Shown piece by piece: positions 1 to 64,000 of a DNA stretch of 64,000 nt; positions within the stretch are counted from its first letter, which is position 1; every line of letters begins with the position of its first letter. Under the pieces are notes generated by a model, which worked only from the letters and a program-made list of their open reading frames with translations, was not told the DNA's origin and made no database searches. This DNA is from Acidipropionibacterium acidipropionici. Its GTDB lineage: Bacteria > Actinomycetota > Actinomycetes > Propionibacteriales > Propionibacteriaceae. The DNA lies in contig NZ_CP013126.1 of the NCBI RefSeq assembly GCF_001441165.1, forward strand, positions 2,447,551 through 2,511,550, given 5' to 3'. Position numbers and translations under genes: made by a program.

Positions 1-495
1 GTGCAGTTCCTGCCCAAGCGGTGGTTCACCCCGATCGTGCTGGTGGTGATCATCGGCGTCGGCATCTTCACCTGGCGGCGGCCCACGATGGGGCTGGTGA
101 ACCGGGTCCGCCACCACGGTGCTGCCCGGTACCTGCGACTGGCCGGCATCGGAGCCCTGATCGGCGTCTACGACGGCGCCGTCGGCCCGGGCACCGGCAC
201 CTTCTTCGTCATCTGCCTGGTCGCCGTGATCGGCTACGGCTTCCTCGAGGCCTCGGCCCTGGCCAAGCTCGCGAACCTGGCCACCAACGCCGGCGCCATC
301 GCGGTGTTCTGGGCGCACGGCGTCATCTGGTGGAGGGTCGGCCTGGTGATGGCCCTGGCCAATCTCACCGGTGGCTGGATCGGGGCTCGCACCGCGGTGC
401 GCCACGGCAGCGGCTTCGTGCGGAAGGTCTTCCTGGTCACGGTGATCGGACTGGGCGTCAAGCTGGCCCACGACACCATCATTCAATTCACGTGA
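1..495 (+). CDS. Sulfite exporter TauE/SafE family permease, 3' part
   Basis: C-terminal 164 residues of a TSUP (TauE/SafE) membrane permease, a family that moves sulfite, sulfoacetate or other small anions across the cytoplasmic membrane. The stretch shows four to five hydrophobic segments and the glycine-rich family signature GPGTGTFF (about residue 61), followed by a KLANLATN segment typical of the second TSUP repeat. The frame is open from base 1, and the first codon (GTG) probably lies inside the gene, since full-length members are about 250 residues with two repeats. The substrate cannot be told from this fragment. The stop at 493-495 is followed by an opposing gene, so the two genes are convergent. 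Confidence 0.8.
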   Translation: MQFLPKRWFTPIVLVVIIGVGIFTWRRPTMGLVNRVRHHGAARYLRLAGIGALIGVYDGAVGPGTGTFFVICLVAVIGYGFLEASALAKLANLATNAGAIAVFWAHGVIWWRVGLVMALANLTGGWIGARTAVRHGSGFVRKVFLVTVIGLGVKLAHDTIIQFT

Positions 496-521
496 GCGTC
501 CGGTTCACACCGACCGGGCGA

Positions 522-1481
522 TCACACCCATCCTGGCCAGGCGGGCAGGCCCGAGCCGTAGGCCCGCAGCTGTGCCGCCTGGTCGGCCATCGCGGGGATC
601 GCCGTCGATCGCGCGGGCCCGGGGGTCGCGGCGACCACCCGGCCGTGGCCGGCCAGAACCCCGAGCTCCAGGGAGACCCACAGCTCGCGGGTGGATGCGG
701 GCGTCGACGGGGTGGCCGGCATCTGGTACCCGGGCAGCGCCGGGGTCGGGGAGGCCGAGGCCTGTCTCAGGTCCTGGCGCAGCCGGGCCCGCTGGATCTC
801 GACGGCGTCGAGCCGGGCCGCCCCGGTGGCGTGCAGGGGGTCGGAGGAGGGGAGCCGCCCGACCCCCCACTCCAGGCCGGCCACCAGGGCGTTGAGCCGT
901 GACAGCAGCACCTGGCGCGCATCGGTGAGGGTCTCGACGGGCAGCGTCATCGGGTGCGCGTCCCCCTGAGTCGGCGGCGCCCCCTGGCCGCTCACCCCGG
1001 AGGCGAAGACCGACAGCGAGGCCCACAGCAGGGCCTCGCCGGGGGTCTCGGCCGCACCGGCGTCGGCGAGGTACTGGCCGGCGGCCGCCTTCTCGTCGGT
1101 GAGGAGCTGGGCGAGCGATGGCGGCGACGCCGAGGAGGGTGAGGGGCTCGGGGTGATGACCGGCTCGGAGTCGGCGTTCTGGCCGCCCAGCGGATCGGCC
1201 TGGGCGAGCACCCCGGCATGGAGGGTGTGGATCCGGGCCACGGCGGCCAGCAGCGCGGCCACCGAGCCGGTCGCCGCGGCCGCGGCCCGCTTCGCGGTGG
1301 CCGCCAGCTCGGACTCGGCGTTGAGAGCGGCGCGGCGCCGCGGGGTGATGGTGATCGTCGGGGACTCCCTGGTGCCGGGGTCGATGATCGGGGAGACGGT
1401 GTAGCAGCCCGCGGCTCCGATCCCGATGAGCCCGGCCCCCGCGATGAGGATGCCGCGTCTGCTCGGGAGTCCGAAAGTCAT
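522..1481 (-). CDS. Putative lipoprotein with ferritin-like (DUF4439-type) domain
   Basis: A 319-residue secreted lipoprotein candidate. The N-terminus has a twin-arginine-like SRRGILIAGAG stretch and a lipobox ending GAAGC (Cys about residue 26), so it should be exported and lipid-anchored. The rest is alanine-rich and helical, and its C-terminal half resembles the DUF4439 ferritin-like domain. Genes of that family sit next to rimP/nusA in other actinobacteria, for example Mycobacterium, and this context supports the call. Its function is not established. The ATG lies 6 bases after a TACCCT hexamer, so the mRNA is probably leaderless. It is divergent from rimP. The domain assignment is tentative; the lipoprotein call is firmer. 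Confidence 0.65.
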   Translation of the reverse strand: MTFGLPSRRGILIAGAGLIGIGAAGCYTVSPIIDPGTRESPTITITPRRRAALNAESELAATAKRAAAAATGSVAALLAAVARIHTLHAGVLAQADPLGGQNADSEPVITPSPSPSSASPPSLAQLLTDEKAAAGQYLADAGAAETPGEALLWASLSVFASGVSGQGAPPTQGDAHPMTLPVETLTDARQVLLSRLNALVAGLEWGVGRLPSSDPLHATGAARLDAVEIQRARLRQDLRQASASPTPALPGYQMPATPSTPASTRELWVSLELGVLAGHGRVVAATPGPARSTAIPAMADQAAQLRAYGSGLPAWPGWV

Positions 1482-1493
1482 GGTCTCAGGGTA
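1482..1493 (-). promoter_or_regulatory. Leaderless-type promoter of the lipoprotein gene
   Basis: TACCCT at 1493-1488 (minus strand) is separated by six bases from the ATG at 1481, so transcription should begin at or next to the start codon. No Shine-Dalgarno sequence is present. Confidence 0.6.
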
Positions 1494-1566
1494 TCGGCAA
1501 CGGCGATCCGCGGATCATCTCCTAGACTGGCCCCACAACCGACACCACAACAGGACGAGGCGAGGG

Positions 1567-2082
1567 ATGAACGAGAATCAGCTCAGCGGCCTGATCGAAC
1601 CGCTGCTGTCCCAGCTCGGCATGGAGCTCGAGAAGCTGGACGTGGTTCGAGCGGGCCGTAGGAGCCTGCTGCGGATCACCGTCGACGGCGACGGTGCCGA
1701 CGGCCACGGGCCGGGCCTCGATGAGATCGGGGAGGCGACCTCGGAGATCTCCAGGGCCCTCGACGAGTCCGATGCCACGGGCAGCGCCCCCTACACGCTC
1801 GAGGTGTCCTCCCGAGGTGTGTCGACCCCGCTCACCGAGCCCAAGCACTTCCGGCGCAACCAGGGCCGGCTGCTGGCGGTAACCGTCGACGAGGAGCCCC
1901 CCGTCGAGGGGCGGATCGTCGCCTCCGACGACACCACGGTGACCCTCGAGGTGCCCGCGCCCGGCTCGAAGCCGCACAGACCGCTCACGCAGACCCGTGA
2001 GATCTCCCTCGACCGGGTCCGGCGCGCCGTCGTCCAGGTCGAGATGAACCGCAAGCCCGCTGTGACCGATGAGGAGAACTGA
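1567..2082 (+). CDS. rimP: Ribosome maturation factor RimP
   Basis: A 171-residue protein of the RimP (YhbC/DUF150) family, needed for late 30S subunit maturation. The N-terminal domain begins [20 protein letters not shown] and carries the family segment [12 protein letters not shown] (the 'EVSSPG' motif, with Arg for Pro). The SH3-like C-terminal domain follows. I chose the ATG at 1567 because it follows the purine-rich stretch GAGGCGAGGG and gives the normal N-terminus; an in-frame ATG at 1426 would run back into the divergent promoter region. A candidate -10, TAGACT, lies at 1523-1528. It is the first gene of the rimP-nusA-ylxR-infB operon, and the nusA ATG follows its stop by one base. 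Confidence 0.93.
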
Positions 2083-2083
2083 G

Positions 2084-3061
2084 ATGGATATCGACCTGGC
2101 TGCACTGCGCATGATCGAGCGGGACAAGGAGATCTCGCTGGACTACCTCATCGACACCTTGGAGGACGCCCTCCTCAACGCCTACACCAAGACCGACCAT
2201 CCGGTGCGTGACGCCCGGATCGAGCTGGACCGCAAGTCCGGCAATGTGGCGGTGATGGTGCCGGAGAAGGACGAGGAGGGCACCGTCATCGGCTGGTACG
2301 ACGGCACGCCCAGCGACTTCGGCCGGGTGGCGGCGTCCACGGCCCGTCAGGTGATCTTCCAGCGGCTGCGCGAGGCCGAGGACGAGCAGAAGTTCGGCCA
2401 GTTCTCGGCCGTCGAGGGGGACGTCATCACCGGTGTCGTCCAGCAGTCCTACCGGGACAACCGGACGGTGCGCGTCGACCTCGGCTCGATGGAGGCGATC
2501 ATGCCCCCCGCCGAGCAGGTCCCCGGTGAGCAGTACACCCACGGGCGCCGCCTGAGGGTCTACGTGGTCGCGGTGCGCAAGGAGATGCGCGGGCCCCAGG
2601 TGATCGTCTCGCGCACCCACCCCAACCTGGTGCGCAAGCTCTTCGCCCTGGAGGTTCCCGAGATCGAGCAGGGGGTCGTCGAGATCAAGGCCCTGGCCAG
2701 GGAGGCCGGGCATCGCTCGAAGATCGCCGTCGTCTCCCACAATGCCGACGTGTCCGCCAAGGGCGCATGCATCGGACCGATGGGCCAGCGGGTCCGCGCC
2801 GTGATGCACGAGCTGGATGAGGAGAAGATCGACATCATCGACTGGTCGGAGGACCCGGCCACCTTCGTGGGGGCCGCACTGTCCCCGGCGAAGGTCAAGC
2901 AGGTCACCGTGCTGGACGCCGACGCCCGGACCACCCGCGCGATCGTCCCGGACTACCAGCTCTCCCTGGCCATCGGACGGGAGGGCCAGAACGCCAGGCT
3001 GGCGGCCCGCCTCACCGGATGGCGGATCGACATCCGCCCCGACACCCCCTCCCAGGAGTGA
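2084..3061 (+). CDS. nusA: Transcription termination/antitermination protein NusA
   Basis: A 325-residue NusA, which binds RNA polymerase and nascent RNA and modulates pausing, termination and antitermination. In order it shows the N-terminal polymerase-binding domain (about 1-105), an S1 domain (about 110-180) and two KH domains, the last ending near [20 protein letters not shown]. This is the short actinobacterial form without C-terminal acidic repeats. The ATG at 2084 is chosen because it lies immediately downstream of the rimP stop, after GAGGAGAACTG, and gives the standard start [17 protein letters not shown]. It is translationally coupled to rimP, and ylxR follows after five bases. Confidence 0.96.
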
Positions 3062-3066
3062 TCCGG

Positions 3067-3333
3067 ATGGCGCGCCCGACCCGGCCGGTGCGCACCTGCG
3101 TCGGCTGCAGGGGCACCGGGGACCCGGCCACCATGGTGCGATTCGTCCTCGATGGGGACCGCGTCGTGCTGGACCCGGACTCCCGGGCCCCGGGCCGCGG
3201 CGCCCACCTCCACCCGGACCCGGAATGCTGGCGGGGCGCGGTGCGAGGGGGCTTCGCGAGGTCCTTCCGGAGGCGGATCACCGTCCAGACGCCCCGGGTC
3301 GACTGGCTGCCCGATCCGGCGAATTGGGCTTGA
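3067..3333 (+). CDS. YlxR family RNA-binding protein (DUF448)
   Basis: An 88-residue basic protein of the YlxR/DUF448 family. It has the family N-terminus RPVRTCVGCRGTGDP with the CxxC pair and the PGRGAHLHPDPECW segment. The family occurs between nusA and infB in most bacteria and is thought to bind RNA; in Firmicutes, links to RNase P and to nucleoid-associated regulation have been reported. The ATG at 3067 follows the nusA stop by five bases. The end of the gene also carries what looks like the infB promoter. Family membership is clear; the molecular role is not. Confidence 0.9.
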   Translation: MARPTRPVRTCVGCRGTGDPATMVRFVLDGDRVVLDPDSRAPGRGAHLHPDPECWRGAVRGGFARSFRRRITVQTPRVDWLPDPANWA

Positions 3334-3352
3334 TCACCGATTTCGGTAGAAT
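3324..3352 (+). promoter_or_regulatory. Candidate infB promoter
   Basis: TTGGGC (3324-3329) and TAGAAT (3347-3352) are 17 bases apart, straddling the ylxR stop. Transcription would start near 3359, giving an infB leader of about 175 nt, so infB probably has its own transcript besides operon read-through. Confidence 0.5.
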
Positions 3353-3403
3353 ATCGGGCGCATGTCCGCCGGAGGTACCGGTGGCCTCACCGATCTATGC
3401 GTT

Positions 3404-3421
3404 CCCCCGCGTCTGCGGGGG
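3404..3421 (+). other. Hairpin in the infB leader
   Basis: A 7-bp GC stem (CCCCCGC / GCGGGGG) with the loop GTCT lies in the 5' leader of infB. There is no U-tract. It could attenuate, pause or stabilise the leader; no function can be assigned from sequence. Confidence 0.5.
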
Positions 3422-3532
3422 GCTGACAAGAAAGTGAGCAGACGCTCATGAACACTCGATGAGTACGCATCAATGAGCATTCTCAGCATCTAGTCGGCCC
3501 GAGCCGAGCACGGCCGGGCCCGAAGGAGAGTA

Positions 3533-6532
3533 GTGGCCAAGGTCCGTGTCTATGAGCTCGCGAAGGAGCTCGGACTGACAAGCAAGCAGCTTCTGGGGAA
3601 GCTGGGCGATATGGGCGAATTCGTCCGTTCGGCCTCCTCAACGATCGAGGCGCCGGTGGTCCGGCGGGTCCGTGACCAGCTGTCGCCTCAGAACGGCGGC
3701 TCCGCCGCCAGGCCGAGCGGTAAGACCGCACCCGCCGGCACCGACGAGACGGCGGCCGCCAAGGGATCCGCGGCCCGGCAGTCGCCCCGTCCCGGGCCCC
3801 GCAAGGCGCCCGTGCCGGGTCCCCGTCCGACCCCCCGCTCGGTGAAGCCGGGCGGTTTCAGCGCCGCGCCGACCGAGTCCTCGGCCGCGCGCACCAGCTC
3901 GACCCCGCGTCCCGGGCTGATGAAGCCCGGGCCGAAGCCCGGCGCTCAGAACCGTTCCTCCTCCGCGAGGACCGAGAAGCCCGAGAGCCGGGAGCACACC
4001 CCGCGCACCGGTGGTCAGAGCAAGGAGTCGACGCGTCGCGAGAGCGGTGCGCCGCGTCCGTCCTCGAACGCCCCCAAGCCGGGCGCCGGTGGCAGGCCCC
4101 AGACCCCCGGGGCTCACCAGCGCAAGCAGGGTCCGACCCCCGGCCCTCGTCCCGGCGCGCCGCGTCCGGGAGCCTCTGGCGGCCTGCCCTCGGGCCCCAG
4201 GCCCACTCCCGCCAAGCCCGGTGCCAGGCGCTCCGGCGGGCCGCGCCCGGGCAACAACCCGTTCGCGTCCAGCCAGGGCATGGGCCAGGGACGTCGTCGC
4301 TCCGAGCAGGGCGGCGGTCCCCGTCCCGGCGCCGGGCAGCGCCGTGAGGGCGCTCCCCGTCCCGGTGGCGATCGGATGCCCCGTCCCGGAGGCACCTCCG
4401 GAATGCCGCGTCCCAACCCCGCCATGATGCCGAAGCATCAGAACAAGGAGATCGGCCATGTGGCCGGCGGTGGCCGTCCCGGCGGTCGCGGCGGTCGTGG
4501 CGGTCGCGGCGGCGGCCCGAACCGCGGTGGCGGTTTCGGCGGCGGCGGTTTCGGCGGTGGTCCTCGTGGCCCGGTCGGCGGCGGTCGTGGAGGCCGCGGC
4601 GGACGCGGCACCCAGGGTGCCTTCGGTCGCGGAGGCGCAGGAGGTCGCCGTGGTCGCAAGTCCCGCAAGCAGCGCAGGCAGGAGTTCGACGAGATGCAGG
4701 CGCCGCTGGTCGGCGGCGTGCGCGTCCGCAAGGGCAACGGACAGGCCGTCCGGCTGCGCCGCGGCGCCTCGTTGACCGATCTGGCGGAGAAGATCAATGC
4801 CGAGCCGGCGCAGCTGGTGCAGGTGCTGTTCAACCTCGGTGAGATGGTCACGGCCACCCAGTCGGTGCCCGATGAAACCCTCGAGATCCTCGGCAACGAG
4901 CTGGACTACAAGATTCAGGTCGTCTCTCCCGAGGACGAGGACCGCGAGCTCCTGGAGTCCTTCGACGTCGAGTTCGGCGAGAACGAGGGAGGCGAGGAGG
5001 ACCTCGCACCGCGTCCGCCGGTCGTCACCGTGATGGGCCACGTCGATCACGGCAAGACCAAGCTGCTGGACACCCTGCGCCATTCCCATGTGGTGGAGCG
5101 GGAGGCCGGTGGCATCACCCAGGCCATCGGCGCCTACCAGGTCGAGACCGAGGTCGACGGGGACGATCGCAAGATCACCTTCATCGACACCCCGGGTCAC
5201 GAGGCGTTCACCGCCATGCGTGCCCGTGGCGCCCAGTCCACCGATATCGCGGTGCTGGTCGTCGCGGCCGATGACGGCGTCATGCCGCAGACCGTCGAGG
5301 CTCTCAACCACGCCAAGGCGGCCGATGTGCCGATCGTGGTCGCGGTGAACAAGATCGACAAGCCGGGAGCCGATCCGGACAAGGTGCGCGGTCAGCTCAC
5401 CGAGTACGGACTGGTGCCCGAGGAGTACGGCGGCGACACGATGTTCGTCAACGTCTCCGCGAAGACCGGTGAGGGGCTGGACAGGCTGCTCGAGGCGATC
5501 GTGCTGACCGCCGACGCGGCCCTGGGCCTGCGCGCCAACCCGGACATGCCTGCCCAGGGCGTCGCCATCGAGGCGCACCTCGACAAGGGCCGTGGCCCGG
5601 TGGCCACCGCGCTCATCCAGCGCGGCACGCTGCACATCGGGGACTCGATCGTCGCCGGATCGGCGTACGGACGTGTCCGTGCGCTCATCAACGACAAGAG
5701 CGAGAACGTCGAGTTCGCCGCTCCGTCGGATCCGGTGCAGGTGCTCGGCCTCACCTCGGTGCCGGGAGCCGGCGACAACTTCCTGGTTGTCGAGGACGAC
5801 CGGATGGCCCGTCAGATCGCGGAGAAGAGGGAGGCGCGGATGCGCGCCGCCCAGCAGGCGAAGTCGTCGCGTCGCAAGACCCTCGACGAGCTCTTCGATC
5901 AGCTCGAGAAGGGCGAGACGCAGGAGCTGCTGCTCATTCTCAAGGGCGACGGCGCCGGTTCGGTGGAGGCCCTCGAGGACGCTCTGGCGAAGATCGACGT
6001 CGGCGACGAGGTGGATCTGCGGGTCATCGACCGCGGTGTCGGTGCGATCACCGAGACCAACGTCTCCCTGGCCGCCGCCTCGAAGGCCGTCATCATCGGC
6101 TTCAACGTGCGCCCCACGGCCCACGCCGCCAAGATGGCCGACGAGGAGAACGTCGACATCCGCTACTACTCGGTCATCTACGATGCGATCGACGAGATCG
6201 AGGCGGCCCTCAGGGGCATGCTCAAGCCCATCTACGAGGAGAAGACCCTGGGCACCGCGGAGATCCGCCAGATCTTCCGGTCCTCCAAGGTCGGCAACAT
6301 CGCGGGCTGCATGGTCACCGACGGCACCATCCGCCGGCACGCCAAGACCCGCGTGGTGCGCGACGGTGTGGTGATCTCCGAGACCGAGATCAACACCCTG
6401 CAGCGCGAGAAGGACGCCGTCACCGAGGTGCGGGAAGGGTTCGAGTGCGGCCTCACGCTCGCGAACTACTCCGACATCCACATCGGCGACGAGCTCCAGT
6501 GCTACGAGATGGTGGAGAAGCCCCGCGAGTGA
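3533..6532 (+). CDS. infB: Translation initiation factor IF-2
   Basis: A 999-residue IF-2, the GTPase that delivers initiator tRNA to the 30S subunit and promotes subunit joining. The N-terminal IF2N-like domain (about 1-55) is followed by a very long low-complexity Pro/Arg/Gly/Ser region (about 60-385). This includes an RGG-rich stretch near residues 315-370, a typical actinobacterial extension. A second IF2N domain (about 400-455) follows, then the G domain with GHVDHGK at 502-508, DTPGHE and NKID, and the C-terminal domains. The start is GTG at 3533, preceded by AAGGAGAG at 3523-3530. It ends just before a strong bidirectional terminator. Extensive antisense open frames across the GC-rich region are coding artefacts. 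Confidence 0.97.
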
Positions 6533-6571
6533 TCGCGTAGGAATCAACACCGCGAGTGATCGCGTGTGGAT

Positions 6572-6605
6572 CGATGCCCCGTCCTCCCCGGAGGACGGGG
6601 CATCG
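6572..6605. terminator. Bidirectional terminator between infB and the UbiB-like gene
   Basis: A perfect 15-bp inverted repeat (arms CGATGCCCCGTCCTC and its complement, loop CCCG) sits between the converging infB and ubiB-like genes. It lacks a long U-tract, as is usual for high-GC actinobacterial terminators. Confidence 0.75.
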
Positions 6606-6610
6606 TCGTC

Positions 6611-8617
6611 TCATCGCCGTGACGCCACGAAGATGCGGATCAGCACCCGCAGCGCCAGCACCACCCCGATGAGCAGCAGCCCTGTGCCCAGCAGGGTGAA
6701 CAGCCCGATCCGTTCGGAGACCCGCGGCCCCCACCGGTCGGCGATCAGCAGGGCGACCGAGGCGACGGTGGCCGTCGAGGCCAGGATCGTCATCATCGTC
6801 AGATGCACCAGGGAGGACAGCCAGGCGCGGTCGTCGGGGTGGTCGAGAATCCGGATCCGGGCCGCCAGCCGCCCCTGCTCCGCCTGACCGACGAGGCGGC
6901 CGAGCTGTCGGGGCATCCGGCGCAGCACCGGCATATTGGACGCCACGCTGCGGCCCATCGCCGCCTTCACCCCGTCGGCCGTCATGCCGGCGCCGAGCAC
7001 CTCGGCGCCGCTTCCACGGGCCAGCTCGATGAGGTCGGCGTCGGGATCGAGGAGCGCGACCGTCGCCTCGGCGGTGGCCAGGCATCGGAAGGCGGCCGCC
7101 AGCTGCGGGGGCACGCTGAATCCGTGGCCGATGACCAGGGCCATCAGATCGTTGACGGTCCGGGCCATGTCTGTCGGCCCTGCGCTGAGCCGGGTGAGCA
7201 GCGTCCCGACCTCGCGCTCCAGGCCGCGCTCGCGGGAGGGGGCAAGATCCTCGGGGCGGCCGAGCAGCTCCACGAGGCAGTCGGTGGCTCCCTGGGAGTC
7301 GTTGTTCGACAGGGCGGCCAGCAGCATCACCAGGCAGCTGCGGGAGACGTCGTCGAGGCGTCCCACCGATCCGAGATCGAGGATGACCAGCCGGTCGGTG
7401 CCGTCGAGCAGGACATTCCCGGGGTGGAGGTCGGCGTGGAAGATGCCCGTCACCAGGACCTCCTTCATCACCTGGGAGACCAGGACCTCTGCGAGCCTGC
7501 GGCGCTGCTCGGGGGTCAGCCGTGCGAGTTCGGCCGACGCCCGGGCCAGCGGGAGACCGTCGGCCCTCTCCATCACCAGGACCCTCCGGGTGGAGACCTC
7601 GCCGATGACGGCCGGGACGCTGATCGGCTCCTCTGTGGAGACGCCGGCGCGCACGGCCTGCGCGTTGGCCGCCTCGACCCGGTAGTCCAGCTCCTCCTCG
7701 AGGGAGGCGGCGAACCCGGCGACCAGACTGTCGAGGCCGATGCGGCGGGCCCAGCCGGCCGAGCGCATCAGACGGGCGCTGAGGATCGACAGGATGTCGA
7801 GGTCGGTGCGGATCTGGGCCTCGGCCCTGGGGCGCTGCACCTTGATCACGACCTCGCGCCCGCCGCGGTCGTCGGCCAGGCGGGCGGTGTGCACCTGCCC
7901 GACGGAGGCTGCCGCGACGGGGTCGTGCTCGATCCGGGAGACGATCTCGTCGGGAGGCCGGCCCCACTCCCTCCTGAGCACCGCCTCGGCCTGGGGCCAG
8001 GGCACCGGGGGGACGTCGGCGTGCAGGGCCGACAGTTCGGAGGCGAAGTCCTCGCCGATGAGATCGGGCCGGGTGGCGAGATTCTGGCCGAGTTTGACGA
8101 AGGTGGCGCCGCAGTCCTCCAGGGCCCGGCGCAGCGCCACCGCGACCCGGGACCGCTCGCCGGCGGACCGGCCGGCACGGCTGGAACCGAGGAATCCCGA
8201 CAGGCCGCGTCGGGTGAGGATCGCGGTGATTCTGGAGTACCGGCGCAACCGACGCCAGGCGGCCGGGAGGGTGCGCGAGACCCGCACCGGGCCCGGGATC
8301 GATCCGGCCGGTACCAGGACCTCCGCCAGCACCACGAGTGCCAGGCCGGCCACGAAGAGCCAGGCCACGGCCAGCAGTCCGACGACGCCGACGAGGACGG
8401 GGTCGACGATGGCGAGGTGGCGGTCGTCGATGAGTCCGGCGCGGTCACCGAGCCAGGTCAGCAGGGGAGGGTTGATGAGCAGCCAGATCAGGCCGAGCGC
8501 GAACGCGCGAGGCCAGGAGACCGCCACCGCGAGCGTGCGTCGCGTCATTGCGGCGATGAGAATCGCGACCAGGACCAAGGAGATCAGGGACCCCACGCCG
8601 ACGAGGAAGGAACTCAT
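6611..8617 (-). CDS. ABC1/AarF/UbiB family atypical kinase
   Basis: A 668-residue membrane protein of the UbiB/AarF/ADCK family of atypical protein-kinase-like ATPases, linked to isoprenoid-quinone metabolism and lipid homeostasis. Three hydrophobic segments at the N-terminus (about 2-24, 36-50, 70-100) precede the KLGQ motif (about 175). The catalytic-loop equivalent HADLHPGN (about 390) and the metal-binding ILDLGSVG follow. Two transmembrane segments close the protein, as in other members. I chose the ATG at 8617 because TAGCAT lies seven bases before it (leaderless); the ATG at 8626 would overlap that hexamer. The gene interrupts the usual infB-rbfA adjacency on the opposite strand. The substrate is unknown. 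Confidence 0.85.
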   Translation of the reverse strand: MSSFLVGVGSLISLVLVAILIAAMTRRTLAVAVSWPRAFALGLIWLLINPPLLTWLGDRAGLIDDRHLAIVDPVLVGVVGLLAVAWLFVAGLALVVLAEVLVPAGSIPGPVRVSRTLPAAWRRLRRYSRITAILTRRGLSGFLGSSRAGRSAGERSRVAVALRRALEDCGATFVKLGQNLATRPDLIGEDFASELSALHADVPPVPWPQAEAVLRREWGRPPDEIVSRIEHDPVAAASVGQVHTARLADDRGGREVVIKVQRPRAEAQIRTDLDILSILSARLMRSAGWARRIGLDSLVAGFAASLEEELDYRVEAANAQAVRAGVSTEEPISVPAVIGEVSTRRVLVMERADGLPLARASAELARLTPEQRRRLAEVLVSQVMKEVLVTGIFHADLHPGNVLLDGTDRLVILDLGSVGRLDDVSRSCLVMLLAALSNNDSQGATDCLVELLGRPEDLAPSRERGLEREVGTLLTRLSAGPTDMARTVNDLMALVIGHGFSVPPQLAAAFRCLATAEATVALLDPDADLIELARGSGAEVLGAGMTADGVKAAMGRSVASNMPVLRRMPRQLGRLVGQAEQGRLAARIRILDHPDDRAWLSSLVHLTMMTILASTATVASVALLIADRWGPRVSERIGLFTLLGTGLLLIGVVLALRVLIRIFVASRR

Positions 8618-8630
8618 GGCAGGCATGCTA
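8618..8630 (-). promoter_or_regulatory. Leaderless-type promoter of the UbiB-like gene
   Basis: TAGCAT at 8630-8625 (minus strand) is followed by seven bases and the ATG at 8617. This decides the start codon in favour of 8617 over 8626. Confidence 0.55.
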
Positions 8631-8748
8631 GGGGCCCCGGCGGGTCACGGTCCCGCCGTCGTGGCCACGACGGGGGTCGGTTGGGGGTAGCCTTGGGCGC
8701 CGATGCCCGGGCGCCAGAGCCGGTCCATCGAGGAGCTAGGAGATCATC

Positions 8749-9192
8749 ATGACCAACCCCCGTGTGGCCAAACTTGCCGATCAGATCAAGGTCGTCGTGG
8801 CCGGCACCCTCGAGCGCCGTGTCAAGGATCCCCGCCTTGGCTTCGTCACCATCACCGACGTCCGGCTCACCGGCGACTCCCGCGAGGCGACCCTCTTCTA
8901 CACGGCGATGGGGTCGGAGGCCGAGCAGGCCTCGACCGCCGCGGCGCTGGAATCCGCCAAGGGCATGCTGCGCTCCACCGTCGGGAAGCGTCTGGGGCTG
9001 CGCTACGCGCCGACCCTCACCTTCGTGCGCGACGCCACAGCCGAGACCGCCAAGTCCATCGAGGACCTGCTGGCCCGTGCCGCGGCCTCCGACGCGCAGG
9101 TCGCGGCACAGGCGGTCGGCGCCTCCCACGCGGGGGATGCCGACCCGTACCGGCACCGCGAGGACGAGGAGTCCGAGGACACCGAGTCCTGA
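8749..9192 (+). CDS. rbfA: 30S ribosome-binding factor RbfA
   Basis: A 147-residue RbfA, a KH-fold protein that binds the 30S subunit near 16S helix 1 during cold-sensitive maturation. The signature [20 protein letters not shown] and the central [15 protein letters not shown] are present, with a short acidic C-terminal tail ([10 protein letters not shown]). The start at 8749 follows AGGAGCTAGGAG. A candidate -10, TAGCCT, lies at 8688-8693, so the gene has its own promoter and is not simply expressed from infB. It converges on the dehydrogenase gene at the end of the polyol PTS operon with no gap, since the two stops are adjacent. Confidence 0.95.
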
Positions 9193-10584
9193 TCAGGCCC
9201 ACAGGTCGGCGAGGCCGCCGGTGCCGGGGGTGAAGATCTCGTTGACGATGTCGGTGAACCAGCCGGCTTCGCGGGCGACGTCCAGGACGGTGTAGCGGGA
9301 GCGGTAGTACATGGCTTTCGGGAAGGTGTCGCGGACGTCGTCGATGGTCAGGCCGATGTCCTCGGGCCGGTGCGGGGCGCCGGCGGCTGCCAGTTTGGCG
9401 GCGAACTCGCGGGTCGGCACGAGCTGCTCGCGCAACCGGGGCAGGGTCCAGGGCCAGGCATCGGCGATGCGCCGCAGCCGGGCGGAGAGCTCTGCGGGGG
9501 TGACGTACTTGACGTGGGTCTCGGCGACGGCGTGGTCGGCCAGGGCTCCGGTGAAGCGGGTGCGGATGTCGGCCTCGACGGCGTCCCAGGCGGGCCACTG
9601 GGCCACCGCGGCGTCGATATCGAGGGCGGTGATGTCGCGCTCCAGGAATTTCTCGTAGAAGGCGAGCATGGCCAGGGTGCCGATGGCGACCTTGAATCCG
9701 TGGGAGGGCGGGGCCTCCTTGTCGGCGCCGAGGTGGCCGAGTTCCCAGATGTGGGAGAAGTAGTGCTCGGCGCCGGAGGCGGGGCGGGTGCCGTCGTAGA
9801 CCTGCATGGCCAGGCCCGACAGGATGAGTCCCTCGACCAGTCCGGTGTAGGCCTCGGGGATGCCGGCGGCCAGGTCGTCGGGATGTGCCAGTGCCTGGTG
9901 GACTCCGGACTGGACCAGCTCCCAGACCTGGTCGTTGATCGGCTCGACGCCGGCGGCGTCGGCCAGGATCCAGTCGGCTCCACCGGGGATCTTGGCGGCG
10001 AGGTCGCCATAGCCGGAGGCGGTCATCGCGGCCGGGGCCGCCGCGGCGACGTCGAGGTCGAAGATGACGACCTTGGGGGCGACGCAGTTCACGGTCACCT
10101 TGACGCCGTTGTCGGAGATGGGGGCTCCGGCGCCGGTGTAGCCGTCCATGGAGGCGGCGGTGCCGACCACCCCGTACCGGCGTCCCAGATCCTTGGCGGC
10201 CAGTTTGGTGAGGTCGTTGATGGTGCCCGAGCCGATGGCCACCGGGACGACACGGGCGCCGGTCTCCTTGTCGAGGGCGAGCAGCCGCTCGGCGATGCTG
10301 TGGGCGTTGTCGAGGGACGCATAGGGGATCGGGTGGGCGGAGAAGATGTACGGCTGGGTCATTGGCACGCCGGCGATCTCGAGGGACTCGGCGACCGTCC
10401 TGCCGGCGGCGCGCCAGGTCAATGCGTCGGCGACGATCAGGACCGGCGCCGTGCTCCCATCGGCCTGTTCGGCCAGGGCGTCGGCGATGATGGTGCCGGT
10501 GCGGGACAGGATGCCGCGGCCGACCTCGACGACGTCGGTGTCGCCTGCTCCTGCCAGGGCTGCTGCGATGATCTCGTCACTCAT
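9193..10584 (-). CDS. AraM/sn-glycerol-1-phosphate dehydrogenase-like polyol-phosphate dehydrogenase
   Basis: A 463-residue member of the iron-containing alcohol dehydrogenase superfamily, G1PDH/AraM branch. It shows the nucleotide-binding GSGTINDLTK, the metal-ligand aspartate region ASMDGYTGAG, and the metal-ligand histidines in GAEHYFSH and PPSHGF. Members use NAD(P)H and Zn, Ni or Fe. B. subtilis AraM makes glycerol-1-phosphate. As the last gene of a glucitol-type PTS operon, overlapping the HPr-like gene by ATGA, its likely role here is oxidation of the imported polyol phosphate; E. coli instead uses the SDR enzyme SrlD for sorbitol 6-phosphate. It is about 70 residues longer than B. subtilis AraM as I recall it. 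The true substrate (sorbitol, ribitol, arabitol or xylitol phosphate, or DHAP) is open. Confidence 0.75.
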   Translation of the reverse strand: MSDEIIAAALAGAGDTDVVEVGRGILSRTGTIIADALAEQADGSTAPVLIVADALTWRAAGRTVAESLEIAGVPMTQPYIFSAHPIPYASLDNAHSIAERLLALDKETGARVVPVAIGSGTINDLTKLAAKDLGRRYGVVGTAASMDGYTGAGAPISDNGVKVTVNCVAPKVVIFDLDVAAAAPAAMTASGYGDLAAKIPGGADWILADAAGVEPINDQVWELVQSGVHQALAHPDDLAAGIPEAYTGLVEGLILSGLAMQVYDGTRPASGAEHYFSHIWELGHLGADKEAPPSHGFKVAIGTLAMLAFYEKFLERDITALDIDAAVAQWPAWDAVEADIRTRFTGALADHAVAETHVKYVTPAELSARLRRIADAWPWTLPRLREQLVPTREFAAKLAAAGAPHRPEDIGLTIDDVRDTFPKAMYYRSRYTVLDVAREAGWFTDIVNEIFTPGTGGLADLWA

Positions 10585-10868
10585 GTCAATGTCCTTCGCG
10601 GATTCGTGGGATCGGGTTCGGCCCTCAGGAAGGCGCCGATGTCGGTGAGGGCCTCGGCCTCGTCGGGGCCGTCGGCCAGCAGCTCGACGGTCTCGCCGTG
10701 GTTGACGTCGAGCCCCAGCAGGTCCGCCAGCCTGGTGAGGCTGGCGGTCCCGCGGGAGGTGCGGATGAACACGCTGGAGCTGAACCGGGAGGCCCGCAGC
10801 ACCGCCCGGGCGGCGATGCGGGCATGGATCCCGGCCGGGTGCCCGATCCGCAGGGAGAGTCGGATCAC
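10581..10868 (-). CDS. HPr-like PTS phosphocarrier encoded in the polyol PTS operon
   Basis: A 95-residue HPr-family protein. The phosphorylatable histidine falls at the canonical position 15 in HPAGIHARIAARAV, but the usual HARPA motif is HARIA: the proline after Arg17 is isoleucine. The region around the regulatory Ser46 site reads TASLTRLADLLGLDV, keeping a serine in roughly the right place. It starts at GTG 10868, overlapping the EIIA stop (GTGA), and its own stop overlaps the dehydrogenase ATG. A dedicated HPr within a glucitol PTS operon suggests either a private phosphoryl relay or a regulatory paralog. The general HPr gene is not in this window. HPr fold: confident. Activity: inferred. 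Confidence 0.8.
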   Translation of the reverse strand: MIRLSLRIGHPAGIHARIAARAVLRASRFSSSVFIRTSRGTASLTRLADLLGLDVNHGETVELLADGPDEAEALTDIGAFLRAEPDPTNPRRTLT

Positions 10869-11233
10869 GCCGACTCCACCGCGATCGTGCTGCCCTGGCG
10901 CAGCGTCGGGAGCGCGGCCTGCGCGCTCACGTGAATGGCACCGGACAGCCGGGGCTCGGCGGCTCCGTCGAAGACCAGGGTGACGTGGCCCAGGGCGTCC
11001 AGATTCTTCTGGGCGACGTCGCCGATCGCAGTGATCGGATACCGTGCGCCGTCCAGCACCAGGGCATCGCCCACCGAGATGGCGCCGGTGCTGGTGGCGG
11101 GGGGCAGCGCGTAGCAGAAATCCCTCAGCTCCTCGGGGGCCTGGTCGCCGAAGGTCACGAGCATCCGCTCGGCCAGGAAGGAGGCGGCCTCGGGGCCCAC
11201 GGAACGGACGGTGTTGGCGTAGATGACGGTCAT
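10865..11233 (-). CDS. PTS glucitol/sorbitol-type EIIA component, likely without the catalytic histidine
   Basis: A 122-residue protein of the EIIA-Gut family. The conserved ends are clear: MTVIYANTVRSVGPEA at the N-terminus, VTFGDQAPEELRDFCY in the middle, and ITAIGDVAQKNLDALGHVTL in the C-terminal half. From memory, E. coli SrlB has its phosphohistidine at position 43, just after the FCF segment. Here the aligned stretch reads FCYALPPATSTG and has no histidine; the only histidines are in LGHVTL (83) and AIHVSA (101). The ATG at 11233 is preceded by GAGAATTCGGAGCTTCC. A longer frame running upstream into the EIIBC gene is not coding. It lies between EIIBC (35-bp gap) and the HPr-like gene (4-bp overlap). 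Confidence 0.85.
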   Translation of the reverse strand: MTVIYANTVRSVGPEAASFLAERMLVTFGDQAPEELRDFCYALPPATSTGAISVGDALVLDGARYPITAIGDVAQKNLDALGHVTLVFDGAAEPRLSGAIHVSAQAALPTLRQGSTIAVESA

Positions 11234-11268
11234 GGAAGCTCCGAATTCTCGTCGTGTCTCAGATGATG

Positions 11269-12354
11269 TCAGGAAGTCGTGGAGTACAGGCCGATACTGG
11301 CCAGCCAGGCGATGGCCACCCGTGGTGCGCCGTTGAGGAAGCGCGAGTACAGCACCGACGGCACTCCCACCTCGACCGTCTCGGCCTTGGCCTCGGCCAG
11401 GCCGAGACCGACCGGGATGAAGTCGCAGGCGTTCTGGGTGTTGATGGCGAACAGGGCGGGCAGGGCGAGGCTCGGATGGATGTTGCCCTTGCCGATCTCC
11501 ACGCCGATGAGGGTGCCGATGATCTGGCCGATCACCGCGCCGGGGCCCAGCAGGGGGGAGAGGAAGGGCAGGGAGCAGATGAGTCCCAGCACGATGAGTC
11601 CGATGCCCGACCCGGCCAGCGGCGTCAGCAGCTTGGTGAACCAGTTGCCGAAGCCTGAGGCGTTGATGATGCCGATGAGCATGGCCACGAATCCCATGAA
11701 GGGGATCACTGTGGTGAGCATGGCCTGGACGGCGTCGCGCGCGGCCTGGTAGAAGGCCGCGATGACGTGGCCGGCGCCCAGGCCGATCTTCTCCATCAGG
11801 GTCTTGTTCTTCTTCTGGGCGACGGTCTCCGAGATCTTCTTGTCGGTGGACCACTGGCCCTGCACGGTGCCGGCAGTGCCCGCCCTGGTGCCCGACTCGG
11901 CGGAATCCCCCTGGGCGGCGGGGGCGGCCTGGACGGGCTGGGCGGTCGGTGCCGTCATGGCGGCGTCCCCGGCCAGGGCGACCTGGTCGACGTCGACTGC
12001 CGAGACATAGATGGACTCGTTGATGTACTGGGCCAGCGGGCCGGTCTTGCCGGTCGGCATGACGTTGATGGTGGGGATGCCCTTGCGCGGGTAGATCCCG
12101 CAGCGCAGGGTGCCCCCGCAGTCGATGATGACGGCCATCATCTGGTCGTCCGGCACCGAGGTGTTGAAACCGTTGACGGGCTCCGCCCCGGTGAGTTCGG
12201 CGATCCGGTCGACCACCGGCGGGCGCATCCCGCCGCCGACGATGTAGACGAGCTTGTCCTTCTCGGGGGTGGGGGTGAGGGTGAGGGGACCGCCGTAGCC
12301 GCCGGATCCCTTCGAGACGGTCACGGAGTGGAATTCGCGCATGGACTCGGACAT
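11269..12354 (-). CDS. PTS glucitol/sorbitol-type EIIB-EIIC2 component
   Basis: A 361-residue GutE/SrlE-type subunit. The N-terminal IIB domain (about 30-140) carries the phospho-cysteine context [17 protein letters not shown]. An Ala/Pro/Gln linker (about 145-175) joins it to a membrane domain (about 195-361) with four to five hydrophobic segments (for example [20 protein letters not shown]) and the conserved [20 protein letters not shown] region. With the EIIC gene four bases upstream it forms the membrane transporter that imports and phosphorylates a hexitol or pentitol. Gut-family PTSs are not restricted to sorbitol; ribitol and xylitol systems of Lactobacillus belong to the same family. 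The IIB catalytic cysteine is intact, unlike the EIIA histidine. Confidence 0.9.
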
Positions 12355-12358
12355 GGTC

Positions 12359-12937
12359 TCAGGCCTCCACGAGCTTGCTGGCGTGGACGATCTCGCCGTC
12401 CATGGTCCGGGGCAGGGTGACTCCCTGCTGCTTGCTGACGTATCGGGTCGTGAGGTCGGTGATCCAGCCGCCGACGAAGTTGAGCACGAGCCCGACCAGC
12501 AGGTACCTGATGGCCAGCGGGCCGGTCGGCAGGCCGGCCTTGGTGATGCCCTGGGCGATGCCGAGCCAGATGAACAGCTCCGCCGGGTTGATGTGCGGGA
12601 AGATGCCGTTGCTGGTGTGGCAGAACTGGGCCGCCGAGGCGAAGTAGCTGGGCTTGTAGCGCTCCGGGAGGAAGCGGCCCAGCGAGTGGACCATCGGGTT
12701 GCACAGCATGAACGAGCCGAGGAAGGGCAGCAGGAGGTAGCGGCTGACGATGTTGCCGCCGGCCTTCTCCGCGAACTTGTTGATCCGGTCCTCGCCGATG
12801 AGCTGGATGAGCGAGTTCATGGCGATGAGCAGCATGAGCACCAGGGGCACGATGCTGCCCATCCAGTCGATGAAGGTCTTGGCACCTTCCTGGAACAGGC
12901 CGACGAACCATTCGGCGGCCTTGACCACGTAGTTCAT
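12359..12937 (-). CDS. PTS glucitol/sorbitol-type EIIC component
   Basis: A 192-residue GutA/SrlA-type integral membrane subunit, N-terminal half of the polyol permease. It has three to four hydrophobic segments ([20 protein letters not shown], then around 66-85 and 120-160) and the family segment [20 protein letters not shown], followed by [16 protein letters not shown]. The ATG at 12937 is chosen for the clear ribosome-binding site AAGGAGAGG just upstream on the minus strand. An open frame extends far upstream but lies antisense and out of context. A 122-bp gap separates it from gutM, the largest gap in the operon. Confidence 0.9.
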
Positions 12938-13059
12938 GGTCCTCTCCTTTCTTGTGGGTGTGTTTCCTGTAGGTGCGTTGCGCGCCGGTCGGCCCTGCAG
13001 CGAGGGGAGAAGGGCGCACTCACCCGACGCACCGGCGTCGATGCGTGTCGGTGGGTGGG

Positions 13060-13563
13060 TCAGCCGGCCAGTGAGCCCCGTCGGCGCACAGTCCTGCGGC
13101 TGGTCCCGGGGGCGGCCGGAGAATGTGCCCGCCCGACCTTGGAGTCGACCCGGTTGATGACCTTCATCAGCGGAGTCGGAGGCTCGACGGGTACACCGCC
13201 CGCCTCGACGGTGAGGTAGTTGTCGCGGGCGTTGGCCACCGCCCTGCGAGTGCTGGCCGACAGGCGGGCCGATGCCGGGTCCAGGTCGCCGACCGCCAGG
13301 CCGTCGAAGGCGTCGAGATCCTTGAACCGGGTCCACACGGTGATCCCGGTCATGACGCGCCCGGTGACGACACGACCCTCGGCGTCGATGAGGAACATCA
13401 CGATGGCCCCCGAGGTGAATGCGTTCTTCTGCTTTCCGATGGCCACCCGGCCGCGGCGTCGCAGCGCGGAGTAGGTCGTCGAGAAGTGCTTCATCTGCCG
13501 CATCGACAGAACGGTGTTGGCGGCGTAGATGACGGCCACGGCCGCCAGGATGGTCCAGAACAC
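13060..13563 (-). CDS. GutM-family glucitol operon regulator
   Basis: A 167-residue member of the GutM/SrlM family, membrane-associated activators encoded in glucitol operons. The N-terminus is a single hydrophobic segment (FWTILAAVAVIYAANTVLS). The family core follows: MRQMKHFSTTYSALRRRGRVAIGK, then a stretch including GAIVMFLIDAEGRV. The C-terminal 30 residues are basic and proline-rich, beyond the usual family length of about 120. It lies between the BglG-type regulator (11-bp gap) and EIIC, the usual setting in Gram-positive glucitol operons. How it acts mechanistically is not well known. Confidence 0.8.
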   Translation of the reverse strand: MFWTILAAVAVIYAANTVLSMRQMKHFSTTYSALRRRGRVAIGKQKNAFTSGAIVMFLIDAEGRVVTGRVMTGITVWTRFKDLDAFDGLAVGDLDPASARLSASTRRAVANARDNYLTVEAGGVPVEPPTPLMKVINRVDSKVGRAHSPAAPGTSRRTVRRRGSLAG

Positions 13564-13574
13564 GGTGTCTCCTG

Positions 13575-15491
13575 TCAGGTGTTCCTGCGGGTGGGATGGT
13601 CGGCCATGAACCAGAACAGCTGCTCGTGGCTGGTGACGCGGCTCAGTGAGGTGATGAGGGCGCGGTCGGAGGCGAGGCGGATGATCTCGTCGTAGACGTC
13701 GATGAGGATGGTGTCGTCGTAGTCCTGCTTGTCGGGCACGCCCATGACGAACACCGCCCGGACCCCGGGCTCATCGATGTGCCGGGGGATGACGCCCATC
13801 GCCAGGACGACACGCTCGGCGCCGGGCACCGTGGCGTGGGGGAATCCCACCAGTTCGTCCAGCAGCATCGAGGAGTCCCGTTCGCGGCGGCGCAGCGCCT
13901 CCCGGAAGGATTCGCCGACCAGGCCCAGCTCCTCGAGCCGGTCGATGAGCGCTGCGGTGGCCCGGTGGTAGTCGGTGCCGGGGGGCAGGGCCATGAACCG
14001 GTCGGCGTCGAGCATGGAGACCAGCAGCGAGGACCCCGCCCCTGCAAGGTTGAGGTCCGCGTAGCGGTGGAGCCGGACCCGGGAGAGCTGGTTGACCAGC
14101 TCATCGCGGTCGAAGACCGCGCCGAGCTCCACGACGGGCGAGGTGAGGGCGCCTCCGGTTCCGGCCAGCGCCCCGGGGGTGGAGACGACCAGGTCGGCGG
14201 CCGTCAGGGCGTCGTCGTCGAGCTGGTCGGCCGACATCATGACGTAGCGGGTGCCCTCGGGCAGGATCCTGGCGAGCTGGATGCGCAGCAGGTGTCCTGA
14301 GACTCGCCCCGCCGAGGTCACCACCGCCACTCTCAGGTGGGTCCGGCGGGAGCGCTCGTGGTGGTCGAGGAAGACCTGGTGGTAACCGGCGAGCAGCCCG
14401 ACCTCGGAGTCGGTGATCCGCAGGCCGGTCCTCTCCTCCAGCACCTGGCGGCTGATCTCTGCCATCTGGTGGGCCACCGGGTACTGGTCGCGGATGTCGG
14501 CCACCGCGTCGTCGTCGAGGTGGATCCTGAACCGCATCCGGCTGAGCATGAAGGTGAGGTGGTGGGCGAACTCGTCGGCCAGCTCGGCGGCCTCCACCTG
14601 CAGGCCCATCACCTCGGTGATGCGGTCGAAGATGGCGTCCACCAGGGCGGGCACGTCCTCGTCGGCGGGGAAGAGCTGGCGACCCTCCTGATCGTCGGGG
14701 GTGCGCATTCCCGCGACCGCCATCGCCATGAAGAGCTGCTCGGTGGGCGGTGGGTCGATCCTCACCAGGGGGGAGATGCCGGCGAGGAGCTCGGCGGCGA
14801 AGTCGTGGGCCGGGGTCCCCTCCAACTCGGAGAACTCGGGCGGCAGCTCTGTCAGCGGATGGCCCGAGAGGTAGCGGTCGAGGAGCATTGTCAGCCAGCG
14901 GAGCACGGTGTGCCGGGAGGATCGGTTGAGGTGACGGGAGGTGCATATCGAGGCAACGGTCTCGGCGATCTCATCGCCCAGCGGGTAGTGGTCGCACAGC
15001 ACCTCGGCGAAGTGGGTGAGCCCGGCCATCCGCAGATCCAGTTCGGAGCCCTCCAGACGAATGCCGCTGTTGGTGCGGCCGGTGATGGTGACGTCGTGGC
15101 CGGCCAGAGTCTCCCGGAGCGCCGCCAGGTCGGTGGTGGCGGTGGTCCGCGAGACCGACAGGCGGGAGGCCAGGTCGCCGATCCGCACCGGGCCGGCGGC
15201 CCGCAGCAGCGCCCGGTAGATCAGGGCCCGCCGGTGAGCCGGGTCATTGAGGGACTCGTCGGCGTCCAGCAGGGCCTGGCGGATCTCGCCGTAGCGGCGC
15301 GCGTCGAGGATGTAGAGCCGGTAGCGGCCGTCGACCAGACGTACCGAGGCTGCGGTGCCGAGCATCGCGTCGAGTCGCGCGACGGCGTTCACGATGCTCC
15401 GGGTGCCCAGGTCGAGCTGGGCCGCCAGGCCGTCCGGGGTCGCCGCCAGGGCGGTCTCCAGGTGACGCAAGATATGGGTCTCGCGGTTCAT
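13575..15491 (-). CDS. PRD-containing BglG/MtlR-type transcriptional regulator of the polyol PTS
   Basis: A 638-residue modular regulator: tandem N-terminal HTH domains (about 5-60 and 85-145), two PTS-regulation domains (about 180-400), an EIIB-Gat-like domain (about 405-490) and an EIIA-Mtl-like domain with a candidate phosphohistidine in VGFPHA (His about 552). The PTS would phosphorylate these domains to report substrate supply. The EIIB-like module reads VVTSAGRVSGHLL where a cysteine normally follows the second valine, so the phospho-cysteine appears to be lost. It is the first gene of the minus-strand operon, diverging from truB. The start at 15491 is preceded by GGAGGGAGGATTCC. A candidate -10, TACGTT, lies about 45 bases upstream. 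Confidence 0.88.
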   Translation of the reverse strand: MNRETHILRHLETALAATPDGLAAQLDLGTRSIVNAVARLDAMLGTAASVRLVDGRYRLYILDARRYGEIRQALLDADESLNDPAHRRALIYRALLRAAGPVRIGDLASRLSVSRTTATTDLAALRETLAGHDVTITGRTNSGIRLEGSELDLRMAGLTHFAEVLCDHYPLGDEIAETVASICTSRHLNRSSRHTVLRWLTMLLDRYLSGHPLTELPPEFSELEGTPAHDFAAELLAGISPLVRIDPPPTEQLFMAMAVAGMRTPDDQEGRQLFPADEDVPALVDAIFDRITEVMGLQVEAAELADEFAHHLTFMLSRMRFRIHLDDDAVADIRDQYPVAHQMAEISRQVLEERTGLRITDSEVGLLAGYHQVFLDHHERSRRTHLRVAVVTSAGRVSGHLLRIQLARILPEGTRYVMMSADQLDDDALTAADLVVSTPGALAGTGGALTSPVVELGAVFDRDELVNQLSRVRLHRYADLNLAGAGSSLLVSMLDADRFMALPPGTDYHRATAALIDRLEELGLVGESFREALRRRERDSSMLLDELVGFPHATVPGAERVVLAMGVIPRHIDEPGVRAVFVMGVPDKQDYDDTILIDVYDEIIRLASDRALITSLSRVTSHEQLFWFMADHPTRRNT

Positions 15492-15649
15492 GGAATCCTC
15501 CCTCCGGCACCGCTGTCGTTGCTGGACGCCATGAACGTAACAGCGCCGCCCGCTGAAGTCAGCGCCTCATTGATGCAGGGCTTTTCGGGAGTGCGGAAAG
15601 AGTCCGGACCAGCCGCCCGGGTGGCCCGGCAGGGCCGTGATGGGCGAGA

Positions 15650-16537
15650 ATGCGGCTCATGGAATCGGGCCTGCTGATCGTCGACAAACCCCAGGGCTGG
15701 ACCTCCCATCAGGTGGTCGCCCGGGTGCGCCGGCTGCTCGGCACCCGCAAGGTGGGCCACGCCGGGACCCTGGACCCGATGGCCACCGGGGTGCTCGTGG
15801 TGGGGGTGGGCCGGGCCACCCGGCTGCTGGGCCACCTGGCCCTCCACGACAAGGACTACACCGCGACGATCCGGCTCGGCGTCACCACGGTCACCGATGA
15901 CGCCGAGGGAGACGTCCTGGCGGCCGAGGACGCCTCGGGACTGACCGAGGCCGGCATCGGCGAGGCCATGGCTCCGCTGCGGGGCGACATCCTCCAGGTG
16001 CCGACCGCCGTGAGCGCCATCAAGGTGAACGGGCAGCGGGCGTACAAGAGGGTGCGCGCCGGCGAGGACGTGGTGCTGGAGCCCAGGCCGGTGACGGTGT
16101 CGCGGTTCGAGGCGGTCGGAATGCGCCACGACGGGCAGGCGGTCGACGTCGATGTCGAGGTGACCTGCTCGTCGGGCACCTATGTGCGCGCCCTGGCACG
16201 GGATCTGGGGGAGGCGCTGGGGGTCGGCGGCCATCTGACCGCCCTGCGACGCACCCGGATCGGGCCCTATGCCCTGGGTGAGATGCCCGTCGATCTGGCC
16301 GAGGACGCCGCCCGTCCGCGTCTCATGACGATGGCCGACGCCGCCCGTCTCAGTTTCCCGGTGGTCGTGCTGGACGCCGCCCAGGAGGCCGACCTGCGGG
16401 TCGGGAAGAGACTGGAGATCGTCGTCCCCGCCGATCCGACGGCGATGATCTCGGCGGCCACCGGGGAGCTCCTGGCCCTGTACCGGCCCGATGCCGAGCG
16501 CCCCGGCTGGTCACGGGCGGTTGCCGTGCTGGTGTGA
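15650..16537 (+). CDS. truB: tRNA pseudouridine(55) synthase TruB
   Basis: A 295-residue TruB, which isomerises U55 in the T-loop of tRNAs. The start GLLIVDKPQGWTSHQVV and the catalytic aspartate in GHAGTLDPMATGVLVV (about residue 47) are intact. TruB motifs around VGRATRLLGHL and the C-terminal domain follow. The ATG at 15650 and the ATG at 15659 are both plausible; neither has a good Shine-Dalgarno sequence. In most actinobacteria truB directly precedes ribF. Here a toxin-antitoxin pair and tandem repeats separate them. The upstream neighbour is the divergent polyol PTS regulator, where rbfA and a DHH phosphoesterase are often found. Confidence 0.95.
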   Translation: MRLMESGLLIVDKPQGWTSHQVVARVRRLLGTRKVGHAGTLDPMATGVLVVGVGRATRLLGHLALHDKDYTATIRLGVTTVTDDAEGDVLAAEDASGLTEAGIGEAMAPLRGDILQVPTAVSAIKVNGQRAYKRVRAGEDVVLEPRPVTVSRFEAVGMRHDGQAVDVDVEVTCSSGTYVRALARDLGEALGVGGHLTALRRTRIGPYALGEMPVDLAEDAARPRLMTMADAARLSFPVVVLDAAQEADLRVGKRLEIVVPADPTAMISAATGELLALYRPDAERPGWSRAVAVLV

Positions 16538-16563
16538 GGGCGGGGCGATCGACGCAGGCTTCG

Positions 16564-16899
16564 TCAGGTCGCTGGGTCCGGTCGGCCGAGAGCTGCTTCG
16601 ATCCGGGCGATGATAACGGGGACGTCGGCGGCGAGAGTCCGGCGGACAATCTCTGGGCTGACCAGCAGGTATCCGTGGGCAATCCTGTTCCGCATTCCCC
16701 ACATGAGTGGCCAGTCGCCGCCGAAGATCCGGTCCCTCGTGGAGGGGGCGAGGGCTGGCAGGGCCTCGACACCTGCGGACAGCCGCATGCATGCGGCGTC
16801 GATCACCAGCTGATCGTCCAGATCGTTTTTCGCGTAGTCCTCCGCCTTCCTGAGATGGAAGAGGGCGTCGCTCAGGATCTCAACGGATGTCCTGCTCAC
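16564..16899 (-). CDS. HEPN-domain toxin of a HEPN-MNT toxin-antitoxin pair (DUF86)
   Basis: A 111-residue HEPN/DUF86 protein. The active-site motif R-X4-H is present as RNRIAHGY (about residues 70-77). In this family it forms a metal-independent RNase site, or a site whose activity is blocked when the MNT partner AMPylates the nearby tyrosine. Here the tyrosine is retained two residues after the histidine (HGY), as expected for a type VII system. The GTG start at 16899 overlaps the stop of the MNT gene by four bases, giving antitoxin-first coupled translation. The gene converges on truB, 26 bp away. The function follows from family and pairing, not from a direct test. Confidence 0.82.
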   Translation of the reverse strand: MSRTSVEILSDALFHLRKAEDYAKNDLDDQLVIDAACMRLSAGVEALPALAPSTRDRIFGGDWPLMWGMRNRIAHGYLLVSPEIVRRTLAADVPVIIARIEAALGRPDPAT

Positions 16900-17366
16900 A
16901 GCGGGATCGCCTCGGAGACGATCCGCTCTCGCAGGTCCGGGCGCAGTGCCGATTCAGGGACGAGATCCACTTTCGAGCCCAGGAGGGTCGCTATTCGGTT
17001 CTCCAGGGCTGAGATCTGCATGAGGCTGAGTGGCCTGTCCATCGTGAACAGGAGGTCGACATCCGAGTCCGGTGTGTCATGGGCAGTGGCGAGTGATCCG
17101 AACACTCGCACGTCCCTGCCCCCTGACTCGCCGATGATCTGTGTGACCTGCTTGGCGTTGGCCCTGAGCCTCCGTGCCAGGGGCGATGTTCCATGAAAAT
17201 GGATCAGGCGCGACACCTCGGGTTGACTGCGACCGGTCTCCTGGGCGATCCGCGCCTGCGACATCCCCTCCCGGTATGCCTGGCGCACCGCGTGCTCGAG
17301 TTCGGCCCGGCTTCGGGCAATCACGAAGTCAGTGTGTCTGGCGATCTCAGACAAGGTTCTGGACAC
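16896..17366 (-). CDS. HTH-MNT nucleotidyltransferase antitoxin
   Basis: A 156-residue protein with an N-terminal helix-turn-helix (about residues 33-55, SQARIAQETGRSQPEVSRLI) fused to a minimal nucleotidyltransferase domain. The domain motif is VFGSLATAHDTPDSDVDLLF, which matches the GS-X10-DxD pattern of MNT enzymes. MNT antitoxins of type VII pairs AMPylate the HEPN tyrosine; many lack a DNA-binding domain, so the fused HTH suggests autorepression. The GTG at 17366 is chosen because a perfect TATAAT ends six bases before it (leaderless). A longer frame continues upstream through the 84-bp repeats but has no protein-like features. It is the first gene of the pair. Confidence 0.8.
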   Translation of the reverse strand: MSRTLSEIARHTDFVIARSRAELEHAVRQAYREGMSQARIAQETGRSQPEVSRLIHFHGTSPLARRLRANAKQVTQIIGESGGRDVRVFGSLATAHDTPDSDVDLLFTMDRPLSLMQISALENRIATLLGSKVDLVPESALRPDLRERIVSEAIPL

Positions 17367-17378
17367 AGCCCAATTATA
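17367..17378 (-). promoter_or_regulatory. Leaderless-type promoter of the HTH-MNT gene
   Basis: A consensus TATAAT at 17378-17373 (minus strand) followed by TGGGCT and the GTG start at 17366. This is the best -10 hexamer I found in the window. Confidence 0.7.
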
Positions 17379-17390
17379 GCAACTGCTATA
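17375..17390. promoter_or_regulatory. Palindromic operator candidate over the HTH-MNT promoter
   Basis: A perfect inverted repeat of two 7-base arms (TATAGCA / TGCTATA, spacer of two bases) overlaps the TATAAT of the antitoxin-toxin operon. The position suits autorepression by the HTH of the antitoxin. It is also an AT-rich island in a GC-rich region. Confidence 0.6.
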
Positions 17391-17400
17391 TTTTGAGACT

Positions 17401-17646
17401 GTGGCCGGCGACGCGGACCCGATTCGCGGGGTGTCTCCGCCCGGGGGTCGCAGGGGGTCGTCCCCCCGTCCTTCCATCCGCACCGTGGCCGGCGACGCGG
17501 ACCCGATTCGCGGGGTGTTTCCGCCCGGGGGTCGCAGGGGGTCGTCCCCCCGTCCTTCCATCCGCACCGTGGCCGGCGACGCGGACCCGATTCGCGGGGT
17601 GTCTCCGCCCGGGGGTCGCAGGGGGTCGTCCCCCCGTCCTTCCAGA
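17401..17646. repeat. Three tandem 84-bp direct repeats
   Basis: Units begin at 17401, 17485 and 17569 (GTGGCCGGCGACGCGGACCC). The first two are nearly identical, differing at one base (GTGTCTCC versus GTGTTTCC), and the third diverges after CTTCCA near 17644. Each unit contains the palindromic core GGGGGTCGTCCCCC. The period is a multiple of three, so open frames run through on both strands, but codon content does not look coding. The array fills the space between the toxin-antitoxin promoter and the ribF promoter and separates truB from ribF. Confidence 0.9.
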
Positions 17647-17653
17647 TAGTGCC

Positions 17654-17665
17654 TACAATCCGAAC
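17654..17665 (+). promoter_or_regulatory. Leaderless-type promoter of ribF
   Basis: TACAAT at 17654-17659, then six bases (CCGAAC) and the GTG at 17666. It lies directly after the last 84-bp repeat unit. Confidence 0.65.
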
Positions 17666-18601
17666 GTGTCACCGACGCTGAACACCCCAGCCACGCCCGA
17701 CCGGTCGACTGTCGTCATCGGGAACTTCGACGGCGTCCATCGCGGGCACCGGGAGGTCATCGAGAGGGCCAGGGCCCTCGATCCCGACCTGCCGCTGGTG
17801 GTCGTCACCTTCTGGCCTCATCCGGCGTCGGTCCTGACGCCGGGCCGCGAGCCCCTGCTGCTGTGCAGTCTGGAGCGGCGCATCGAGCTCCTCGAGCAGG
17901 CCGGGGCCAGCCAGGTGCGGGTGGTCCGCTTCACCCGGGAGCTGGCCAACTGGTCTCCCGAACGGTTCGTCGAGCGGGTCATCAACCCCCTCAATCCCGC
18001 GCACGTCGTCGTCGGCCGGAACTTCCGCTTCGGTCACCGGGCCCTGGGCACCCCCGAGACGCTGGCCCGGATGGGGGAGGGACGATTCGACGTCAACTCC
18101 CTGCAGCTGCTGCACGTCAAGGGCAGCTCCACATCCTCCACGCTCATCCGTGCCGCCATCGCCGAGGGGAAGATGCGTCAGGCAGCCGACCATCTGGGCC
18201 GTGATTTCGACGTCCACCAGGTCGTGGTGATGGGTGATCAGCGGGGCCGGGAGCTCGGTTTCCCGACCGCCAACCTCGTGCTCGGCGCCCAGTATGCGGT
18301 GCCGGCGGACGGCGTCTACGCCGGATGGCTCACCCCGGAGTCCGGGCCGGAGGCCGGCGAACGGCTGCCGGCTGCGATCTCGGTGGGCAGCAACCCGACC
18401 TTCGACGGCCTGGAGCAGCGCATCGAGTCCTACGTTCTGGACCGCACCGATCTGGATCTCTACGGCGTCGAGATCACCGTGGAGTTCGTCGACCGGTTGC
18501 GCGGTCAGGTGAAGTACGAGGGACGCGAGCCGCTGATCCGGCAGATGTCCCACGACGTCGAGGCCTGTCGTGACGTCCTGGCGGATGGCCCCGGACTCTG
18601 A
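17666..18601 (+). CDS. ribF: Bifunctional riboflavin kinase/FAD synthetase
   Basis: A 311-residue RibF that phosphorylates riboflavin to FMN and adenylates FMN to FAD. The N-terminal adenylyltransferase half has [16 protein letters not shown] and the later SSTLIR signature. The C-terminal riboflavin kinase half has [11 protein letters not shown] and the segment [10 protein letters not shown], with [11 protein letters not shown] chose the GTG at 17666 because a TACAAT hexamer lies six bases upstream and the protein then starts shortly before the nucleotidyltransferase motif. The open frame reaches far upstream through the repeats, but that part is not protein-like. rpsO follows after 131 bp with its own promoter. 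Confidence 0.93.
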
Positions 18602-18732
18602 GGGGATTCGCGCCCGGAGTCGTCGCCCTGATATTCTGTCCCGGTTGCCGTCAGATCGGCCGCGGCCTTGTAAGAGTTCCCAGCCACAAGGGGCATCGGG
18701 GACGCCGCGCAACGGACAGGGAGGAGCACCAC

Positions 18733-18996
18733 ATGGATGCTGCTGAGAAGAAGAAGATCGTCGAGGAGTACGCGACCCATCCTGGTGACACCGGTTCTCC
18801 CGATGTCCAGGTCGCGCTGCTGAGCCGTCGGATCGCCGATCTCACCGAGCACCTCAAGTCGCACAAGGGAGATCACCACTCCCAGCGTGGCCTGATGCTC
18901 ATGATCGGCCAGCGCCGTCGTCTGCTGAACTATGTCGCCAAGACCGACATCGATCACTACCGCGCGCTGATCGCCAGGCTCGGACTGCGCCGCTGA
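18733..18996 (+). CDS. rpsO: 30S ribosomal protein S15
   Basis: An 87-residue S15, which binds the 16S central domain early in assembly. The segments [20 protein letters not shown] and [20 protein letters not shown] are diagnostic. The start at 18733 follows GGGAGGAGC. A candidate -10, TATTCT (18632-18637), gives a leader of about 90 nt that could carry S15 autoregulatory structure, as known in other bacteria; I cannot confirm the fold. A strong hairpin terminator follows, separating it from pnp. Confidence 0.97.
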
Positions 18997-19372
18997 GGCC
19001 GCGTCCCCAAGACCCGATCGCCAGGGCCGTCTCCCTCCGGGGAGGCGGCCCTGGCCGCGTCATGGTGCGCGCATTTCGGGAATTCGCGGCTGATCGAGTA
19101 GGATTGCGCTGCAAGTAATAGGAACATCTATACGAATGGACCGCCGCCGCCCACACCGACCGCATGTTTCGGTCCTCGGTAGTGGCCACCGGGTGCGCAA
19201 TCCCCGATGGCTTCGATCGAAGACCGGCGCGAGATCCGGTCGGTACGACGATGCACACGACGACGCTTCACTATCGCTCCCGCAGTACCGGACCAGTACC
19301 GGCTCTGCGCATCGCGGCGATGAGAACCCGTGTGCCACGGGGGCGGCGGCGCCACCTGAAAGGAATCCCCAC
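18997..19372 (+). promoter_or_regulatory. rpsO-pnp intergenic region with pnp promoter and long leader
   Basis: No gene is evident in these 376 bases. They hold the rpsO terminator (19020-19055), then a candidate -10 TAGGAT (19099-19104), leaving a pnp leader of about 260 nt. Long pnp leaders are autoregulated through RNase cleavage in other bacteria; here that is only a suggestion. The pnp frame is open upstream to 19136 but lacks homology-like content. Confidence 0.5.
19020..19055 (+). terminator. Terminator after rpsO
   Basis: Hairpin with arms GCCAGGGCCGTCTCCC and GGGAGGCGGCCCTGGC (one T-G mismatch position) and a short TCCG-type loop, 24 bp after the rpsO stop. Confidence 0.75.
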
Positions 19373-21568
19373 ATGGAGGGACCCGGTCTCGAATTCACCG
19401 AGGCAGTCATCGACAACGGCTCATTCGGAAAGCACGTTGTCCGTTTCGAAGCGGGCCTGCTGGCCCAGCAGGCGGACGGCTCCTCGGCCGTCTACCTGGA
19501 CGGCGACACCATGCTGCTGTCGGCCACCACCGCCGCCAAGACCCCCCGCGACTCCATCGACTTCTTCCCGCTGACGGTTGACGTCGAGGAGCGCATGTAC
19601 GCCGCCGGGCGCATCCCCGGCTCGTTCTTCCGCCGTGAGGGCCGCCCCTCGGAGAACGCCATCCTGGCCTGCCGTCTCATCGACCGCCCGCTGCGCCCGT
19701 CCTTCGTCAAGGGACTGCGCAACGAGGTGCAGGTCGTCGTCACCGTGCTGGCCCTCAACCCCGCGGTCTACTACGACGTCGTCGCGATCAACGCCGCGTC
19801 GATGTCCACCCAGATCGCCGGCCTGCCCTTCTCCGGGCCCATCGGCGGCGTGCGGATGGCCCTCATCGGCGATCAGTGGATCTGCTTCCCCGACGTCGAG
19901 CAGCGCAAGGAGTCGACCTTCGACATGGTCGTGGCCGGCCGCGTGCTGGCCGACGGCGACGTCGCGATCATGATGGTCGAGGCCGAGTCCACCCCGGCCA
20001 CCTGGAACCTCGTGCGCTCCGGGCGCACCGCCCCCACCGAGGAGGTCGTGGCCACCGGTCTGGAGGCCGCGAAGCCCTTCATCAAGGTGCTGTGTGACGC
20101 CCAGGCGGCGCTGGCCGCCAAGCTGCCCAAGGAGACCTACGACTTCCCGGTCTTCAAGGACTACCAGGACGACGTCTACGAGGCCGTCGAGGCCAAGGGC
20201 CACGACGAGCTGTCGAGGATCGAGCAGATTGCGGCGAAGCTGGAGCGTCAGGACGCCGAGTCCGAGCTCAAGACCCGCATCAAGGCCGAGCTCGCCGAGC
20301 AGTTCCCCGGTCGTGAGACCGAGGTCTCCGGCGCCTTCAAGGCCATGATGAAGAAGATCGTGCGCAAGCGCGTCCTGGACGACGGCATCCGCATCGACGG
20401 CCGCGGCCCCCGCGACATCCGGACCCTGTCGGCCGAGGCCGGCATCATCCCGAGGGTGCACGGCTCGGCGCTGTTCCAGCGGGGCGAGACCCAGATCCTG
20501 GGCATCACCACCCTCAATATGCTCGACATGGAGCAGAAGCTGGACACCCTCTCCCCGGAGAAGACCCGCCGCTACATGCACAACTACAACATGCCGCCCT
20601 ACTCGACCGGTGAGACCGGCCGGGTCGGCTCCCCGAAGCGCCGCGAGGTGGGTCACGGCAACCTCGCCGAGCGCGCCCTCATCCCGGTGCTGCCCGACCG
20701 CGACGAGTTCCCCTACGCGATCCGTCAGGTCTCCGAGGCCATCGGCTCCAACGGGTCCACCTCGATGGGTTCGGTGTGCGCCTCGACCATGGCCCTGCTC
20801 AACGCCGGCGTGCCGCTGCGCGCCTCGGTGGCGGGCATCGCGATGGGCCTGATGAGCGAGAAGAACGAGGACGGCAGCACCAAGTACCTGGCCCTGACCG
20901 ACATCCTGGGGGCCGAGGACGCCCTCGGCGATATGGACTTCAAGGTCGCCGGTACCAGCGAGTTCGTCACCGCCCTGCAGCTCGACACCAAGCTCGACGG
21001 CATCCCCGCCGAGGTGCTGGCCGGTGCGCTCACCCAGGCCAAGGAGGCTCGCACCGCGATCCTCGAGGTGATGAACGACGCCATTGACGAGCCCGACGAG
21101 ATGGCTCCGACCGCGCCGCGCATCCTCACCGTGCATATCCCGGTCGACAAGATCGGCGAGGTCATCGGGCCCAAGGGCAAGATGATCAACCAGATGCAGG
21201 AGGACACCGGGGCCAACATCTCGGTGCAGGACGACGGCACGATCTTCATCGGTGCCGCCGACGGCGAGTCGGCCGAGGCCGCCCGCACCCTGGTCAACGC
21301 CATCGCCAACCCGCAGATGCCCGAGGTGGGCGAGCGCTACCTGGGCACCGTCGTCAAGACGACCAGCTTCGGGGCCTTCATCTCCCTGCTGCCCGGCAAG
21401 GACGGCCTGCTGCACATCTCCAAGATGCGCGAGCTGAACGACGGCAAGCGCGTCGACGCCGTCGAGGACGTCGTCAACGTGGGCCAGAAGCTCCAGGTCG
21501 AGATCGCCGAGATCGACGACCGCGGCAAGCTCTCCCTGGTCCTCGCGAAGGATGAGGGGGAGGAGTGA
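19373..21568 (+). CDS. pnp: Polyribonucleotide nucleotidyltransferase (PNPase)
   Basis: A 731-residue PNPase, a phosphorolytic 3'-5' exoribonuclease that also makes (p)ppGpp or 3' tails in some actinobacteria. It shows two RNase PH-like domains, the second with [16 protein letters not shown], the catalytic-region [13 protein letters not shown] and the segment [16 protein letters not shown]. These are followed by a KH domain ([17 protein letters not shown]) and an S1 domain ([20 protein letters not shown]). The start at 19373 ([19 protein letters not shown]) matches the actinobacterial N-terminus and follows AAAGGAAT. It ends 25 bp before a strong terminator. Confidence 0.97.
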
Positions 21569-21579
21569 TCCTCCGCTGA

Positions 21580-23239
<1,660 letters not shown>

Positions 23240-23370
23240 TCTCCGGTGTAAGCCGACCGCGAAGCCGGGATGGCCGGTGGCGTGGCGGGGGTTACGTTTA
23301 GCGCGGCCGTCGACAGGGGAATGTGGCATACCCGGCGGTCCTTATCATCACCTGGATCCGGAGGTAATCA

Positions 23371-25110
23371 ATGAACGTCGCCGAACAACTCGTCCAGCAG
23401 CTGGTTGACGCTGGAGTGCGACGGATCTACGGCATTGTGGGTGACTCCCTCAATCCGATTGTCGAAGCGGTGCGCAAGACGGGTGGTTCCGCGAAGGGTG
23501 GAATCGACTGGGTGCACGTCCGCCACGAGGAGGCCGCCGCCTTCTCCGCCGCCGCAGAGGCCCAGCTGACCGGAGAGCTGGCCGTGTGCGCCGGTTCCTG
23601 CGGTCCGGGCAATATGCACCTCATCAACGGGCTCTACGACGCCCACCGTTCGGGCGCACCGGTCCTGGCCATCGCCTCCCACATCCCCAGCGTCCAGATC
23701 GGTTCGGACTTCTTCCAGGAGACTCATCCCGACCGCCTCTTCACCGAGTGCGCGTCCTACTGCGAACTCATCTCCACGGCCCAGCAGGCCCCGAGGGTCA
23801 TCAACTCCGCGATCCGCCACGCCTCGGCACTCGACGACGTGGCCGTCATCACCATCTCCTCCGACGTCTCGGGCGCCAAGGCGGTCGCACCCACACCGGT
23901 CTACGTCCCGGCCCGTCGCGCGGTCATCGCCCCCAATCCCGAGGATCTCACCCAGCTGGTGAAGCTCCTCAACGACTCGAAGAAGGTCGCTATCTTCGCC
24001 GGGCTGGGCGTCGAGGGAGCCCACGACGAGGTCATCGCGCTGGCCGACAAGCTGAAGGCTCCGATCGGCCACAGCCTTCGCGGCAAGGACTTCATCCAGT
24101 ACGACAACCCCTTCGACGTCGGGATGACCGGCCTGCTCGGCTACGGCGCCGCCGCGGAGGGGATGAAGGACGCCGACGTGCTCCTGCTGCTGGGCACCGA
24201 CTTCCCGTACAACCAGTTCCTCCCCGACACCCTCACCGTCCAGGTGGACTCCCACCCCGAGAAGCTCGGCCGCCGGACCGACGTGTCCTTCCCGGTCCAG
24301 GCCGACGTCAAGCCCCTGGTCGAGGCGCTGCTGCCGCTGGTCAAGGAGCACGACGACAAGTTCCTCAAGGCGACCGTCAAGCGCCATGCCAGGATCATGA
24401 ATGCGCCGGTGGGCTCCTACACCCGCAACGTCGAGCACATGAAGCCGATCCACCCCGAGTACGTGGCCCACGTGCTCAACGAGGTGGCCGACAAGGACGC
24501 GATCTTCACCGCCGACACCGGCATGTGCAATGTGTGGACCGCCCGCTACATCGACCCGCTCGGCACCCGTCGCCTCATCGGCTCCTTCAAGCACGGTTCG
24601 ATGGCCAACGCCCTGCCGATGGCGATCGGCGCCCAGGTGTCCCACCCCGGCCGTCAGGTCATCTCGGTCTCCGGCGACGGCGGGCTGTCGATGCTGCTGG
24701 GCGAGCTGGTCACCGCCCGGATGCACAACCTTCCGGTGAAGGTGGTCGTGTTCAACAACTCGACCCTGGGCATGGTGAAGCTGGAGCAGTACGTCGGTGG
24801 CCTGCCCGACTTCGGCACCGACGTCCACGACGTCAACTACGCCGGTGTGGCGGCGGCCATGGGCTTCCATTCCCGCCGGGTCGATGACGCCAAGGACATC
24901 CGCGAGGCCCTCACCGAGGCCCTCCAGGCCGACGGCCCGGCCCTGGTCGAGGTGCTCACCGATCCCAACGCGCTGTCGCTGCCGCCTGAGATCAAGGGCG
25001 AGATGCTCATCGGCTTCGCCACCGCCATGAGCAAGGTGGTGTTCAACCGCGGTGCCGGCGAGGTCGTCTCGATGGCCACCTCGAACATGCGGAACATCCC
25101 AAGGCCCTGA
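23371..25110 (+). CDS. poxB: Pyruvate dehydrogenase (quinone)/pyruvate oxidase
   Basis: A 579-residue ThDP- and FAD-dependent enzyme of the PoxB family, which decarboxylates pyruvate to acetate and CO2 and passes electrons to the quinone pool or to oxygen. The N-terminal Pyr domain has YGIVGDSLNPIVEAVRKTGG and the catalytic glutamate region HVRHEEAAAFSAA. A central FAD-binding domain follows, and the PP domain has the ThDP motif SGDGGLSMLLGELVTARMHN with FNNSTLGMVKLEQ. The C-terminal residues resemble the short membrane-binding tail of PoxB. GGATCCGGAGGTAATCA precedes the ATG. A quinone-reducing pyruvate enzyme pairs logically with the fumarate reductase at 50.9 kb. A hairpin terminator follows. 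Confidence 0.92.
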   Translation: MNVAEQLVQQLVDAGVRRIYGIVGDSLNPIVEAVRKTGGSAKGGIDWVHVRHEEAAAFSAAAEAQLTGELAVCAGSCGPGNMHLINGLYDAHRSGAPVLAIASHIPSVQIGSDFFQETHPDRLFTECASYCELISTAQQAPRVINSAIRHASALDDVAVITISSDVSGAKAVAPTPVYVPARRAVIAPNPEDLTQLVKLLNDSKKVAIFAGLGVEGAHDEVIALADKLKAPIGHSLRGKDFIQYDNPFDVGMTGLLGYGAAAEGMKDADVLLLLGTDFPYNQFLPDTLTVQVDSHPEKLGRRTDVSFPVQADVKPLVEALLPLVKEHDDKFLKATVKRHARIMNAPVGSYTRNVEHMKPIHPEYVAHVLNEVADKDAIFTADTGMCNVWTARYIDPLGTRRLIGSFKHGSMANALPMAIGAQVSHPGRQVISVSGDGGLSMLLGELVTARMHNLPVKVVVFNNSTLGMVKLEQYVGGLPDFGTDVHDVNYAGVAAAMGFHSRRVDDAKDIREALTEALQADGPALVEVLTDPNALSLPPEIKGEMLIGFATAMSKVVFNRGAGEVVSMATSNMRNIPRP

Positions 25111-25124
25111 GCCTGCGGCACACC

Positions 25125-25155
25125 GGCCGGGCGTCCCGTCATGGGGCGCCCGGCC
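25125..25155 (+). terminator. Terminator after poxB
   Basis: Stem of about 13 bp (GGCCGGGCGTCCC pairing with GGGGCGCCCGGCC, one G-T pair) with a five-base loop, 14 bp after the poxB stop. Confidence 0.65.
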
Positions 25156-25221
25156 CTGTCGTGGCCAAATCTGTCGCGGTGCGCCGGGCGATGGCCGTCC
25201 GGTGGCGCCGCGAAATGCTGT

Positions 25222-25812
25222 TCAGCGCGGATCGGTGGCGGTGACGTCCCCGCTGATGTCCCTGTGACGGATATCGCTGTGGAGCCGGATCTCCTTGATT
25301 TGGACCCGGCCGTCCTCGGTGCCCGCCTCCCGGTGGGCGCCGTCGGGTGCCCAGCCGGCCTCGGTGAGGAAGCTGCGCAGCGCGTCGTCGGTCGAGCGCA
25401 GCCACAGCGTCGCCCGGGTGAACCGGTCGGCGCGCAGGGTGTCGGCGACCGCGTTGATCAGCCGGGATCCGTGGCCCTGACCGCGATGGTCGGGGTCGAT
25501 GATGAACTCGGCGACCAGCGCGTCGGTCGGGTCGGCGTCCTCGTCCTCACTGGGGCCGATGGCTGCGAAGCCGCGCACCAGGGGGCCCTCCTCGCCGGGC
25601 TCGAGGGCCACCAGGACACGGAACTCCGCCATCGGCGGACGGGCGATCGCCCTCCACCACGCCTGTGTCATCTCCTCGGGGGCGAGGGATCCGACCACCT
25701 CGGCCAGTGCGGGATCCGCCAGCCAGGCGCGCCGCTGCACCTCGGCGAGGGCCGGCGCCTCGGCCGGCAGGGCGAGACGGACGGAGGGGGACCCGGCAGT
25801 GGTTTCGGACAT
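25222..25812 (-). CDS. GNAT family N-acetyltransferase
   Basis: A 196-residue GNAT acyltransferase using acetyl-CoA. The fold is visible from SVRLALPAEAPALAEVQRRA (motif C/D region) through LVAEFIIDPDHRGQGHGSRLI, the latter being the acetyl-CoA pyrophosphate-binding motif A (R/Q-x-x-G-x-G). Motif B residues (FTRATLWLRS) follow. The substrate cannot be told. The ATG at 25812 lies seven bases after TACGCT and the gene is divergent from RNase J across only 52 bp, with both genes apparently leaderless. Confidence 0.85.
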   Translation of the reverse strand: MSETTAGSPSVRLALPAEAPALAEVQRRAWLADPALAEVVGSLAPEEMTQAWWRAIARPPMAEFRVLVALEPGEEGPLVRGFAAIGPSEDEDADPTDALVAEFIIDPDHRGQGHGSRLINAVADTLRADRFTRATLWLRSTDDALRSFLTEAGWAPDGAHREAGTEDGRVQIKEIRLHSDIRHRDISGDVTATDPR

Positions 25813-25825
25813 GCCTCACAGCGTA
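25813..25825 (-). promoter_or_regulatory. Leaderless-type promoter of the GNAT gene
   Basis: TACGCT at 25825-25820 (minus strand), seven bases, then the ATG at 25812. Confidence 0.55.
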
Positions 25826-25851
25826 GGTGCCCGACCGGGGCCGACACCGGA

Positions 25852-25864
25852 TAGGCTGGCGCAC
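25852..25864 (+). promoter_or_regulatory. Leaderless-type promoter of the RNase J gene
   Basis: TAGGCT at 25852-25857, seven bases, then the GTG at 25865. It is back to back with the GNAT promoter. Confidence 0.6.
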
Positions 25865-27553
25865 GTGGCAAATACTGGACTGAAGACACCGCCCACCCTC
25901 AAGCCGGACGTTCTGCGTGTCATCCCCCTGGGGGGTCTCGGCGACGTGGGACGGAATATGTCCTGCTACGAGATCAACGGCGAGATGCTGCTCATCGACT
26001 GCGGCGTGCTGTTCCCCGAGGATGACCATCCCGGGGTCGATCTGCTGCTGCCGGGCCTGGACTACCTCGATGACAAGCTCGACAAGGTGCAGGCCCTGGT
26101 GCTGACCCATGGCCACGAGGACCACATCGGAGCGGTTCCCTACCTGCTCAAGCGACGCGCCGACATCCCGATCTACGGCTCCCGGCTCACCCTGGCGCTT
26201 CTGGAGGGCAAGCTCAAGGAGCACCGGATCCGTGGCTACAAGCTCAATGTGGTCAAGGAGGGCGACACCGCCGAGATCGGCGAGCAGTTCGACCTGGAAT
26301 TCCTCGCGGTCAACCACTCGATCCCCGACGCCCTGGCCGTCTGCGTGCGCACCGACGCCGGCACGGTGCTCAACACCGGAGATTTCAAGATGGACCAGCT
26401 GCCGCTGGACCATCGGATCACCGACCTGCGTGGTTTCGCCCGGCTGGGCGAGGAGGGCATCGACCTGTTCATGGTCGACTCGACCAATGCCGAGGTGCCC
26501 GGTTTCATCAAGTCCGAGACCGAGATCGAACCGGCCATCGAGAGGGTCTTCGAGCAGGCGACGAAGAAGCTCATCGTGGCCTGCTTCTCCTCCCACGTGC
26601 ACCGCGTCCAGCAGGTGCTCAACATGGCCGTCAAGCATCATCGCAAGGTCTGCTACGTCGGCCGGTCCATGGTGCGCAACATGGCCGTGGCGCGCGATCT
26701 GGGCTACCTGAGGGTTCCCGGCGACACCCTCATCGAGCTGCGAGATCTCGACAAGTACGCCGACGACCAGGTGGTGATCGTCTCCACCGGATCGCAGGGG
26801 GAGCCGCTGTCGGCGCTGGCCAGGATCGCCAACCGCGAGCACCGCGACATCGAGGTGGGCGAGGGCGACACCGTCCTGCTGGCCTCCTCGCTGATCCCCG
26901 GCAACGAGAACGCCGTCTACCGGGTCATCAACGGCCTGACGCGGCTCGGCGCCAATGTGGTGCACAAGGGCAACGCCCTGGTCCACGTCTCGGGCCACGC
27001 CGCGGCAGGGGAGCTGCTCTACGCCTACAACATCGTCAAGCCCCGCGCCGTGATGCCGATCCACGGCGAGATCCGTCACCTCATCGCCAACGGCCAGATC
27101 GCGCGGGCCACCGGTGTGGCCGATGACAATGTCATCGTCACGGAGGACGGCGGGGTGGTCGACGTCGACGACGGCGTCCCGAAGGTCGTCGGCAAGGTCG
27201 ACGCCTCCTACATCTTCGTCGACGGCACTGGTGTCGGAGAGGTCACCGAGGACGCCCTGACGGACCGGAAGCTCCTCGGCGAGGAGGGATTCATCTCCGT
27301 GGTGGTCGCGGTCAACACCCGCGAGGGGTCGATCATCTCCGGGCCCTCCATCCAGGCCCGCGGAGTCGCCGAGGACGAGGACTCCTACACCCAGGTGAGG
27401 GATCAGATCGTCGAGGAGCTGAACAAGTCGCTGAGGCAGGGGGTTGACGACCCCCACCGACTCCAGCAGGTGGTGCGCCGCACCATCGGGCGCTGGGTCT
27501 CTCGGACCTACCGCCGCCGCCCGATGATCGTGCCGGTCGTCGTGGCGGTGTGA
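25865..27553 (+). CDS. rnj: Ribonuclease J
   Basis: A 562-residue metallo-beta-lactamase/beta-CASP nuclease. The metal-binding HGHEDHIGAV, the later INTGDFKMDQ-type aspartate region (LNTGDFKMDQLPLD), the beta-CASP segment HVHRVQQVLNMAVKH and the C-terminal SGHAAAGELL are present. RNase J combines endonuclease and 5'-3' exonuclease activities in RNA decay and processing. The start is GTG at 25865 (VANTGLKTPPTL), placed by the TAGGCT hexamer seven bases upstream; the open frame extends antisense through the GNAT gene and is not coding there. A 12-bp hairpin terminator begins three bases after the stop. Confidence 0.93.
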   Translation: MANTGLKTPPTLKPDVLRVIPLGGLGDVGRNMSCYEINGEMLLIDCGVLFPEDDHPGVDLLLPGLDYLDDKLDKVQALVLTHGHEDHIGAVPYLLKRRADIPIYGSRLTLALLEGKLKEHRIRGYKLNVVKEGDTAEIGEQFDLEFLAVNHSIPDALAVCVRTDAGTVLNTGDFKMDQLPLDHRITDLRGFARLGEEGIDLFMVDSTNAEVPGFIKSETEIEPAIERVFEQATKKLIVACFSSHVHRVQQVLNMAVKHHRKVCYVGRSMVRNMAVARDLGYLRVPGDTLIELRDLDKYADDQVVIVSTGSQGEPLSALARIANREHRDIEVGEGDTVLLASSLIPGNENAVYRVINGLTRLGANVVHKGNALVHVSGHAAAGELLYAYNIVKPRAVMPIHGEIRHLIANGQIARATGVADDNVIVTEDGGVVDVDDGVPKVVGKVDASYIFVDGTGVGEVTEDALTDRKLLGEEGFISVVVAVNTREGSIISGPSIQARGVAEDEDSYTQVRDQIVEELNKSLRQGVDDPHRLQQVVRRTIGRWVSRTYRRRPMIVPVVVAV

Positions 27554-27555
27554 CC

Positions 27556-27587
27556 CCCGTCGGCCCCGGGGATTTGGGGCTGACGGG
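27556..27587 (+). terminator. Terminator after the RNase J gene
   Basis: A 12-bp stem (CCCGTCGGCCCC with GGGGCTGACGGG, one G-T pair) and an eight-base loop. The rpmB promoter candidate TAATCT (27598-27603) follows. Confidence 0.7.
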
Positions 27588-27685
27588 CCGTTCCGTGTAA
27601 TCTGAGCAAGTTCCTTGACGGAACCACCAAGAACGAGCGAGTCGGTGCGCCTGCGCGCTTCGACAGTTGAACAGGAGAACTCCCA

Positions 27686-27871
27686 GTGGCTGCTGTGTGT
27701 GACATCTGCGCCAAGCGCCCCGGTTTCGGACACAACGTCCCCTGGTCGAAGAAGAAGACCAACCGGCGGTGGAACCCGAACATTCAGCGCGTGCGTGTCG
27801 TCGAGAACGGCACCCACAAGCGCATGAATGTGTGCACGTCCTGCCTCAAGGCCGGTCGCGTCTCACGCTGA
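27686..27871 (+). CDS. rpmB: 50S ribosomal protein L28, zinc-binding form
   Basis: A 61-residue L28. Both cysteine pairs are present (CDIC near the start and CTSC near the end), so this is the zinc-containing 'C+' paralog, the kind that Zur-regulated 'C-' copies replace under zinc starvation in many actinobacteria. The start is GTG at 27686 after AGGAGAACTCCCA. The candidate -10 TAATCT at 27598-27603 gives a leader of about 80 nt. A hairpin terminator follows the stop by 25 bp. Confidence 0.96.
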   Translation: MAAVCDICAKRPGFGHNVPWSKKKTNRRWNPNIQRVRVVENGTHKRMNVCTSCLKAGRVSR

Positions 27872-27896
27872 ACCGACGCGGGCGATCCCGCGACCT

Positions 27897-27932
27897 GAGA
27901 AGGCCGATCCTCGAGGGAGGGTCGGCCTTCTC
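27897..27932. terminator. Terminator between rpmB and the YbaK-like gene
   Basis: Hairpin with 11-bp arms GAGAAGGCCGA and TCGGCCTTCTC, between two converging genes, so it may act in both directions. Confidence 0.75.
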
Positions 27933-27950
27933 GCGTCCGCGCAGTGATCG

Positions 27951-28433
27951 TCAAGATCTGGCGATCTCCGAGACGGTGGCCTGTGCGACCTCGACGAGGT
28001 CACGGGCGGCCAGCGCAACAGTGATGCTGCGGGTGCCCAGCGCGCAGTAGACCATTGTGCGGTCGACCACCGAGGGATCGATCACGACGCTGATGCGAGG
28101 ATCGATGTGCAGTGGTGTCAGACCCCCGAGCTGGTATCCGAGCTGATTCTCGATGACGTCGGGACCGAGCATCGTCAGCCGCGACCTTGCCAGGCCGATG
28201 CTCCTGGCCAGCCGCCCCTCGGCGATGCGCCGGTCCTCGGCGACCGCCGCGAAGATCCACCGCCCATCGGCGTCAAAGGCCAGGGTCTTCACCACCGCGT
28301 CCGGGCCCGCATACTCGTCCCGGAGGGCCGCCAGACCGTCGTCGACCGTCCAGATCTCACCATGGTGAATGAGACGGTGGTCAACGCCTCGCTCGGCGAG
28401 AAGCTGTTCCAGGGCGGTCTCCAGATCGGTCAT
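27951..28433 (-). CDS. YbaK/EbsC-type aminoacyl-tRNA deacylase
   Basis: A 160-residue protein of the YbaK/ProX superfamily of trans-editing domains, which hydrolyse mischarged tRNAs (for example Cys-tRNA(Pro)). Family features are the region VVKTLAFDADGRWIFAAV with the catalytic lysine, the segment LGYQLGGLTPLHID (the GGxxP-type loop) and the C-terminal ITVALAARDLVEVA. The ATG at 28433 is six bases downstream of TAGCAT, so the mRNA is probably leaderless. It is divergent from recG across 49 bp. Which tRNA it edits is unknown. Confidence 0.85.
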   Translation of the reverse strand: MTDLETALEQLLAERGVDHRLIHHGEIWTVDDGLAALRDEYAGPDAVVKTLAFDADGRWIFAAVAEDRRIAEGRLARSIGLARSRLTMLGPDVIENQLGYQLGGLTPLHIDPRISVVIDPSVVDRTMVYCALGTRSITVALAARDLVEVAQATVSEIARS

Positions 28434-28445
28434 GGGCCGATGCTA
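28434..28445 (-). promoter_or_regulatory. Leaderless-type promoter of the YbaK-like gene
   Basis: TAGCAT at 28445-28440 (minus strand), six bases, then the ATG at 28433. Confidence 0.55.
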
Positions 28446-28469
28446 CGGCGGGTTGTCGGCGGCCTCCGG

Positions 28470-28482
28470 TAACGTCACGGAT
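28470..28482 (+). promoter_or_regulatory. Leaderless-type promoter of recG
   Basis: TAACGT at 28470-28475, seven bases, then the GTG at 28483. Confidence 0.5.
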
Positions 28483-30708
28483 GTGGATGACGTCGTCTCA
28501 CCGTGGTTGACCCGCGCCCAGGAGGAACTGCACCGCCCGATCGCCGAGGTGCTCGGCACCAGAACGGCCAAGGCCTTCGGCGCCCTTCACATCGCGACCC
28601 TCAAGGACCTCCTGTCGCACGTGCCCAGGCGCTACCTGTCGGGCACCGAGACCACCGAGCTGGGACGCCTGGTGCCGGGCAGCGAGGTCGCCCTGGTCGC
28701 CGACGTGGCCCGCGTCGAGGTGCACAACATGGCCAACCGGCCCGGCCAGGAGCGCCTCGAGGTGACCCTCACCGACGGACGCGACACCCTCCCGGTCACC
28801 TTCTTCGGCAAGAAGTGGCTCGTGAGCTACTGGCAGAAGCAGTTCACCGCCAGCACCCACGGGATCTTCGTCGGCAAGGTCGGCTCCTTCAGGGACCGGC
28901 CCCAGCTCACCCATCCCGACTTCGTGATGTTCGACCGGGAGGGGCGGATCACCGGCAAGGCGGACAAGAAGACGATGGCCACCCAGGTGATGCGCAACGG
29001 GCTGGTGGGGCTGTACCCGGCCACCTCGAAGCTGCCCACCTGGACGATCGCCGAATGCGCCACCCTGGCCCTGGTCCAGACCGGCCGCCAGGAGGACACC
29101 CTCCCGGACTGGCTGCGCGACGAGGCCGAGATCATGGGCCTGTGGGACGCCTTCGAGACGGTCCACCATCCCCGCGACCTGCCCTCGGCCCAGGCCGCCT
29201 CCGAAAGACTCGTGTGGGAGGAGGCCGTCGCCACCCAGGTCACGATGGCCCGGCGACGCCGCCAGGCCGCGGTCCGCGAGGCTCCCGCCTGCCCGCCCAC
29301 CAGCGGCGGACTGCTGGAGGAGTTCGATGCGCGGCTGCCCTTCACCCTCACCGACGGACAGCTGGAGGTCGGCCGCGAGATCTCGGCCGAGCTGGGGGCC
29401 ACCACACCCATGCAGCGCCTGCTCCAGGGGGAGGTCGGCTCCGGCAAGACCCTGGTGGCGCTGAGGGCGATGCTCCAGGTGGTCGACGCCGGCCACCAGG
29501 CGGTGCTCCTGGCCCCCACCGAGGTGCTGGCGCAGCAGCACCACCGCACCATCACCACCCTGCTGGGCGATCTGGGCCAGGGGCACGTGCTGGGCGCCCC
29601 GGCCAACGCCACCGGCGTCGCCCTGCTGACCGGCTCGATGGCCGCAGCGCCCACCCGCGACGCCCTGGCGCGGATCGCCGACGGCTCGGCCGGCATCGTC
29701 ATCGGCACCCACGCACTGCTGGGCGGGAAGGTCGAGTACGCCGGCCTGGGCCTGGTGGTCGTCGACGAGCAGCACCGCTTCGGCGTCGAGCAGCGCGGCG
29801 TCCTCACCTCGCGGGCCGACCTGCATCCCCATGAACTGGTGCTCACGGCGACCCCGATCCCCAGGTCGGTGGCGATGACGGTTTTCGGGGACCTTCAGGT
29901 CTCCAGTCTCGTCGAGCTGCCGGCCGGGCGGGCCGACGTCCAGACCACGGTCGTCGACATGCCGCGCCACCGCAGCTGGCTGGACCGCGCGTGGGCCAGG
30001 ATCCGCGAGGAGGTGGACCAGGGCCACCAGGCCTTCGTCGTCTGCCCCAGGATCGACGCCCACGAGGCCGACGAGGCCGCCGGCGACGCGGTCGAGGGGA
30101 GGCCGCCGTCGACGACCGTGGAGGAGCTGGCCCCCATGCTGGCGTCGGGCCCGCTGCGGGGCCTGCGCGTGGAGTCACTGCACTCGAGGATGGACAGCAC
30201 GGACAAGGACGCCGTGATGGCCCGGTTCACCTCGGGGGAGAGCCAGGTGCTCGTCTCCACCACGGTCATCGAGGTCGGCGTCGACGTCCCGAACGCGACG
30301 ATGATGGTGATCATGGACGCCGACCGCTTCGGCGTCTCCCAGCTCCATCAGCTGCGCGGCCGGATCGGTCGCAGCGACCTTCCCGGGCTGTGCCTTCTGG
30401 TCACATCGACGCCGGTCGACAGCCCGGCGATGACGCGGATCAGCGCGGTGGCCGGCACCCGGGACGGATTCGCCCTCGCCGAGCTGGACCTGGCCCAGCG
30501 GCGTGAGGGGAACGTGCTCGGATCCACCCAGGCCGGGCGGCGCAGCCCGTTGAGGCTGCTCAAGGTGCTCGAGCATGCCGACATCGTCGCCGCGGCGCGG
30601 GACCTCGCCGAGCGGTGGATCGAAGAGACCCCCGAGGACCCCCGCCTGCTCGACATGGTGAGATCCACCGAGCTGCTCGCCGAGGGGGACCTCATGGAGC
30701 AGGGCTGA
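28483..30708 (+). CDS. recG: ATP-dependent DNA helicase RecG
   Basis: A 741-residue RecG, which remodels stalled replication forks and branches Holliday junctions. In order it shows the N-terminal wedge/OB domain (about 15-260), the Walker A motif LLQGEVGSGKTLVALRAM, the DEQH box VVDEQHRFGVEQR, TATPIPRSVAMTVFGD, and the motif VI region HQLRGRIGRSDLPGLCLL. An insertion rich in Glu/Pro (about residues 535-560) is seen in other actinobacterial RecG proteins. The GTG at 28483 is chosen from the TAACGT hexamer seven bases upstream; an earlier in-frame ATG (28369) would lie inside the divergent gene. It precedes a convergent PPOX-type gene, with a short palindrome between them. Confidence 0.93.
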   Translation: MDDVVSPWLTRAQEELHRPIAEVLGTRTAKAFGALHIATLKDLLSHVPRRYLSGTETTELGRLVPGSEVALVADVARVEVHNMANRPGQERLEVTLTDGRDTLPVTFFGKKWLVSYWQKQFTASTHGIFVGKVGSFRDRPQLTHPDFVMFDREGRITGKADKKTMATQVMRNGLVGLYPATSKLPTWTIAECATLALVQTGRQEDTLPDWLRDEAEIMGLWDAFETVHHPRDLPSAQAASERLVWEEAVATQVTMARRRRQAAVREAPACPPTSGGLLEEFDARLPFTLTDGQLEVGREISAELGATTPMQRLLQGEVGSGKTLVALRAMLQVVDAGHQAVLLAPTEVLAQQHHRTITTLLGDLGQGHVLGAPANATGVALLTGSMAAAPTRDALARIADGSAGIVIGTHALLGGKVEYAGLGLVVVDEQHRFGVEQRGVLTSRADLHPHELVLTATPIPRSVAMTVFGDLQVSSLVELPAGRADVQTTVVDMPRHRSWLDRAWARIREEVDQGHQAFVVCPRIDAHEADEAAGDAVEGRPPSTTVEELAPMLASGPLRGLRVESLHSRMDSTDKDAVMARFTSGESQVLVSTTVIEVGVDVPNATMMVIMDADRFGVSQLHQLRGRIGRSDLPGLCLLVTSTPVDSPAMTRISAVAGTRDGFALAELDLAQRREGNVLGSTQAGRRSPLRLLKVLEHADIVAAARDLAERWIEETPEDPRLLDMVRSTELLAEGDLMEQG

Positions 30709-30718
30709 GGGTGCCGGC

Positions 30719-30741
30719 CCCGCCCGCGACGTCGCGGACGG
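30719..30741. terminator. Weak palindrome between recG and the PPOX-type gene
   Basis: The 14-base perfect palindrome CCGCGACGTCGCGG (30724-30737), flanked by partly complementary CCCG/CGGG, sits between convergent genes. It may be a terminator or simply a palindrome; no U-tract. Confidence 0.35.
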
Positions 30742-30751
30742 GTGCGGCGGG

Positions 30752-31171
30752 TCAGGCGGTGGGTTCCGGGCCGAAGGCGAAGGTACGACCGGTAATGGTG
30801 TCGGGCTCGATGCGCACCCAGGTCTTCTTGACGGTGGGGATCCAGGGGCGCAGTGGCATCTTCTCGCAGCGTGCCAGCTCCTCGGCGCCGGTGATGACCT
30901 CTGCGGTTCCCCTCAGCACCACGCTCCATCCGCCCTCATCGGTCCACCCGTCGGACTCGAAGGCGACGGCGTGGTTGCGGACGATCTCGTCGAGCTTGCT
31001 GCCTTCTGCGGTCCGGAACACCACCGACGGGCCGTCGACGACGTAGTTGATCGGGAAGATCTCGGGCCGGCCGTCGGCGCTGGTCGCCAGGCGCCCCACC
31101 TGGGCGGTGTCCAGATAGCCCCAGCAGGTGTCTTCCTCGATGGCGTTGATCGGGCTGTCCTCACTGTTCAT
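30752..31171 (-). CDS. Pyridoxamine 5'-phosphate oxidase family (FMN-binding split barrel) protein
   Basis: A 139-residue protein of the PPOX/FMN-binding split-barrel superfamily. It begins with CWGYLDTAQVGRLATSADGR, continues FPINYVVDGPSVVFRTAEGSKL and EGDGWTDEGGWSVVLRGTA-like strands, and ends with a conserved tryptophan region (KTWVRIEPDTITGRTFAFG). Mycobacterial relatives bind F420, FMN or heme. I cannot tell the cofactor here. An imperfect -10 (TAAGAA) lies six bases before the ATG, so it may also be leaderless. It converges on recG and diverges from rsmD. Confidence 0.8.
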   Translation of the reverse strand: MNSEDSPINAIEEDTCWGYLDTAQVGRLATSADGRPEIFPINYVVDGPSVVFRTAEGSKLDEIVRNHAVAFESDGWTDEGGWSVVLRGTAEVITGAEELARCEKMPLRPWIPTVKKTWVRIEPDTITGRTFAFGPEPTA

Positions 31172-31220
31172 GGCACATTCTTACCAGTCCGCGCCCCGGG
31201 GCCGTGCCGATGGAGGCCGA

Positions 31221-31232
31221 TACCCTGTGACG
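31221..31232 (+). promoter_or_regulatory. Leaderless-type promoter of rsmD
   Basis: TACCCT at 31221-31226, six bases, then the GTG at 31233. Confidence 0.6.
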
Positions 31233-31829
31233 GTGAGCAGAATCATCGCGGGGCTGGCCGGTGGACGCCGTCTGCGGACCCCTCCCGGCAATGCCACCCG
31301 TCCCACCTCCGACAGAGTCCGCGAGGGGCTCTTCTCGGCCCTGGCGGCCTGGAACGGCACCTCCGACGGGACGGTCGGCGAGCAGCTGGCCGGGCAGTCC
31401 TTCCTGGACCTGTTCGCCGGATCCGGGGCGGTCGGGCTGGAGGCGGCCAGCCGTGGAGCGTCCAGGGTGGTCTGTGTGGAGAAGAACCGGAGGACCGCCG
31501 CGCTCATCGCCGACAACGCCCGGGACACGGGTCTGTCCCGCAGTGTCGACGCCGTGGCCCAAGCGGTGGAGGGGTACCTGGCCGGCCGGCAGACCCCACC
31601 GGCCTTCGACATCATCTGGTTCGACCCGCCCTACGCCCTGGCCGAACCCGATCTCGACGGACTCATCGGTCTCGCCGTCACCGGCCTGCTGGCCGATGAC
31701 GGGCTCATCGCCGTGGAGAGGTCCTCTCGCACCAGGACGCCGGTCTTCCCCGAGGGCATGGTCAGCTGGGCCAACCGGTACGGTGAGACCGTCGTCCATC
31801 TCGCCCAGCCCGACAGGGAGCGCCCATGA
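31233..31829 (+). CDS. rsmD: 16S rRNA (guanine(966)-N(2))-methyltransferase RsmD
   Basis: A 198-residue SAM-dependent methyltransferase that modifies G966 of 16S rRNA. It has the typical N-terminus SRIIAGLAGGRRLRTPPG, the RPTSDRVREGLFSAL segment, the SAM-binding LDLFAGSGAVGLEAASRGA and the catalytic motif FDPPY. The GTG at 31233 is placed by a TACCCT six bases upstream; this removes 35 unconvincing upstream residues. The stop overlaps the coaD ATG (ATGA), the common actinobacterial rsmD-coaD pairing. Confidence 0.93.
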   Translation: MSRIIAGLAGGRRLRTPPGNATRPTSDRVREGLFSALAAWNGTSDGTVGEQLAGQSFLDLFAGSGAVGLEAASRGASRVVCVEKNRRTAALIADNARDTGLSRSVDAVAQAVEGYLAGRQTPPAFDIIWFDPPYALAEPDLDGLIGLAVTGLLADDGLIAVERSSRTRTPVFPEGMVSWANRYGETVVHLAQPDRERP

Positions 31830-32308
31830 AGGCCGTCATCTCAGGATCCTTCGATCCGATCACCCGAGGTCACGTCGACATCATCTGTCGCGCCGACCGG
31901 CTCTTCGACGAGCTGGTGGTGGGGGTGGCCGTCAACTCCGCCAAGAACGGCATCTTCTCGATGGAGGAGAGGGTCGATCTGGTGGAGGCGGCGGTGGCCG
32001 GGATGCCCCGGGTGAGCGTGGCGCCGGTCGAGGGACTGCTGGTGGACTTCTGCGCGGACCAGGGGGCCGACGTCATCGTCCGCGGCCTGCGCTTCGGCGG
32101 CGACTTCGACTACGAGCTGCAGATGGCCCACCTCAACAAGTCGATGAGCGGCATCGAGACGGTGCTGCTGCCCGCCGGGCGCGAGTACGGCACGATCAGC
32201 TCCTCGGTCATCCGGTCGGCCGCGAGCAACGGCGGCGACGTCAGCGAGTTCGTCCCCGAGGCCGTGGCCCGGGCGCTGCGGGCGAAGTTCCCCACCGTGA
32301 GGGAGTGA
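31826..32308 (+). CDS. coaD: Phosphopantetheine adenylyltransferase
   Basis: A 160-residue CoaD, which transfers AMP from ATP to 4'-phosphopantetheine in coenzyme A synthesis. The nucleotidyltransferase motif SGSFDPITRGHVDII (T/HxGH) and the C-terminal ISSSVIRSAAS motif are intact, with RGLRFGGDFDYELQMAHLN between. The ATG overlaps the rsmD stop by four bases, so expression is coupled. Length is normal for the family. Confidence 0.96.
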   Translation: MKAVISGSFDPITRGHVDIICRADRLFDELVVGVAVNSAKNGIFSMEERVDLVEAAVAGMPRVSVAPVEGLLVDFCADQGADVIVRGLRFGGDFDYELQMAHLNKSMSGIETVLLPAGREYGTISSSVIRSAASNGGDVSEFVPEAVARALRAKFPTVRE

Positions 32309-32401
32309 GCCTGCAGCCGTTTTGGCCTGTGGGCGCGTCAGTTGTAGAGTTGGCGGTCGGTCATGACCTCGTCATGCTCCTCCAGTGAAGGGACTGCTGC
32401 G

Positions 32402-32950
32402 ATGAACACCCACCATCGCCGCTCCGACGCCTCTGTGGACCTCCTCATCGAGACCCATGATCTGCGGCGTCGCGCGGGCCAGATGATCCAGGTGGCCCGC
32501 GACGTACCCGCCCCCGAGGAGCTCGGCGTCGACATGATCGGCGTTCCCGAGGGTTCCCCGATCGGACTGGACCTGCGTCTTGAGTCCGTCATCGAGGGAG
32601 TTCTCGTGACCGGGACCGCCACGACCACACTGGTCGGGGAGTGCTCACGGTGCCTGAACCCGATCGAGGAGACCACCTCCTTCGACCTTCAGGAGCTGCA
32701 CTTCTACCCCGATCGTGAGGCCGAGGAGGATGCCTACCGGGTGAGTGACGAGGAGACTGTGGACCTCGAGCCCGTCCTGCGTGAGGCGGTGGTGCTGAAC
32801 CTTCCGTTCAGGCCGCTGTGCATGCCGGACTGCGCGGGTCTGTGCCCCGAGTGCGGGGTCAATCTCAACGATCATCCGGACCATGAGCACGAGGAGCGGA
32901 TCGATCCTCGGTGGGCCGCGCTGAGGGATCTCGGCACGGGGGAGTCCTGA
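32402..32950 (+). CDS. YceD family protein (DUF177)
   Basis: A 182-residue DUF177/YceD protein, encoded next to rpmF in most bacteria and connected with 23S rRNA accumulation or ribosome assembly. A central ECSRCLNPIE pair and the C-terminal CMPDCAGLCPECGVNLND provide the conserved cysteines, probably a zinc site. The ATG at 32402 follows GAAGGGACTGCTGCG; the earlier ATG at 32363 lies in the leader. A candidate -10, TAGAGT, is at 32345-32350. rpmF follows after 97 bp, rnc after that. Confidence 0.9.
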   Translation: MNTHHRRSDASVDLLIETHDLRRRAGQMIQVARDVPAPEELGVDMIGVPEGSPIGLDLRLESVIEGVLVTGTATTTLVGECSRCLNPIEETTSFDLQELHFYPDREAEEDAYRVSDEETVDLEPVLREAVVLNLPFRPLCMPDCAGLCPECGVNLNDHPDHEHEERIDPRWAALRDLGTGES

Positions 32951-33047
32951 GCGTCCCGGGCGCGTTCCGATCAGCGCGCATGTGAACTGAAGAACCTGAA
33001 CAGTGGTGCCGCCCGGCCGGACGTCACCCGCATCTGAGGAGAAGATT

Positions 33048-33239
33048 GTGGCCGTCCCGAAGCGGAAGATGTCCCGCAGCAATACCCGGCACCGTCGTTC
33101 GCAGTGGAAGACGTCTGCCCCCACCCTGGTGACCTGCGCCAACCCGGCCTGCCGCCAGAAGCACCTGCCGCACACCGCCTGCCCGTCTTGCGGCGAGTAC
33201 GGCCCCCGCGGCGACCGTCGTCAGGTCACCGAGGTCTGA
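33048..33239 (+). CDS. rpmF: 50S ribosomal protein L32
   Basis: A 63-residue L32 with the usual start [20 protein letters not shown] and a zinc-ribbon CANPAC...CPSC arrangement, thus the zinc-containing form. The GTG at 33048 follows GAGGAGAAGATT. Its stop overlaps the start of rnc (ATGA), so the ribosomal protein and RNase III are translationally coupled. Confidence 0.97.
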
Positions 33240-34018
33240 TGAGCGGGTCCTCGCCCTCACAGCAGGGGCGGGGCGGAGCGAACCAGGGCCCGGAGGCCGT
33301 CTCCCTCGACGGGAGCTGGCCCTTCCTGGCGCTGCTTGAGGAGCTGGGCATCGGTATCGATCCCCAGCTCCTTCGTCTTGCCCTGACCCATCGCTCCTAC
33401 GCCTTCGAGATGGGCGGCCTGCCCACCAATGAGCGGCTGGAGTTCCTCGGTGACGCCGTTCTGGAGATCGGCGTCACCGACTACCTCTACCGCGCCTTCC
33501 CCGATTACCCGGAGGGCCGGATGGCCAAGCTCCGGGCAGCGGTGGTGAGCACCGTCTCTCTGGGTCGGTTGGCTCGCCGCTTGGAGATCGGTCCGCGGGT
33601 GATGCTCGGCAAGGGGGAGGCGCACACCGGCGGCCATGACCGCACCTCGATCCTCGCCGACACCACCGAGGCCCTGCTGGGTGCCACCGAACTGTCCTCG
33701 GGGCTGCCCGAGGCGCTCCGCCTGGTCCATCACCTCTTCGATCCTCTGGTCGACGAGGCGGTGCGCTCGGGTGCCGGCACGGACTGGAAGACCGCGCTTC
33801 AGGAGATGTGCGCCGAACTGGGCATCGAGGTGCCCGAGTATCAGGTCAACGGTTCGGGTCCCGATCACAACAGGCGCTACGAGGCCAGGGCCGTGGTGGA
33901 CGGTCGGGCGCGAGCGGCCTGCGTGGGCCACAGCAAGAAGGAGGCCGAGCAGGGGGCCGCACACCTGGCCGTGGAGGAGTTGAGCCGCCGCCACCAGATG
34001 ACCATTCCGGATGCCTGA
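33239..34018 (+). CDS. rnc: Ribonuclease III
   Basis: A 259-residue RNase III that cuts double-stranded RNA, including rRNA precursors. It has the signature NERLEFLGDAVLEIGVTDYL with catalytic acidic residues, a second acidic site in DRTSILADTTEALLGAT, and a C-terminal dsRNA-binding domain (DWKTALQEMCAELGI onward, ending in the AKKEAEQGAA-type helix). A short Ser/Gly/Gln-rich N-terminal extension precedes the domain. The ATG at 33239 overlaps the rpmF stop; its own stop lies seven bases inside mutM. Confidence 0.96.
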   Translation: MSGSSPSQQGRGGANQGPEAVSLDGSWPFLALLEELGIGIDPQLLRLALTHRSYAFEMGGLPTNERLEFLGDAVLEIGVTDYLYRAFPDYPEGRMAKLRAAVVSTVSLGRLARRLEIGPRVMLGKGEAHTGGHDRTSILADTTEALLGATELSSGLPEALRLVHHLFDPLVDEAVRSGAGTDWKTALQEMCAELGIEVPEYQVNGSGPDHNRRYEARAVVDGRARAACVGHSKKEAEQGAAHLAVEELSRRHQMTIPDA

Positions 34019-34868
34019 GCTGCCCGAGGTCGAGACGGTCCGCCTCGGCCTGGCGCAGACGGTCGCCGGAGCCCGGGTCCGGGGCGTCGACGTCCTGGAT
34101 GCCAGGGCGGTGCGCCGCCACGCCGACGGCCCCGCCGATTTCGCCGATTCGGTGACCGGTCGCAGACTCGGTACACCGCGGCGGCGGGGCAAGTACCTCT
34201 GGTTTCCCCTCGAGGTCGGCGCTACGTCCGACACGGCATGCGACGCGCTGCTGTGCCATCTGGGGATGAGCGGGCAGTTCCGGATCGACGACGCGCAGGC
34301 GCCCCTGCTGCGCCACACCCGGGTGGTGCTCGATCTGGATGGCGGGCGCCAGCTGCGCTTCATCGACCAGCGGCTGTTCGGCGGGATGCAGGTGAGTCGG
34401 GGCGGTGGCGAGCTGCCGGGGGAGATCTCCCACATCGGACCGGACCCCTTCGATCCCGCCTTCGACGCGGCCGACGCCGGTCGGCGTCTGAGGGCCCGGC
34501 GCAGCACCCTGAAACGGGCACTGCTGGACCAGAGCCTGGTGTCGGGGATCGGCAACATCTACGCCGACGAGACCCTGTGGAGGGCCCGGCGCCATCCCGA
34601 GACCCCGACGTCGAGGCTGCGGGCCGCCGAGGCGTTGGCGCTGTATGAGACCGCCCGCGAGGTGATGGCCGAGGCCATCGCCCAGGGCGGGACCTCCTTC
34701 GACCGGCTGTACGTGAGGGTCAACGGGGAGTCGGGATATTTCGGCCGCAGGCTGGACGTCTACGGGCGCGAGGGCTCGCCCTGCCGGCGGTGCGGGGCTG
34801 CGATCCTCCGGATGTCCTTCATGAACCGCTCGTCCTATCTGTGCCCGCACTGCCAGCAGAAACGCTAG
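34011..34868 (+). CDS. mutM: Formamidopyrimidine-DNA glycosylase
   Basis: A 285-residue Fpg/MutM that excises 8-oxoguanine and other oxidised purines. The catalytic N-terminus is PELPEVETVRLGL (Pro1 nucleophile, Glu2). The helix-two-turn-helix region reads LDQSLVSGIGNIYADETLW, and the C-terminal zinc finger has CRRCG and CPHC. The gene overlaps rnc by eight bases. In most actinobacteria smc follows mutM; here the next 3.5 kb is an oxidoreductase island and no smc is found before ftsY. Confidence 0.96.
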   Translation: MPELPEVETVRLGLAQTVAGARVRGVDVLDARAVRRHADGPADFADSVTGRRLGTPRRRGKYLWFPLEVGATSDTACDALLCHLGMSGQFRIDDAQAPLLRHTRVVLDLDGGRQLRFIDQRLFGGMQVSRGGGELPGEISHIGPDPFDPAFDAADAGRRLRARRSTLKRALLDQSLVSGIGNIYADETLWRARRHPETPTSRLRAAEALALYETAREVMAEAIAQGGTSFDRLYVRVNGESGYFGRRLDVYGREGSPCRRCGAAILRMSFMNRSSYLCPHCQQKR

Positions 34869-35047
34869 CTCGAGTGGTTGGGCCTGGCGTGACCGCGGGC
34901 GCTAGGGCGACGCTCCTCCTGGACCGGGGCAGAGATGATCCCCCGAGTGCGCATCGTGGAGAGGCGTGGGGATGTAGTGCTCTCGGACTGGCACGGATCG
35001 AGCGACTCCTGCCTCAGTCCTCGTAGATCTCCTTGGCCCTGCTGCTC

Positions 35048-35905
35048 TCACTTGCCGCTGTAGACGGGGAACGCGCTGAAGTCGCCGTAGTCGCGCTCGT
35101 CGAGGTCCCGCAGGGCCTGCATGTCCTCGTCGGCGATCTCGAAGCCGACCTCGGCGTTGGAGCGCATGTGGTCCGGGTTGGCCGTCTTCGGCAGGGAGAC
35201 GGTGCCGAGCTGGAGGGTGTAGCGGATGCACAGCTGCGGCACGCTGACCGTGTACTTCTCCGCGATGGCCTCGACCGCCTCGTTGCCGAGGATCTCACCG
35301 TGGGCGATGGGGGAGTACGCCTCGACGAGGATGTCCTTGCTGCGGCAGTAGTCGATCAGCTCGCTGGGGGTGTTGCCGGCGTGGGCGAGGACCTGGTTGG
35401 CGTGCGGCGCGACGGTGCCGTGCTGGAGGATGTTCTCCAGATCCGGCTCCAGGAAGTTCGAGACGCCGATGGCGCGGATCTTCCCGGCCTGGTGGGCCTC
35501 CTCGAGGGCCCTCCATGCCTGGAGGTTGCCCTCGGCGTAGTCGCCGCCGCGGAAGTCGTCCCACGGCTGCGGGGAGTGGATGAGCATCATGTCGATGTAC
35601 CCGATGTCCAGCTTCGCCAGGGACTCGTCGATCGCGGCGATCGCGGCGTCGTGGTCCTTGATCTCGGCGGCGAGCTTGGTGGAGACGAAGAGCTCGTCGC
35701 GGGCCACGCCGGACGTGCGGACGCCTTCGCCGACGCCGCGCTCGTTGCCGTAGGCCTGGGCGGTGTCGATGTTGCGGTAGCCGATGCTGATCGCGGATCT
35801 CACCGCCTCGGCGGCCAAGGCGTCGTCGATGAACCAGGTGCCGAGCCCGAGCTTGGGGATCTCGACGCCGTTGGACAGGGTGTAGGTCTCGTCCAGGATG
35901 CTCAT
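35048..35905 (-). CDS. Aldo/keto reductase
   Basis: A 285-residue NADPH-dependent aldo/keto reductase. It has the N-terminus LSNGVEIPKLGLGTWFIDD, the catalytic residues Asp-Tyr-Lys-His in NIDTAQAYGNE, FVSTKLA and MLIHSPQPW, and the cofactor-binding GVSNFLEPDL and SLPKTANPDHM. The family reduces aldehydes or ketones; members related to 2,5-diketogluconate reductase are common. The ATG at 35905 overlaps the upstream cupin gene by four bases. It is the last gene of a minus-strand operon, DUF2255 - remnant - cupin - AKR, in an island absent from the usual mutM-smc-ftsY arrangement. Confidence 0.92.
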   Translation of the reverse strand: MSILDETYTLSNGVEIPKLGLGTWFIDDALAAEAVRSAISIGYRNIDTAQAYGNERGVGEGVRTSGVARDELFVSTKLAAEIKDHDAAIAAIDESLAKLDIGYIDMMLIHSPQPWDDFRGGDYAEGNLQAWRALEEAHQAGKIRAIGVSNFLEPDLENILQHGTVAPHANQVLAHAGNTPSELIDYCRSKDILVEAYSPIAHGEILGNEAVEAIAEKYTVSVPQLCIRYTLQLGTVSLPKTANPDHMRSNAEVGFEIADEDMQALRDLDERDYGDFSAFPVYSGK

Positions 35906-36348
35906 GCGTTCTCTCCGTCCTCGCTGCCGGTCGGCAGCGCGTCGTACTCCTCGTCGGTGACCGGTTCCAGCCACTCGTTGCCGACTCCCCGGCCCGGGGT
36001 GATGAAGGCGAGGTGGCTGAACCACGAGTCCGCCTTGGCCCCGTGCCAATGCTTCGTCCCCGCGGGCACGCGGATCACGGATCCCGGCACCATGCTCACC
36101 GGGTCCTGGCCGTCGGCCCGGTACCAGCCGGAGCCAGCGGTGCACAGCAGGATCTGGTCGCCGCCGCCGTTCTCGCCGTGGTGGATGTGCCAGTTGTTGC
36201 GGCAGCCGGGCTCGAAGGTCACGTTACTGACGGCGACGTTCCCCTCGGCGACGAGCGGAGCGAGGTAGCTCTGCCCGGTGAAGTACTGCGCGAAGGCGTC
36301 GTTGGGCTCCCCGAGCGGGAAGTCCTGGTCGAAGTCGTCCTGGGGCAT
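35902..36348 (-). CDS. Cupin domain protein
   Basis: A 148-residue single-domain cupin. Motif 1 is seen as FEPGCRNNWHIHHGENGGGDQILLC (His-x-His and a following Glu) and motif 2 as PGSVIRVPAGTKHWHGA, giving a metal site. Genes of this type often accompany aldo/keto reductases and NAD(P)-binding oxidoreductases in detoxification clusters; no substrate is known. Start at 36348 (MPQDDFDQDFPLGEPND), 34 bp after the remnant gene. It overlaps the AKR start by four bases. Confidence 0.85.
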   Translation of the reverse strand: MPQDDFDQDFPLGEPNDAFAQYFTGQSYLAPLVAEGNVAVSNVTFEPGCRNNWHIHHGENGGGDQILLCTAGSGWYRADGQDPVSMVPGSVIRVPAGTKHWHGAKADSWFSHLAFITPGRGVGNEWLEPVTDEEYDALPTGSEDGENA

Positions 36349-36382
36349 GTCGTTCTCCTACTCTCCTTCGGGTCCCATCGAA

Positions 36383-36589
36383 TCACTCGCCGTCCGTGGC
36401 TGGCACGGACTCCGCGGCCAGCGGGACGGCGACGCCGCCCAGGCCGAATCGGGCGCAGCCCAGGACCGAGGAGGCAGTCCCGGCGAGCTCGGCGTAGCGG
36501 TCGGGGCAGAAGTTGGACACGCCGAGGCCGGCGAGGGCCGCGGCGAGGGTGCGGCCGACGCCGCCGGTTCCGAAGACTGCGATCTTCAT
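36383..36589 (-). pseudogene. Chimeric oxidoreductase remnant (Rossmann start joined to aldo/keto reductase piece)
   Basis: A 68-codon frame. The first 23 residues (MKIAVFGTGGVGRTLAAALA) are the start of a Rossmann-fold NAD(P)-binding protein. This runs straight into GVSNFCPDRYAELAG, which looks like the cofactor-loop segment of an aldo/keto reductase, and then into a short unrecognised tail. The join lacks everything in between, so it reads as the scar of a deletion rather than an intact gene. The frame has no stop and keeps a possible ribosome-binding region (AAGAAAGAGAACGCC), so it might still be translated. Confidence 0.6.
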
Positions 36590-36626
36590 GTGAGGCGTTC
36601 TCTTTCTTGTTCTTGCAATGGGTGGT

Positions 36627-37001
36627 TCAGGCCGAGGGCGCGACCTCGACCGTGGCGGCCCGGGGGCGGGCGGAGACCATGGGCGGCAGGTACGGGCTGC
36701 CGGCGTACTTCTCCTCGTAGGCCTGGTCGATCCGGTCGGCGAGGCCCGGGTCGGCGGGCGCGAATGCGACGTCGTGGGTGGCTCCCGCGGCGTCGATGCG
36801 TCCGGCGCGCTGGGCGATCGCGGAGCGGTACCAGCGGCCGTCGGTGCCGTTGTACGCGCGGACGAACAGTCGTCCGTCCACGACGACCGACCAGATCCAG
36901 GTCGGGGTGCCGTAGGTCCTCCCGTCCTCGCGGAAGGGGTAGATGTGCAGGTCGTCGGTGGACGCGATCTTCTCGATGACGACCTTCGGCCATGCGTGCA
37001 T
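36627..37001 (-). CDS. DUF2255 family protein
   Basis: A 124-residue protein that matches the DUF2255 pattern: DDLHIYPFREDGRTYGTPTW, WSVVVDGRLFVRAYNGTDGRWYRSA and a C-terminal Asp/Ala-rich helix ending in a conserved YLPPM. The family is small, soluble and of unknown function, sometimes split-barrel-like, and tends to occur beside short-chain or aldo/keto reductases. The ATG at 37001 follows GAAGGAGGACCCC. It is the first gene of the minus-strand cluster and diverges from the XRE regulator gene, which may control it. Confidence 0.7.
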   Translation of the reverse strand: MHAWPKVVIEKIASTDDLHIYPFREDGRTYGTPTWIWSVVVDGRLFVRAYNGTDGRWYRSAIAQRAGRIDAAGATHDVAFAPADPGLADRIDQAYEEKYAGSPYLPPMVSARPRAATVEVAPSA

Positions 37002-37129
37002 GGGGTCCTCCTTCGTCGATGCCGACGTCGCGCTGGCATGGTGCGCCGCGTCGTCTCCATCCATCATGCGCACCTCGTGGCGGGCCTGACAGGCACTGTC
37101 GGGGACCCCCAGGGACGGAATAGCGGCCG

Positions 37130-37142
37130 TAGCCTTGAATGC
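37130..37142 (+). promoter_or_regulatory. Leaderless-type promoter of the XRE regulator
   Basis: TAGCCT at 37130-37135, seven bases, then the ATG at 37143. Confidence 0.55.
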
Positions 37143-38054
37143 ATGGAGATCAAGCGAGAGATCAGGGACTTCCTGATGAGCCGACGGGCCCGGGTCACGC
37201 CGCAGATGGCCGGGCTGCCCAACGCCGGGGGCGGGGACCGGCGCGTGCCGGGGCTGCGCCGCGAGGAGGTCGCGATGCTCGCCGGGGTGAGCGTGGAGTA
37301 CTACACGCGGATGGAGCGCGGCAGCCTCGGCGGCGCGTCGGAGAGCGTGCTCGAGGCGCTGGTGCGGGTGCTGCAGCTCGACGACGACGAGCGGGCCCAC
37401 CTCTACGACCTGGCCCGCAGCGCCGGGGCGTCCTCCTGGACGCGGAAGAAGCCGCGGCGGGAGCCGGCCGTCACCGACGCAGTGCAGCAGGTGCTCGACT
37501 CCATGAGCGTGCCCGCGGTGGTGATGAACGCGCGGATGGACCTGGTCGCGGCCAACTACCTCGGCCGGGCGCTCTACCCGGGCCCGTTCAGCATGACCGG
37601 CCAGCCCAACTTCGCCCGTTTCGCGTTCCTGGACTCCCGGGCCGCGGACTTCTACGCCGACTTTGAGAGCGCGAAGAACTTCACCGTCTCGGTGCTGCGC
37701 GCCGCCGCGGGCCGTGACCCACTGGACACCAAGCTGAGCGATCTCATCGGCGAGCTCGCCGCCCGCAGTCAGGACTTCTCGGCCCGGTGGGGCAAGCACA
37801 ACGTCCACCGCCACATCCAGGGCCGCAAGACCTTCCACCACCCGGGCGTGGGGACCCTCGACCTCGTCTACACCGACCTCGCGCTGCCCGGGGACCCCAC
37901 GGTGTCCATGACGACCTACACCGCAGCCCTCGACAGCCCCACCGCGGACTCGCTCGCCCTGCTGGGGGCCTGGGCGCGGACCCAGCAGGAGGAGCAGGAC
38001 CGCGCGGCGGCCGGCCTCGACGAGCGTGCGCAGGAGAGCGCGCGCAACGACTGA
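37143..38054 (+). CDS. XRE-family regulator with MmyB-like ligand-binding domain
   Basis: A 303-residue regulator. The N-terminal helix-turn-helix (about 10-80) includes VPGLRREEVAMLAGVSVEYYTRMERG, a signature common to this family. The C-terminal part (about 105-275) matches the MmyB-like domain, with MSVPAVVMNARMDLVAANYLGRALY and RKTFHHPGVGTLDLVYTDLALPGDP. Such regulators often sit divergently next to the reductase genes they control and may bind a fatty-acid-like or small aromatic ligand. The ATG at 37143 follows a TAGCCT by seven bases. It probably regulates the divergent DUF2255-cupin-AKR operon. Confidence 0.85.
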   Translation: MEIKREIRDFLMSRRARVTPQMAGLPNAGGGDRRVPGLRREEVAMLAGVSVEYYTRMERGSLGGASESVLEALVRVLQLDDDERAHLYDLARSAGASSWTRKKPRREPAVTDAVQQVLDSMSVPAVVMNARMDLVAANYLGRALYPGPFSMTGQPNFARFAFLDSRAADFYADFESAKNFTVSVLRAAAGRDPLDTKLSDLIGELAARSQDFSARWGKHNVHRHIQGRKTFHHPGVGTLDLVYTDLALPGDPTVSMTTYTAALDSPTADSLALLGAWARTQQEEQDRAAAGLDERAQESARND

Positions 38055-38253
38055 TCTCTCTTCCTTCGCCAGGCCGTGAGCGGCGGCGGACCGTTCCCGT
38101 TCGGGGGTGGTCCTCCGCCGCTCTCGTCTGCCCGGCCACCGAAGGCCGCTGGCCGAGGGTCTCGCAGAGCCTGTCAGGACGCGCTCGGAGCGCACAGGCC
38201 TGAAGCATCGGCTCGCCGCCGAGACAGACCTGCAAGACCACGAGAAGGAGGCA

Positions 38254-38445
38254 GTGGAGAAGACGAGGATCGCAGTTCTGGGCACGGGCATGGTCGACCC
38301 CGGCAGGCTGCCTGGACGCCACAGCGTCTTCGTCGCCGTCGCGGCGGCCGGCGTCAACCCGATCGACGTCATGACCCGCGAGGGCCGGGCCTGCCGGCGC
38401 TGCGGGGCTGATGAGGGCAATGGCCCACCGCGTACCATGATCGGC
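38254..38445 (+). pseudogene. Chimeric oxidoreductase remnant upstream of gtrA
   Basis: A frame with a good ribosome-binding site (GAGAAGGAGGCA) and a GTG start at 38254. It encodes EKTRIAVLGTGMV, a Rossmann start, followed after about 15 residues by VAVAAAGVNPIDVMTREG, an internal stretch of zinc-type quinone oxidoreductases, then unrelated sequence. The two pieces do not belong together, so this is a decayed or recombined remnant. It stays open and in frame into the gtrA gene, so a read-through fusion is possible but unlikely to be meaningful. The 200 bases before it (38055-38253) show no gene. Confidence 0.55.
38433..38445 (+). promoter_or_regulatory. Leaderless-type promoter of gtrA
   Basis: TACCAT at 38433-38438, seven bases, then the GTG at 38446. 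It falls inside the preceding remnant frame. Confidence 0.5.
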
Positions 38446-39009
38446 GTGATTCGCCCCTCTGCGCTCTCCCGCCTCAGCCCCCGGCGCCTTCTTGAGTTCC
38501 TCAAGTTCGGGGTCGTCGGCGGCTCCGGGGTGCTGGTCAACATGGTCGTCGCGATCATCATGAACAAGGCGAACGGCGGCACTGACAACTCCCAGAGGAT
38601 CCTGTTCAACCTGTTCGGGACGCCGTGGAACTTCCGCTTCACGAGTTTGGTGTGGCTCACCTCGTTCATCGTCGCGAACATCACGAACTTCCAGCTCAAC
38701 CGGAGCTGGACCTTCAAGAGGGATCGTCGGCGGGGCTGGTGGGCGGAGTTCTGGCCCTTCTTCTCGATCGGTGTGATCGCGGCTCTCGCAGGCATGTTCA
38801 TCAAGATCGCGCTCACCAACCCGACCTCGCCGGTCTACCTGTCGTCGGGGTTCTTCCACGGACAGACCGGGCTGCACGCGCGGGAGTATTGGGCGCAGAT
38901 CATCACGATCATCATCACGACGCCGATCAACTTCGTGGTGAACAAGCTGTGGACCTTCCGGGCGGTGCACCCACCGGCGCCGAAGCCGTCCAATGTGAAC
39001 GGCGTCTGA
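38446..39009 (+). CDS. GtrA family membrane protein
   Basis: A 187-residue GtrA-family protein with four hydrophobic segments: KFGVVGGSGVLVNMVVAIIM, around VWLTSFIVANITNFQLNRSWTF, a third near FFSIGVIAALAGMFIKIAL, and the last near IITIIITTPINFVVNKLWTF. The NRxWTF and NKxWTF motifs are typical. GtrA proteins are thought to flip or to help present lipid-linked sugars made by a GtrB-type transferase. Such a transferase (40565-41677) is encoded nearby, after ftsY. The GTG at 38446 is supported by a -10 seven bases upstream; ATG 38437 is the alternative, and longer starts include the remnant. Confidence 0.85.
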   Translation: MIRPSALSRLSPRRLLEFLKFGVVGGSGVLVNMVVAIIMNKANGGTDNSQRILFNLFGTPWNFRFTSLVWLTSFIVANITNFQLNRSWTFKRDRRRGWWAEFWPFFSIGVIAALAGMFIKIALTNPTSPVYLSSGFFHGQTGLHAREYWAQIITIIITTPINFVVNKLWTFRAVHPPAPKPSNVNGV

Positions 39010-39135
39010 AGATCTGCTGAAAGCATGCTGTGACGCGGGTGTTGCAGTTGGTTCCGGAGGGTGCGCCAACGCAGCATTGAGGGGTGTGTGCGGGCGTGGG
39101 GCCCGCACCGTGAACTTCCGGAAGGTAGACCTCAG

Positions 39136-39357
39136 GTGGCCCTGACCCTCATCATCGCGATGGCTCTTATTCTTCTCGTCGCCGTCGGCATCGGCACAGT
39201 CGTGTGGACGGGCCTGCGGGACCCGAAAAAGCCCGTGGAGGGTTCCGGGGCGAGCGCCGCGGCGGCACGTTGGGGGCGGGTCCTCAACGGTGATGATGAC
39301 GACGTCAAGGGCGCTCTGCGGGCGATCCGGGTGCCTGTCTCCGAGGGGCGCCACTGA
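39136..39357 (+). CDS. Small single-pass membrane protein, unknown function
   Basis: A 73-residue frame with a hydrophobic N-terminus (ALTLIIAMALILLVAVGIGTVV, one helix) and a hydrophilic C-terminus containing a DDDD run. The GTG at 39136 is chosen because upstream residues are not protein-like; GGAAGGTAGACCTCAG precedes it. It lies between gtrA and ftsY, whose N-terminus is also a single hydrophobic segment. I do not recognise a family. Either a genuine small protein or a chance frame; the hydrophobic pattern and position favour the former. Confidence 0.5.
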   Translation: MALTLIIAMALILLVAVGIGTVVWTGLRDPKKPVEGSGASAAAARWGRVLNGDDDDVKGALRAIRVPVSEGRH

Positions 39358-39377
39358 CTCCGGGCGGGGCGAACGCA

Positions 39378-39389
39378 TAGGATCTGACC
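39378..39389 (+). promoter_or_regulatory. Leaderless-type promoter of ftsY
   Basis: TAGGAT at 39378-39383, six bases (CTGACC), then the GTG at 39390. Confidence 0.65.
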
Positions 39390-40559
39390 GTGTCTGCTGA
39401 CTTGGTGATCCTTCTGATCCTCATCGTCCTGGCCGCGGCAATCGCGGTCTCGACGGTGGTGGCCCTCTACACCCGCCGCAAGAACAAGCTCCCGGCCCGT
39501 CCGACCGCTGAGGTCGAGGCCCCCGAGCCCGAGAAGAAGGCGCCGGAGCCCGAGGCACCTGAGCCCGAGGCGGAGACCCCGGAGCCTGAGCCCGCCGCAC
39601 CGGCAGTCGTCGAGGCTCCCGCCCTGGAGGAGCCGGAGGCCCCGGCCTCCCGGATGGCGAGGCTGCGCCGCAGGCTCGCCGGCAGCAACAACGCCCTGGC
39701 CCGCGGGCTCGCCCAACTGTTGAGCGCCGACCGGATCGACGACGACACCTGGGACGACTTCGAGACCACCCTCATCACCTCGGACCTGGGGGTGGCCCCC
39801 ACGACCGAGCTGGTGGAGAAGCTGCGCGGAGAGCTGGCCATCGACGGCGTCTCCGACCCCGAGCGTGCCCGTTCGGTCCTGACCCGGGAGCTCACCGCGC
39901 TGGTGAGCCCCGATCTCGACCGCTCCCTCAATCTGGACCACCCCGACGGCAAGCCCGCCGTGGTGATGATGGTTGGCGTCAACGGGACCGGCAAGACCAC
40001 CACCTGCGGCAAGCTCGCCCGGGTTCTGGTGGCCGAGGGCAGGACGGTCCTTCTCGGCGCCGCCGACACCTTCCGTGCCGCGGCCGGCGAGCAGTTGGAG
40101 ACCTGGGGGGAGCGCGTCGGCGTGCGCACCGTCCGCAAGGAGGAGGGGGCCGATCCCGCCTCGGTGGCCTACGAGGCCGTCGAGGCCGGCATCGAGGAGG
40201 GAGTCGACGTCGTCCTCATCGACACCGCCGGGCGGCTCCACACCAAGACCGGCCTGATGGACGAGCTCGGCAAGGTCAAGAGGGTCATCGAGAAGCTCGC
40301 ACCGGTGAGCGAGGTGCTCCTGGTGCTCGACGCCACCACGGGCCAGAACGGCCTGATCCAGGCCAGGATCTTCTCCGAGGTGGTCGACGTCTCGGGCATC
40401 GTGCTGAGCAAGCTCGACGGCTCCGCGAAGGGCGGCATCGTCGTCCAGGTGCAGCGGGAGCTGGGTGTTCCGGTCAAGCTCATCGGGCTGGGGGAGGGGG
40501 CCGACGATCTGGCTCCCTTCGAGCCCGACCAGTTCGTCGCCGGCCTCATGGGGGAGTAG
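39390..40559 (+). CDS. ftsY: Signal recognition particle receptor FtsY
   Basis: A 389-residue FtsY, the SRP receptor GTPase that docks ribosome-SRP complexes at the membrane. An N-terminal hydrophobic helix (LVILLILIVLAAAIAVSTVV) and a Pro/Glu/Ala-rich acidic linker (about 38-85) precede the N domain and the G domain. The G domain shows GVNGTGKTTTCGKLA, DTAGRLHTK, TKLDGSAKGG and the C-terminal GEGADDLAPF. The GTG at 39390 lies six bases after TAGGAT, so the mRNA is leaderless. Its partner ffh is at 45465, with five envelope-glycan genes between them. Confidence 0.96.
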   Translation: MSADLVILLILIVLAAAIAVSTVVALYTRRKNKLPARPTAEVEAPEPEKKAPEPEAPEPEAETPEPEPAAPAVVEAPALEEPEAPASRMARLRRRLAGSNNALARGLAQLLSADRIDDDTWDDFETTLITSDLGVAPTTELVEKLRGELAIDGVSDPERARSVLTRELTALVSPDLDRSLNLDHPDGKPAVVMMVGVNGTGKTTTCGKLARVLVAEGRTVLLGAADTFRAAAGEQLETWGERVGVRTVRKEEGADPASVAYEAVEAGIEEGVDVVLIDTAGRLHTKTGLMDELGKVKRVIEKLAPVSEVLLVLDATTGQNGLIQARIFSEVVDVSGIVLSKLDGSAKGGIVVQVQRELGVPVKLIGLGEGADDLAPFEPDQFVAGLMGE

Positions 40560-40564
40560 GTCGG

Positions 40565-41677
40565 ATGACTTCGAAGGGCCAGGATTCTGAGAATCCGCTG
40601 AGCTCGCCCGCCGGGATAGTGCCTGCCTCCAGCATGGATGTGGTCCCACTTCGGTTGGAGTCGTCCCGGGTTGCGGTTCTCATCCCGTGTTACAACGAGG
40701 AGGCGACCGTCGAGAAGGTCGTGAGAGACTCCCGGGCGAGCCTGCCCACGGCGCACATCTACGTCTACGACAACAACTCGACCGATGCGACCGCCGCGAT
40801 CGTCGAGAAACTCGCCGCTGAGGACGCTCAGGTGCACCTGCGTCACGAGTGGCGGCAGGGCAAGGGCAATGTCATCCACTCGATGTTCCGCGACATCGAC
40901 GCGGACTGCTACGTGATGCTGGACGGGGACGACACATACCCGGCCGAGTACGCTCCCGAGCTGGTCGGGCTCGTGCTGGACGGGCAGGCCGACATGGCGA
41001 TCGGCGACCGGCTGTCCACGACCTACGCCGAGCAGAACAAGCGGCCCTTCCACGAGTTCGGGAACACCGTGGTGCGCGGGCTCATCAATCGCATGTTCCG
41101 CTGCGACATCAAAGACATCATGACCGGCTACCGGGCGTTCTCCCGCAGTTTCGTCAAAGGCTTCCCGGTCCTGTCGCGCGGATTCGAGATCGAGACCGAG
41201 ATGTCGATCCACGCCGTCGACAAGAACCTCAAGGTCCGGGAGATTGCGATCGACTACCGCGACCGGCCGGAGGGCTCGGACTCCAAACTCAACACCTACG
41301 CCGACGGCTGGAAGGTGCTGCGCACCATCTTCCGGCTGTTCAAGGACTACCATCCGATGGCGTTCTTCGGAGTGATCGGAGCCCTCTTCGCGGTGGCCGC
41401 GCTGGCCATGTTCATCCCGATCTTCGCGCAGTACATGAGCAGCGGCGAGGTGCCCAGGTTCCCGACCCTCATCGTCGCCACCGCCTTCGGCATTGCTGCG
41501 GTCCTGTGCTGGTCGGTCGGGCTCATCCTGGACGTCGAGGTGTCCAAGCACCGGCAGCTGTACGAGGTCATGACGAACTACCACGATCACATCGAGCGCC
41601 TTCTGTCGTCACGCGCGATGCCGACGACGGGGTCGGACACGGCATCCGGTCCGGCTCCGGGTCGCGAGCATGACTGA
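40565..41677 (+). CDS. GT2 polyprenyl-phosphate glycosyltransferase (GtrB/DPM1-like) with C-terminal membrane domain
   Basis: A 370-residue family 2 glycosyltransferase. The GT-A domain has VAVLIPCYNEEATVEKVV, VYDNNSTDATA, the metal-binding MLDGDDTYPAEY and the acceptor-side MTGYRAFSRSFVKGFP. Two hydrophobic helices follow near residues 265-330 (for example FFGVIGALFAVAALAMFIPI), as in GtrB and other enzymes that load a sugar on undecaprenyl phosphate at the cytoplasmic face. It starts five bases after ftsY and overlaps the next gene by eight bases. With gtrA and the DUF6020-like protein it resembles a three-part Gtr system. The sugar is unknown. Confidence 0.85.
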   Translation: MTSKGQDSENPLSSPAGIVPASSMDVVPLRLESSRVAVLIPCYNEEATVEKVVRDSRASLPTAHIYVYDNNSTDATAAIVEKLAAEDAQVHLRHEWRQGKGNVIHSMFRDIDADCYVMLDGDDTYPAEYAPELVGLVLDGQADMAIGDRLSTTYAEQNKRPFHEFGNTVVRGLINRMFRCDIKDIMTGYRAFSRSFVKGFPVLSRGFEIETEMSIHAVDKNLKVREIAIDYRDRPEGSDSKLNTYADGWKVLRTIFRLFKDYHPMAFFGVIGALFAVAALAMFIPIFAQYMSSGEVPRFPTLIVATAFGIAAVLCWSVGLILDVEVSKHRQLYEVMTNYHDHIERLLSSRAMPTTGSDTASGPAPGREHD

Positions 41678-42035
41678 TCAGGATCTGACCGACAAGGAGC
41701 GCATCCCCGCACCGACAGCCCCGATCGGGATCATCCTCATGGTGGTCTCCTCCCTGTTCTCCTGCACCGGCCAGTTCATGTGGAAGCTGGGGGCGACCCG
41801 TGGGGTGGGGTTCATCGCCGTCGGATTCTGCCTGTACGCCGTCGGGGCGCTCCTCATGCTCATCGCCTACCGATTCGGCGAGCTGTCCGTGCTGCAACCC
41901 ATCCTGGGTCTCTCCTATGCGCTGAGCCTCCTGATGGGGTTCATCTGGCTCGGCGAGGTGATCAGCGGCGGCCGGGTGGTCGGCGTCGTGGCCGTGGTCA
42001 TGGGTGTTGCTCTGGTGGCGAGGAGTTCGCGGTGA
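41670..42035 (+). CDS. Small four-helix SMR/EamA-type membrane protein (first of a pair)
   Basis: A 121-residue protein with four transmembrane helices: GIILMVVSSLFSCTGQFMWK, then FIAVGFCLYAVGALLMLIAY, then VLQPILGLSYALSLLMGFIW, and VVGVVAVVMGVALVA. The pattern, with a conserved mid-membrane Gln/Trp and GE motif (WLGEVI), matches SMR-like flippase halves such as ArnE/ArnF, which move lipid-linked sugars. It overlaps the GT2 gene by eight bases and its partner (next gene) by four (GTGA). A transporter of small drugs is the alternative, but the paired genes and context favour a lipid-sugar flippase. Confidence 0.7.
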   Translation: MTDQDLTDKERIPAPTAPIGIILMVVSSLFSCTGQFMWKLGATRGVGFIAVGFCLYAVGALLMLIAYRFGELSVLQPILGLSYALSLLMGFIWLGEVISGGRVVGVVAVVMGVALVARSSR

Positions 42036-42367
42036 CCGGACTGCTGTGGGCCGCGCTGCTCGTGATGACCCTGCTCGGCTCGGTGGCCAGCTGGATGCTC
42101 AAGCTGGCGTCCCGGGACCTCGTTCCGACCCACCTGCTGCGCGACTGGCACCTGTATGCGGGGGGAACCGGCTATCTGTGCGCCGCGCTGATCAACATCT
42201 GGGTGCTGCGGCACATGGACCTGTCCGTCGTCCTGCCGATGACGGCCCTCACCTACGTATGGACGCTCATCCTGGCCAGACTGTTCATCGGTGAGAAGCT
42301 GAATGCCCGCAAGATCGCCGGAGTCGCGGCGATTCTGGGCGGCGTCGTCCTCATCGCCACGATGTGA
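42032..42367 (+). CDS. Small four-helix SMR/EamA-type membrane protein (second of a pair)
   Basis: A 111-residue protein with four helices: LLWAALLVMTLLGSVASWML, around WHLYAGGTGYLCAALINIWV, LSVVLPMTALTYVWTLILAR, and KIAGVAAILGGVVLIATM, with a FIGEKLN motif before the last. It is homologous in layout to the previous gene, and the two are translationally coupled through a GTGA overlap, as ArnE/ArnF-like heterodimers are. The start is GTG at 42032; longer frames upstream are in another gene. Function inferred from pairing and context. Confidence 0.7.
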   Translation: MTGLLWAALLVMTLLGSVASWMLKLASRDLVPTHLLRDWHLYAGGTGYLCAALINIWVLRHMDLSVVLPMTALTYVWTLILARLFIGEKLNARKIAGVAAILGGVVLIATM

Positions 42368-42417
42368 TGGAGGACGTAGCGGAACCGACAGCACCTACTG
42401 AAGGGAGGAACGGCCCG

Positions 42418-44256
42418 ATGACCGCGTCTGTCAGAGCTGTGATCGTGGACCGGCCGCGCGGCATCGCGAGCCTCGCGGTGTCCGCGGTTCTGGTGGCCCT
42501 CTGGTGGGTCGTGAGCCGTGATGTCGCCCCCGGCGTCATCCAGTGGTGCGTCATGGTGGTCGGCTGGCTTCTGCTCAGTGCGGCGATCCGGGTCTCGATC
42601 ACGATCCGCCGCACAGCGGTCTGGGTGACCGCCGCCGTCCTGTCGGCGATCATCGCCATGATGCGCACTCTCGGGGACCTCTTCGAGCCCCGTCGCGAGC
42701 CCCCCTTCCGCCACACCGGCCTGTCGGCATGGTGGCAGTTCGGGGTGAGCTGGCTCATCGCTCTGCCGGCTGTGTGCCTGATCCTGAGCCGGCTTGCCGG
42801 GCCGCGGCGGGTGCGCACCGAGCCCCTGCAACGCCGGACCGCCGTCGGATGGTGGTTGGGCGCCAGCGCTGTGATGCTGGCGGCGTGGAGCCCGTATCTG
42901 CTGGCCTTCTGGCCCGGCATCGTGGGCCGCGACTCCTGGTCGATCATCAGGATGGGCACCGGCGAGCTGCCTCTCACCAACCACCATCCCGTGGCCTACA
43001 CCGCCTTCGTGCGCATCTGCATGAGGCTGGGCGGCGACTTCACCACCGGGACTCTCGTCTACTCCCTCATTCAGGCCGTGACGTTCGCGCTGGGCCTGGG
43101 AGTGTGCGCCCTGTGGCTGAGATACCGGGGCGGCCGGTGGGTGGCCGCGATCGCGACGGCCTGGTGGGCTCTGGACCCGTCAGTGGCGATGTGGTCGGTC
43201 TACATGGACAAAGACGTGATCTTCGTCCTGTGGATGACCCTGATGGCACTACTGCTCGCCGAGATCGGCCTGCGCGGCTGGGAGTTCCTCACCAGGGGCT
43301 GGATCCTCGCCGCGTTTCTGGCGGGATTGGTGGCGCTGTGCTTCATCCGCAACAACGGCATCTACATCTCGGCCTTCATCGTGGCCGTGATGTCGTTGTT
43401 CCTGGCGCCCCGCCTGCTGCGCCCACGGCGGCACGGTCGTCGCTGGTGGGCCCTCCCCGTGACCGGCGTGGCGGTCCTCGGTGTGGTGTTCGGCATCCAG
43501 GGACCGGGATACGCCAGGGCCGGGGTCAGGTCCAGCGAGTTTGTCGAGTCGGTCAGCGTGCCGCTGCAGCAGTTGGCCTGGGCCAACCGCTACGGAACGC
43601 TGACGCGCGATGAGCAGGACGTGCTGGCCCACCTCCTGCCACTGGAGAGGATCCGCGATGTCTACTCTCCGGTCGGGCCGGACTCCATCAAGTTCGACGG
43701 CGGCGGCAAGAGCTTCAACAATCCGTGGCTCGACAGTCACAAGGCCGAGTTCCTGACCACCTGGGCGAAGGCCATGCCCGAGAATCCGGTCGGGTATGGA
43801 CTGGCATGGTTCGTGCTGACCGGGCGCTACATCGATCCGGGCGGCCGGGTGGTCAAGATTGACCCCGGCACCAAGAGGGGGGCCGGACCCGTCGTCATCC
43901 ACGATGAGGACCGTCTGAGCGGGCTCACCCACGGCCTGGCGACCCGGTACCGGCTGACGAAGGTCGCGACGCTGGCGGGAACGACGCCGGTCGTCGACCT
44001 GCCTTACCGGATGACTCTGATCATCTGGCTGGTGATCCTGGCGGCCTGCTCGGCATGCCTGGCGGGCAGGCCGAGGGGGGCGCTGTCGTTCCTGCCGCTC
44101 GTGGGGCTGGTGGTCACACTGCTCATCGCCGCCCCCGTCCTCGACTACCGGTATGTCGCCGCCGCGCACGTCGGGCTTCCGGTGCTGCTGATGGCGATGT
44201 GGGCCGGGGCCCGCGGTGACTCCGGCATCTCGCGGTCCGGGCACCAGGCGGTGTAG
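42418..44256 (+). CDS. Polytopic membrane protein, DUF6020-like, putative glycosyltransferase
   Basis: A 612-residue membrane protein with about ten or more hydrophobic segments. A large loop (about residues 390-515) is probably extracytoplasmic and contains the stretches LAWANRYGTLTRDEQDVL, VGPDSIKFDGGGKSF and WLDSHKAEFLTTWAKAMPEN. The early loop FWPGIVGRDSWSIIRMGTGE and HHPVAYT resemble the DUF6020/PMT-like class, in which a first-loop acidic residue serves catalysis. This is the expected third component of a Gtr-like system, moving a sugar from a lipid carrier to a surface glycan. The ATG at 42418 follows AAGGGAGG by 8-9 bases; the ATG at 42367 is less likely. Confidence 0.6.
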   Translation: MTASVRAVIVDRPRGIASLAVSAVLVALWWVVSRDVAPGVIQWCVMVVGWLLLSAAIRVSITIRRTAVWVTAAVLSAIIAMMRTLGDLFEPRREPPFRHTGLSAWWQFGVSWLIALPAVCLILSRLAGPRRVRTEPLQRRTAVGWWLGASAVMLAAWSPYLLAFWPGIVGRDSWSIIRMGTGELPLTNHHPVAYTAFVRICMRLGGDFTTGTLVYSLIQAVTFALGLGVCALWLRYRGGRWVAAIATAWWALDPSVAMWSVYMDKDVIFVLWMTLMALLLAEIGLRGWEFLTRGWILAAFLAGLVALCFIRNNGIYISAFIVAVMSLFLAPRLLRPRRHGRRWWALPVTGVAVLGVVFGIQGPGYARAGVRSSEFVESVSVPLQQLAWANRYGTLTRDEQDVLAHLLPLERIRDVYSPVGPDSIKFDGGGKSFNNPWLDSHKAEFLTTWAKAMPENPVGYGLAWFVLTGRYIDPGGRVVKIDPGTKRGAGPVVIHDEDRLSGLTHGLATRYRLTKVATLAGTTPVVDLPYRMTLIIWLVILAACSACLAGRPRGALSFLPLVGLVVTLLIAAPVLDYRYVAAAHVGLPVLLMAMWAGARGDSGISRSGHQAV

Positions 44257-44266
44257 GACGTCCAGC

Positions 44267-45397
44267 ATGAGTATCGACGGAAGCATCCTGAGCCCCAGCC
44301 TGGCCGACGGGATGGTCGTCCTCGCAGTTCTTCTTCCGCTGGCGATCGGCGTCATCTGCGTGGTCCGGGCCGCAGGCACATGGTGGCGCCGGGCGCTGAA
44401 GGGCGCCATCGGCTGCGTCGTGGTGCTCGCCTGTCAGGGGATCGCCCTGGTCGCCGTCCTTCTGCAGGTCAACCAGTCCTACGGGCTCTACACCGGATGG
44501 AGCCAGCTCCTCGGGCAGCAGGCCCCGCCGCCGCGTCAGAACCTGGTGAAGATCCGGCGGCACTCCCCGGTGAGAAGGATCCCGATCTCCAAGGACAATC
44601 CACATCCCGAAGGGGAGTGGAGCGGGATCGAGGTCGAGGGCACCGATGCGATGTACTCCCATCTGCCCGTCTGGCTGCCCCCGCAGTACTTCGAGAAGTC
44701 CCAGTCGCACGTCTCCTTCCCTGTTCTGTACTGGGTCGGGGGGCTCAACGACACCGGGGAGCACGCCAATGTCACCGTCCCGATCACCGGCCCCGCCGAG
44801 AAGCTCATCGAGGATGGGCAGGTCAACCCCTTCGCGGTGGTCTTCCTGCCCGGGCGGATCCGCGAGGGGCAGGACACCGAGTGCACGAATATCGGCGGGA
44901 TGGACCACCAGTCGTGGATTCTGGACACCGTGATGCCGAAGATCGAGAAGCACTTCCGCGTCGGCCATATCCGGGCCCAGAGGTTCATCGCCGGGTACAG
45001 CACCGGGGGCTACTGCGCCGCCAACCTCACCTCGAAGTACCCCGACCGGTTCAATGCGGGATTCGGGCTGGCTCCCTACTTCCACCCGCTGTTCGACCCT
45101 CCGCAGTCCTCCCAGGCCACGCCGCTGCTGATCTCTGAGAATTCGGTGGTGAACCGGGTCCGGTCAGGCCATGTGCCCCGTGACGTGAGATTCCTGTCGG
45201 TGATCAGCAAGGCCGACAGACAGGCGTGGAGCGATCCGGCGTCAAAGGGCGAGATCGACGGGGAGGAGTTCTGGAAGAAGGCCCGCTCGATGTCCCAGTA
45301 CCCCTTCATGCTCCTCAGCCAGGGCGGGCACACCACCGGGACCTACGCCCCCTACGTTCCTCAGTCGCTGGAGTGGCTGGGCCAGTACGGTCTGTGA
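44267..45397 (+). CDS. Membrane-anchored alpha/beta-hydrolase esterase (PF00756-like)
   Basis: A 376-residue protein with N-terminal transmembrane helices (about 14-34 and 45-68) and a C-terminal alpha/beta hydrolase domain of the esterase-D/antigen 85 type. The nucleophile elbow is GYSTGGYCA (Ser about 245). A histidine in SQGGHTTG (about 355) is the likely catalytic base. The domain begins near MYSHLPVWLPPQYFEKS and resembles mycolyltransferase or surface-esterase folds. It is the last gene of the glycan set and may add or remove acyl groups on the product. Start: ATG at 44267 within the run TCCAGCATG, ten bases after the previous stop; its ribosome-binding site is weak. Confidence 0.75.
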   Translation: MSIDGSILSPSLADGMVVLAVLLPLAIGVICVVRAAGTWWRRALKGAIGCVVVLACQGIALVAVLLQVNQSYGLYTGWSQLLGQQAPPPRQNLVKIRRHSPVRRIPISKDNPHPEGEWSGIEVEGTDAMYSHLPVWLPPQYFEKSQSHVSFPVLYWVGGLNDTGEHANVTVPITGPAEKLIEDGQVNPFAVVFLPGRIREGQDTECTNIGGMDHQSWILDTVMPKIEKHFRVGHIRAQRFIAGYSTGGYCAANLTSKYPDRFNAGFGLAPYFHPLFDPPQSSQATPLLISENSVVNRVRSGHVPRDVRFLSVISKADRQAWSDPASKGEIDGEEFWKKARSMSQYPFMLLSQGGHTTGTYAPYVPQSLEWLGQYGL

Positions 45398-45464
45398 GCC
45401 GGCGGGCTCGCGGCGGTAGTGTGGAGGCTGAATCCCGCCACGAGTCCACCGAAGGAACCAGCCC

Positions 45465-47045
45465 GTGTTCGACACACTCCAGGACCGACTCGCCGCGACC
45501 TTCAAGGGGCTGCGCGGCAAGGGGCGTCTCACCGACGCCGACATCGACGCCACAGCCCGGCAGATCCGGATCGCGCTGCTGGAGGCCGACGTCAACCTCG
45601 GCGTCGTCAAGGAGTTCGTCGCCGCCGTCAAGCAGCGCTGCCGCGGCGAGGAGCTGTCCAAGGCCCTCAACCCGACCCAGCAGATCATCAAGATCGTCAA
45701 CGAGGAGCTCGTCGAGATCCTCGGCGGGCAGACCCGCACCGTCCGGTTCGCCAAGAACCCGCCCACCGTGATCATGCTCGCCGGCCTCCAGGGCGCCGGA
45801 AAGACCACCCTGGCCGGCAAGCTCGCACGGTGGTTCAAGGACGAGGGCCACTCGCCGCTGCTGGCGGCCTGCGATCTGCAGCGGCCCAATGCGGTGACCC
45901 AGTTGCAGGTCGTCGGGGAACGGGCCGGGGTCCACGTCTTCGCACCCGAGCCCGGCAACGGCGTCGGGGATCCGGTGCAGGTGGCCCGCGATTCGGTCGA
46001 GGAGGCCCGGCACAAGCTCTACGACGTCCTCATCATCGACACCGCCGGCCGGCTGGGCGTCGATGCCGAGCTGATGCAGCAGGCCGCCGACATCAAGGCC
46101 GCCACCACCCCCTCGGAGACCCTCTTCGTCGTCGACGCGATGATCGGCCAGGACGCCGTGAACACCGCGGTCGCCTTCCAGGAGGGGGTGGGCTTCGACG
46201 GGGTCGTGCTCACCAAGCTCGACGGCGACGCCCGCGGCGGCGCGGCGCTGTCCATCGCCAGGGTGGTCGGCAAGCCGATCATGTTCGCATCCTCGGGGGA
46301 GGGGCTCAAGGACTTCGACGTCTTCCACCCCGACCGGATGGCCTCGCGGATCCTCGACATGGGCGACATGCTCACCCTCATCGAGCAGGCCGAGAAGGCC
46401 TTCGACAAGGAGCAGTCCCAGGCGGCCGCCGAGAAGCTCATGGCCGGCAAGGGCCAGTTCGGCCTCGACGACTTCCTCGGACTGATGCGCCAGATGCGCC
46501 AGATGGGCCCGATGTCCAAGATCATGGGGATGCTGCCCGGGGTGGGGCAGATGAAATCGGTCACCGACATCGACGAGCGCGAGGTCGACCGGATTGAGGC
46601 GATCATCTGCGCCATGACGCCGGCGGAGCGGGCCGACGTCGGAATCCTCAACGGATCGCGACGGGCCAGGATCGCCAAAGGTACCGGGGTGGAGGTGCGC
46701 GACGTCAACAACCTCGTCAACCGCTTCGTCGACGCCCGCAAGATGATGAACCAGATGAGCCAGGGCATGGGCGGCGGCATGATGGGCTCGATGGCCAGGC
46801 ACGGCGCCAAGCAGCAGAAGAAGAAGCAGCAGAAGCGCCGCAAGGGGTCCTCCGGGAACCCGGCCAAGCGGGCCGCCCAGGAGAAGGGGGCCCGCCAGCC
46901 GGCGGCGCAGCCGACCGGCAACCCGTTCGGCACGCCGGGCGGGGCTCCCCAGTCTCAGGAGGATCTGCAGAAGGCGATGGCCGACTTCCGGATGACCCCT
47001 GAGATGGAGAAGATGTTCAAGCAGGGGGACAAGGGCCCGCGCTGA
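45465..47045 (+). CDS. ffh: Signal recognition particle protein Ffh
   Basis: A 526-residue Ffh/SRP54 GTPase that binds signal sequences and 4.5S RNA. The NG domain has GLQGAGKTTLAGKLARW, DTAGRLGVDAEL, and TKLDGDARGGAAL. The Met-rich M domain has MRQMRQMGPMSKIMGMLPGVGQM. An extended basic, Gln/Lys-rich C-terminus (about 430-526) is typical of actinobacteria. The start is GTG at 45465 after GAAGGAACCAGCCC. The amidohydrolase gene begins one base after the stop, the standard actinobacterial order before rpsP. Confidence 0.97.
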   Translation: MFDTLQDRLAATFKGLRGKGRLTDADIDATARQIRIALLEADVNLGVVKEFVAAVKQRCRGEELSKALNPTQQIIKIVNEELVEILGGQTRTVRFAKNPPTVIMLAGLQGAGKTTLAGKLARWFKDEGHSPLLAACDLQRPNAVTQLQVVGERAGVHVFAPEPGNGVGDPVQVARDSVEEARHKLYDVLIIDTAGRLGVDAELMQQAADIKAATTPSETLFVVDAMIGQDAVNTAVAFQEGVGFDGVVLTKLDGDARGGAALSIARVVGKPIMFASSGEGLKDFDVFHPDRMASRILDMGDMLTLIEQAEKAFDKEQSQAAAEKLMAGKGQFGLDDFLGLMRQMRQMGPMSKIMGMLPGVGQMKSVTDIDEREVDRIEAIICAMTPAERADVGILNGSRRARIAKGTGVEVRDVNNLVNRFVDARKMMNQMSQGMGGGMMGSMARHGAKQQKKKQQKRRKGSSGNPAKRAAQEKGARQPAAQPTGNPFGTPGGAPQSQEDLQKAMADFRMTPEMEKMFKQGDKGPR

Positions 47046-47046
47046 G

Positions 47047-48225
47047 ATGACCGAGGATCCCCGGGCCTCCGCGCCGCTCTTCCACACCCACACCCACGAC
47101 GGGTCGACCCACACCCATGTCGATCCGGCGGCCTTCGAGCGCCTGGCGCCGGCCGAGGATCTGAGGATCCGCGGTGTCGTGCTGCCCGAGGGGCGGGAGC
47201 GGGACCTGTGGATCCACGACGGGGTGCTCGTCGAGGGCCCGCTGGCGGGCGCCCGGACGCTGGCCACCGACTGCTGGGTGATGGCCGGGCTGGTCGACGC
47301 CCACAACCACATCGGGCTGGGCTCGGGAGGAGCGGTGAGCCACGAGGAGGCGGAGCAGCAGGCCGTCACCGAGAGCCGGGCCGGGACCCTGCTCATCCGG
47401 GACGCCGGATCGCCGGTCGACACCCACTGGGTCGATGACCGCGACGACCTTCCCCGGATCATCCGTGCCGGACGACACATCGCCCGACCGAAGCGCTACA
47501 TCCGCAACTACGCCGCCGAGATCGACCCGGAGGATCTGGTCGCCGAGGTCGACCGCCAGGCCAGGGCCGGTGACGGCTGGGTGAAGCTGGTGGGGGACTG
47601 GATCGACCGTGCCGAGGGGGACCTGGCGCCGCTGTGGCCCCAGGACGTCGCCGCACGGGCGATCGACCGCGCCCACCAGCTCGGCGCCCGGGTGACCGCC
47701 CACTGCTTCTCGGAGGAGGCCCCCGCCCAGCTGGTGGCCGCCGGCATCGACGGCATCGAGCACGGGACCGGGCTCACCGACGAGACCATCTCGCAGATGG
47801 CGGTCCGCGGCGTGGCCCTGGTCCCGACGCTGGTCAACATCGAGAACTTCCCGTCGATCGCGGCCTCCGCCGACGGCAGGTTCCCCGTCTACGCGGCCCA
47901 CATGCGCCACCTCTACGCCCACAACCGGGAGACGATCGGCAAGGCCGTGGACGCCGGGGTGCCCGTCTACGCCGGCACCGATGCCGGGGGCACCGTGCTG
48001 CACGGCCTGGTCGCCGACGAGGTGAGCATGCTCGCCGAGATCGCAGGTTCCGACTATGCCCTGGGAGCCGCCTCCTGGCGGGCGAGGGAATGGCTGGGCG
48101 GGGAGGGCCTGGAGGTCGGGGACTCCGCCGACCTGCTCGTCCTGGGCTCGGACCCGCGCGCCGACGTCTCGGTGCTGCACCACCCCGACCACATCGTGCT
48201 GCGCGGGAGAGTACTGATTGGATAG
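47047..48225 (+). CDS. Amidohydrolase family protein with His-rich N-terminus
   Basis: A 392-residue metal-dependent amidohydrolase of the type usually found between ffh and rpsP in actinobacteria. Metal ligands are visible: DAHNHIG (about residue 84), H in VTAHCF, H in GIEHGTGL, and D in YAGTDAGG. Substrate unknown; homologs are annotated as imidazolonepropionase-like. Unusually, the N-terminus is histidine-rich, HTHTHDGSTHTH (about 13-24), a possible metal-binding tail. The stop is followed at once by a hairpin and by a five-copy tandem repeat array. Confidence 0.85.
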   Translation: MTEDPRASAPLFHTHTHDGSTHTHVDPAAFERLAPAEDLRIRGVVLPEGRERDLWIHDGVLVEGPLAGARTLATDCWVMAGLVDAHNHIGLGSGGAVSHEEAEQQAVTESRAGTLLIRDAGSPVDTHWVDDRDDLPRIIRAGRHIARPKRYIRNYAAEIDPEDLVAEVDRQARAGDGWVKLVGDWIDRAEGDLAPLWPQDVAARAIDRAHQLGARVTAHCFSEEAPAQLVAAGIDGIEHGTGLTDETISQMAVRGVALVPTLVNIENFPSIAASADGRFPVYAAHMRHLYAHNRETIGKAVDAGVPVYAGTDAGGTVLHGLVADEVSMLAEIAGSDYALGAASWRAREWLGGEGLEVGDSADLLVLGSDPRADVSVLHHPDHIVLRGRVLIG

Positions 48226-48226
48226 A

Positions 48227-48244
48227 GGAGGGGACGACCCCTCC
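48227..48244 (+). terminator. Hairpin after the amidohydrolase gene, member of a shared 3'-end element
   Basis: A 7-bp stem (GGAGGGG/CCCCTCC, loop ACGA) immediately after the stop and overlapping the first tandem repeat unit. A closely similar hairpin follows sdhB at 54386-54407. Confidence 0.6.
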
Positions 48245-48553
48245 ACGGTCGCTGCGCTCCCTGCCACCCCGAGCGGGTCAAGACTGCGATCGTGTCCGAC
48301 GATCCCTCCACGGTCGCTGCGCTCCCTGCCACCCCGAGCGGGTCAAGACTGCGATCGTGTCCGACGACCCCTCCACGGTCGCTGCGCTCCCTGCCACCCC
48401 GAGCGGGTCAAGACTGCGATCGTGTCCGACGACCCCTCCACGGTCGCTGCGCTCCCTGCCACCCCGAGCGGGTCAAGACTGCGATCGTGTCCGACGATCC
48501 CTCCACGGTCGCTGCGCTCCCTGCCACCCCGAGCGGGTCAAGCCTGCGATTAC
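48241..48553. repeat. Five tandem 65-bp direct repeats
   Basis: Units begin at 48241, 48306, 48371, 48436 and 48501 (CTCCACGGTCGCTGCGCTCC). They are almost identical, alternating GAC/GAT just before CCCTCC, and the last degenerates after GGTCAAG. The period, 65, is not a multiple of three, so no protein repeat is encoded. There are no spacers, so this is not a CRISPR. The array fills the gap between the amidohydrolase gene and the rpsP promoter (candidate -10 CAGAAT at 48574-48579). Confidence 0.95.
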
Positions 48554-48726
48554 GTCCTGCTGCGGTCTTGTGGCAGAATGACGAGAGCTTCTGCCCGGCC
48601 GGTACCCTCTCATGCCGTTCGGGCGGTCCACCCGGAGTCGCCGACGGGCCTCACACCGATCGACGGCACCATCCGTTCTTCCCGGGACCACACTCCCGGG
48701 TGATCCCAATAGGAGAATCCACACAC

Positions 48727-49128
48727 GTGGCTACCAAGATTCGTCTGAAGCGTCTGGGCAAGATCCGCACCCCCCACTACCGTGTCGTCGTCATGGACTC
48801 GCGGACCAAGCGCAACGGTCGCGCCATCGAGGAGATCGGCCAGTACCACCCCAAGAACGATCCGTCGATCATCTCCATCGACTCCGAGCGCGCGCAGTAC
48901 TGGCTCGGCGTCGGCGCCCAGCCCACTGAGGCCGTCGTGGCCCTGCTGAAGCGCACCGGTGACTGGCAGAAGTTCACCGGCTCGAAGGCCCCCGCCGGAG
49001 TCGACCCGCAGCCCGTCAAGGCCGACAAGGACGAGCTCTTCAACGCCGCCCTCGCCGAGCCCGACGACGCCCCCAAGGCTGCGCCGAAGAAGGCCGAGGA
49101 GGCCCCCGCCGAGAAGGACGAGGCCTGA
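48727..49128 (+). CDS. rpsP: 30S ribosomal protein S16
   Basis: A 133-residue S16 with the canonical core [25 protein letters not shown] and the segment [14 protein letters not shown]. It has a C-terminal Ala/Lys/Glu/Pro extension (about 105-133) that is usual in actinobacteria. The GTG at 48727 follows AGGAGAATCCACAC. An open frame runs upstream through the repeats but is not coding. It heads the rpsP-khpA-rimM-trmD operon. The candidate -10 is CAGAAT (48574-48579), the same hexamer as upstream of rplS. Confidence 0.96.
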
Positions 49129-49129
49129 C

Positions 49130-49384
49130 ATGCTGGCCGACGCGCTTGAGCACCTCGTCTCCGGCATCGTGGCCAATCCGGACGACGTGCGCGTCCGCGA
49201 GAAGGACCTGCGCCGCGGCCGGATGCTCGAGGTGCGCGTCAACCCGTCGGACATCGGCAAGGTGATCGGCCGGCAGGGCCGTACGGCCTCGTCGCTGCGC
49301 ACGGTCGTCGACGCTCTGGCCGGCGACGAGCAGGTGCGCGTCGACTTCGTCGATGTCGACCGGCGGGGCGGACGCCGTCGCTGA
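49130..49384 (+). CDS. khpA: KH-domain RNA-binding protein KhpA
   Basis: An 84-residue protein consisting of a single KH domain, with the GXXG loop in KVIGRQGRTASSLRTVV. KhpA/YlqC proteins bind RNA broadly and are linked to division and ribosome biogenesis. The gene follows rpsP by one base and precedes rimM. The family's place in the rpsP-trmD operon is conserved. The ATG at 49130 is fixed by the coupling to rpsP. Confidence 0.92.
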   Translation: MLADALEHLVSGIVANPDDVRVREKDLRRGRMLEVRVNPSDIGKVIGRQGRTASSLRTVVDALAGDEQVRVDFVDVDRRGGRRR

Positions 49385-49412
49385 GCGTCCTCGATCCGTC
49401 GACAGAACATCT

Positions 49413-49445
49413 GAGCGGCCGTGGCCCGAGAGGCCACGGCCGCTC
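49413..49445 (+). terminator. Intra-operon hairpin between khpA and rimM
   Basis: A 14-bp perfect stem (GAGCGGCCGTGGCC and complement, loop CGAGA) with no U-tract, 28 bp before rimM. It could attenuate or process the message between the ribosomal-protein half and the rRNA/tRNA-modification half of the operon. Confidence 0.6.
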
Positions 49446-49472
49446 ATGTCATCACCTACCAGGAGAAGAAGC

Positions 49473-50006
49473 GTGAGTGAACCCGTCGAGGTGGTCGTGG
49501 CCCGGATCGGGCGCCCGCACGGACTGCGCGGAGAGGTGACCGTCCGGCTCATCACCGACGAGCCCGACAGAAGATTCGCCCACGGGGCCCGGCTGCGCGT
49601 CGCAGGTTCCGGCGACGCGCTCACCGTCGACTCCTGGCGGAGGGTCTCGGGCAGCGTGCTGCTGAGCTTCTCCGAGATCGGCGACCGCACCGCCGCCGAG
49701 AAATTGCAGGGCAAGCAGCTCAGCGCACGTGTGGACGCCGATGAGCGCCCCTCCTCCGCCGAGGAGTACTACGACCGGCAGCTGCGCGGACTGGAGGTAC
49801 GCGATCCCCGGGGACGGGCCATCGGCCGGGTCACCGACGTCCTGCACCTGCCCGCCCAAGACCTTCTGTCGGTCGACGTCGACGGCACCGAGCGCCTCGT
49901 GCCCTTCGTCGAGGCGCTGGTCCCCGAGGTCGACCTGGAGGCCGGGACGCTCACCGTCGCCGACGTCGGCGGGCTGGTCGACGACGACGCCGAGGAGGCC
50001 CGCTGA
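49473..50006 (+). CDS. rimM: Ribosome maturation factor RimM
   Basis: A 177-residue RimM that acts in 30S head maturation with S19. The N-terminal domain starts [20 protein letters not shown] and the PRC-barrel C-terminal domain shows [13 protein letters not shown] and [24 protein letters not shown]. The GTG at 49473 is preceded by CAGGAGAAGAAGC. An intrinsic-terminator-like hairpin lies between khpA and this gene. trmD follows after two bases. Confidence 0.95.
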
Positions 50007-50008
50007 CC

Positions 50009-50761
50009 GTGGCGACCCCCATCAGGCTGGACTACATCTCCATCTTCCCCGAGTACTTCGACGTCCTGCACATCTCACTGCTCGGCAGGGCGGTCGAGCA
50101 CGGTCTGGTCGACGTGCGCTCCCACGACCTGCGCACCTGGACCCACGACCGCCACCGCACCGTCGACGACACCCCCTGCGGTGGCGGAGCCGGAATGGTC
50201 ATGAAACCCGACCCGTGGGGGGAGGCCTTCGACGAGCTGCTGGGCACCGAGCCGGACGCCGACGTCCACATCGTCATCCCCACCCCGTCCGGCCACCCCT
50301 TCCGCCAGCAGATCGCCGCCGACCTGTCGGACGCCCGCCGCATCGTCTTCTGCTGCGGCCGCTACGAAGGCATCGATCACCGTGTCATCGAGTACGCCTC
50401 CCGGCGATGGACCGTTCACGAGCTGAGTCTGGGGGACTACGTCCTCAACGGGGGAGAGGTGGCCGCGCTGGCGATCACCGAGGCCGTGGTCCGCCTGATC
50501 CCCGGAGTGATCGGCAATCCCGAGTCGCTCACCGAGGAGTCCTACTCCGCAGGCCAGGAGGGTCTGCTGGAGTACCCCGTCTACACCCGGCCGATCAGCT
50601 GGCGGGGCCATGACGTCCCCGAGGTGCTCATGAGCGGCCACCACGGCCGGATCGCGGCCTGGCGCCACGACCGGTCGGTCGCGATCACCGCCGAGCGCAG
50701 GCCTGACCTCCTCGGCGGGCCGGACGGCGGCCAGGAGCCGACTCAGCCGGTCAGAAGCTGA
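50009..50761 (+). CDS. trmD: tRNA (guanine(37)-N(1))-methyltransferase TrmD
   Basis: A 250-residue TrmD, a SPOUT-class enzyme methylating G37 of tRNAs and so preventing +1 frameshifts. The start [20 protein letters not shown], the [18 protein letters not shown] segment, the knot-forming [14 protein letters not shown] and [17 protein letters not shown] are all present. Start GTG at 50009 is two bases after rimM. In most relatives rplS follows; here sdhCAB is inserted between. Confidence 0.96.
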
Positions 50762-50855
50762 GCGCTGGCTGCGCAAGTGACCAGCCGGGCATCCGGTGGG
50801 CGAACTTCTGTGCGCCAATATGGGGGGTCGTTACCCGTTCGCGTTCGCTGTTGGC

Positions 50856-50867
50856 TATGGTGTCGCC
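50856..50867 (+). promoter_or_regulatory. Leaderless-type promoter of sdhC
   Basis: TATGGT at 50856-50861, six bases (GTCGCC), then the GTG at 50868. No Shine-Dalgarno sequence precedes the start. Confidence 0.6.
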
Positions 50868-51583
50868 GTGGCGACTACAACACTTAGTACTCATCAGAGA
50901 GCGGTGCGGTCGAGCGTCGCGGCGAAGGCCCTCATGGCCGTCACCGGGCTCTTCCTGATCATCTTCCTGCTCTTCCATATGTTCGGTAACCTCAAGATCA
51001 TCGGTGGTGCCGACCAGTTCAACCACTACGCGGCGTTTCTGCGCGAGATCCTGAACCCGATCCTGCCCGGAGACACCTTCCTGTGGCTCTTCAGGCTGGT
51101 CCTGGTGCTCGCCGTCGTGCTGCACATCTGGTCCGCGGTCCGCGTGACCAAGCAGAACCACAGGGGCAGCGGCGGCGCCGGGAGGTACTCGATCAAGAAG
51201 TCCCTCTCGCCGAACAACACCTACGCGGCGCGGACCATGATCTGGAGCGGCATCATCGTCGTGCTCTTCGTGATCATGCACCTGCTGCAGTTCACGATCG
51301 CTCCGGACTTCTTCAACAACCCGCACAGCGGTCCTGACGGTCGCGCCGGGATGGTCTACACCGCCTTCGGCAACTGGATCTTCCTGATCGTCTACCTGAT
51401 CGCCATCGCCGCTGTCTGCGCCCACGTCAGCCACGGTTTCTGGAGCGCCTTCGCCACCCTCGGCGTCAACGTCTCCGGAGTCGCCCGCAAGATCATCCGG
51501 GTCTGCTCCTGGCTCGTCGGGTTCGTCATCTTCGTCGGCTTCATGCTGCCGCCGTTCCTCATCTTCTTCGGGGTGCTCAACTG

Positions 51584-51584
<1 letters not shown>
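50868..51584 (+). CDS. sdhC: Succinate dehydrogenase/fumarate reductase cytochrome b subunit
   Basis: A 238-residue cytochrome b of the single-subunit (B. subtilis-like, di-heme) type, anchoring the enzyme and passing electrons to menaquinone. Five hydrophobic helices are visible, with histidines that could ligate heme in [22 protein letters not shown] and AHVSHGFW. In propionibacteria this complex serves as fumarate reductase in the Wood-Werkman cycle and as succinate dehydrogenase under oxygen. The GTG at 50868 is placed by the TATGGT six bases upstream; this removes 24 residues of non-homologous sequence. The last base overlaps the ATG of sdhA. Confidence 0.93.
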
Positions 51585-53604
<2,020 letters not shown>

Positions 53605-53608
<4 letters not shown>

Positions 53609-54378
53609 AAATCAATCTGCGCATCTGGCGCCAGCGCAACACCCAGGAGCAGGGGCGTCTGGTCGAGTACACCCTCGACGGCGTGTCGGGAGACATGTCC
53701 TTCCTGGAGATGCTGGACCTGCTCAACGAGCAGCTCACCGAGCGCGGCGAGGACCCGGTCGCCTTCGACTCCGACTGCCGCGAGGGCATCTGCGGCCAGT
53801 GCGGCGTCGTCATCAACGGGGTGCCGCACGGCGGCCAGGGTGTGGCCCAGCCGGTCCGCACCACGACCTGCCAGCTCCACATGCGGTCCTTCGCCGACGG
53901 CTCCACCATCACGATCGAGCCCTGGAAGGCCGCCGCCTTCCCGGTCCTGCGTGACCTGGTCGTCGACCGCACCGCTCTGGACAACGTCATCGCCGCCGGC
54001 GGCTACATCTCGGTGAACACCGGTGCCGCCCCCGACGCCCACGCCGTCCAGATCAACAAGAAGCGCTCCGACCGCTCCTTCGACGCCGCCACCTGCATCG
54101 GCTGCGGCGCATGCGTCGCGGCCTGCCCCAACGGCTCCTCGATGCTCTTCACCTCCGCGAAGATCACCCACCTGGCCATGCTCCCGCAGGGCCAGCCCGA
54201 GCGGGTCCGCCGGGTCAAGGCCATGGTCGCCCAGCAGGACGCCGAGGGCTTCGGAGGCTGCACCAACATCGGTGAGTGCGCCTCGGTCTGCCCCAAGGGC
54301 ATCCCGCTGGAGTCGATCAGCCAGCTCAACCGGGACCTCATCGCCTCGCTGTTCAAGCACGACGGCAAGGATGACTGA
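53605..54378 (+). CDS. sdhB: Succinate dehydrogenase/fumarate reductase iron-sulfur subunit
   Basis: A 257-residue iron-sulfur subunit linking FAD to heme/menaquinone. The [2Fe-2S] cysteines are in [15 protein letters not shown] and TTCQLHMR. The [4Fe-4S] and [3Fe-4S] ligands are in [16 protein letters not shown] and [15 protein letters not shown]. The start is GTG at 53605, overlapping the sdhA stop, with an AGAGGAG ribosome-binding site inside sdhA. It is the last gene of sdhCAB, followed by a hairpin. Confidence 0.96.
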
Positions 54379-54620
54379 GTAGTCAGAGGAGGGGACAACC
54401 CCTCCTCGCTCGCCAGGGCTCGCTGCCTCCCCGAACGGATCGGGTCAGGTCGGCGGGCCCTGGTGCGTCCGGGCGGATTGGGAAGCTCAGGGGTGGATGT
54501 GACAGAATGGGCGACTGTGCCTGTCACCGTCGGCTCCTGCCACGGGGGGATCGTCCAACGGGACGGGCTGTCAGACATCACGCGAACCAGGTGACCTGTG
54601 GCACCGGCGAAGGAAAACTC
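54379..54620 (+). promoter_or_regulatory. sdhB-rplS intergenic region with rplS promoter
   Basis: No gene seen. It holds the sdhB 3' hairpin (54386-54407), further sequence of the same repeat family, and a candidate -10 CAGAAT at 54503-54508 identical to the one before rpsP, followed by a leader of about 110 nt. Confidence 0.45.
54386..54407 (+). terminator. Hairpin after sdhB, second copy of the shared 3'-end element
   Basis: A 9-bp stem (GAGGAGGGG/CCCCTCCTC, loop ACAA), eight bases after the sdhB stop. The sequence and its CGCTCG.../CGCTGC... tail resemble the element after the amidohydrolase gene. Confidence 0.65.
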
Positions 54621-54974
54621 ATGAGCAACGTCATCCAGGACATCGACAAGGCCTCGATGCGAGAGGACATCCCCGACTTCCGCTCCGGAGACACCATCCG
54701 GGTCTACGTGAAGGTCGTCGAGGGCAACCGGTCCCGTGTCCAGCTGTTCACCGGCGTCGTCATCTCCCGCACCGGCGGCGGCATCCAGGAGGCGTTCACC
54801 GTCCGCAAGCAGAGCTTCGGCACCGGTGTCGAGCGCACCTTCCCGCTGCACTCCCCGATCATCGACCACATCGAGGTCGAGCGCGAGGGCCGGGTCCGCC
54901 GCGCGAAGCTGTACTACCTGCGCGGGCTGCGCGGCAAGGCCGCCAAGATCAAGGAGAAGCACGCGAACCGCTGA
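54621..54974 (+). CDS. rplS: 50S ribosomal protein L19
   Basis: A 117-residue L19 at the 30S-50S interface. Diagnostic segments are [40 protein letters not shown] and the C-terminal [17 protein letters not shown]. The ATG at 54621 follows GCGAAGGAAAACTC; upstream codons in the same frame are leader sequence. It has its own terminator and is no longer next to trmD because sdhCAB intervenes. Confidence 0.96.
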
Positions 54975-54987
54975 TCTCGTGCACTCC

Positions 54988-55023
54988 CAGTGAGGGCCCC
55001 CGCTCCGGCGGGGGCCCTCACTG
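54988..55023 (+). terminator. Terminator after rplS
   Basis: A 16-bp perfect stem (CAGTGAGGGCCCCCGC and complement, loop TCCG), 14 bp after the rplS stop. The lepB -10 candidate TAAACT follows near 55037. Confidence 0.85.
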
Positions 55024-55103
55024 CGCATCAGGCGTGACTAAACTGCGGGTGGCGTCGAGCGCGCGGGAGAGTCCCACGGCTGCGCGCCCGGCAAGGAAGA
55101 CCT

Positions 55104-55898
55104 GTGGCACACGAGCGACGAGAATCCGGGCGCCCCACCGACGACCGGCAGGAGCCGGTCTCCGGATGGCAGAAGTTCCGAAGCGGGGTCACTGAGCTCG
55201 CCCTCATCGTGGTCGGCGCGCTGGTGATCTCCTCGGTGATCCGGGCCTTCGTCGGCCAGCTCTTCGTGATCCCCTCCGGTTCGATGGAGCAGACCCTGGA
55301 GATCGGCGACCGCGTCGTGGCGATGAAGACTGCCGACTTCAAACGCGGCGACATCGTCGTCTTCAAGGATTCCCAGCACTGGCTGGGGGCCGCCCCCGCC
55401 GAGCGCTCCGCCGGCGGCAAGTTCCTGGAGTTCGTCGGCCTGCTGCCCAACACCAGTTCGAACTACCTCATCAAGCGCGCCATCGGGATGCCCGGCGACA
55501 CCGTGGCCTGCTGCGATCCGAAGGGTCGCGTCACGGTCAACGGGAAGGCCCTCGACGAGTCGGCCTACCTGTACCGGCTCGACGGGCAGACGGTGGCCCC
55601 ATCCAGCATGTCCTTCAAGGTCGTCGTCCCCGCCGGGCGGATCTTCGTGATGGGCGACCACCGCAACGAATCCGGAGACTCCCGGTACCATCTCGACGAC
55701 GTCGCCACCGGCGAATACCGGGGGTCCGCCGCCTTCATACCCGTCGACGACGTCGTCGGCCCGGCACGGGCGATCTTCGTCCCCCTGTCGCGGTTCCGGG
55801 TGCTGCACATCCCCGACACCTTCTCCGGCGTCCCCCAACCGAGCGCCGCCGCCCCCCGCAAGGCCCAGATCTGCACCGGGGACGCATGCTCCCCCTGA
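55104..55898 (+). CDS. lepB: Signal peptidase I
   Basis: A 264-residue type I signal peptidase. One transmembrane helix (LALIVVGALVISSVIRAFVG, about 33-52) is followed by the catalytic serine in IPSGSMEQTLEIGDRV, the catalytic lysine in NYLIKRAIGMPGD, and the box E motif GDHRNESGDSRYH. It removes signal peptides from exported proteins at the outer face of the membrane. The GTG at 55104 follows GCAAGGAAGACCT. It sits in the standard rplS-lepB-rnhB order. Confidence 0.95.
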   Translation: MAHERRESGRPTDDRQEPVSGWQKFRSGVTELALIVVGALVISSVIRAFVGQLFVIPSGSMEQTLEIGDRVVAMKTADFKRGDIVVFKDSQHWLGAAPAERSAGGKFLEFVGLLPNTSSNYLIKRAIGMPGDTVACCDPKGRVTVNGKALDESAYLYRLDGQTVAPSSMSFKVVVPAGRIFVMGDHRNESGDSRYHLDDVATGEYRGSAAFIPVDDVVGPARAIFVPLSRFRVLHIPDTFSGVPQPSAAAPRKAQICTGDACSP

Positions 55899-55929
55899 GT
55901 CCGGCACGACGGCGTCCCCGGGCGCCACG

Positions 55930-56565
55930 ATGAGGATGGGACCGGGGCCACGGGGGCCCGAGAGGCTGCTCGGCCGGGCCGGACTGGGCCCGGTCGCCGG
56001 ATGCGACGAGGCCGGACGCGGGGCCTGCGCGGGCCCCCTGGTCGCGGCGGCGGCGATCCTGGAGGACGGGCCCGCCGGTCGCATCGAGGGCCTCGACGAC
56101 TCCAAGAAACTCACGCCGCGTGCTCGGGAACGTTGCTTCGAGCGCATTCTGGAACGCGCCCGGGCCGTCGCCTGGGTGCAGATACCGGCACGGGAGTGCG
56201 ATCGACTGGGCATCCAGGAGGCCGACATCCAGGCCCTGAGGAGGGCCGTCGCCAGGCTGGCGGTGCGTCCCGGCTACGTGATCAGCGACGGATTCCCGGT
56301 CGACGGGCTCGACTGCCCCGGCCTGGGGATGTGGAAGGGAGACGCCACCTGCGCCTGCGTGGCCGCCGCCTCGGTCGTCGCCAAGGTGGTGCGAGATCGC
56401 ATCATGGTGGCACTCGACGACGAGCTGCCCGGCTACGGATTCGCGATCCACAAGGGTTATGGCACCGCGATGCACCAGGAGCGGCTGAACCTGCTCGGGC
56501 CGAGCCCCCAGCACCGGCTCTCATACTCCAATGTGGCGGCCTCGGCTAGAGTTCACTCATCATGA
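55930..56565 (+). CDS. rnhB: Ribonuclease HII
   Basis: A 211-residue RNase HII, which removes ribonucleotides from DNA and RNA primers. The catalytic acidic residues are in AGCDEAGRGACAGPL and SDGFPVDG, with DDSKKLTPRAR and GDATCACVAAASVVAKVVRD downstream. The ATG at 55930 is the first after lepB and gives a short Pro/Gly-rich start; an alternative ATG at 55936 lies close by. The stop overlaps the start of the DUF2469 gene. Confidence 0.94.
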   Translation: MRMGPGPRGPERLLGRAGLGPVAGCDEAGRGACAGPLVAAAAILEDGPAGRIEGLDDSKKLTPRARERCFERILERARAVAWVQIPARECDRLGIQEADIQALRRAVARLAVRPGYVISDGFPVDGLDCPGLGMWKGDATCACVAAASVVAKVVRDRIMVALDDELPGYGFAIHKGYGTAMHQERLNLLGPSPQHRLSYSNVAASARVHSS

Positions 56566-56870
56566 GTACCGAGGACCTGGACGAGTACGAGAGCCGGATG
56601 GAGCTGGAGCTCTACCGCGAGTACAAGGATGTCGTCGGGATCTTCACCTACGCGGTGGAGACCGAACGGCGGTTCTACCTGTGCAACGCCGTCGACCTCA
56701 AAGTGCGCACCGAGGGCGGCGACGTCTACTACGAGGTCTCCATGGGCGACGCCTGGGTGTGGGACATGTACCGCCCGGCTCGCTTCGTCAAGACGGCCAA
56801 GGTGCTCACCTTCCGGGACGTCTCCATCGAGGAGATCGTCCACTCCGACCTCGAGGTCCCCGAGAAGTAA
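56562..56870 (+). CDS. DUF2469 family protein
   Basis: A 102-residue acidic protein of DUF2469, a family conserved in actinobacteria next to rnhB (for example mycobacterial Rv2901c). The characteristic sequence starts EDLDEYESRMELELYREYKD, continues YAVETERRFYLCNAVDL and DAWVWDMYRPARFVKTAKVL. The ATG overlaps the rnhB stop. Function unknown; the strict pairing with rnhB suggests a link to nucleic acid processing. Confidence 0.93.
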   Translation: MSTEDLDEYESRMELELYREYKDVVGIFTYAVETERRFYLCNAVDLKVRTEGGDVYYEVSMGDAWVWDMYRPARFVKTAKVLTFRDVSIEEIVHSDLEVPEK

Positions 56871-56969
56871 CCCCCGGACCGGCCCGCGCCGGCCTGTGGA
56901 CAACCGGATTCGCCGAATTCCCCTGTGGACAACTGAACATTCACCCCTCCCGGCCGCGATAACTGGGGT

Positions 56970-56980
56970 GGAGGTGATCC
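56970..56980 (+). promoter_or_regulatory. Full-length Shine-Dalgarno sequence of yraN
   Basis: GGAGGTGATCC, a complete complement of the 16S rRNA 3' end, ends three bases before the ATG at 56984. It decides the start and is the strongest ribosome-binding site seen in the window. Confidence 0.85.
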
Positions 56981-56983
56981 TCA

Positions 56984-57418
56984 ATGTCCACCACATCACA
57001 CACGGATCCGGTACCCACAACCGCCCGGGGCGCCGCGCTGCGGGCCCGCCGAGGCGTCAGAGCACAGCTGGGCAACTGGGGGGAGGACGTCGCCGTCGAG
57101 CACCTCGAGGCGCTCGGCTGGCAGATCGTCGCCCGCAACTGGGCCTGCGATCGCGGCGAGATCGACATCGTGGCGCTGGAGCCCGGCACCCCGCACACAC
57201 TCGTCTTCGTCGAGGTGAAGTGCCGCTCGGGGCTCGGCTACGGGGACCCCCTGGAGTCGATCACCGTGGCCAAGCAGCGCAAGCTCCATGAGCTCGCGCT
57301 GGCCTGGCTGACCAGCCATCAGGGATCGGTGCCGAGGGTGCGCATCGACGCCGTGGGAGTGGTGCGCAGGCAGGGGGCCGAGCCACGGATCGACCACGTC
57401 CGGGGAATCGGCCGATGA
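56984..57418 (+). CDS. YraN/UPF0102 family nuclease-like protein
   Basis: A 144-residue UPF0102 protein. The endonuclease-like core has [31 protein letters not shown] and [14 protein letters not shown], matching the D...ExK active site of the Holliday-junction resolvase-like fold. Its true activity is unsettled. The ATG at 56984 is defined by the full Shine-Dalgarno sequence. The gene begins the yraN-comM-dprA operon, and its stop overlaps comM by four bases. Confidence 0.9.
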
Positions 57419-58941
57419 GCGGGGCCAGCGCCTGGTCTGTGGCCCTGGTGGGCATCGAGGGCACCATGGTTGAGGTGGAGGCCGCGACCGGGGGCGGCCT
57501 GCCGCGCACCGTCCTGGTCGGACTGCCCGACACCGCGCTGTACGAGGCGCGTGACCGATGCAGGGCCGCGGTCGCGGCGGCCGGTCTGGCCTGGCCCGCC
57601 CAGCTCCTCACCGTCAACCTGACGCCGGCCTCGCTGCCCAAGGCCGGCACCCACTTCGACCTGGCCATCGCCTCCGCGGCCCTGGCCAGCGTCCAGGTCG
57701 TGCCTCCCACGCTGCTGGACAGCACCGTGCTGCTCGGCGAGCTGGGGCTCGACAGCAGGGTCCGTCCGGTGCGCGGCGTCCTCCCGGCTCTGCTCGCGGC
57801 ACGCTCGGCCGGATTCGAACGGGCCGTGGTGCCTGCCGGCCAGCTGCGAGAGGCCAGGCTCGTCGACGGGCTGACGGTGTGGCCGGTCGCCGACCTCCAC
57901 GATCTGGTGGAGGTGCTCTGGGGCCGCCCGGTGCTGTCCGCGCCGCCGGAGGCCGACGACACCGGGAGCGCCCCGACCATCATCGGCGACCTGTCGGAGG
58001 TCATCGGCCAGCAGGAGGCGCGCCTGGCCCTCGAGGTCGCCGCCGCAGGGCGCCACCACATTCTGTTCCGCGGCGCCCCCGGCTGCGGCAAGTCGATGCT
58101 CGCCGCACGTCTGCCCACGATCCTGCCGCCTCTGGACCGCCGAGAGGCGCTCGAGGTGACCGCGGTGCACTCGCTGGCCGGCACCAACCCGGACGGCGGG
58201 CTCATCACCCTTCCGCCGCTGTCGGAACCCCACCACAGCGTCTCCATGGCGGCGATGGTCGGAGGCGGGGCGAGGGTGGCCCGGCCCGGCGCGATCACCC
58301 TGGCCCACCGCGGCGTGCTCTTCCTCGACGAGGCGCCCGAATTCCCACCTCGGATCCTCGATGCCCTGCGAGGACCGTTGGAGACCGGCTGGGTGACGAT
58401 CGGGCGCTCCCTGGCCCAGACCAGATACCCGGCGCGGTTCCAGCTGGTGATGGCCCTCAACCCCTGCCCGTGCGGCCGCGCCGACGACCCGGCGGGGCGC
58501 TGCCGGTGCAGTCCCGACCAGGTACGCAGATACGCCGCGCGGTTGTCCGGCCCGGTGCTGGACCGGGTGGATCTCCACCAGCGGATGAGACCCCTCACCA
58601 GCGCGCACCTGCTCGGCGCCGACGTGATGCCCGAACCCGAGTCCAGCGCCGCGGTGGCGGCCCGGGTGATGGAGGCGCGGGGCAGGGCGTCTCGCCGACT
58701 GGAGGGCACCCCCTGGCGGGTCAACGCCGAGGTGAGCGGAGCCCACCTGCGCCGGGGCCTGCCGATGTGCTCCGATGCGGGCCTCATCGAGGACGCCCTG
58801 GCCAGCGGGAGACTGAGCGCCCGCGGCGTCGACAAGGTCCTGCGGATCGCCTGGACCCTCGCCGACCTGGCGGGGACCGACCGGATCGCCTCGGACCAGC
58901 TGCGGCTGGCCCTGGCGCTGAGAAGAGGAGAGGTGACATGA
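57415..58941 (+). CDS. YifB/ComM-family Mg-chelatase-like ATPase
   Basis: A 508-residue AAA+ protein of the ComM family. An N-terminal Lon-protease-like domain (about 1-170) is followed by the AAA+ core with [20 protein letters not shown] (Walker A), [20 protein letters not shown] (Walker B) and a C-terminal Mg-chelatase domain with a four-cysteine zinc-like loop (CPCG...CRCSP). ComM drives branch migration during integration of DNA taken up in natural transformation. It overlaps yraN and dprA by four bases each, forming a DNA-processing operon. Confidence 0.92.
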
Positions 58942-60089
58942 GCCGGACGCCATGGGACGAGGAAAGGGTCGCACGGGCCGCCCTGGCCGCGGTGCACGAC
59001 CCCGGAGGCCCGGAACTCGACGACCCGCCCGAAGCCGGCGGGGCGTCGCAGCGGTGGGCCGAGCTGAGGTCGGCCGACACCGCGCTGGGCCGCAGGGCGC
59101 GGGCACTGGATCCCGGCCGGCTGGTCAGCCAGTGCGAGGAGTTGGGGGCCCGGTTCATCATGCCCGGTGATCCGGAGTGGCCGACGAAACTCGAGGCCGT
59201 TGCCGGCTGCGACCGCTCCCTCCACCAAGGTCTGGGCGGCGTGCCACTGGGACTGTGGGCGCGGGGGCCCCTCGGCCTGGCCGAGGCCTGCGACGCGGCC
59301 GTCGCCGTCGTGGGCGCGCGGGCCGCCACCTCCTACGGGCAGGACGTCGCCATCGAGATGGCACACGACCTGGCGAGGCCGGGAGGACGACGGGGATCCC
59401 AGCAGTGCTGGACGGTGGTCTCGGGAGGCGCCTACGGCATCGATGTCGCCGCTCACCGGGGGGCACTCACCGCGGGCGGACGCACGATCTGCGTCCAGGC
59501 CGGCGGTCTGGACGAGCTCTACCCGCGCGGCAACGGCGCGGTGCTCGCGAGAATCCTCGAGGAGGGGCTGCTGGTCTCCGAGTCCGCCCCGGGACGCCGC
59601 CCCACCAGGCCGGGTTTCCTGGCCCGCAACCGGGTCATCGCCGGTCTGACCGACGGCGTGGTGATCGTCGAGGCCGCCGCCAGATCGGGGGCGCTCAGCA
59701 CCGCCAACTGGGCCGGCGACATGTACCGGGAGGTGCTGGCTGTGCCGGGCCCGGTGACCTCGAGCCGCTCGGTCGGCCCGCACGACCTCATCCGGAATCG
59801 GCGCGCCGAACTCGTCCGCGACGCCGACGACGTCCGGGAGGCTCTGGGGCCCATCCAGCCCGAGCTGCCCAGGGAGCCCGTCCCGGAGCATCCGACCGAT
59901 GCACTGGGGCCCGAGACCCTGCGGGTGCACGAGGCGCTCCCGGCCCGCGGCGCGCTGGGTGTCGATGAGCTGTCACGGGCCGCCCTGGTGAGTCTCACGG
60001 ACTGCCTGCTGGCCCTCCAGGAGCTCGAGGACCGGGGCATGGCGAGCTACGGGGCGGACGGCCGATGGTCGGTTCGCCTACGTAGGTGA
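58938..60089 (+). CDS. dprA: DNA processing protein DprA
   Basis: A 383-residue DprA, which binds incoming single-stranded DNA and loads RecA. The Rossmann core begins AVAVVGARAATSYGQDVAIE, with VVSGGAYGIDVAAHRGAL, GGLDELYPRGNGAV and [25 protein letters not shown] short N-terminal SAM-like region and a C-terminal winged helix (LGVDELSRAALVSLTDCLLA) flank it. The ATG at 58938 overlaps the comM stop (ATGA). Usually xerC and rpsB follow; here a sugar-kinase locus does. Confidence 0.94.
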   Translation: MSRTPWDEERVARAALAAVHDPGGPELDDPPEAGGASQRWAELRSADTALGRRARALDPGRLVSQCEELGARFIMPGDPEWPTKLEAVAGCDRSLHQGLGGVPLGLWARGPLGLAEACDAAVAVVGARAATSYGQDVAIEMAHDLARPGGRRGSQQCWTVVSGGAYGIDVAAHRGALTAGGRTICVQAGGLDELYPRGNGAVLARILEEGLLVSESAPGRRPTRPGFLARNRVIAGLTDGVVIVEAAARSGALSTANWAGDMYREVLAVPGPVTSSRSVGPHDLIRNRRAELVRDADDVREALGPIQPELPREPVPEHPTDALGPETLRVHEALPARGALGVDELSRAALVSLTDCLLALQELEDRGMASYGADGRWSVRLRR

Positions 60090-60120
60090 TGCGCCCGGGG
60101 GAGTCGATGGTATCGTTCTA

Positions 60121-60134
60121 TGTGAACGTTAACG
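60121..60134. promoter_or_regulatory. LacI-type operator candidate upstream of the FGGY kinase
   Basis: An imperfect palindrome, TGTGAACGTTAACG, centred on AACGTT, lies just after a candidate -10 (TATCGT, 60111-60116), so it covers the probable start of transcription. The pattern suits a LacI-family sugar regulator such as the actinobacterial AraR; no regulator gene is in view. Confidence 0.4.
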
Positions 60135-60153
60135 AGCCGCAAGGAGGCAGCCC

Positions 60154-61776
60154 ATGACCACAGCTGACATCGATCCGGGACGTGCCCGGGATGTCATCGA
60201 GACCGGACGCGCCAGTCTGGGAATCGAGTTCGGATCGACCAACATCAAGGCCTGTCTCATCGGGCCGGACTACACCCCGCTGGCCAGCGGGAGTCACGCA
60301 TGGGAGAACGAATTCGTCGATGGGCGGTGGACCTACTCCCTCGAGGCGGTGTGGGCGGGTCTGCAGGCCTGCTACGCCGATCTGATCACCGACGTCCAGC
60401 GTCTGTACGACGTCACCCCGACGTCCTTCCGTGCGATCGGCATCTCGGCGATGATGCACGGATACCTGGCCTTCGACGCGGCAGGCGACCTCCTGGTGCC
60501 GTTCCGGACCTGGCGCAACACGTCGACCGGCCCGGCCGCGGCCGAGCTGACCGAGGCGCTCGGGTTCAACATCCCGCAGCGCTGGTCGATCGCCCACCTC
60601 TACCAGGCGGTACTCGACGAGGAGCCGCACATCGGGCGGATCGCGGCGCTCAACACGCTGGCCGGCTACGTCCACCAGAAGCTCACCGGCAAGACGGTTC
60701 TCGGTGTCGGCGACGCCTCGGGAATGTTCCCGATCGATCCGGCGACCGGCGGCTACGACCAGCGGATGCTCGCCATCGTCGATCCGCTCATCGACGCCCG
60801 GGTGCCCGGCCTCAAGCTGGAGAAGCTGCTCCCCGACGTGCTGCCGGCCGGCGCGGCGGCGGGCGACCTGACCGCCGAGGGTGCCGCACTGCTCGATCCG
60901 ACCGGGGCCCTGAAGGCCGGAGTGCCGTTCTGCCCGCCGGAGGGCGACGCCGGCACCGGGATGGTGGCCACCAACTCGGTCGCCAGGCGGACCGGCAACG
61001 TGTCGGTCGGCACCAGCGCCTTCGCGATGGTCGTCCTGGAGCACCCGCTGGAGCAGGTCCACGAGGAGATCGACGTCGTGACGACCCCCGCCGGCGACGC
61101 CGTGGCCATGGTGCACTGCAACAACGGGGCCAGCGAACTGTCGGCATGGGCCGGGCTCTTCGGACGCTTCGCCAAGGCCATCGGATCCGGGGTCGACCAG
61201 GACGGCGTCTTCGCCGCACTGCTCAACGAGGCGCTGGCCGGGAGGGCCGACGGCGGCGGTCTGCTGTCCTTCAACAACCTCGCCGGCGAGCCCGTGGCGG
61301 GCCTGCCCGACGGGCGCCCGATGGTGGTGCGCGCACCGGACAGCTCCTTCACCCTGGCCAACTTCATGCGCACCCAGGTCTATGCGGTGTTCTCCACGCT
61401 GAGCCTGGGAATGCGGATCCTGGATGCCGAGAAGGTGCAGGTCGACAGGCTGCTGGCCCACGGCGGGCTGTTCCGCACCGCGGGCCCCGCCCAGCGGATC
61501 CTGGCCGCGGCGCTGGGGGCTCCGGTCGCCGTCGGCGAGACCGCCGGAGAGGGCGGCCCCTGGGGCATGGCGCTCCTGGCGGCCTACCTCGGCGAGGCCG
61601 ACTCCAAGAGCCTGGCGCAGTTCCTCGACCAGGAGGTGTTCGCCACGACCAGCACCAGCGTCATGGAGCCGGCACGGGCGGACGTCGACGGCTTCTCGGT
61701 CTATCTGGACCGCTACCGCCGGTCCCTGGAGCTGCAGAGGGTCGCACCCCAGGCCGTGCTGCCGGTCAACGGCTGA
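60154..61776 (+). CDS. FGGY-family carbohydrate kinase, possibly an L-ribulokinase
   Basis: A 540-residue sugar kinase. The phosphate-1 motif is LGIEFGSTNIKACLIGP, with SAMMHGYLAF, the segment VPFRTWRNTST and the C-terminal LLAHGGLFRTAGPAQRILAA (ATP-site adenosine motif). The branch is the XylB/FGGY group of uncertain specificity, not classical AraB. Its convergent neighbour is a GH51 arabinofuranosidase, so an L-ribulokinase or another pentulose kinase is the likely role. The ATG at 60154 follows GCAAGGAGGCAGCCC. A palindromic operator candidate overlaps its promoter, and a large inverted repeat terminates it. Confidence 0.8.
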   Translation: MTTADIDPGRARDVIETGRASLGIEFGSTNIKACLIGPDYTPLASGSHAWENEFVDGRWTYSLEAVWAGLQACYADLITDVQRLYDVTPTSFRAIGISAMMHGYLAFDAAGDLLVPFRTWRNTSTGPAAAELTEALGFNIPQRWSIAHLYQAVLDEEPHIGRIAALNTLAGYVHQKLTGKTVLGVGDASGMFPIDPATGGYDQRMLAIVDPLIDARVPGLKLEKLLPDVLPAGAAAGDLTAEGAALLDPTGALKAGVPFCPPEGDAGTGMVATNSVARRTGNVSVGTSAFAMVVLEHPLEQVHEEIDVVTTPAGDAVAMVHCNNGASELSAWAGLFGRFAKAIGSGVDQDGVFAALLNEALAGRADGGGLLSFNNLAGEPVAGLPDGRPMVVRAPDSSFTLANFMRTQVYAVFSTLSLGMRILDAEKVQVDRLLAHGGLFRTAGPAQRILAAALGAPVAVGETAGEGGPWGMALLAAYLGEADSKSLAQFLDQEVFATTSTSVMEPARADVDGFSVYLDRYRRSLELQRVAPQAVLPVNG

Positions 61777-61806
61777 GGAACTCGAGTACCTGAGTCCCGC
61801 TGACGC

Positions 61807-61840
61807 AGCGTGGCCGGGCCCGATCGGGCCCGGCCACGCT
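61807..61840. terminator. Bidirectional terminator between the FGGY kinase and the arabinofuranosidase
   Basis: A perfect 34-base inverted repeat (arm AGCGTGGCCGGGCCCGA and its complement, no extra loop) between the two convergent genes. Confidence 0.8.
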
Positions 61841-61893
61841 GTTGTCGTCCCAGCTGTTGTTGCCGGCTCCTGATGTCTCGGTCTGGTGGAGCC

Positions 61894-63432
61894 TCAGGCG
61901 CGCGAGACGTCGAGTTCCATGGTCGCCCAGGACAGCGGGGGCAGCGTCAGCCGGGTGGTGTCCCCGTCGACCGCGACCCCGTCGAGGGCCCGCGGGCGGA
62001 CGCGGTCGGGATGCTGCTCGTCGTTGACGGCGTAGCGGTCGGTGCCGTCGGGGACCGTGAGCACCTCGGCCCTGGCGACCCGGGCGGCGTCCAGGCCGCG
62101 CAGCGTCACCGAGACCTCGGCGTCCTCGGTCAGGCCCCTGTTGGCCAGGAAGAGGGCGAGGCGGCCGGTCTCCTCGTCCCAGGTGGCGGTGGCGTCGACC
62201 AGGTCGGCGTCCCCGAACTTCTCGGTCGGGAAGCGGTCCCCGGAGGTGGCCAGCCGGAGGATCTGTCCCCTGGCGCGATTGGCCATCTGGGCGAAGGGCC
62301 AGAAGATCGACTGGCGCCAGGCCGGTCCGCCCTCCTCGGAGCGGATCGGGGCGATCACGTTGACGAGCTGGGCCAGGTTGGCGATCCTCACCCGGTCCCC
62401 GTGGCGCAGCAGGGAGTTGAGCAGGGTGCCCACCACCACCGCGTCGGTGACGGAATAGGCGTCCTCGATGATCCGGGGGTGCTCGTGCCACCCGCCGCGC
62501 TCGGTGATGGCGTCGGGCATGTCCTCCCCGGGCCGTCTGGTGTACCAGACGTTCCACTCGTCGAAGGACAGGTTGATCCGCTTGTCGTGCTTGCCGGCCG
62601 CGCGGGTCGCATCGGCCGTCGCGACGACCGACTCGATGAAGTGATCCATGTCCAGTGCGGTGGCCAGGAAGCTGGCGACATCCCCGTCGGCCTCCTCGTA
62701 GTAGGCGTGCAGCGAGATGTTGTCGACGACGTCGTATGCGTGACCGAGCACGGTGCGCTCCCAGGTGCCGAAGGTCGGCATCCCCGAGTTCGAGGACCCG
62801 CACGCCACCAGCTCGATCGAGGGATCCACGAGCTTCATCGCCTTGCCGGCCTCGGCGGCCAGCCGGCCGTACTCGTCGGCGGTCTTGTGGCCGATCTGCC
62901 AGGGGCCGTCCATCTCATTGCCCAGGCACCAGAGCTTGATGCCGAAGGGGTCGGGTGCACCGTTGCGCCGGCGCAGGTCCGACAGGTAGGTGCCCCCCGG
63001 ATGGTTCGCGTACTCCACCAGAGCCCGGGCGGCCTCCACCCCCCGGGTGCCCAGGTTGACCGCTTCCATGACCTCCACATCGGCCTGCCGGGCCCAGGCC
63101 GCGAACTCGTGCAGCCCGAAGGCGTTGGTCTCGATACTGTGCCATGCCCCGTCGATGCGACGGGGACGCTCGGCCACCGGCCCCACGCCGTCCTCCCACC
63201 GGTATCCCGAGACGAAATTGCCGCCGGGATAGCGCACGACCGACACGCCGAGCTCGCGCACCAGCTTCAGCACGTCACGCCGGAAGCCGTTCTGGTCGGC
63301 GGCCGGGTGACCGGGCTCGTAGATGCCGGAGTAGACGCACCGGCCCATGTGCTCGACGAAGGATCCGAACAGACGTCGGGGTACCGGCCCGACCGTGAAG
63401 TCGCGGTCGGCGGTGATCGTGGCCTTGGACAT
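61894..63432 (-). CDS. GH51 alpha-L-arabinofuranosidase, intracellular
   Basis: A 512-residue glycoside hydrolase of family 51, which releases L-arabinose from arabinan or arabinoxylan oligosaccharides. The acid/base glutamate lies in WCLGNEMDGPWQIGH and the nucleophile in LSFDEWNVWYTRRPGE. The N-terminal signature RRLFGSFVEHMGRCVYSGIY and the SVVRYPGGNFVSGYRWEDG segment are characteristic. No signal peptide is present, so it should act on imported oligosaccharides. GAGGAGTTCTCC precedes the ATG. A candidate -10 (TAATAC) lies about 85 bases upstream. Converges on the FGGY kinase. Confidence 0.93.
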   Translation of the reverse strand: MSKATITADRDFTVGPVPRRLFGSFVEHMGRCVYSGIYEPGHPAADQNGFRRDVLKLVRELGVSVVRYPGGNFVSGYRWEDGVGPVAERPRRIDGAWHSIETNAFGLHEFAAWARQADVEVMEAVNLGTRGVEAARALVEYANHPGGTYLSDLRRRNGAPDPFGIKLWCLGNEMDGPWQIGHKTADEYGRLAAEAGKAMKLVDPSIELVACGSSNSGMPTFGTWERTVLGHAYDVVDNISLHAYYEEADGDVASFLATALDMDHFIESVVATADATRAAGKHDKRINLSFDEWNVWYTRRPGEDMPDAITERGGWHEHPRIIEDAYSVTDAVVVGTLLNSLLRHGDRVRIANLAQLVNVIAPIRSEEGGPAWRQSIFWPFAQMANRARGQILRLATSGDRFPTEKFGDADLVDATATWDEETGRLALFLANRGLTEDAEVSVTLRGLDAARVARAEVLTVPDGTDRYAVNDEQHPDRVRPRALDGVAVDGDTTRLTLPPLSWATMELDVSRA

Positions 63433-63753
63433 GGAGAACTCCTCTGAAGATCGGTGACGCCCCGGTGGTCAGCGCGGACCGGATGCGTGAGCCCTTCCGG
63501 TGGGCTCGATCCAGTATTACATCGTTATAGTCGTTTTGAGGTGTCATGGCGGAGCAGAGAGTCAAGACTTGAGCAGACAGCTCAAAAATGTGATAAAGCT
63601 CACGATGATTGCCCCTTGACCGGCCGCTCCACCCTGTGTCAGGATCAGGGCACACAGAACGGCGCCGCTCTGTGTGTCTTTTCATTACCACGATAGAATC
63701 ACCGGTGATGCAGAGCGACGCACGGCGCGCTGACGACGAGGAGGTCGTTCCAG
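63433..63753. promoter_or_regulatory. Divergent control region between the arabinofuranosidase and the solute-binding protein genes
   Basis: A 321-bp region, less GC-rich than its surroundings in the middle. It holds a -10 candidate for the arabinofuranosidase (TAATAC, 63519-63514, minus strand), the CRP/GlxR-like site at 63589-63604, and a -10 TAGAAT at 63694-63699 for the binding-protein gene. No gene seen. Confidence 0.5.
63589..63604. promoter_or_regulatory. CRP/GlxR-like binding site
   Basis: TGTGA-TAAAGC-TCACG at 63589-63604 matches nine of the ten conserved bases of the CRP/GlxR consensus TGTGA-N6-TCACA. It lies about 70 bases upstream of the arabinofuranosidase -10 and 90 upstream of the TAGAAT of the binding-protein gene, so it could activate either direction. 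Confidence 0.6.
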
Positions 63754-64000
63754 ATGCACTTCACAGGCCGAGCCATGACTCGGCGAGGATTTCTTGGCGG
63801 GGGGATGGCGCTGGCCGCGACGGCCCTCGCCGGCTGCTCCAGCCCGGTGGGGGCCGGCCTCTTCGGCTCGCAGCTCGATCCGTCGACACTGGTCTTCTGG
63901 AACCTCTTCGCCGGGGGCGACGGCGCGAGGATGCAGGTCATGGAGGCCGGCTACGGGAAGACCTACGGACCCGGCTCCCTGCAGGCGACGACCTTCGCAT
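63754..64000 (+). CDS. Sugar ABC transporter substrate-binding lipoprotein, 5' part
   Basis: First 82 residues of an extracellular solute-binding protein. The N-terminus has a twin-arginine-like TRRGFLGGGMALAATALAGC ending in a lipobox cysteine, followed by the mature start SSPVGAGLFGS and STLVFWNLFAGGDGARMQVM. The last segment is typical of family 1 sugar-binding proteins. The ATG at 63754 follows GACGAGGAGGTCGTTCC. The gene runs off the window end. Given the arabinofuranosidase and kinase beside it, arabino-oligosaccharides are the likely ligand. The short leader begins after TAGAAT (63694-63699). Confidence 0.85.
   Translation, partial: MHFTGRAMTRRGFLGGGMALAATALAGCSSPVGAGLFGSQLDPSTLVFWNLFAGGDGARMQVMEAGYGKTYGPGSLQATTFA

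Follow-up and report, generated by a model that had tools for sequence, protein, structure and literature searches.

The glucitol PTS SrlAEB of E. coli and the gutFRMCBA operons of lactic acid bacteria, such as those of P. parvulus pPP1 and L. salivarius pMP118, are the closest known counterparts of a polyol PTS operon in Acidipropionibacterium acidipropionici, located in a stretch of 64,000 nucleotides (contig NZ_CP013126.1, positions 2,447,551 to 2,511,550; here called the window). The E. coli system resembles that of the window in the kinds of EIIC, EIIB(C) and EIIA, and His83 and His101 of the two EIIA proteins align. In contrast, E. coli EIIA also has His43 and His45, the dehydrogenase SrlD is an SDR enzyme whereas that of the window is G1PDH-like, and neither an HPr nor a counterpart matching the PRD regulator of the window is encoded in the stretch of the srl locus that was read. 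The gutFRMCBA operons share with the window the order regulator-GutM-EIIC-EIIB-EIIA, and their EIIA proteins, like that of the window, contain His83 and lack His43. They differ in missing His101, in having an SrlD-type dehydrogenase before the regulator, and in encoding no HPr in the stretch read.

His43 is the phosphosite of E. coli SrlB in database annotation, and an earlier sequence-only reading of this locus started from the same assignment. The sequence-only reading had remarked that the window EIIA lacks this histidine while an atypical HPr-like protein is encoded in the same operon, and had suggested that phosphate may follow a non-standard route or that EIIA uses another histidine. The data presented here argue with good confidence for an intact glucitol-family PTS that presumably works, in which EIIA would carry its phosphate on His83 and the HPr-like protein would be a retained, specialised phosphocarrier.

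Gene content of the operon

Table 1. Features of the operon in window coordinates, with the profile matches that identify them.
Feature	Position	Strand	Evidence
Iron-containing alcohol dehydrogenase, G1PDH-related	9193..10584	-	PF13685 91.2 bits
HPr-like protein, 95 aa, GIHARIAA	10581..10868	-	PF00381 67.2 bits (cut-off 23); TIGR01003 48.8 bits (cut-off 47.9)
EIIA (SrlB/GutA-type), 122 aa	10865..11233	-	PF03829 119.1 bits (cut-off 25)
His83 codon (LGHVTL), inferred phosphoacceptor	10985..10987	-	Codon read and conservation
EIIB(C) (SrlE-type), C79	11269..12354	-	PF03612, PF07663; NF049924 509.9 bits (cut-off 400)
EIIC (SrlA-type)	12359..12937	-	PF03608 259.8 bits; NF049923 312 bits (cut-off 150)
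GutM	13060..13563	-	PF06923 93.4 bits
PRD-type transcriptional regulator (GutR-like): HTH, PRD, weak EIIA_2-like domain	13575..15491	-	Pfam HTH_11, PRD, PTS_EIIA_2

The EIIB and EIIC proteins pass the curated NCBI glucitol cut-offs (Table 1; the EIIC start was set at the ATG of MNYVVK), and the EIIB cysteine that had been recognised earlier is retained as C79, a column with Cys in all 83 ungapped rows out of 89 aligned (the other 6 are gapped, and E. coli SrlE lies outside these rows). The EIIA protein passes the Pfam cut-off and scores under those of the NCBIfam glucitol EIIA models (TIGR00849, 119.5 vs 189.55; NF007696, 104.2 vs 165); judged by its sequence it is a more distant member of the PF03829 family. 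The dehydrogenase, for which the best PDB match is 9h4x, scores 131.4 bits against the glycerol-1-phosphate dehydrogenase model NF002022, under the cut-off of 413. It appears to be a relative rather than an assigned member of the G1PDH enzymes and is a candidate polyol-phosphate dehydrogenase. In related loci such a G1PDH-like dehydrogenase mostly replaces SrlD, and the position of the regulator gene is repeated. The EIIA stop and the HPr-like start share four bases (GTGA), and the HPr-like stop overlaps the start of the next gene (ATGA). Besides this HPr-like gene, the host genome contains EI and two further HPr genes. With EI, EIIC, EIIA and EIIB (cysteine included) all present alongside a canonical HPr, the suggested non-standard phosphate route finds no support and is not required.

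Histidine conservation in the EIIA family

Residues of EIIA were numbered by alignment to E. coli SrlB (NC_000913.3, locus L032), which has His at positions 43, 45, 83, and 101, where the window protein has Leu, Pro, His, and His. The earlier observation that the window EIIA has no histidine at position 43 and none other than His83 and His101 was thereby confirmed. Three genomes of the same genus encode EIIA proteins with L43, H83, and H101 (residue 45 is P, P, and A), and position 18 of their HPr-like proteins is occupied by I or V; since these relatives share the unusual residues and the reading frame is intact, a sequencing error or frameshift was ruled out. Moreover, dN/dS of EIIA was below 1 in 8/8 pairs (range 0.07-0.28).

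Conservation was assessed among 107 Gut-family EIIA proteins, a set that contains four pairs of identical sequences (L031 and L059, which form one such pair, are the same contig) and for which 12 of the 58 plasmid records with a match were read; a search of viral contigs for further EIIAs found none. His83 is present in 106 of these proteins, and the single row without it (L124, which was dropped from the tree) has a run of N's at this place. His43 occurs in 61 and is absent from 46, and it therefore does not define the family; on the sequences at hand it is a trait of only part of the Gut EIIAs. Since all four gammaproteobacterial proteins and 57 others keep His43, it may be important in those proteins and may even serve them as the acceptor. 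Residue 43 requires 2 changes on the EIIA tree, in which the key forks have SH-aLRT values of 80-83, and the change may have had a single origin.

This distribution would fit a family with two acceptor sites, His43 where present and otherwise His83 or His101. His101 is kept in 40 of the 46 proteins without His43, and sequence alone thus leaves it a candidate, so that His101 may be the acceptor in the window EIIA. However, His83 is invariant also among the 61 proteins with His43, where such a shift would not need it, and the five Bacilli EIIAs without His43 lack His101 as well, including proteins with a single histidine. A two-site family is consequently rather improbable. The one-histidine proteins (3/107) are those of P. 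parvulus (L155), L. salivarius (L156), and P. megaterium (L157), and in each the histidine aligns with His83.

The P. parvulus protein, re-translated in its annotated frame, comes from the deposited sequence MF766019. According to the corresponding paper (PMC5723342), P. parvulus 2.6 uses sorbitol and strain 2.6NR, shown to be without the gut operon, does not; 2.6NR was also cured of plasmid pPP2, cells given sorbitol but no glucose grew very slowly, and sorbitol use was tied to the whole operon rather than to gutA by itself. The absence of His43 from this sorbitol-linked EIIA further weakens the case for a non-standard route; the sequence-only reading had named active homologues without this histidine as evidence against it, and the pPP1 protein is in essence such a case. 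Its only histidine corresponds to His83, which together with the near-universal presence of this residue makes His83 very probably the phosphoacceptor of the window EIIA as well, in support of the earlier suggestion that another histidine is used. The only clear relative found in the PDB is a distant one (34 bits), the solved PTS IIA protein 2f9h from E. faecalis, which has His at position 83 and none at 43. The literature searched yielded no phosphosite mapping for this EIIA family, and a structure model from a two-sequence alignment (mean pLDDT 48.2) was too poor to place His83.

The resident HPr-like protein

The earlier description of the HPr-like protein holds: its GIHARIAA motif retains His15 and Arg17 and has Ile for Pro18, and the Ser46 column contains Arg. 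Its oddness extends to 24 variant HPr proteins encoded in gut operons of the family of the host, the Propionibacteriaceae, which form one supported clade (24 vs 30 others, support 100/99 with columns 17-18 omitted). The counts omit L147, which repeats the window HPr, and the trees also omit L150_503, a copy of L146. The HPr control set, from which the window HPr was excluded, comprises 28 class-sample loci (3 further places in this sample held no locus) and the two other HPr genes of the host genome. His15 is found in 24/24 variants and Pro18 in 0/24, and Arg17, which is important for phosphotransfer in HPr, is missing in 11/24; HARP is kept in 30/30 controls. The Ser46 column contains Ser in 5/24 variants vs 30/30 others, and Actinobacteria are reported to be without HPrK (PMC2405797). 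Residues 17 and 20 are paired in all 24 variants (R17 with A/L20, L/Q17 with H/Q20); no statistical claim is attached to this pairing, because it involves 2 tree changes and at most 2 independent pairs. The operon HPr belongs to an unusual, conserved variant group, and the EIIA itself looks ordinary.

The hinted tie between a missing His43 and an HPr encoded in the operon breaks down as a general rule. All 24 loci with a variant HPr have an EIIA without His43, yet of the 46 EIIAs that lack this residue, 22 (including 5/5 from Bacilli) belong to loci where the stretch read encodes no variant HPr, and the HPr-like protein is therefore not the replacement of His43. Among the host-family loci without His43, 9/40 show no HPr whatever in the stretch read (of these, L067 ends just past EIIA), and an HPr or HPr domain is also found in the stretch read of 20/61 loci with His43. 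A requirement of a resident HPr where His43 is absent was thereby ruled out. The loci without HPr, together with the retention of the invariant His83, also leave hardly any credence for EIIA as an unphosphorylated scaffold across which the HPr-like protein would give phosphate directly to EIIB, despite the four bases shared by the two genes and the constancy of His15.

The dN/dS of the HPr-like gene, above that of EIIA and EIIB in 8/8 pairs and up to 0.68, could indicate a decaying gene without function. This is very improbable, as dN/dS is below 1 in 8/8 pairs (0.16-0.68), the frame is readable and His15 is kept in 24/24, and in the window the gene overlaps its neighbours by four bases at both ends. 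The same excess in dN/dS over EIIA, the changes at Pro18 and often Arg17, and a PRD regulator gene in 24/24 variant-HPr loci would also fit a regulatory protein that acts on this regulator, or as a brake, and is no donor to EIIA. Such a role is unlikely, though it deserves consideration, since in 22/24 loci the gene for the variant HPr immediately follows that for EIIA in the same orientation, and His15 never varies. By its sequence and gene context, the HPr-like protein is most likely a dedicated phosphocarrier of its operon, serving most likely as an extra donor for the window EIIA and less likely for the PRD regulator.

Predicted phosphate path and related phosphocarriers

In the preferred reading, phosphate would pass from PEP to EI, encoded elsewhere in the genome, and on to an HPr, from there to His83 of EIIA instead of His43, and then to Cys79 of EIIB and to the polyol entering via EIIC/EIIBC; oxidation of the resulting polyol phosphate would then probably fall to the G1PDH-like enzyme encoded in the operon. 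The lack of His43 in a Gut EIIA is accordingly no anomaly; His83 is the likely acceptor of this PTS family, and the His43 assignment deserves a retest. A bolder proposal, which we hold only tentatively, is that His83 is the phosphohistidine throughout the family, SrlB included, that the His43 of the databases is wrong, and that the host's family of Actinobacteria evolved a gut-operon HPr whose active centre was remodelled, with His15 retained, Pro18 lost and Arg17 exchanged together with residue 20, and which serves its own EIIA alone. The variants provide a natural series in which the phosphohistidine is kept and Pro18 and partly Arg17 are lost, allowing the roles of these residues to be asked, and they bear on how a carrier becomes dedicated to a single transporter.

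Specialised relatives of HPr include FPr, NPr, Crh, and DhaM. With HPr and these relatives the HPr-like protein has in common the HPr family, a small single domain, and His15, for which Crh has Gln; the variant group differs in the loss of Pro18 (24/24) and Arg17 (11/24), in the non-Ser residue at position 46 (19/24), and in being tied to gut operons. According to PMC2405797, Mesorhizobium loti has a glucitol PTS beside a general PTS protein in which an HPr domain is fused to EI. Similarly, a Terrarubrum plasmid (L159) encodes a glucitol PTS with an adjoining fusion of an HPr domain and EI, in which, unlike in the HPr-like protein of the window, HARP is kept.

Residues 43 and 83 in Gut-family EIIA proteins

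A set of 107 Gut-family EIIAs was aligned on the EIIA of the window, and comprised, besides the latter, 71 further places from 197 genomes of the host's family, 21 further places from 396 genomes of its phylum, the L031 contig, E. coli SrlB, and 12 plasmid loci out of 58 records. The contigs L031 and L059 are the same, and both are in the set; the L031 and window EIIAs are 47% identical. The sequence-only reading had considered the window EIIA anomalous for missing His43, taken there as the expected phosphohistidine. That view took His43 as universal, and it does not hold: residue 43 (window numbering) is His in 61 of the 107 EIIAs, and Ile (30), Leu (11), or Val (5) in the other 46. Judged by its sequence, the window EIIA is an ordinary Gut EIIA. 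His101 occurs in 46 EIIAs, 40 without and 6 with His43. The EIIAs without His43 include five plasmid-borne ones from Bacilli, four of which adjoin an SrlD-type (SDR) dehydrogenase gene; the Bacilli EIIAs L158 and L162 have His43.

Residue 83 is His in 106 of the 107 EIIAs, the sole exception (L124) being a sequence that runs into N's, and 2f9h, the only clear PDB relative, agrees with this pattern. The EIIA of Pediococcus parvulus plasmid pPP1 contains a single histidine, aligned with His83, so that only this equivalent can serve if the protein works by phosphohistidine; the EIIAs of L. salivarius and P. megaterium likewise have one histidine each. The earlier suggestion that the EIIA uses another histidine is thereby supported, with His83 as the candidate. 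In the published account, P. parvulus strain 2.6, carrying the gut operon, consumes sorbitol and grows better with it, and strain 2.6NR, shown to be without the operon, leaves it unused; this phenotype is tied to the whole operon, not gutA alone, and 2.6NR also lacks another plasmid (PMC5723342).

Operon layout, genome setting, and dehydrogenase

On the minus strand the gene order is PRD regulator, GutM, EIIC, EIIB(C), EIIA, HPr-like, and an iron-containing dehydrogenase related to glycerol-1-phosphate dehydrogenase (G1PDH-like), with overlaps of GTGA (EIIA/HPr-like) and ATGA (HPr-like/dehydrogenase). The operon sits between rbfA and truB, oriented against both.

Features of the glucitol-family operon and its surroundings, and of one plasmid locus
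Feature	Position	Strand	Remark
Operon with flanking rbfA and truB	8749-16537		
rbfA	stop at 9192		abuts dehydrogenase end at 9193
G1PDH-like dehydrogenase	9193-10584	-	
HPr-like	10581-10868	-	
EIIA	10865-11233	-	
PRD regulator	13575-15491	-	C-terminal weak EIIA_2-like domain, 36 bits
truB	from 15650		
Terrarubrum plasmid glucitol operon	L159:4876-6816		HPr domain fused to EI gene

Among 12 genomes read around rbfA, truB adjoins rbfA in eight, including a congener without Gut EIIA (L194), and the dehydrogenase stands beside rbfA in the remaining four, the window's genome among them. Elsewhere in this 3.65 Mb genome, EI is encoded at about 152 kb, preceded by one HPr gene, and a second non-operon HPr gene lies at 546 kb, after an apparent PTS membrane protein; the other PF02896 match, near 269 kb, is presumably pyruvate phosphate dikinase.

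A G1PDH-like gene without a same-strand SrlD-type gene was found at 31 of the 46 loci without His43 (four of the 31 have an opposite-strand SrlD-type gene), same-strand SrlD-type only at 10, both at two, and neither at three. Since the G1PDH-like gene is mostly present where the same-strand SrlD-type gene is absent, its product probably replaces sorbitol-6-phosphate dehydrogenase.

At eight related loci (L132, L133, L136, L137, L142, L143, L145, L160) EIIB matches are spread over at least two separate ORFs, which suggests split EIIB genes. At six others (L097, L099, L100, L101, L111, L116) a His43-type Gut EIIA is followed by canonical HPr and EI, and the stretch read holds no EIIB or EIIC match; these EIIAs are possibly regulatory or orphan.

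A conserved HPr variant

HPr domains were looked for in the collected gut loci, and 24 proteins have lost Pro18 (V 14, I 6, L 2, A 1, M 1). In a tree built with columns 17-18 omitted, a single branch separates them from 30 others (support 100/99). All 24 keep His15 and 13 keep Arg17; Ser occupies the Ser46 column in only 5 of the 24 variants, as against all 30 of the others. Residues 17 and 20 covary in all 24, yet on two tree changes only. By domain ends, 22 variants start 23-34 bases past EIIA on the same strand; the other two are oppositely oriented and adjoin the G1PDH-like gene. As a control not picked by Pro18, HPr loci from 60 genomes of the class yielded 28 proteins read, and these, together with the two HPr proteins encoded outside the operon in the window's genome, all have H-R-P (30/30). 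This HPr variant is genuine and has been conserved.

The hinted link between loss of His43 and a resident HPr is not general. Among 40 family loci without His43 (window included, L031 and L059 kept separate), 24 have the variant, seven only a canonical HPr, and nine no HPr in the stretch read, which at one of them (L067) ends just past EIIA. Nor was HPr found in the stretches read at L125, from the phylum outside the family, and at the five Bacilli loci, all without His43. The variant is therefore neither necessary nor general for His43 loss. Its absence from all 61 His43 loci is a consequence of its forming a single nested clade. Donation of phosphate to EIIA is the likeliest role we infer for the HPr-like protein; the PRD regulator is a possible target. 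The literature searched yielded no description of the variant; a general PTS protein next to a glucitol PTS has already been published for M. loti (PMC2405797).
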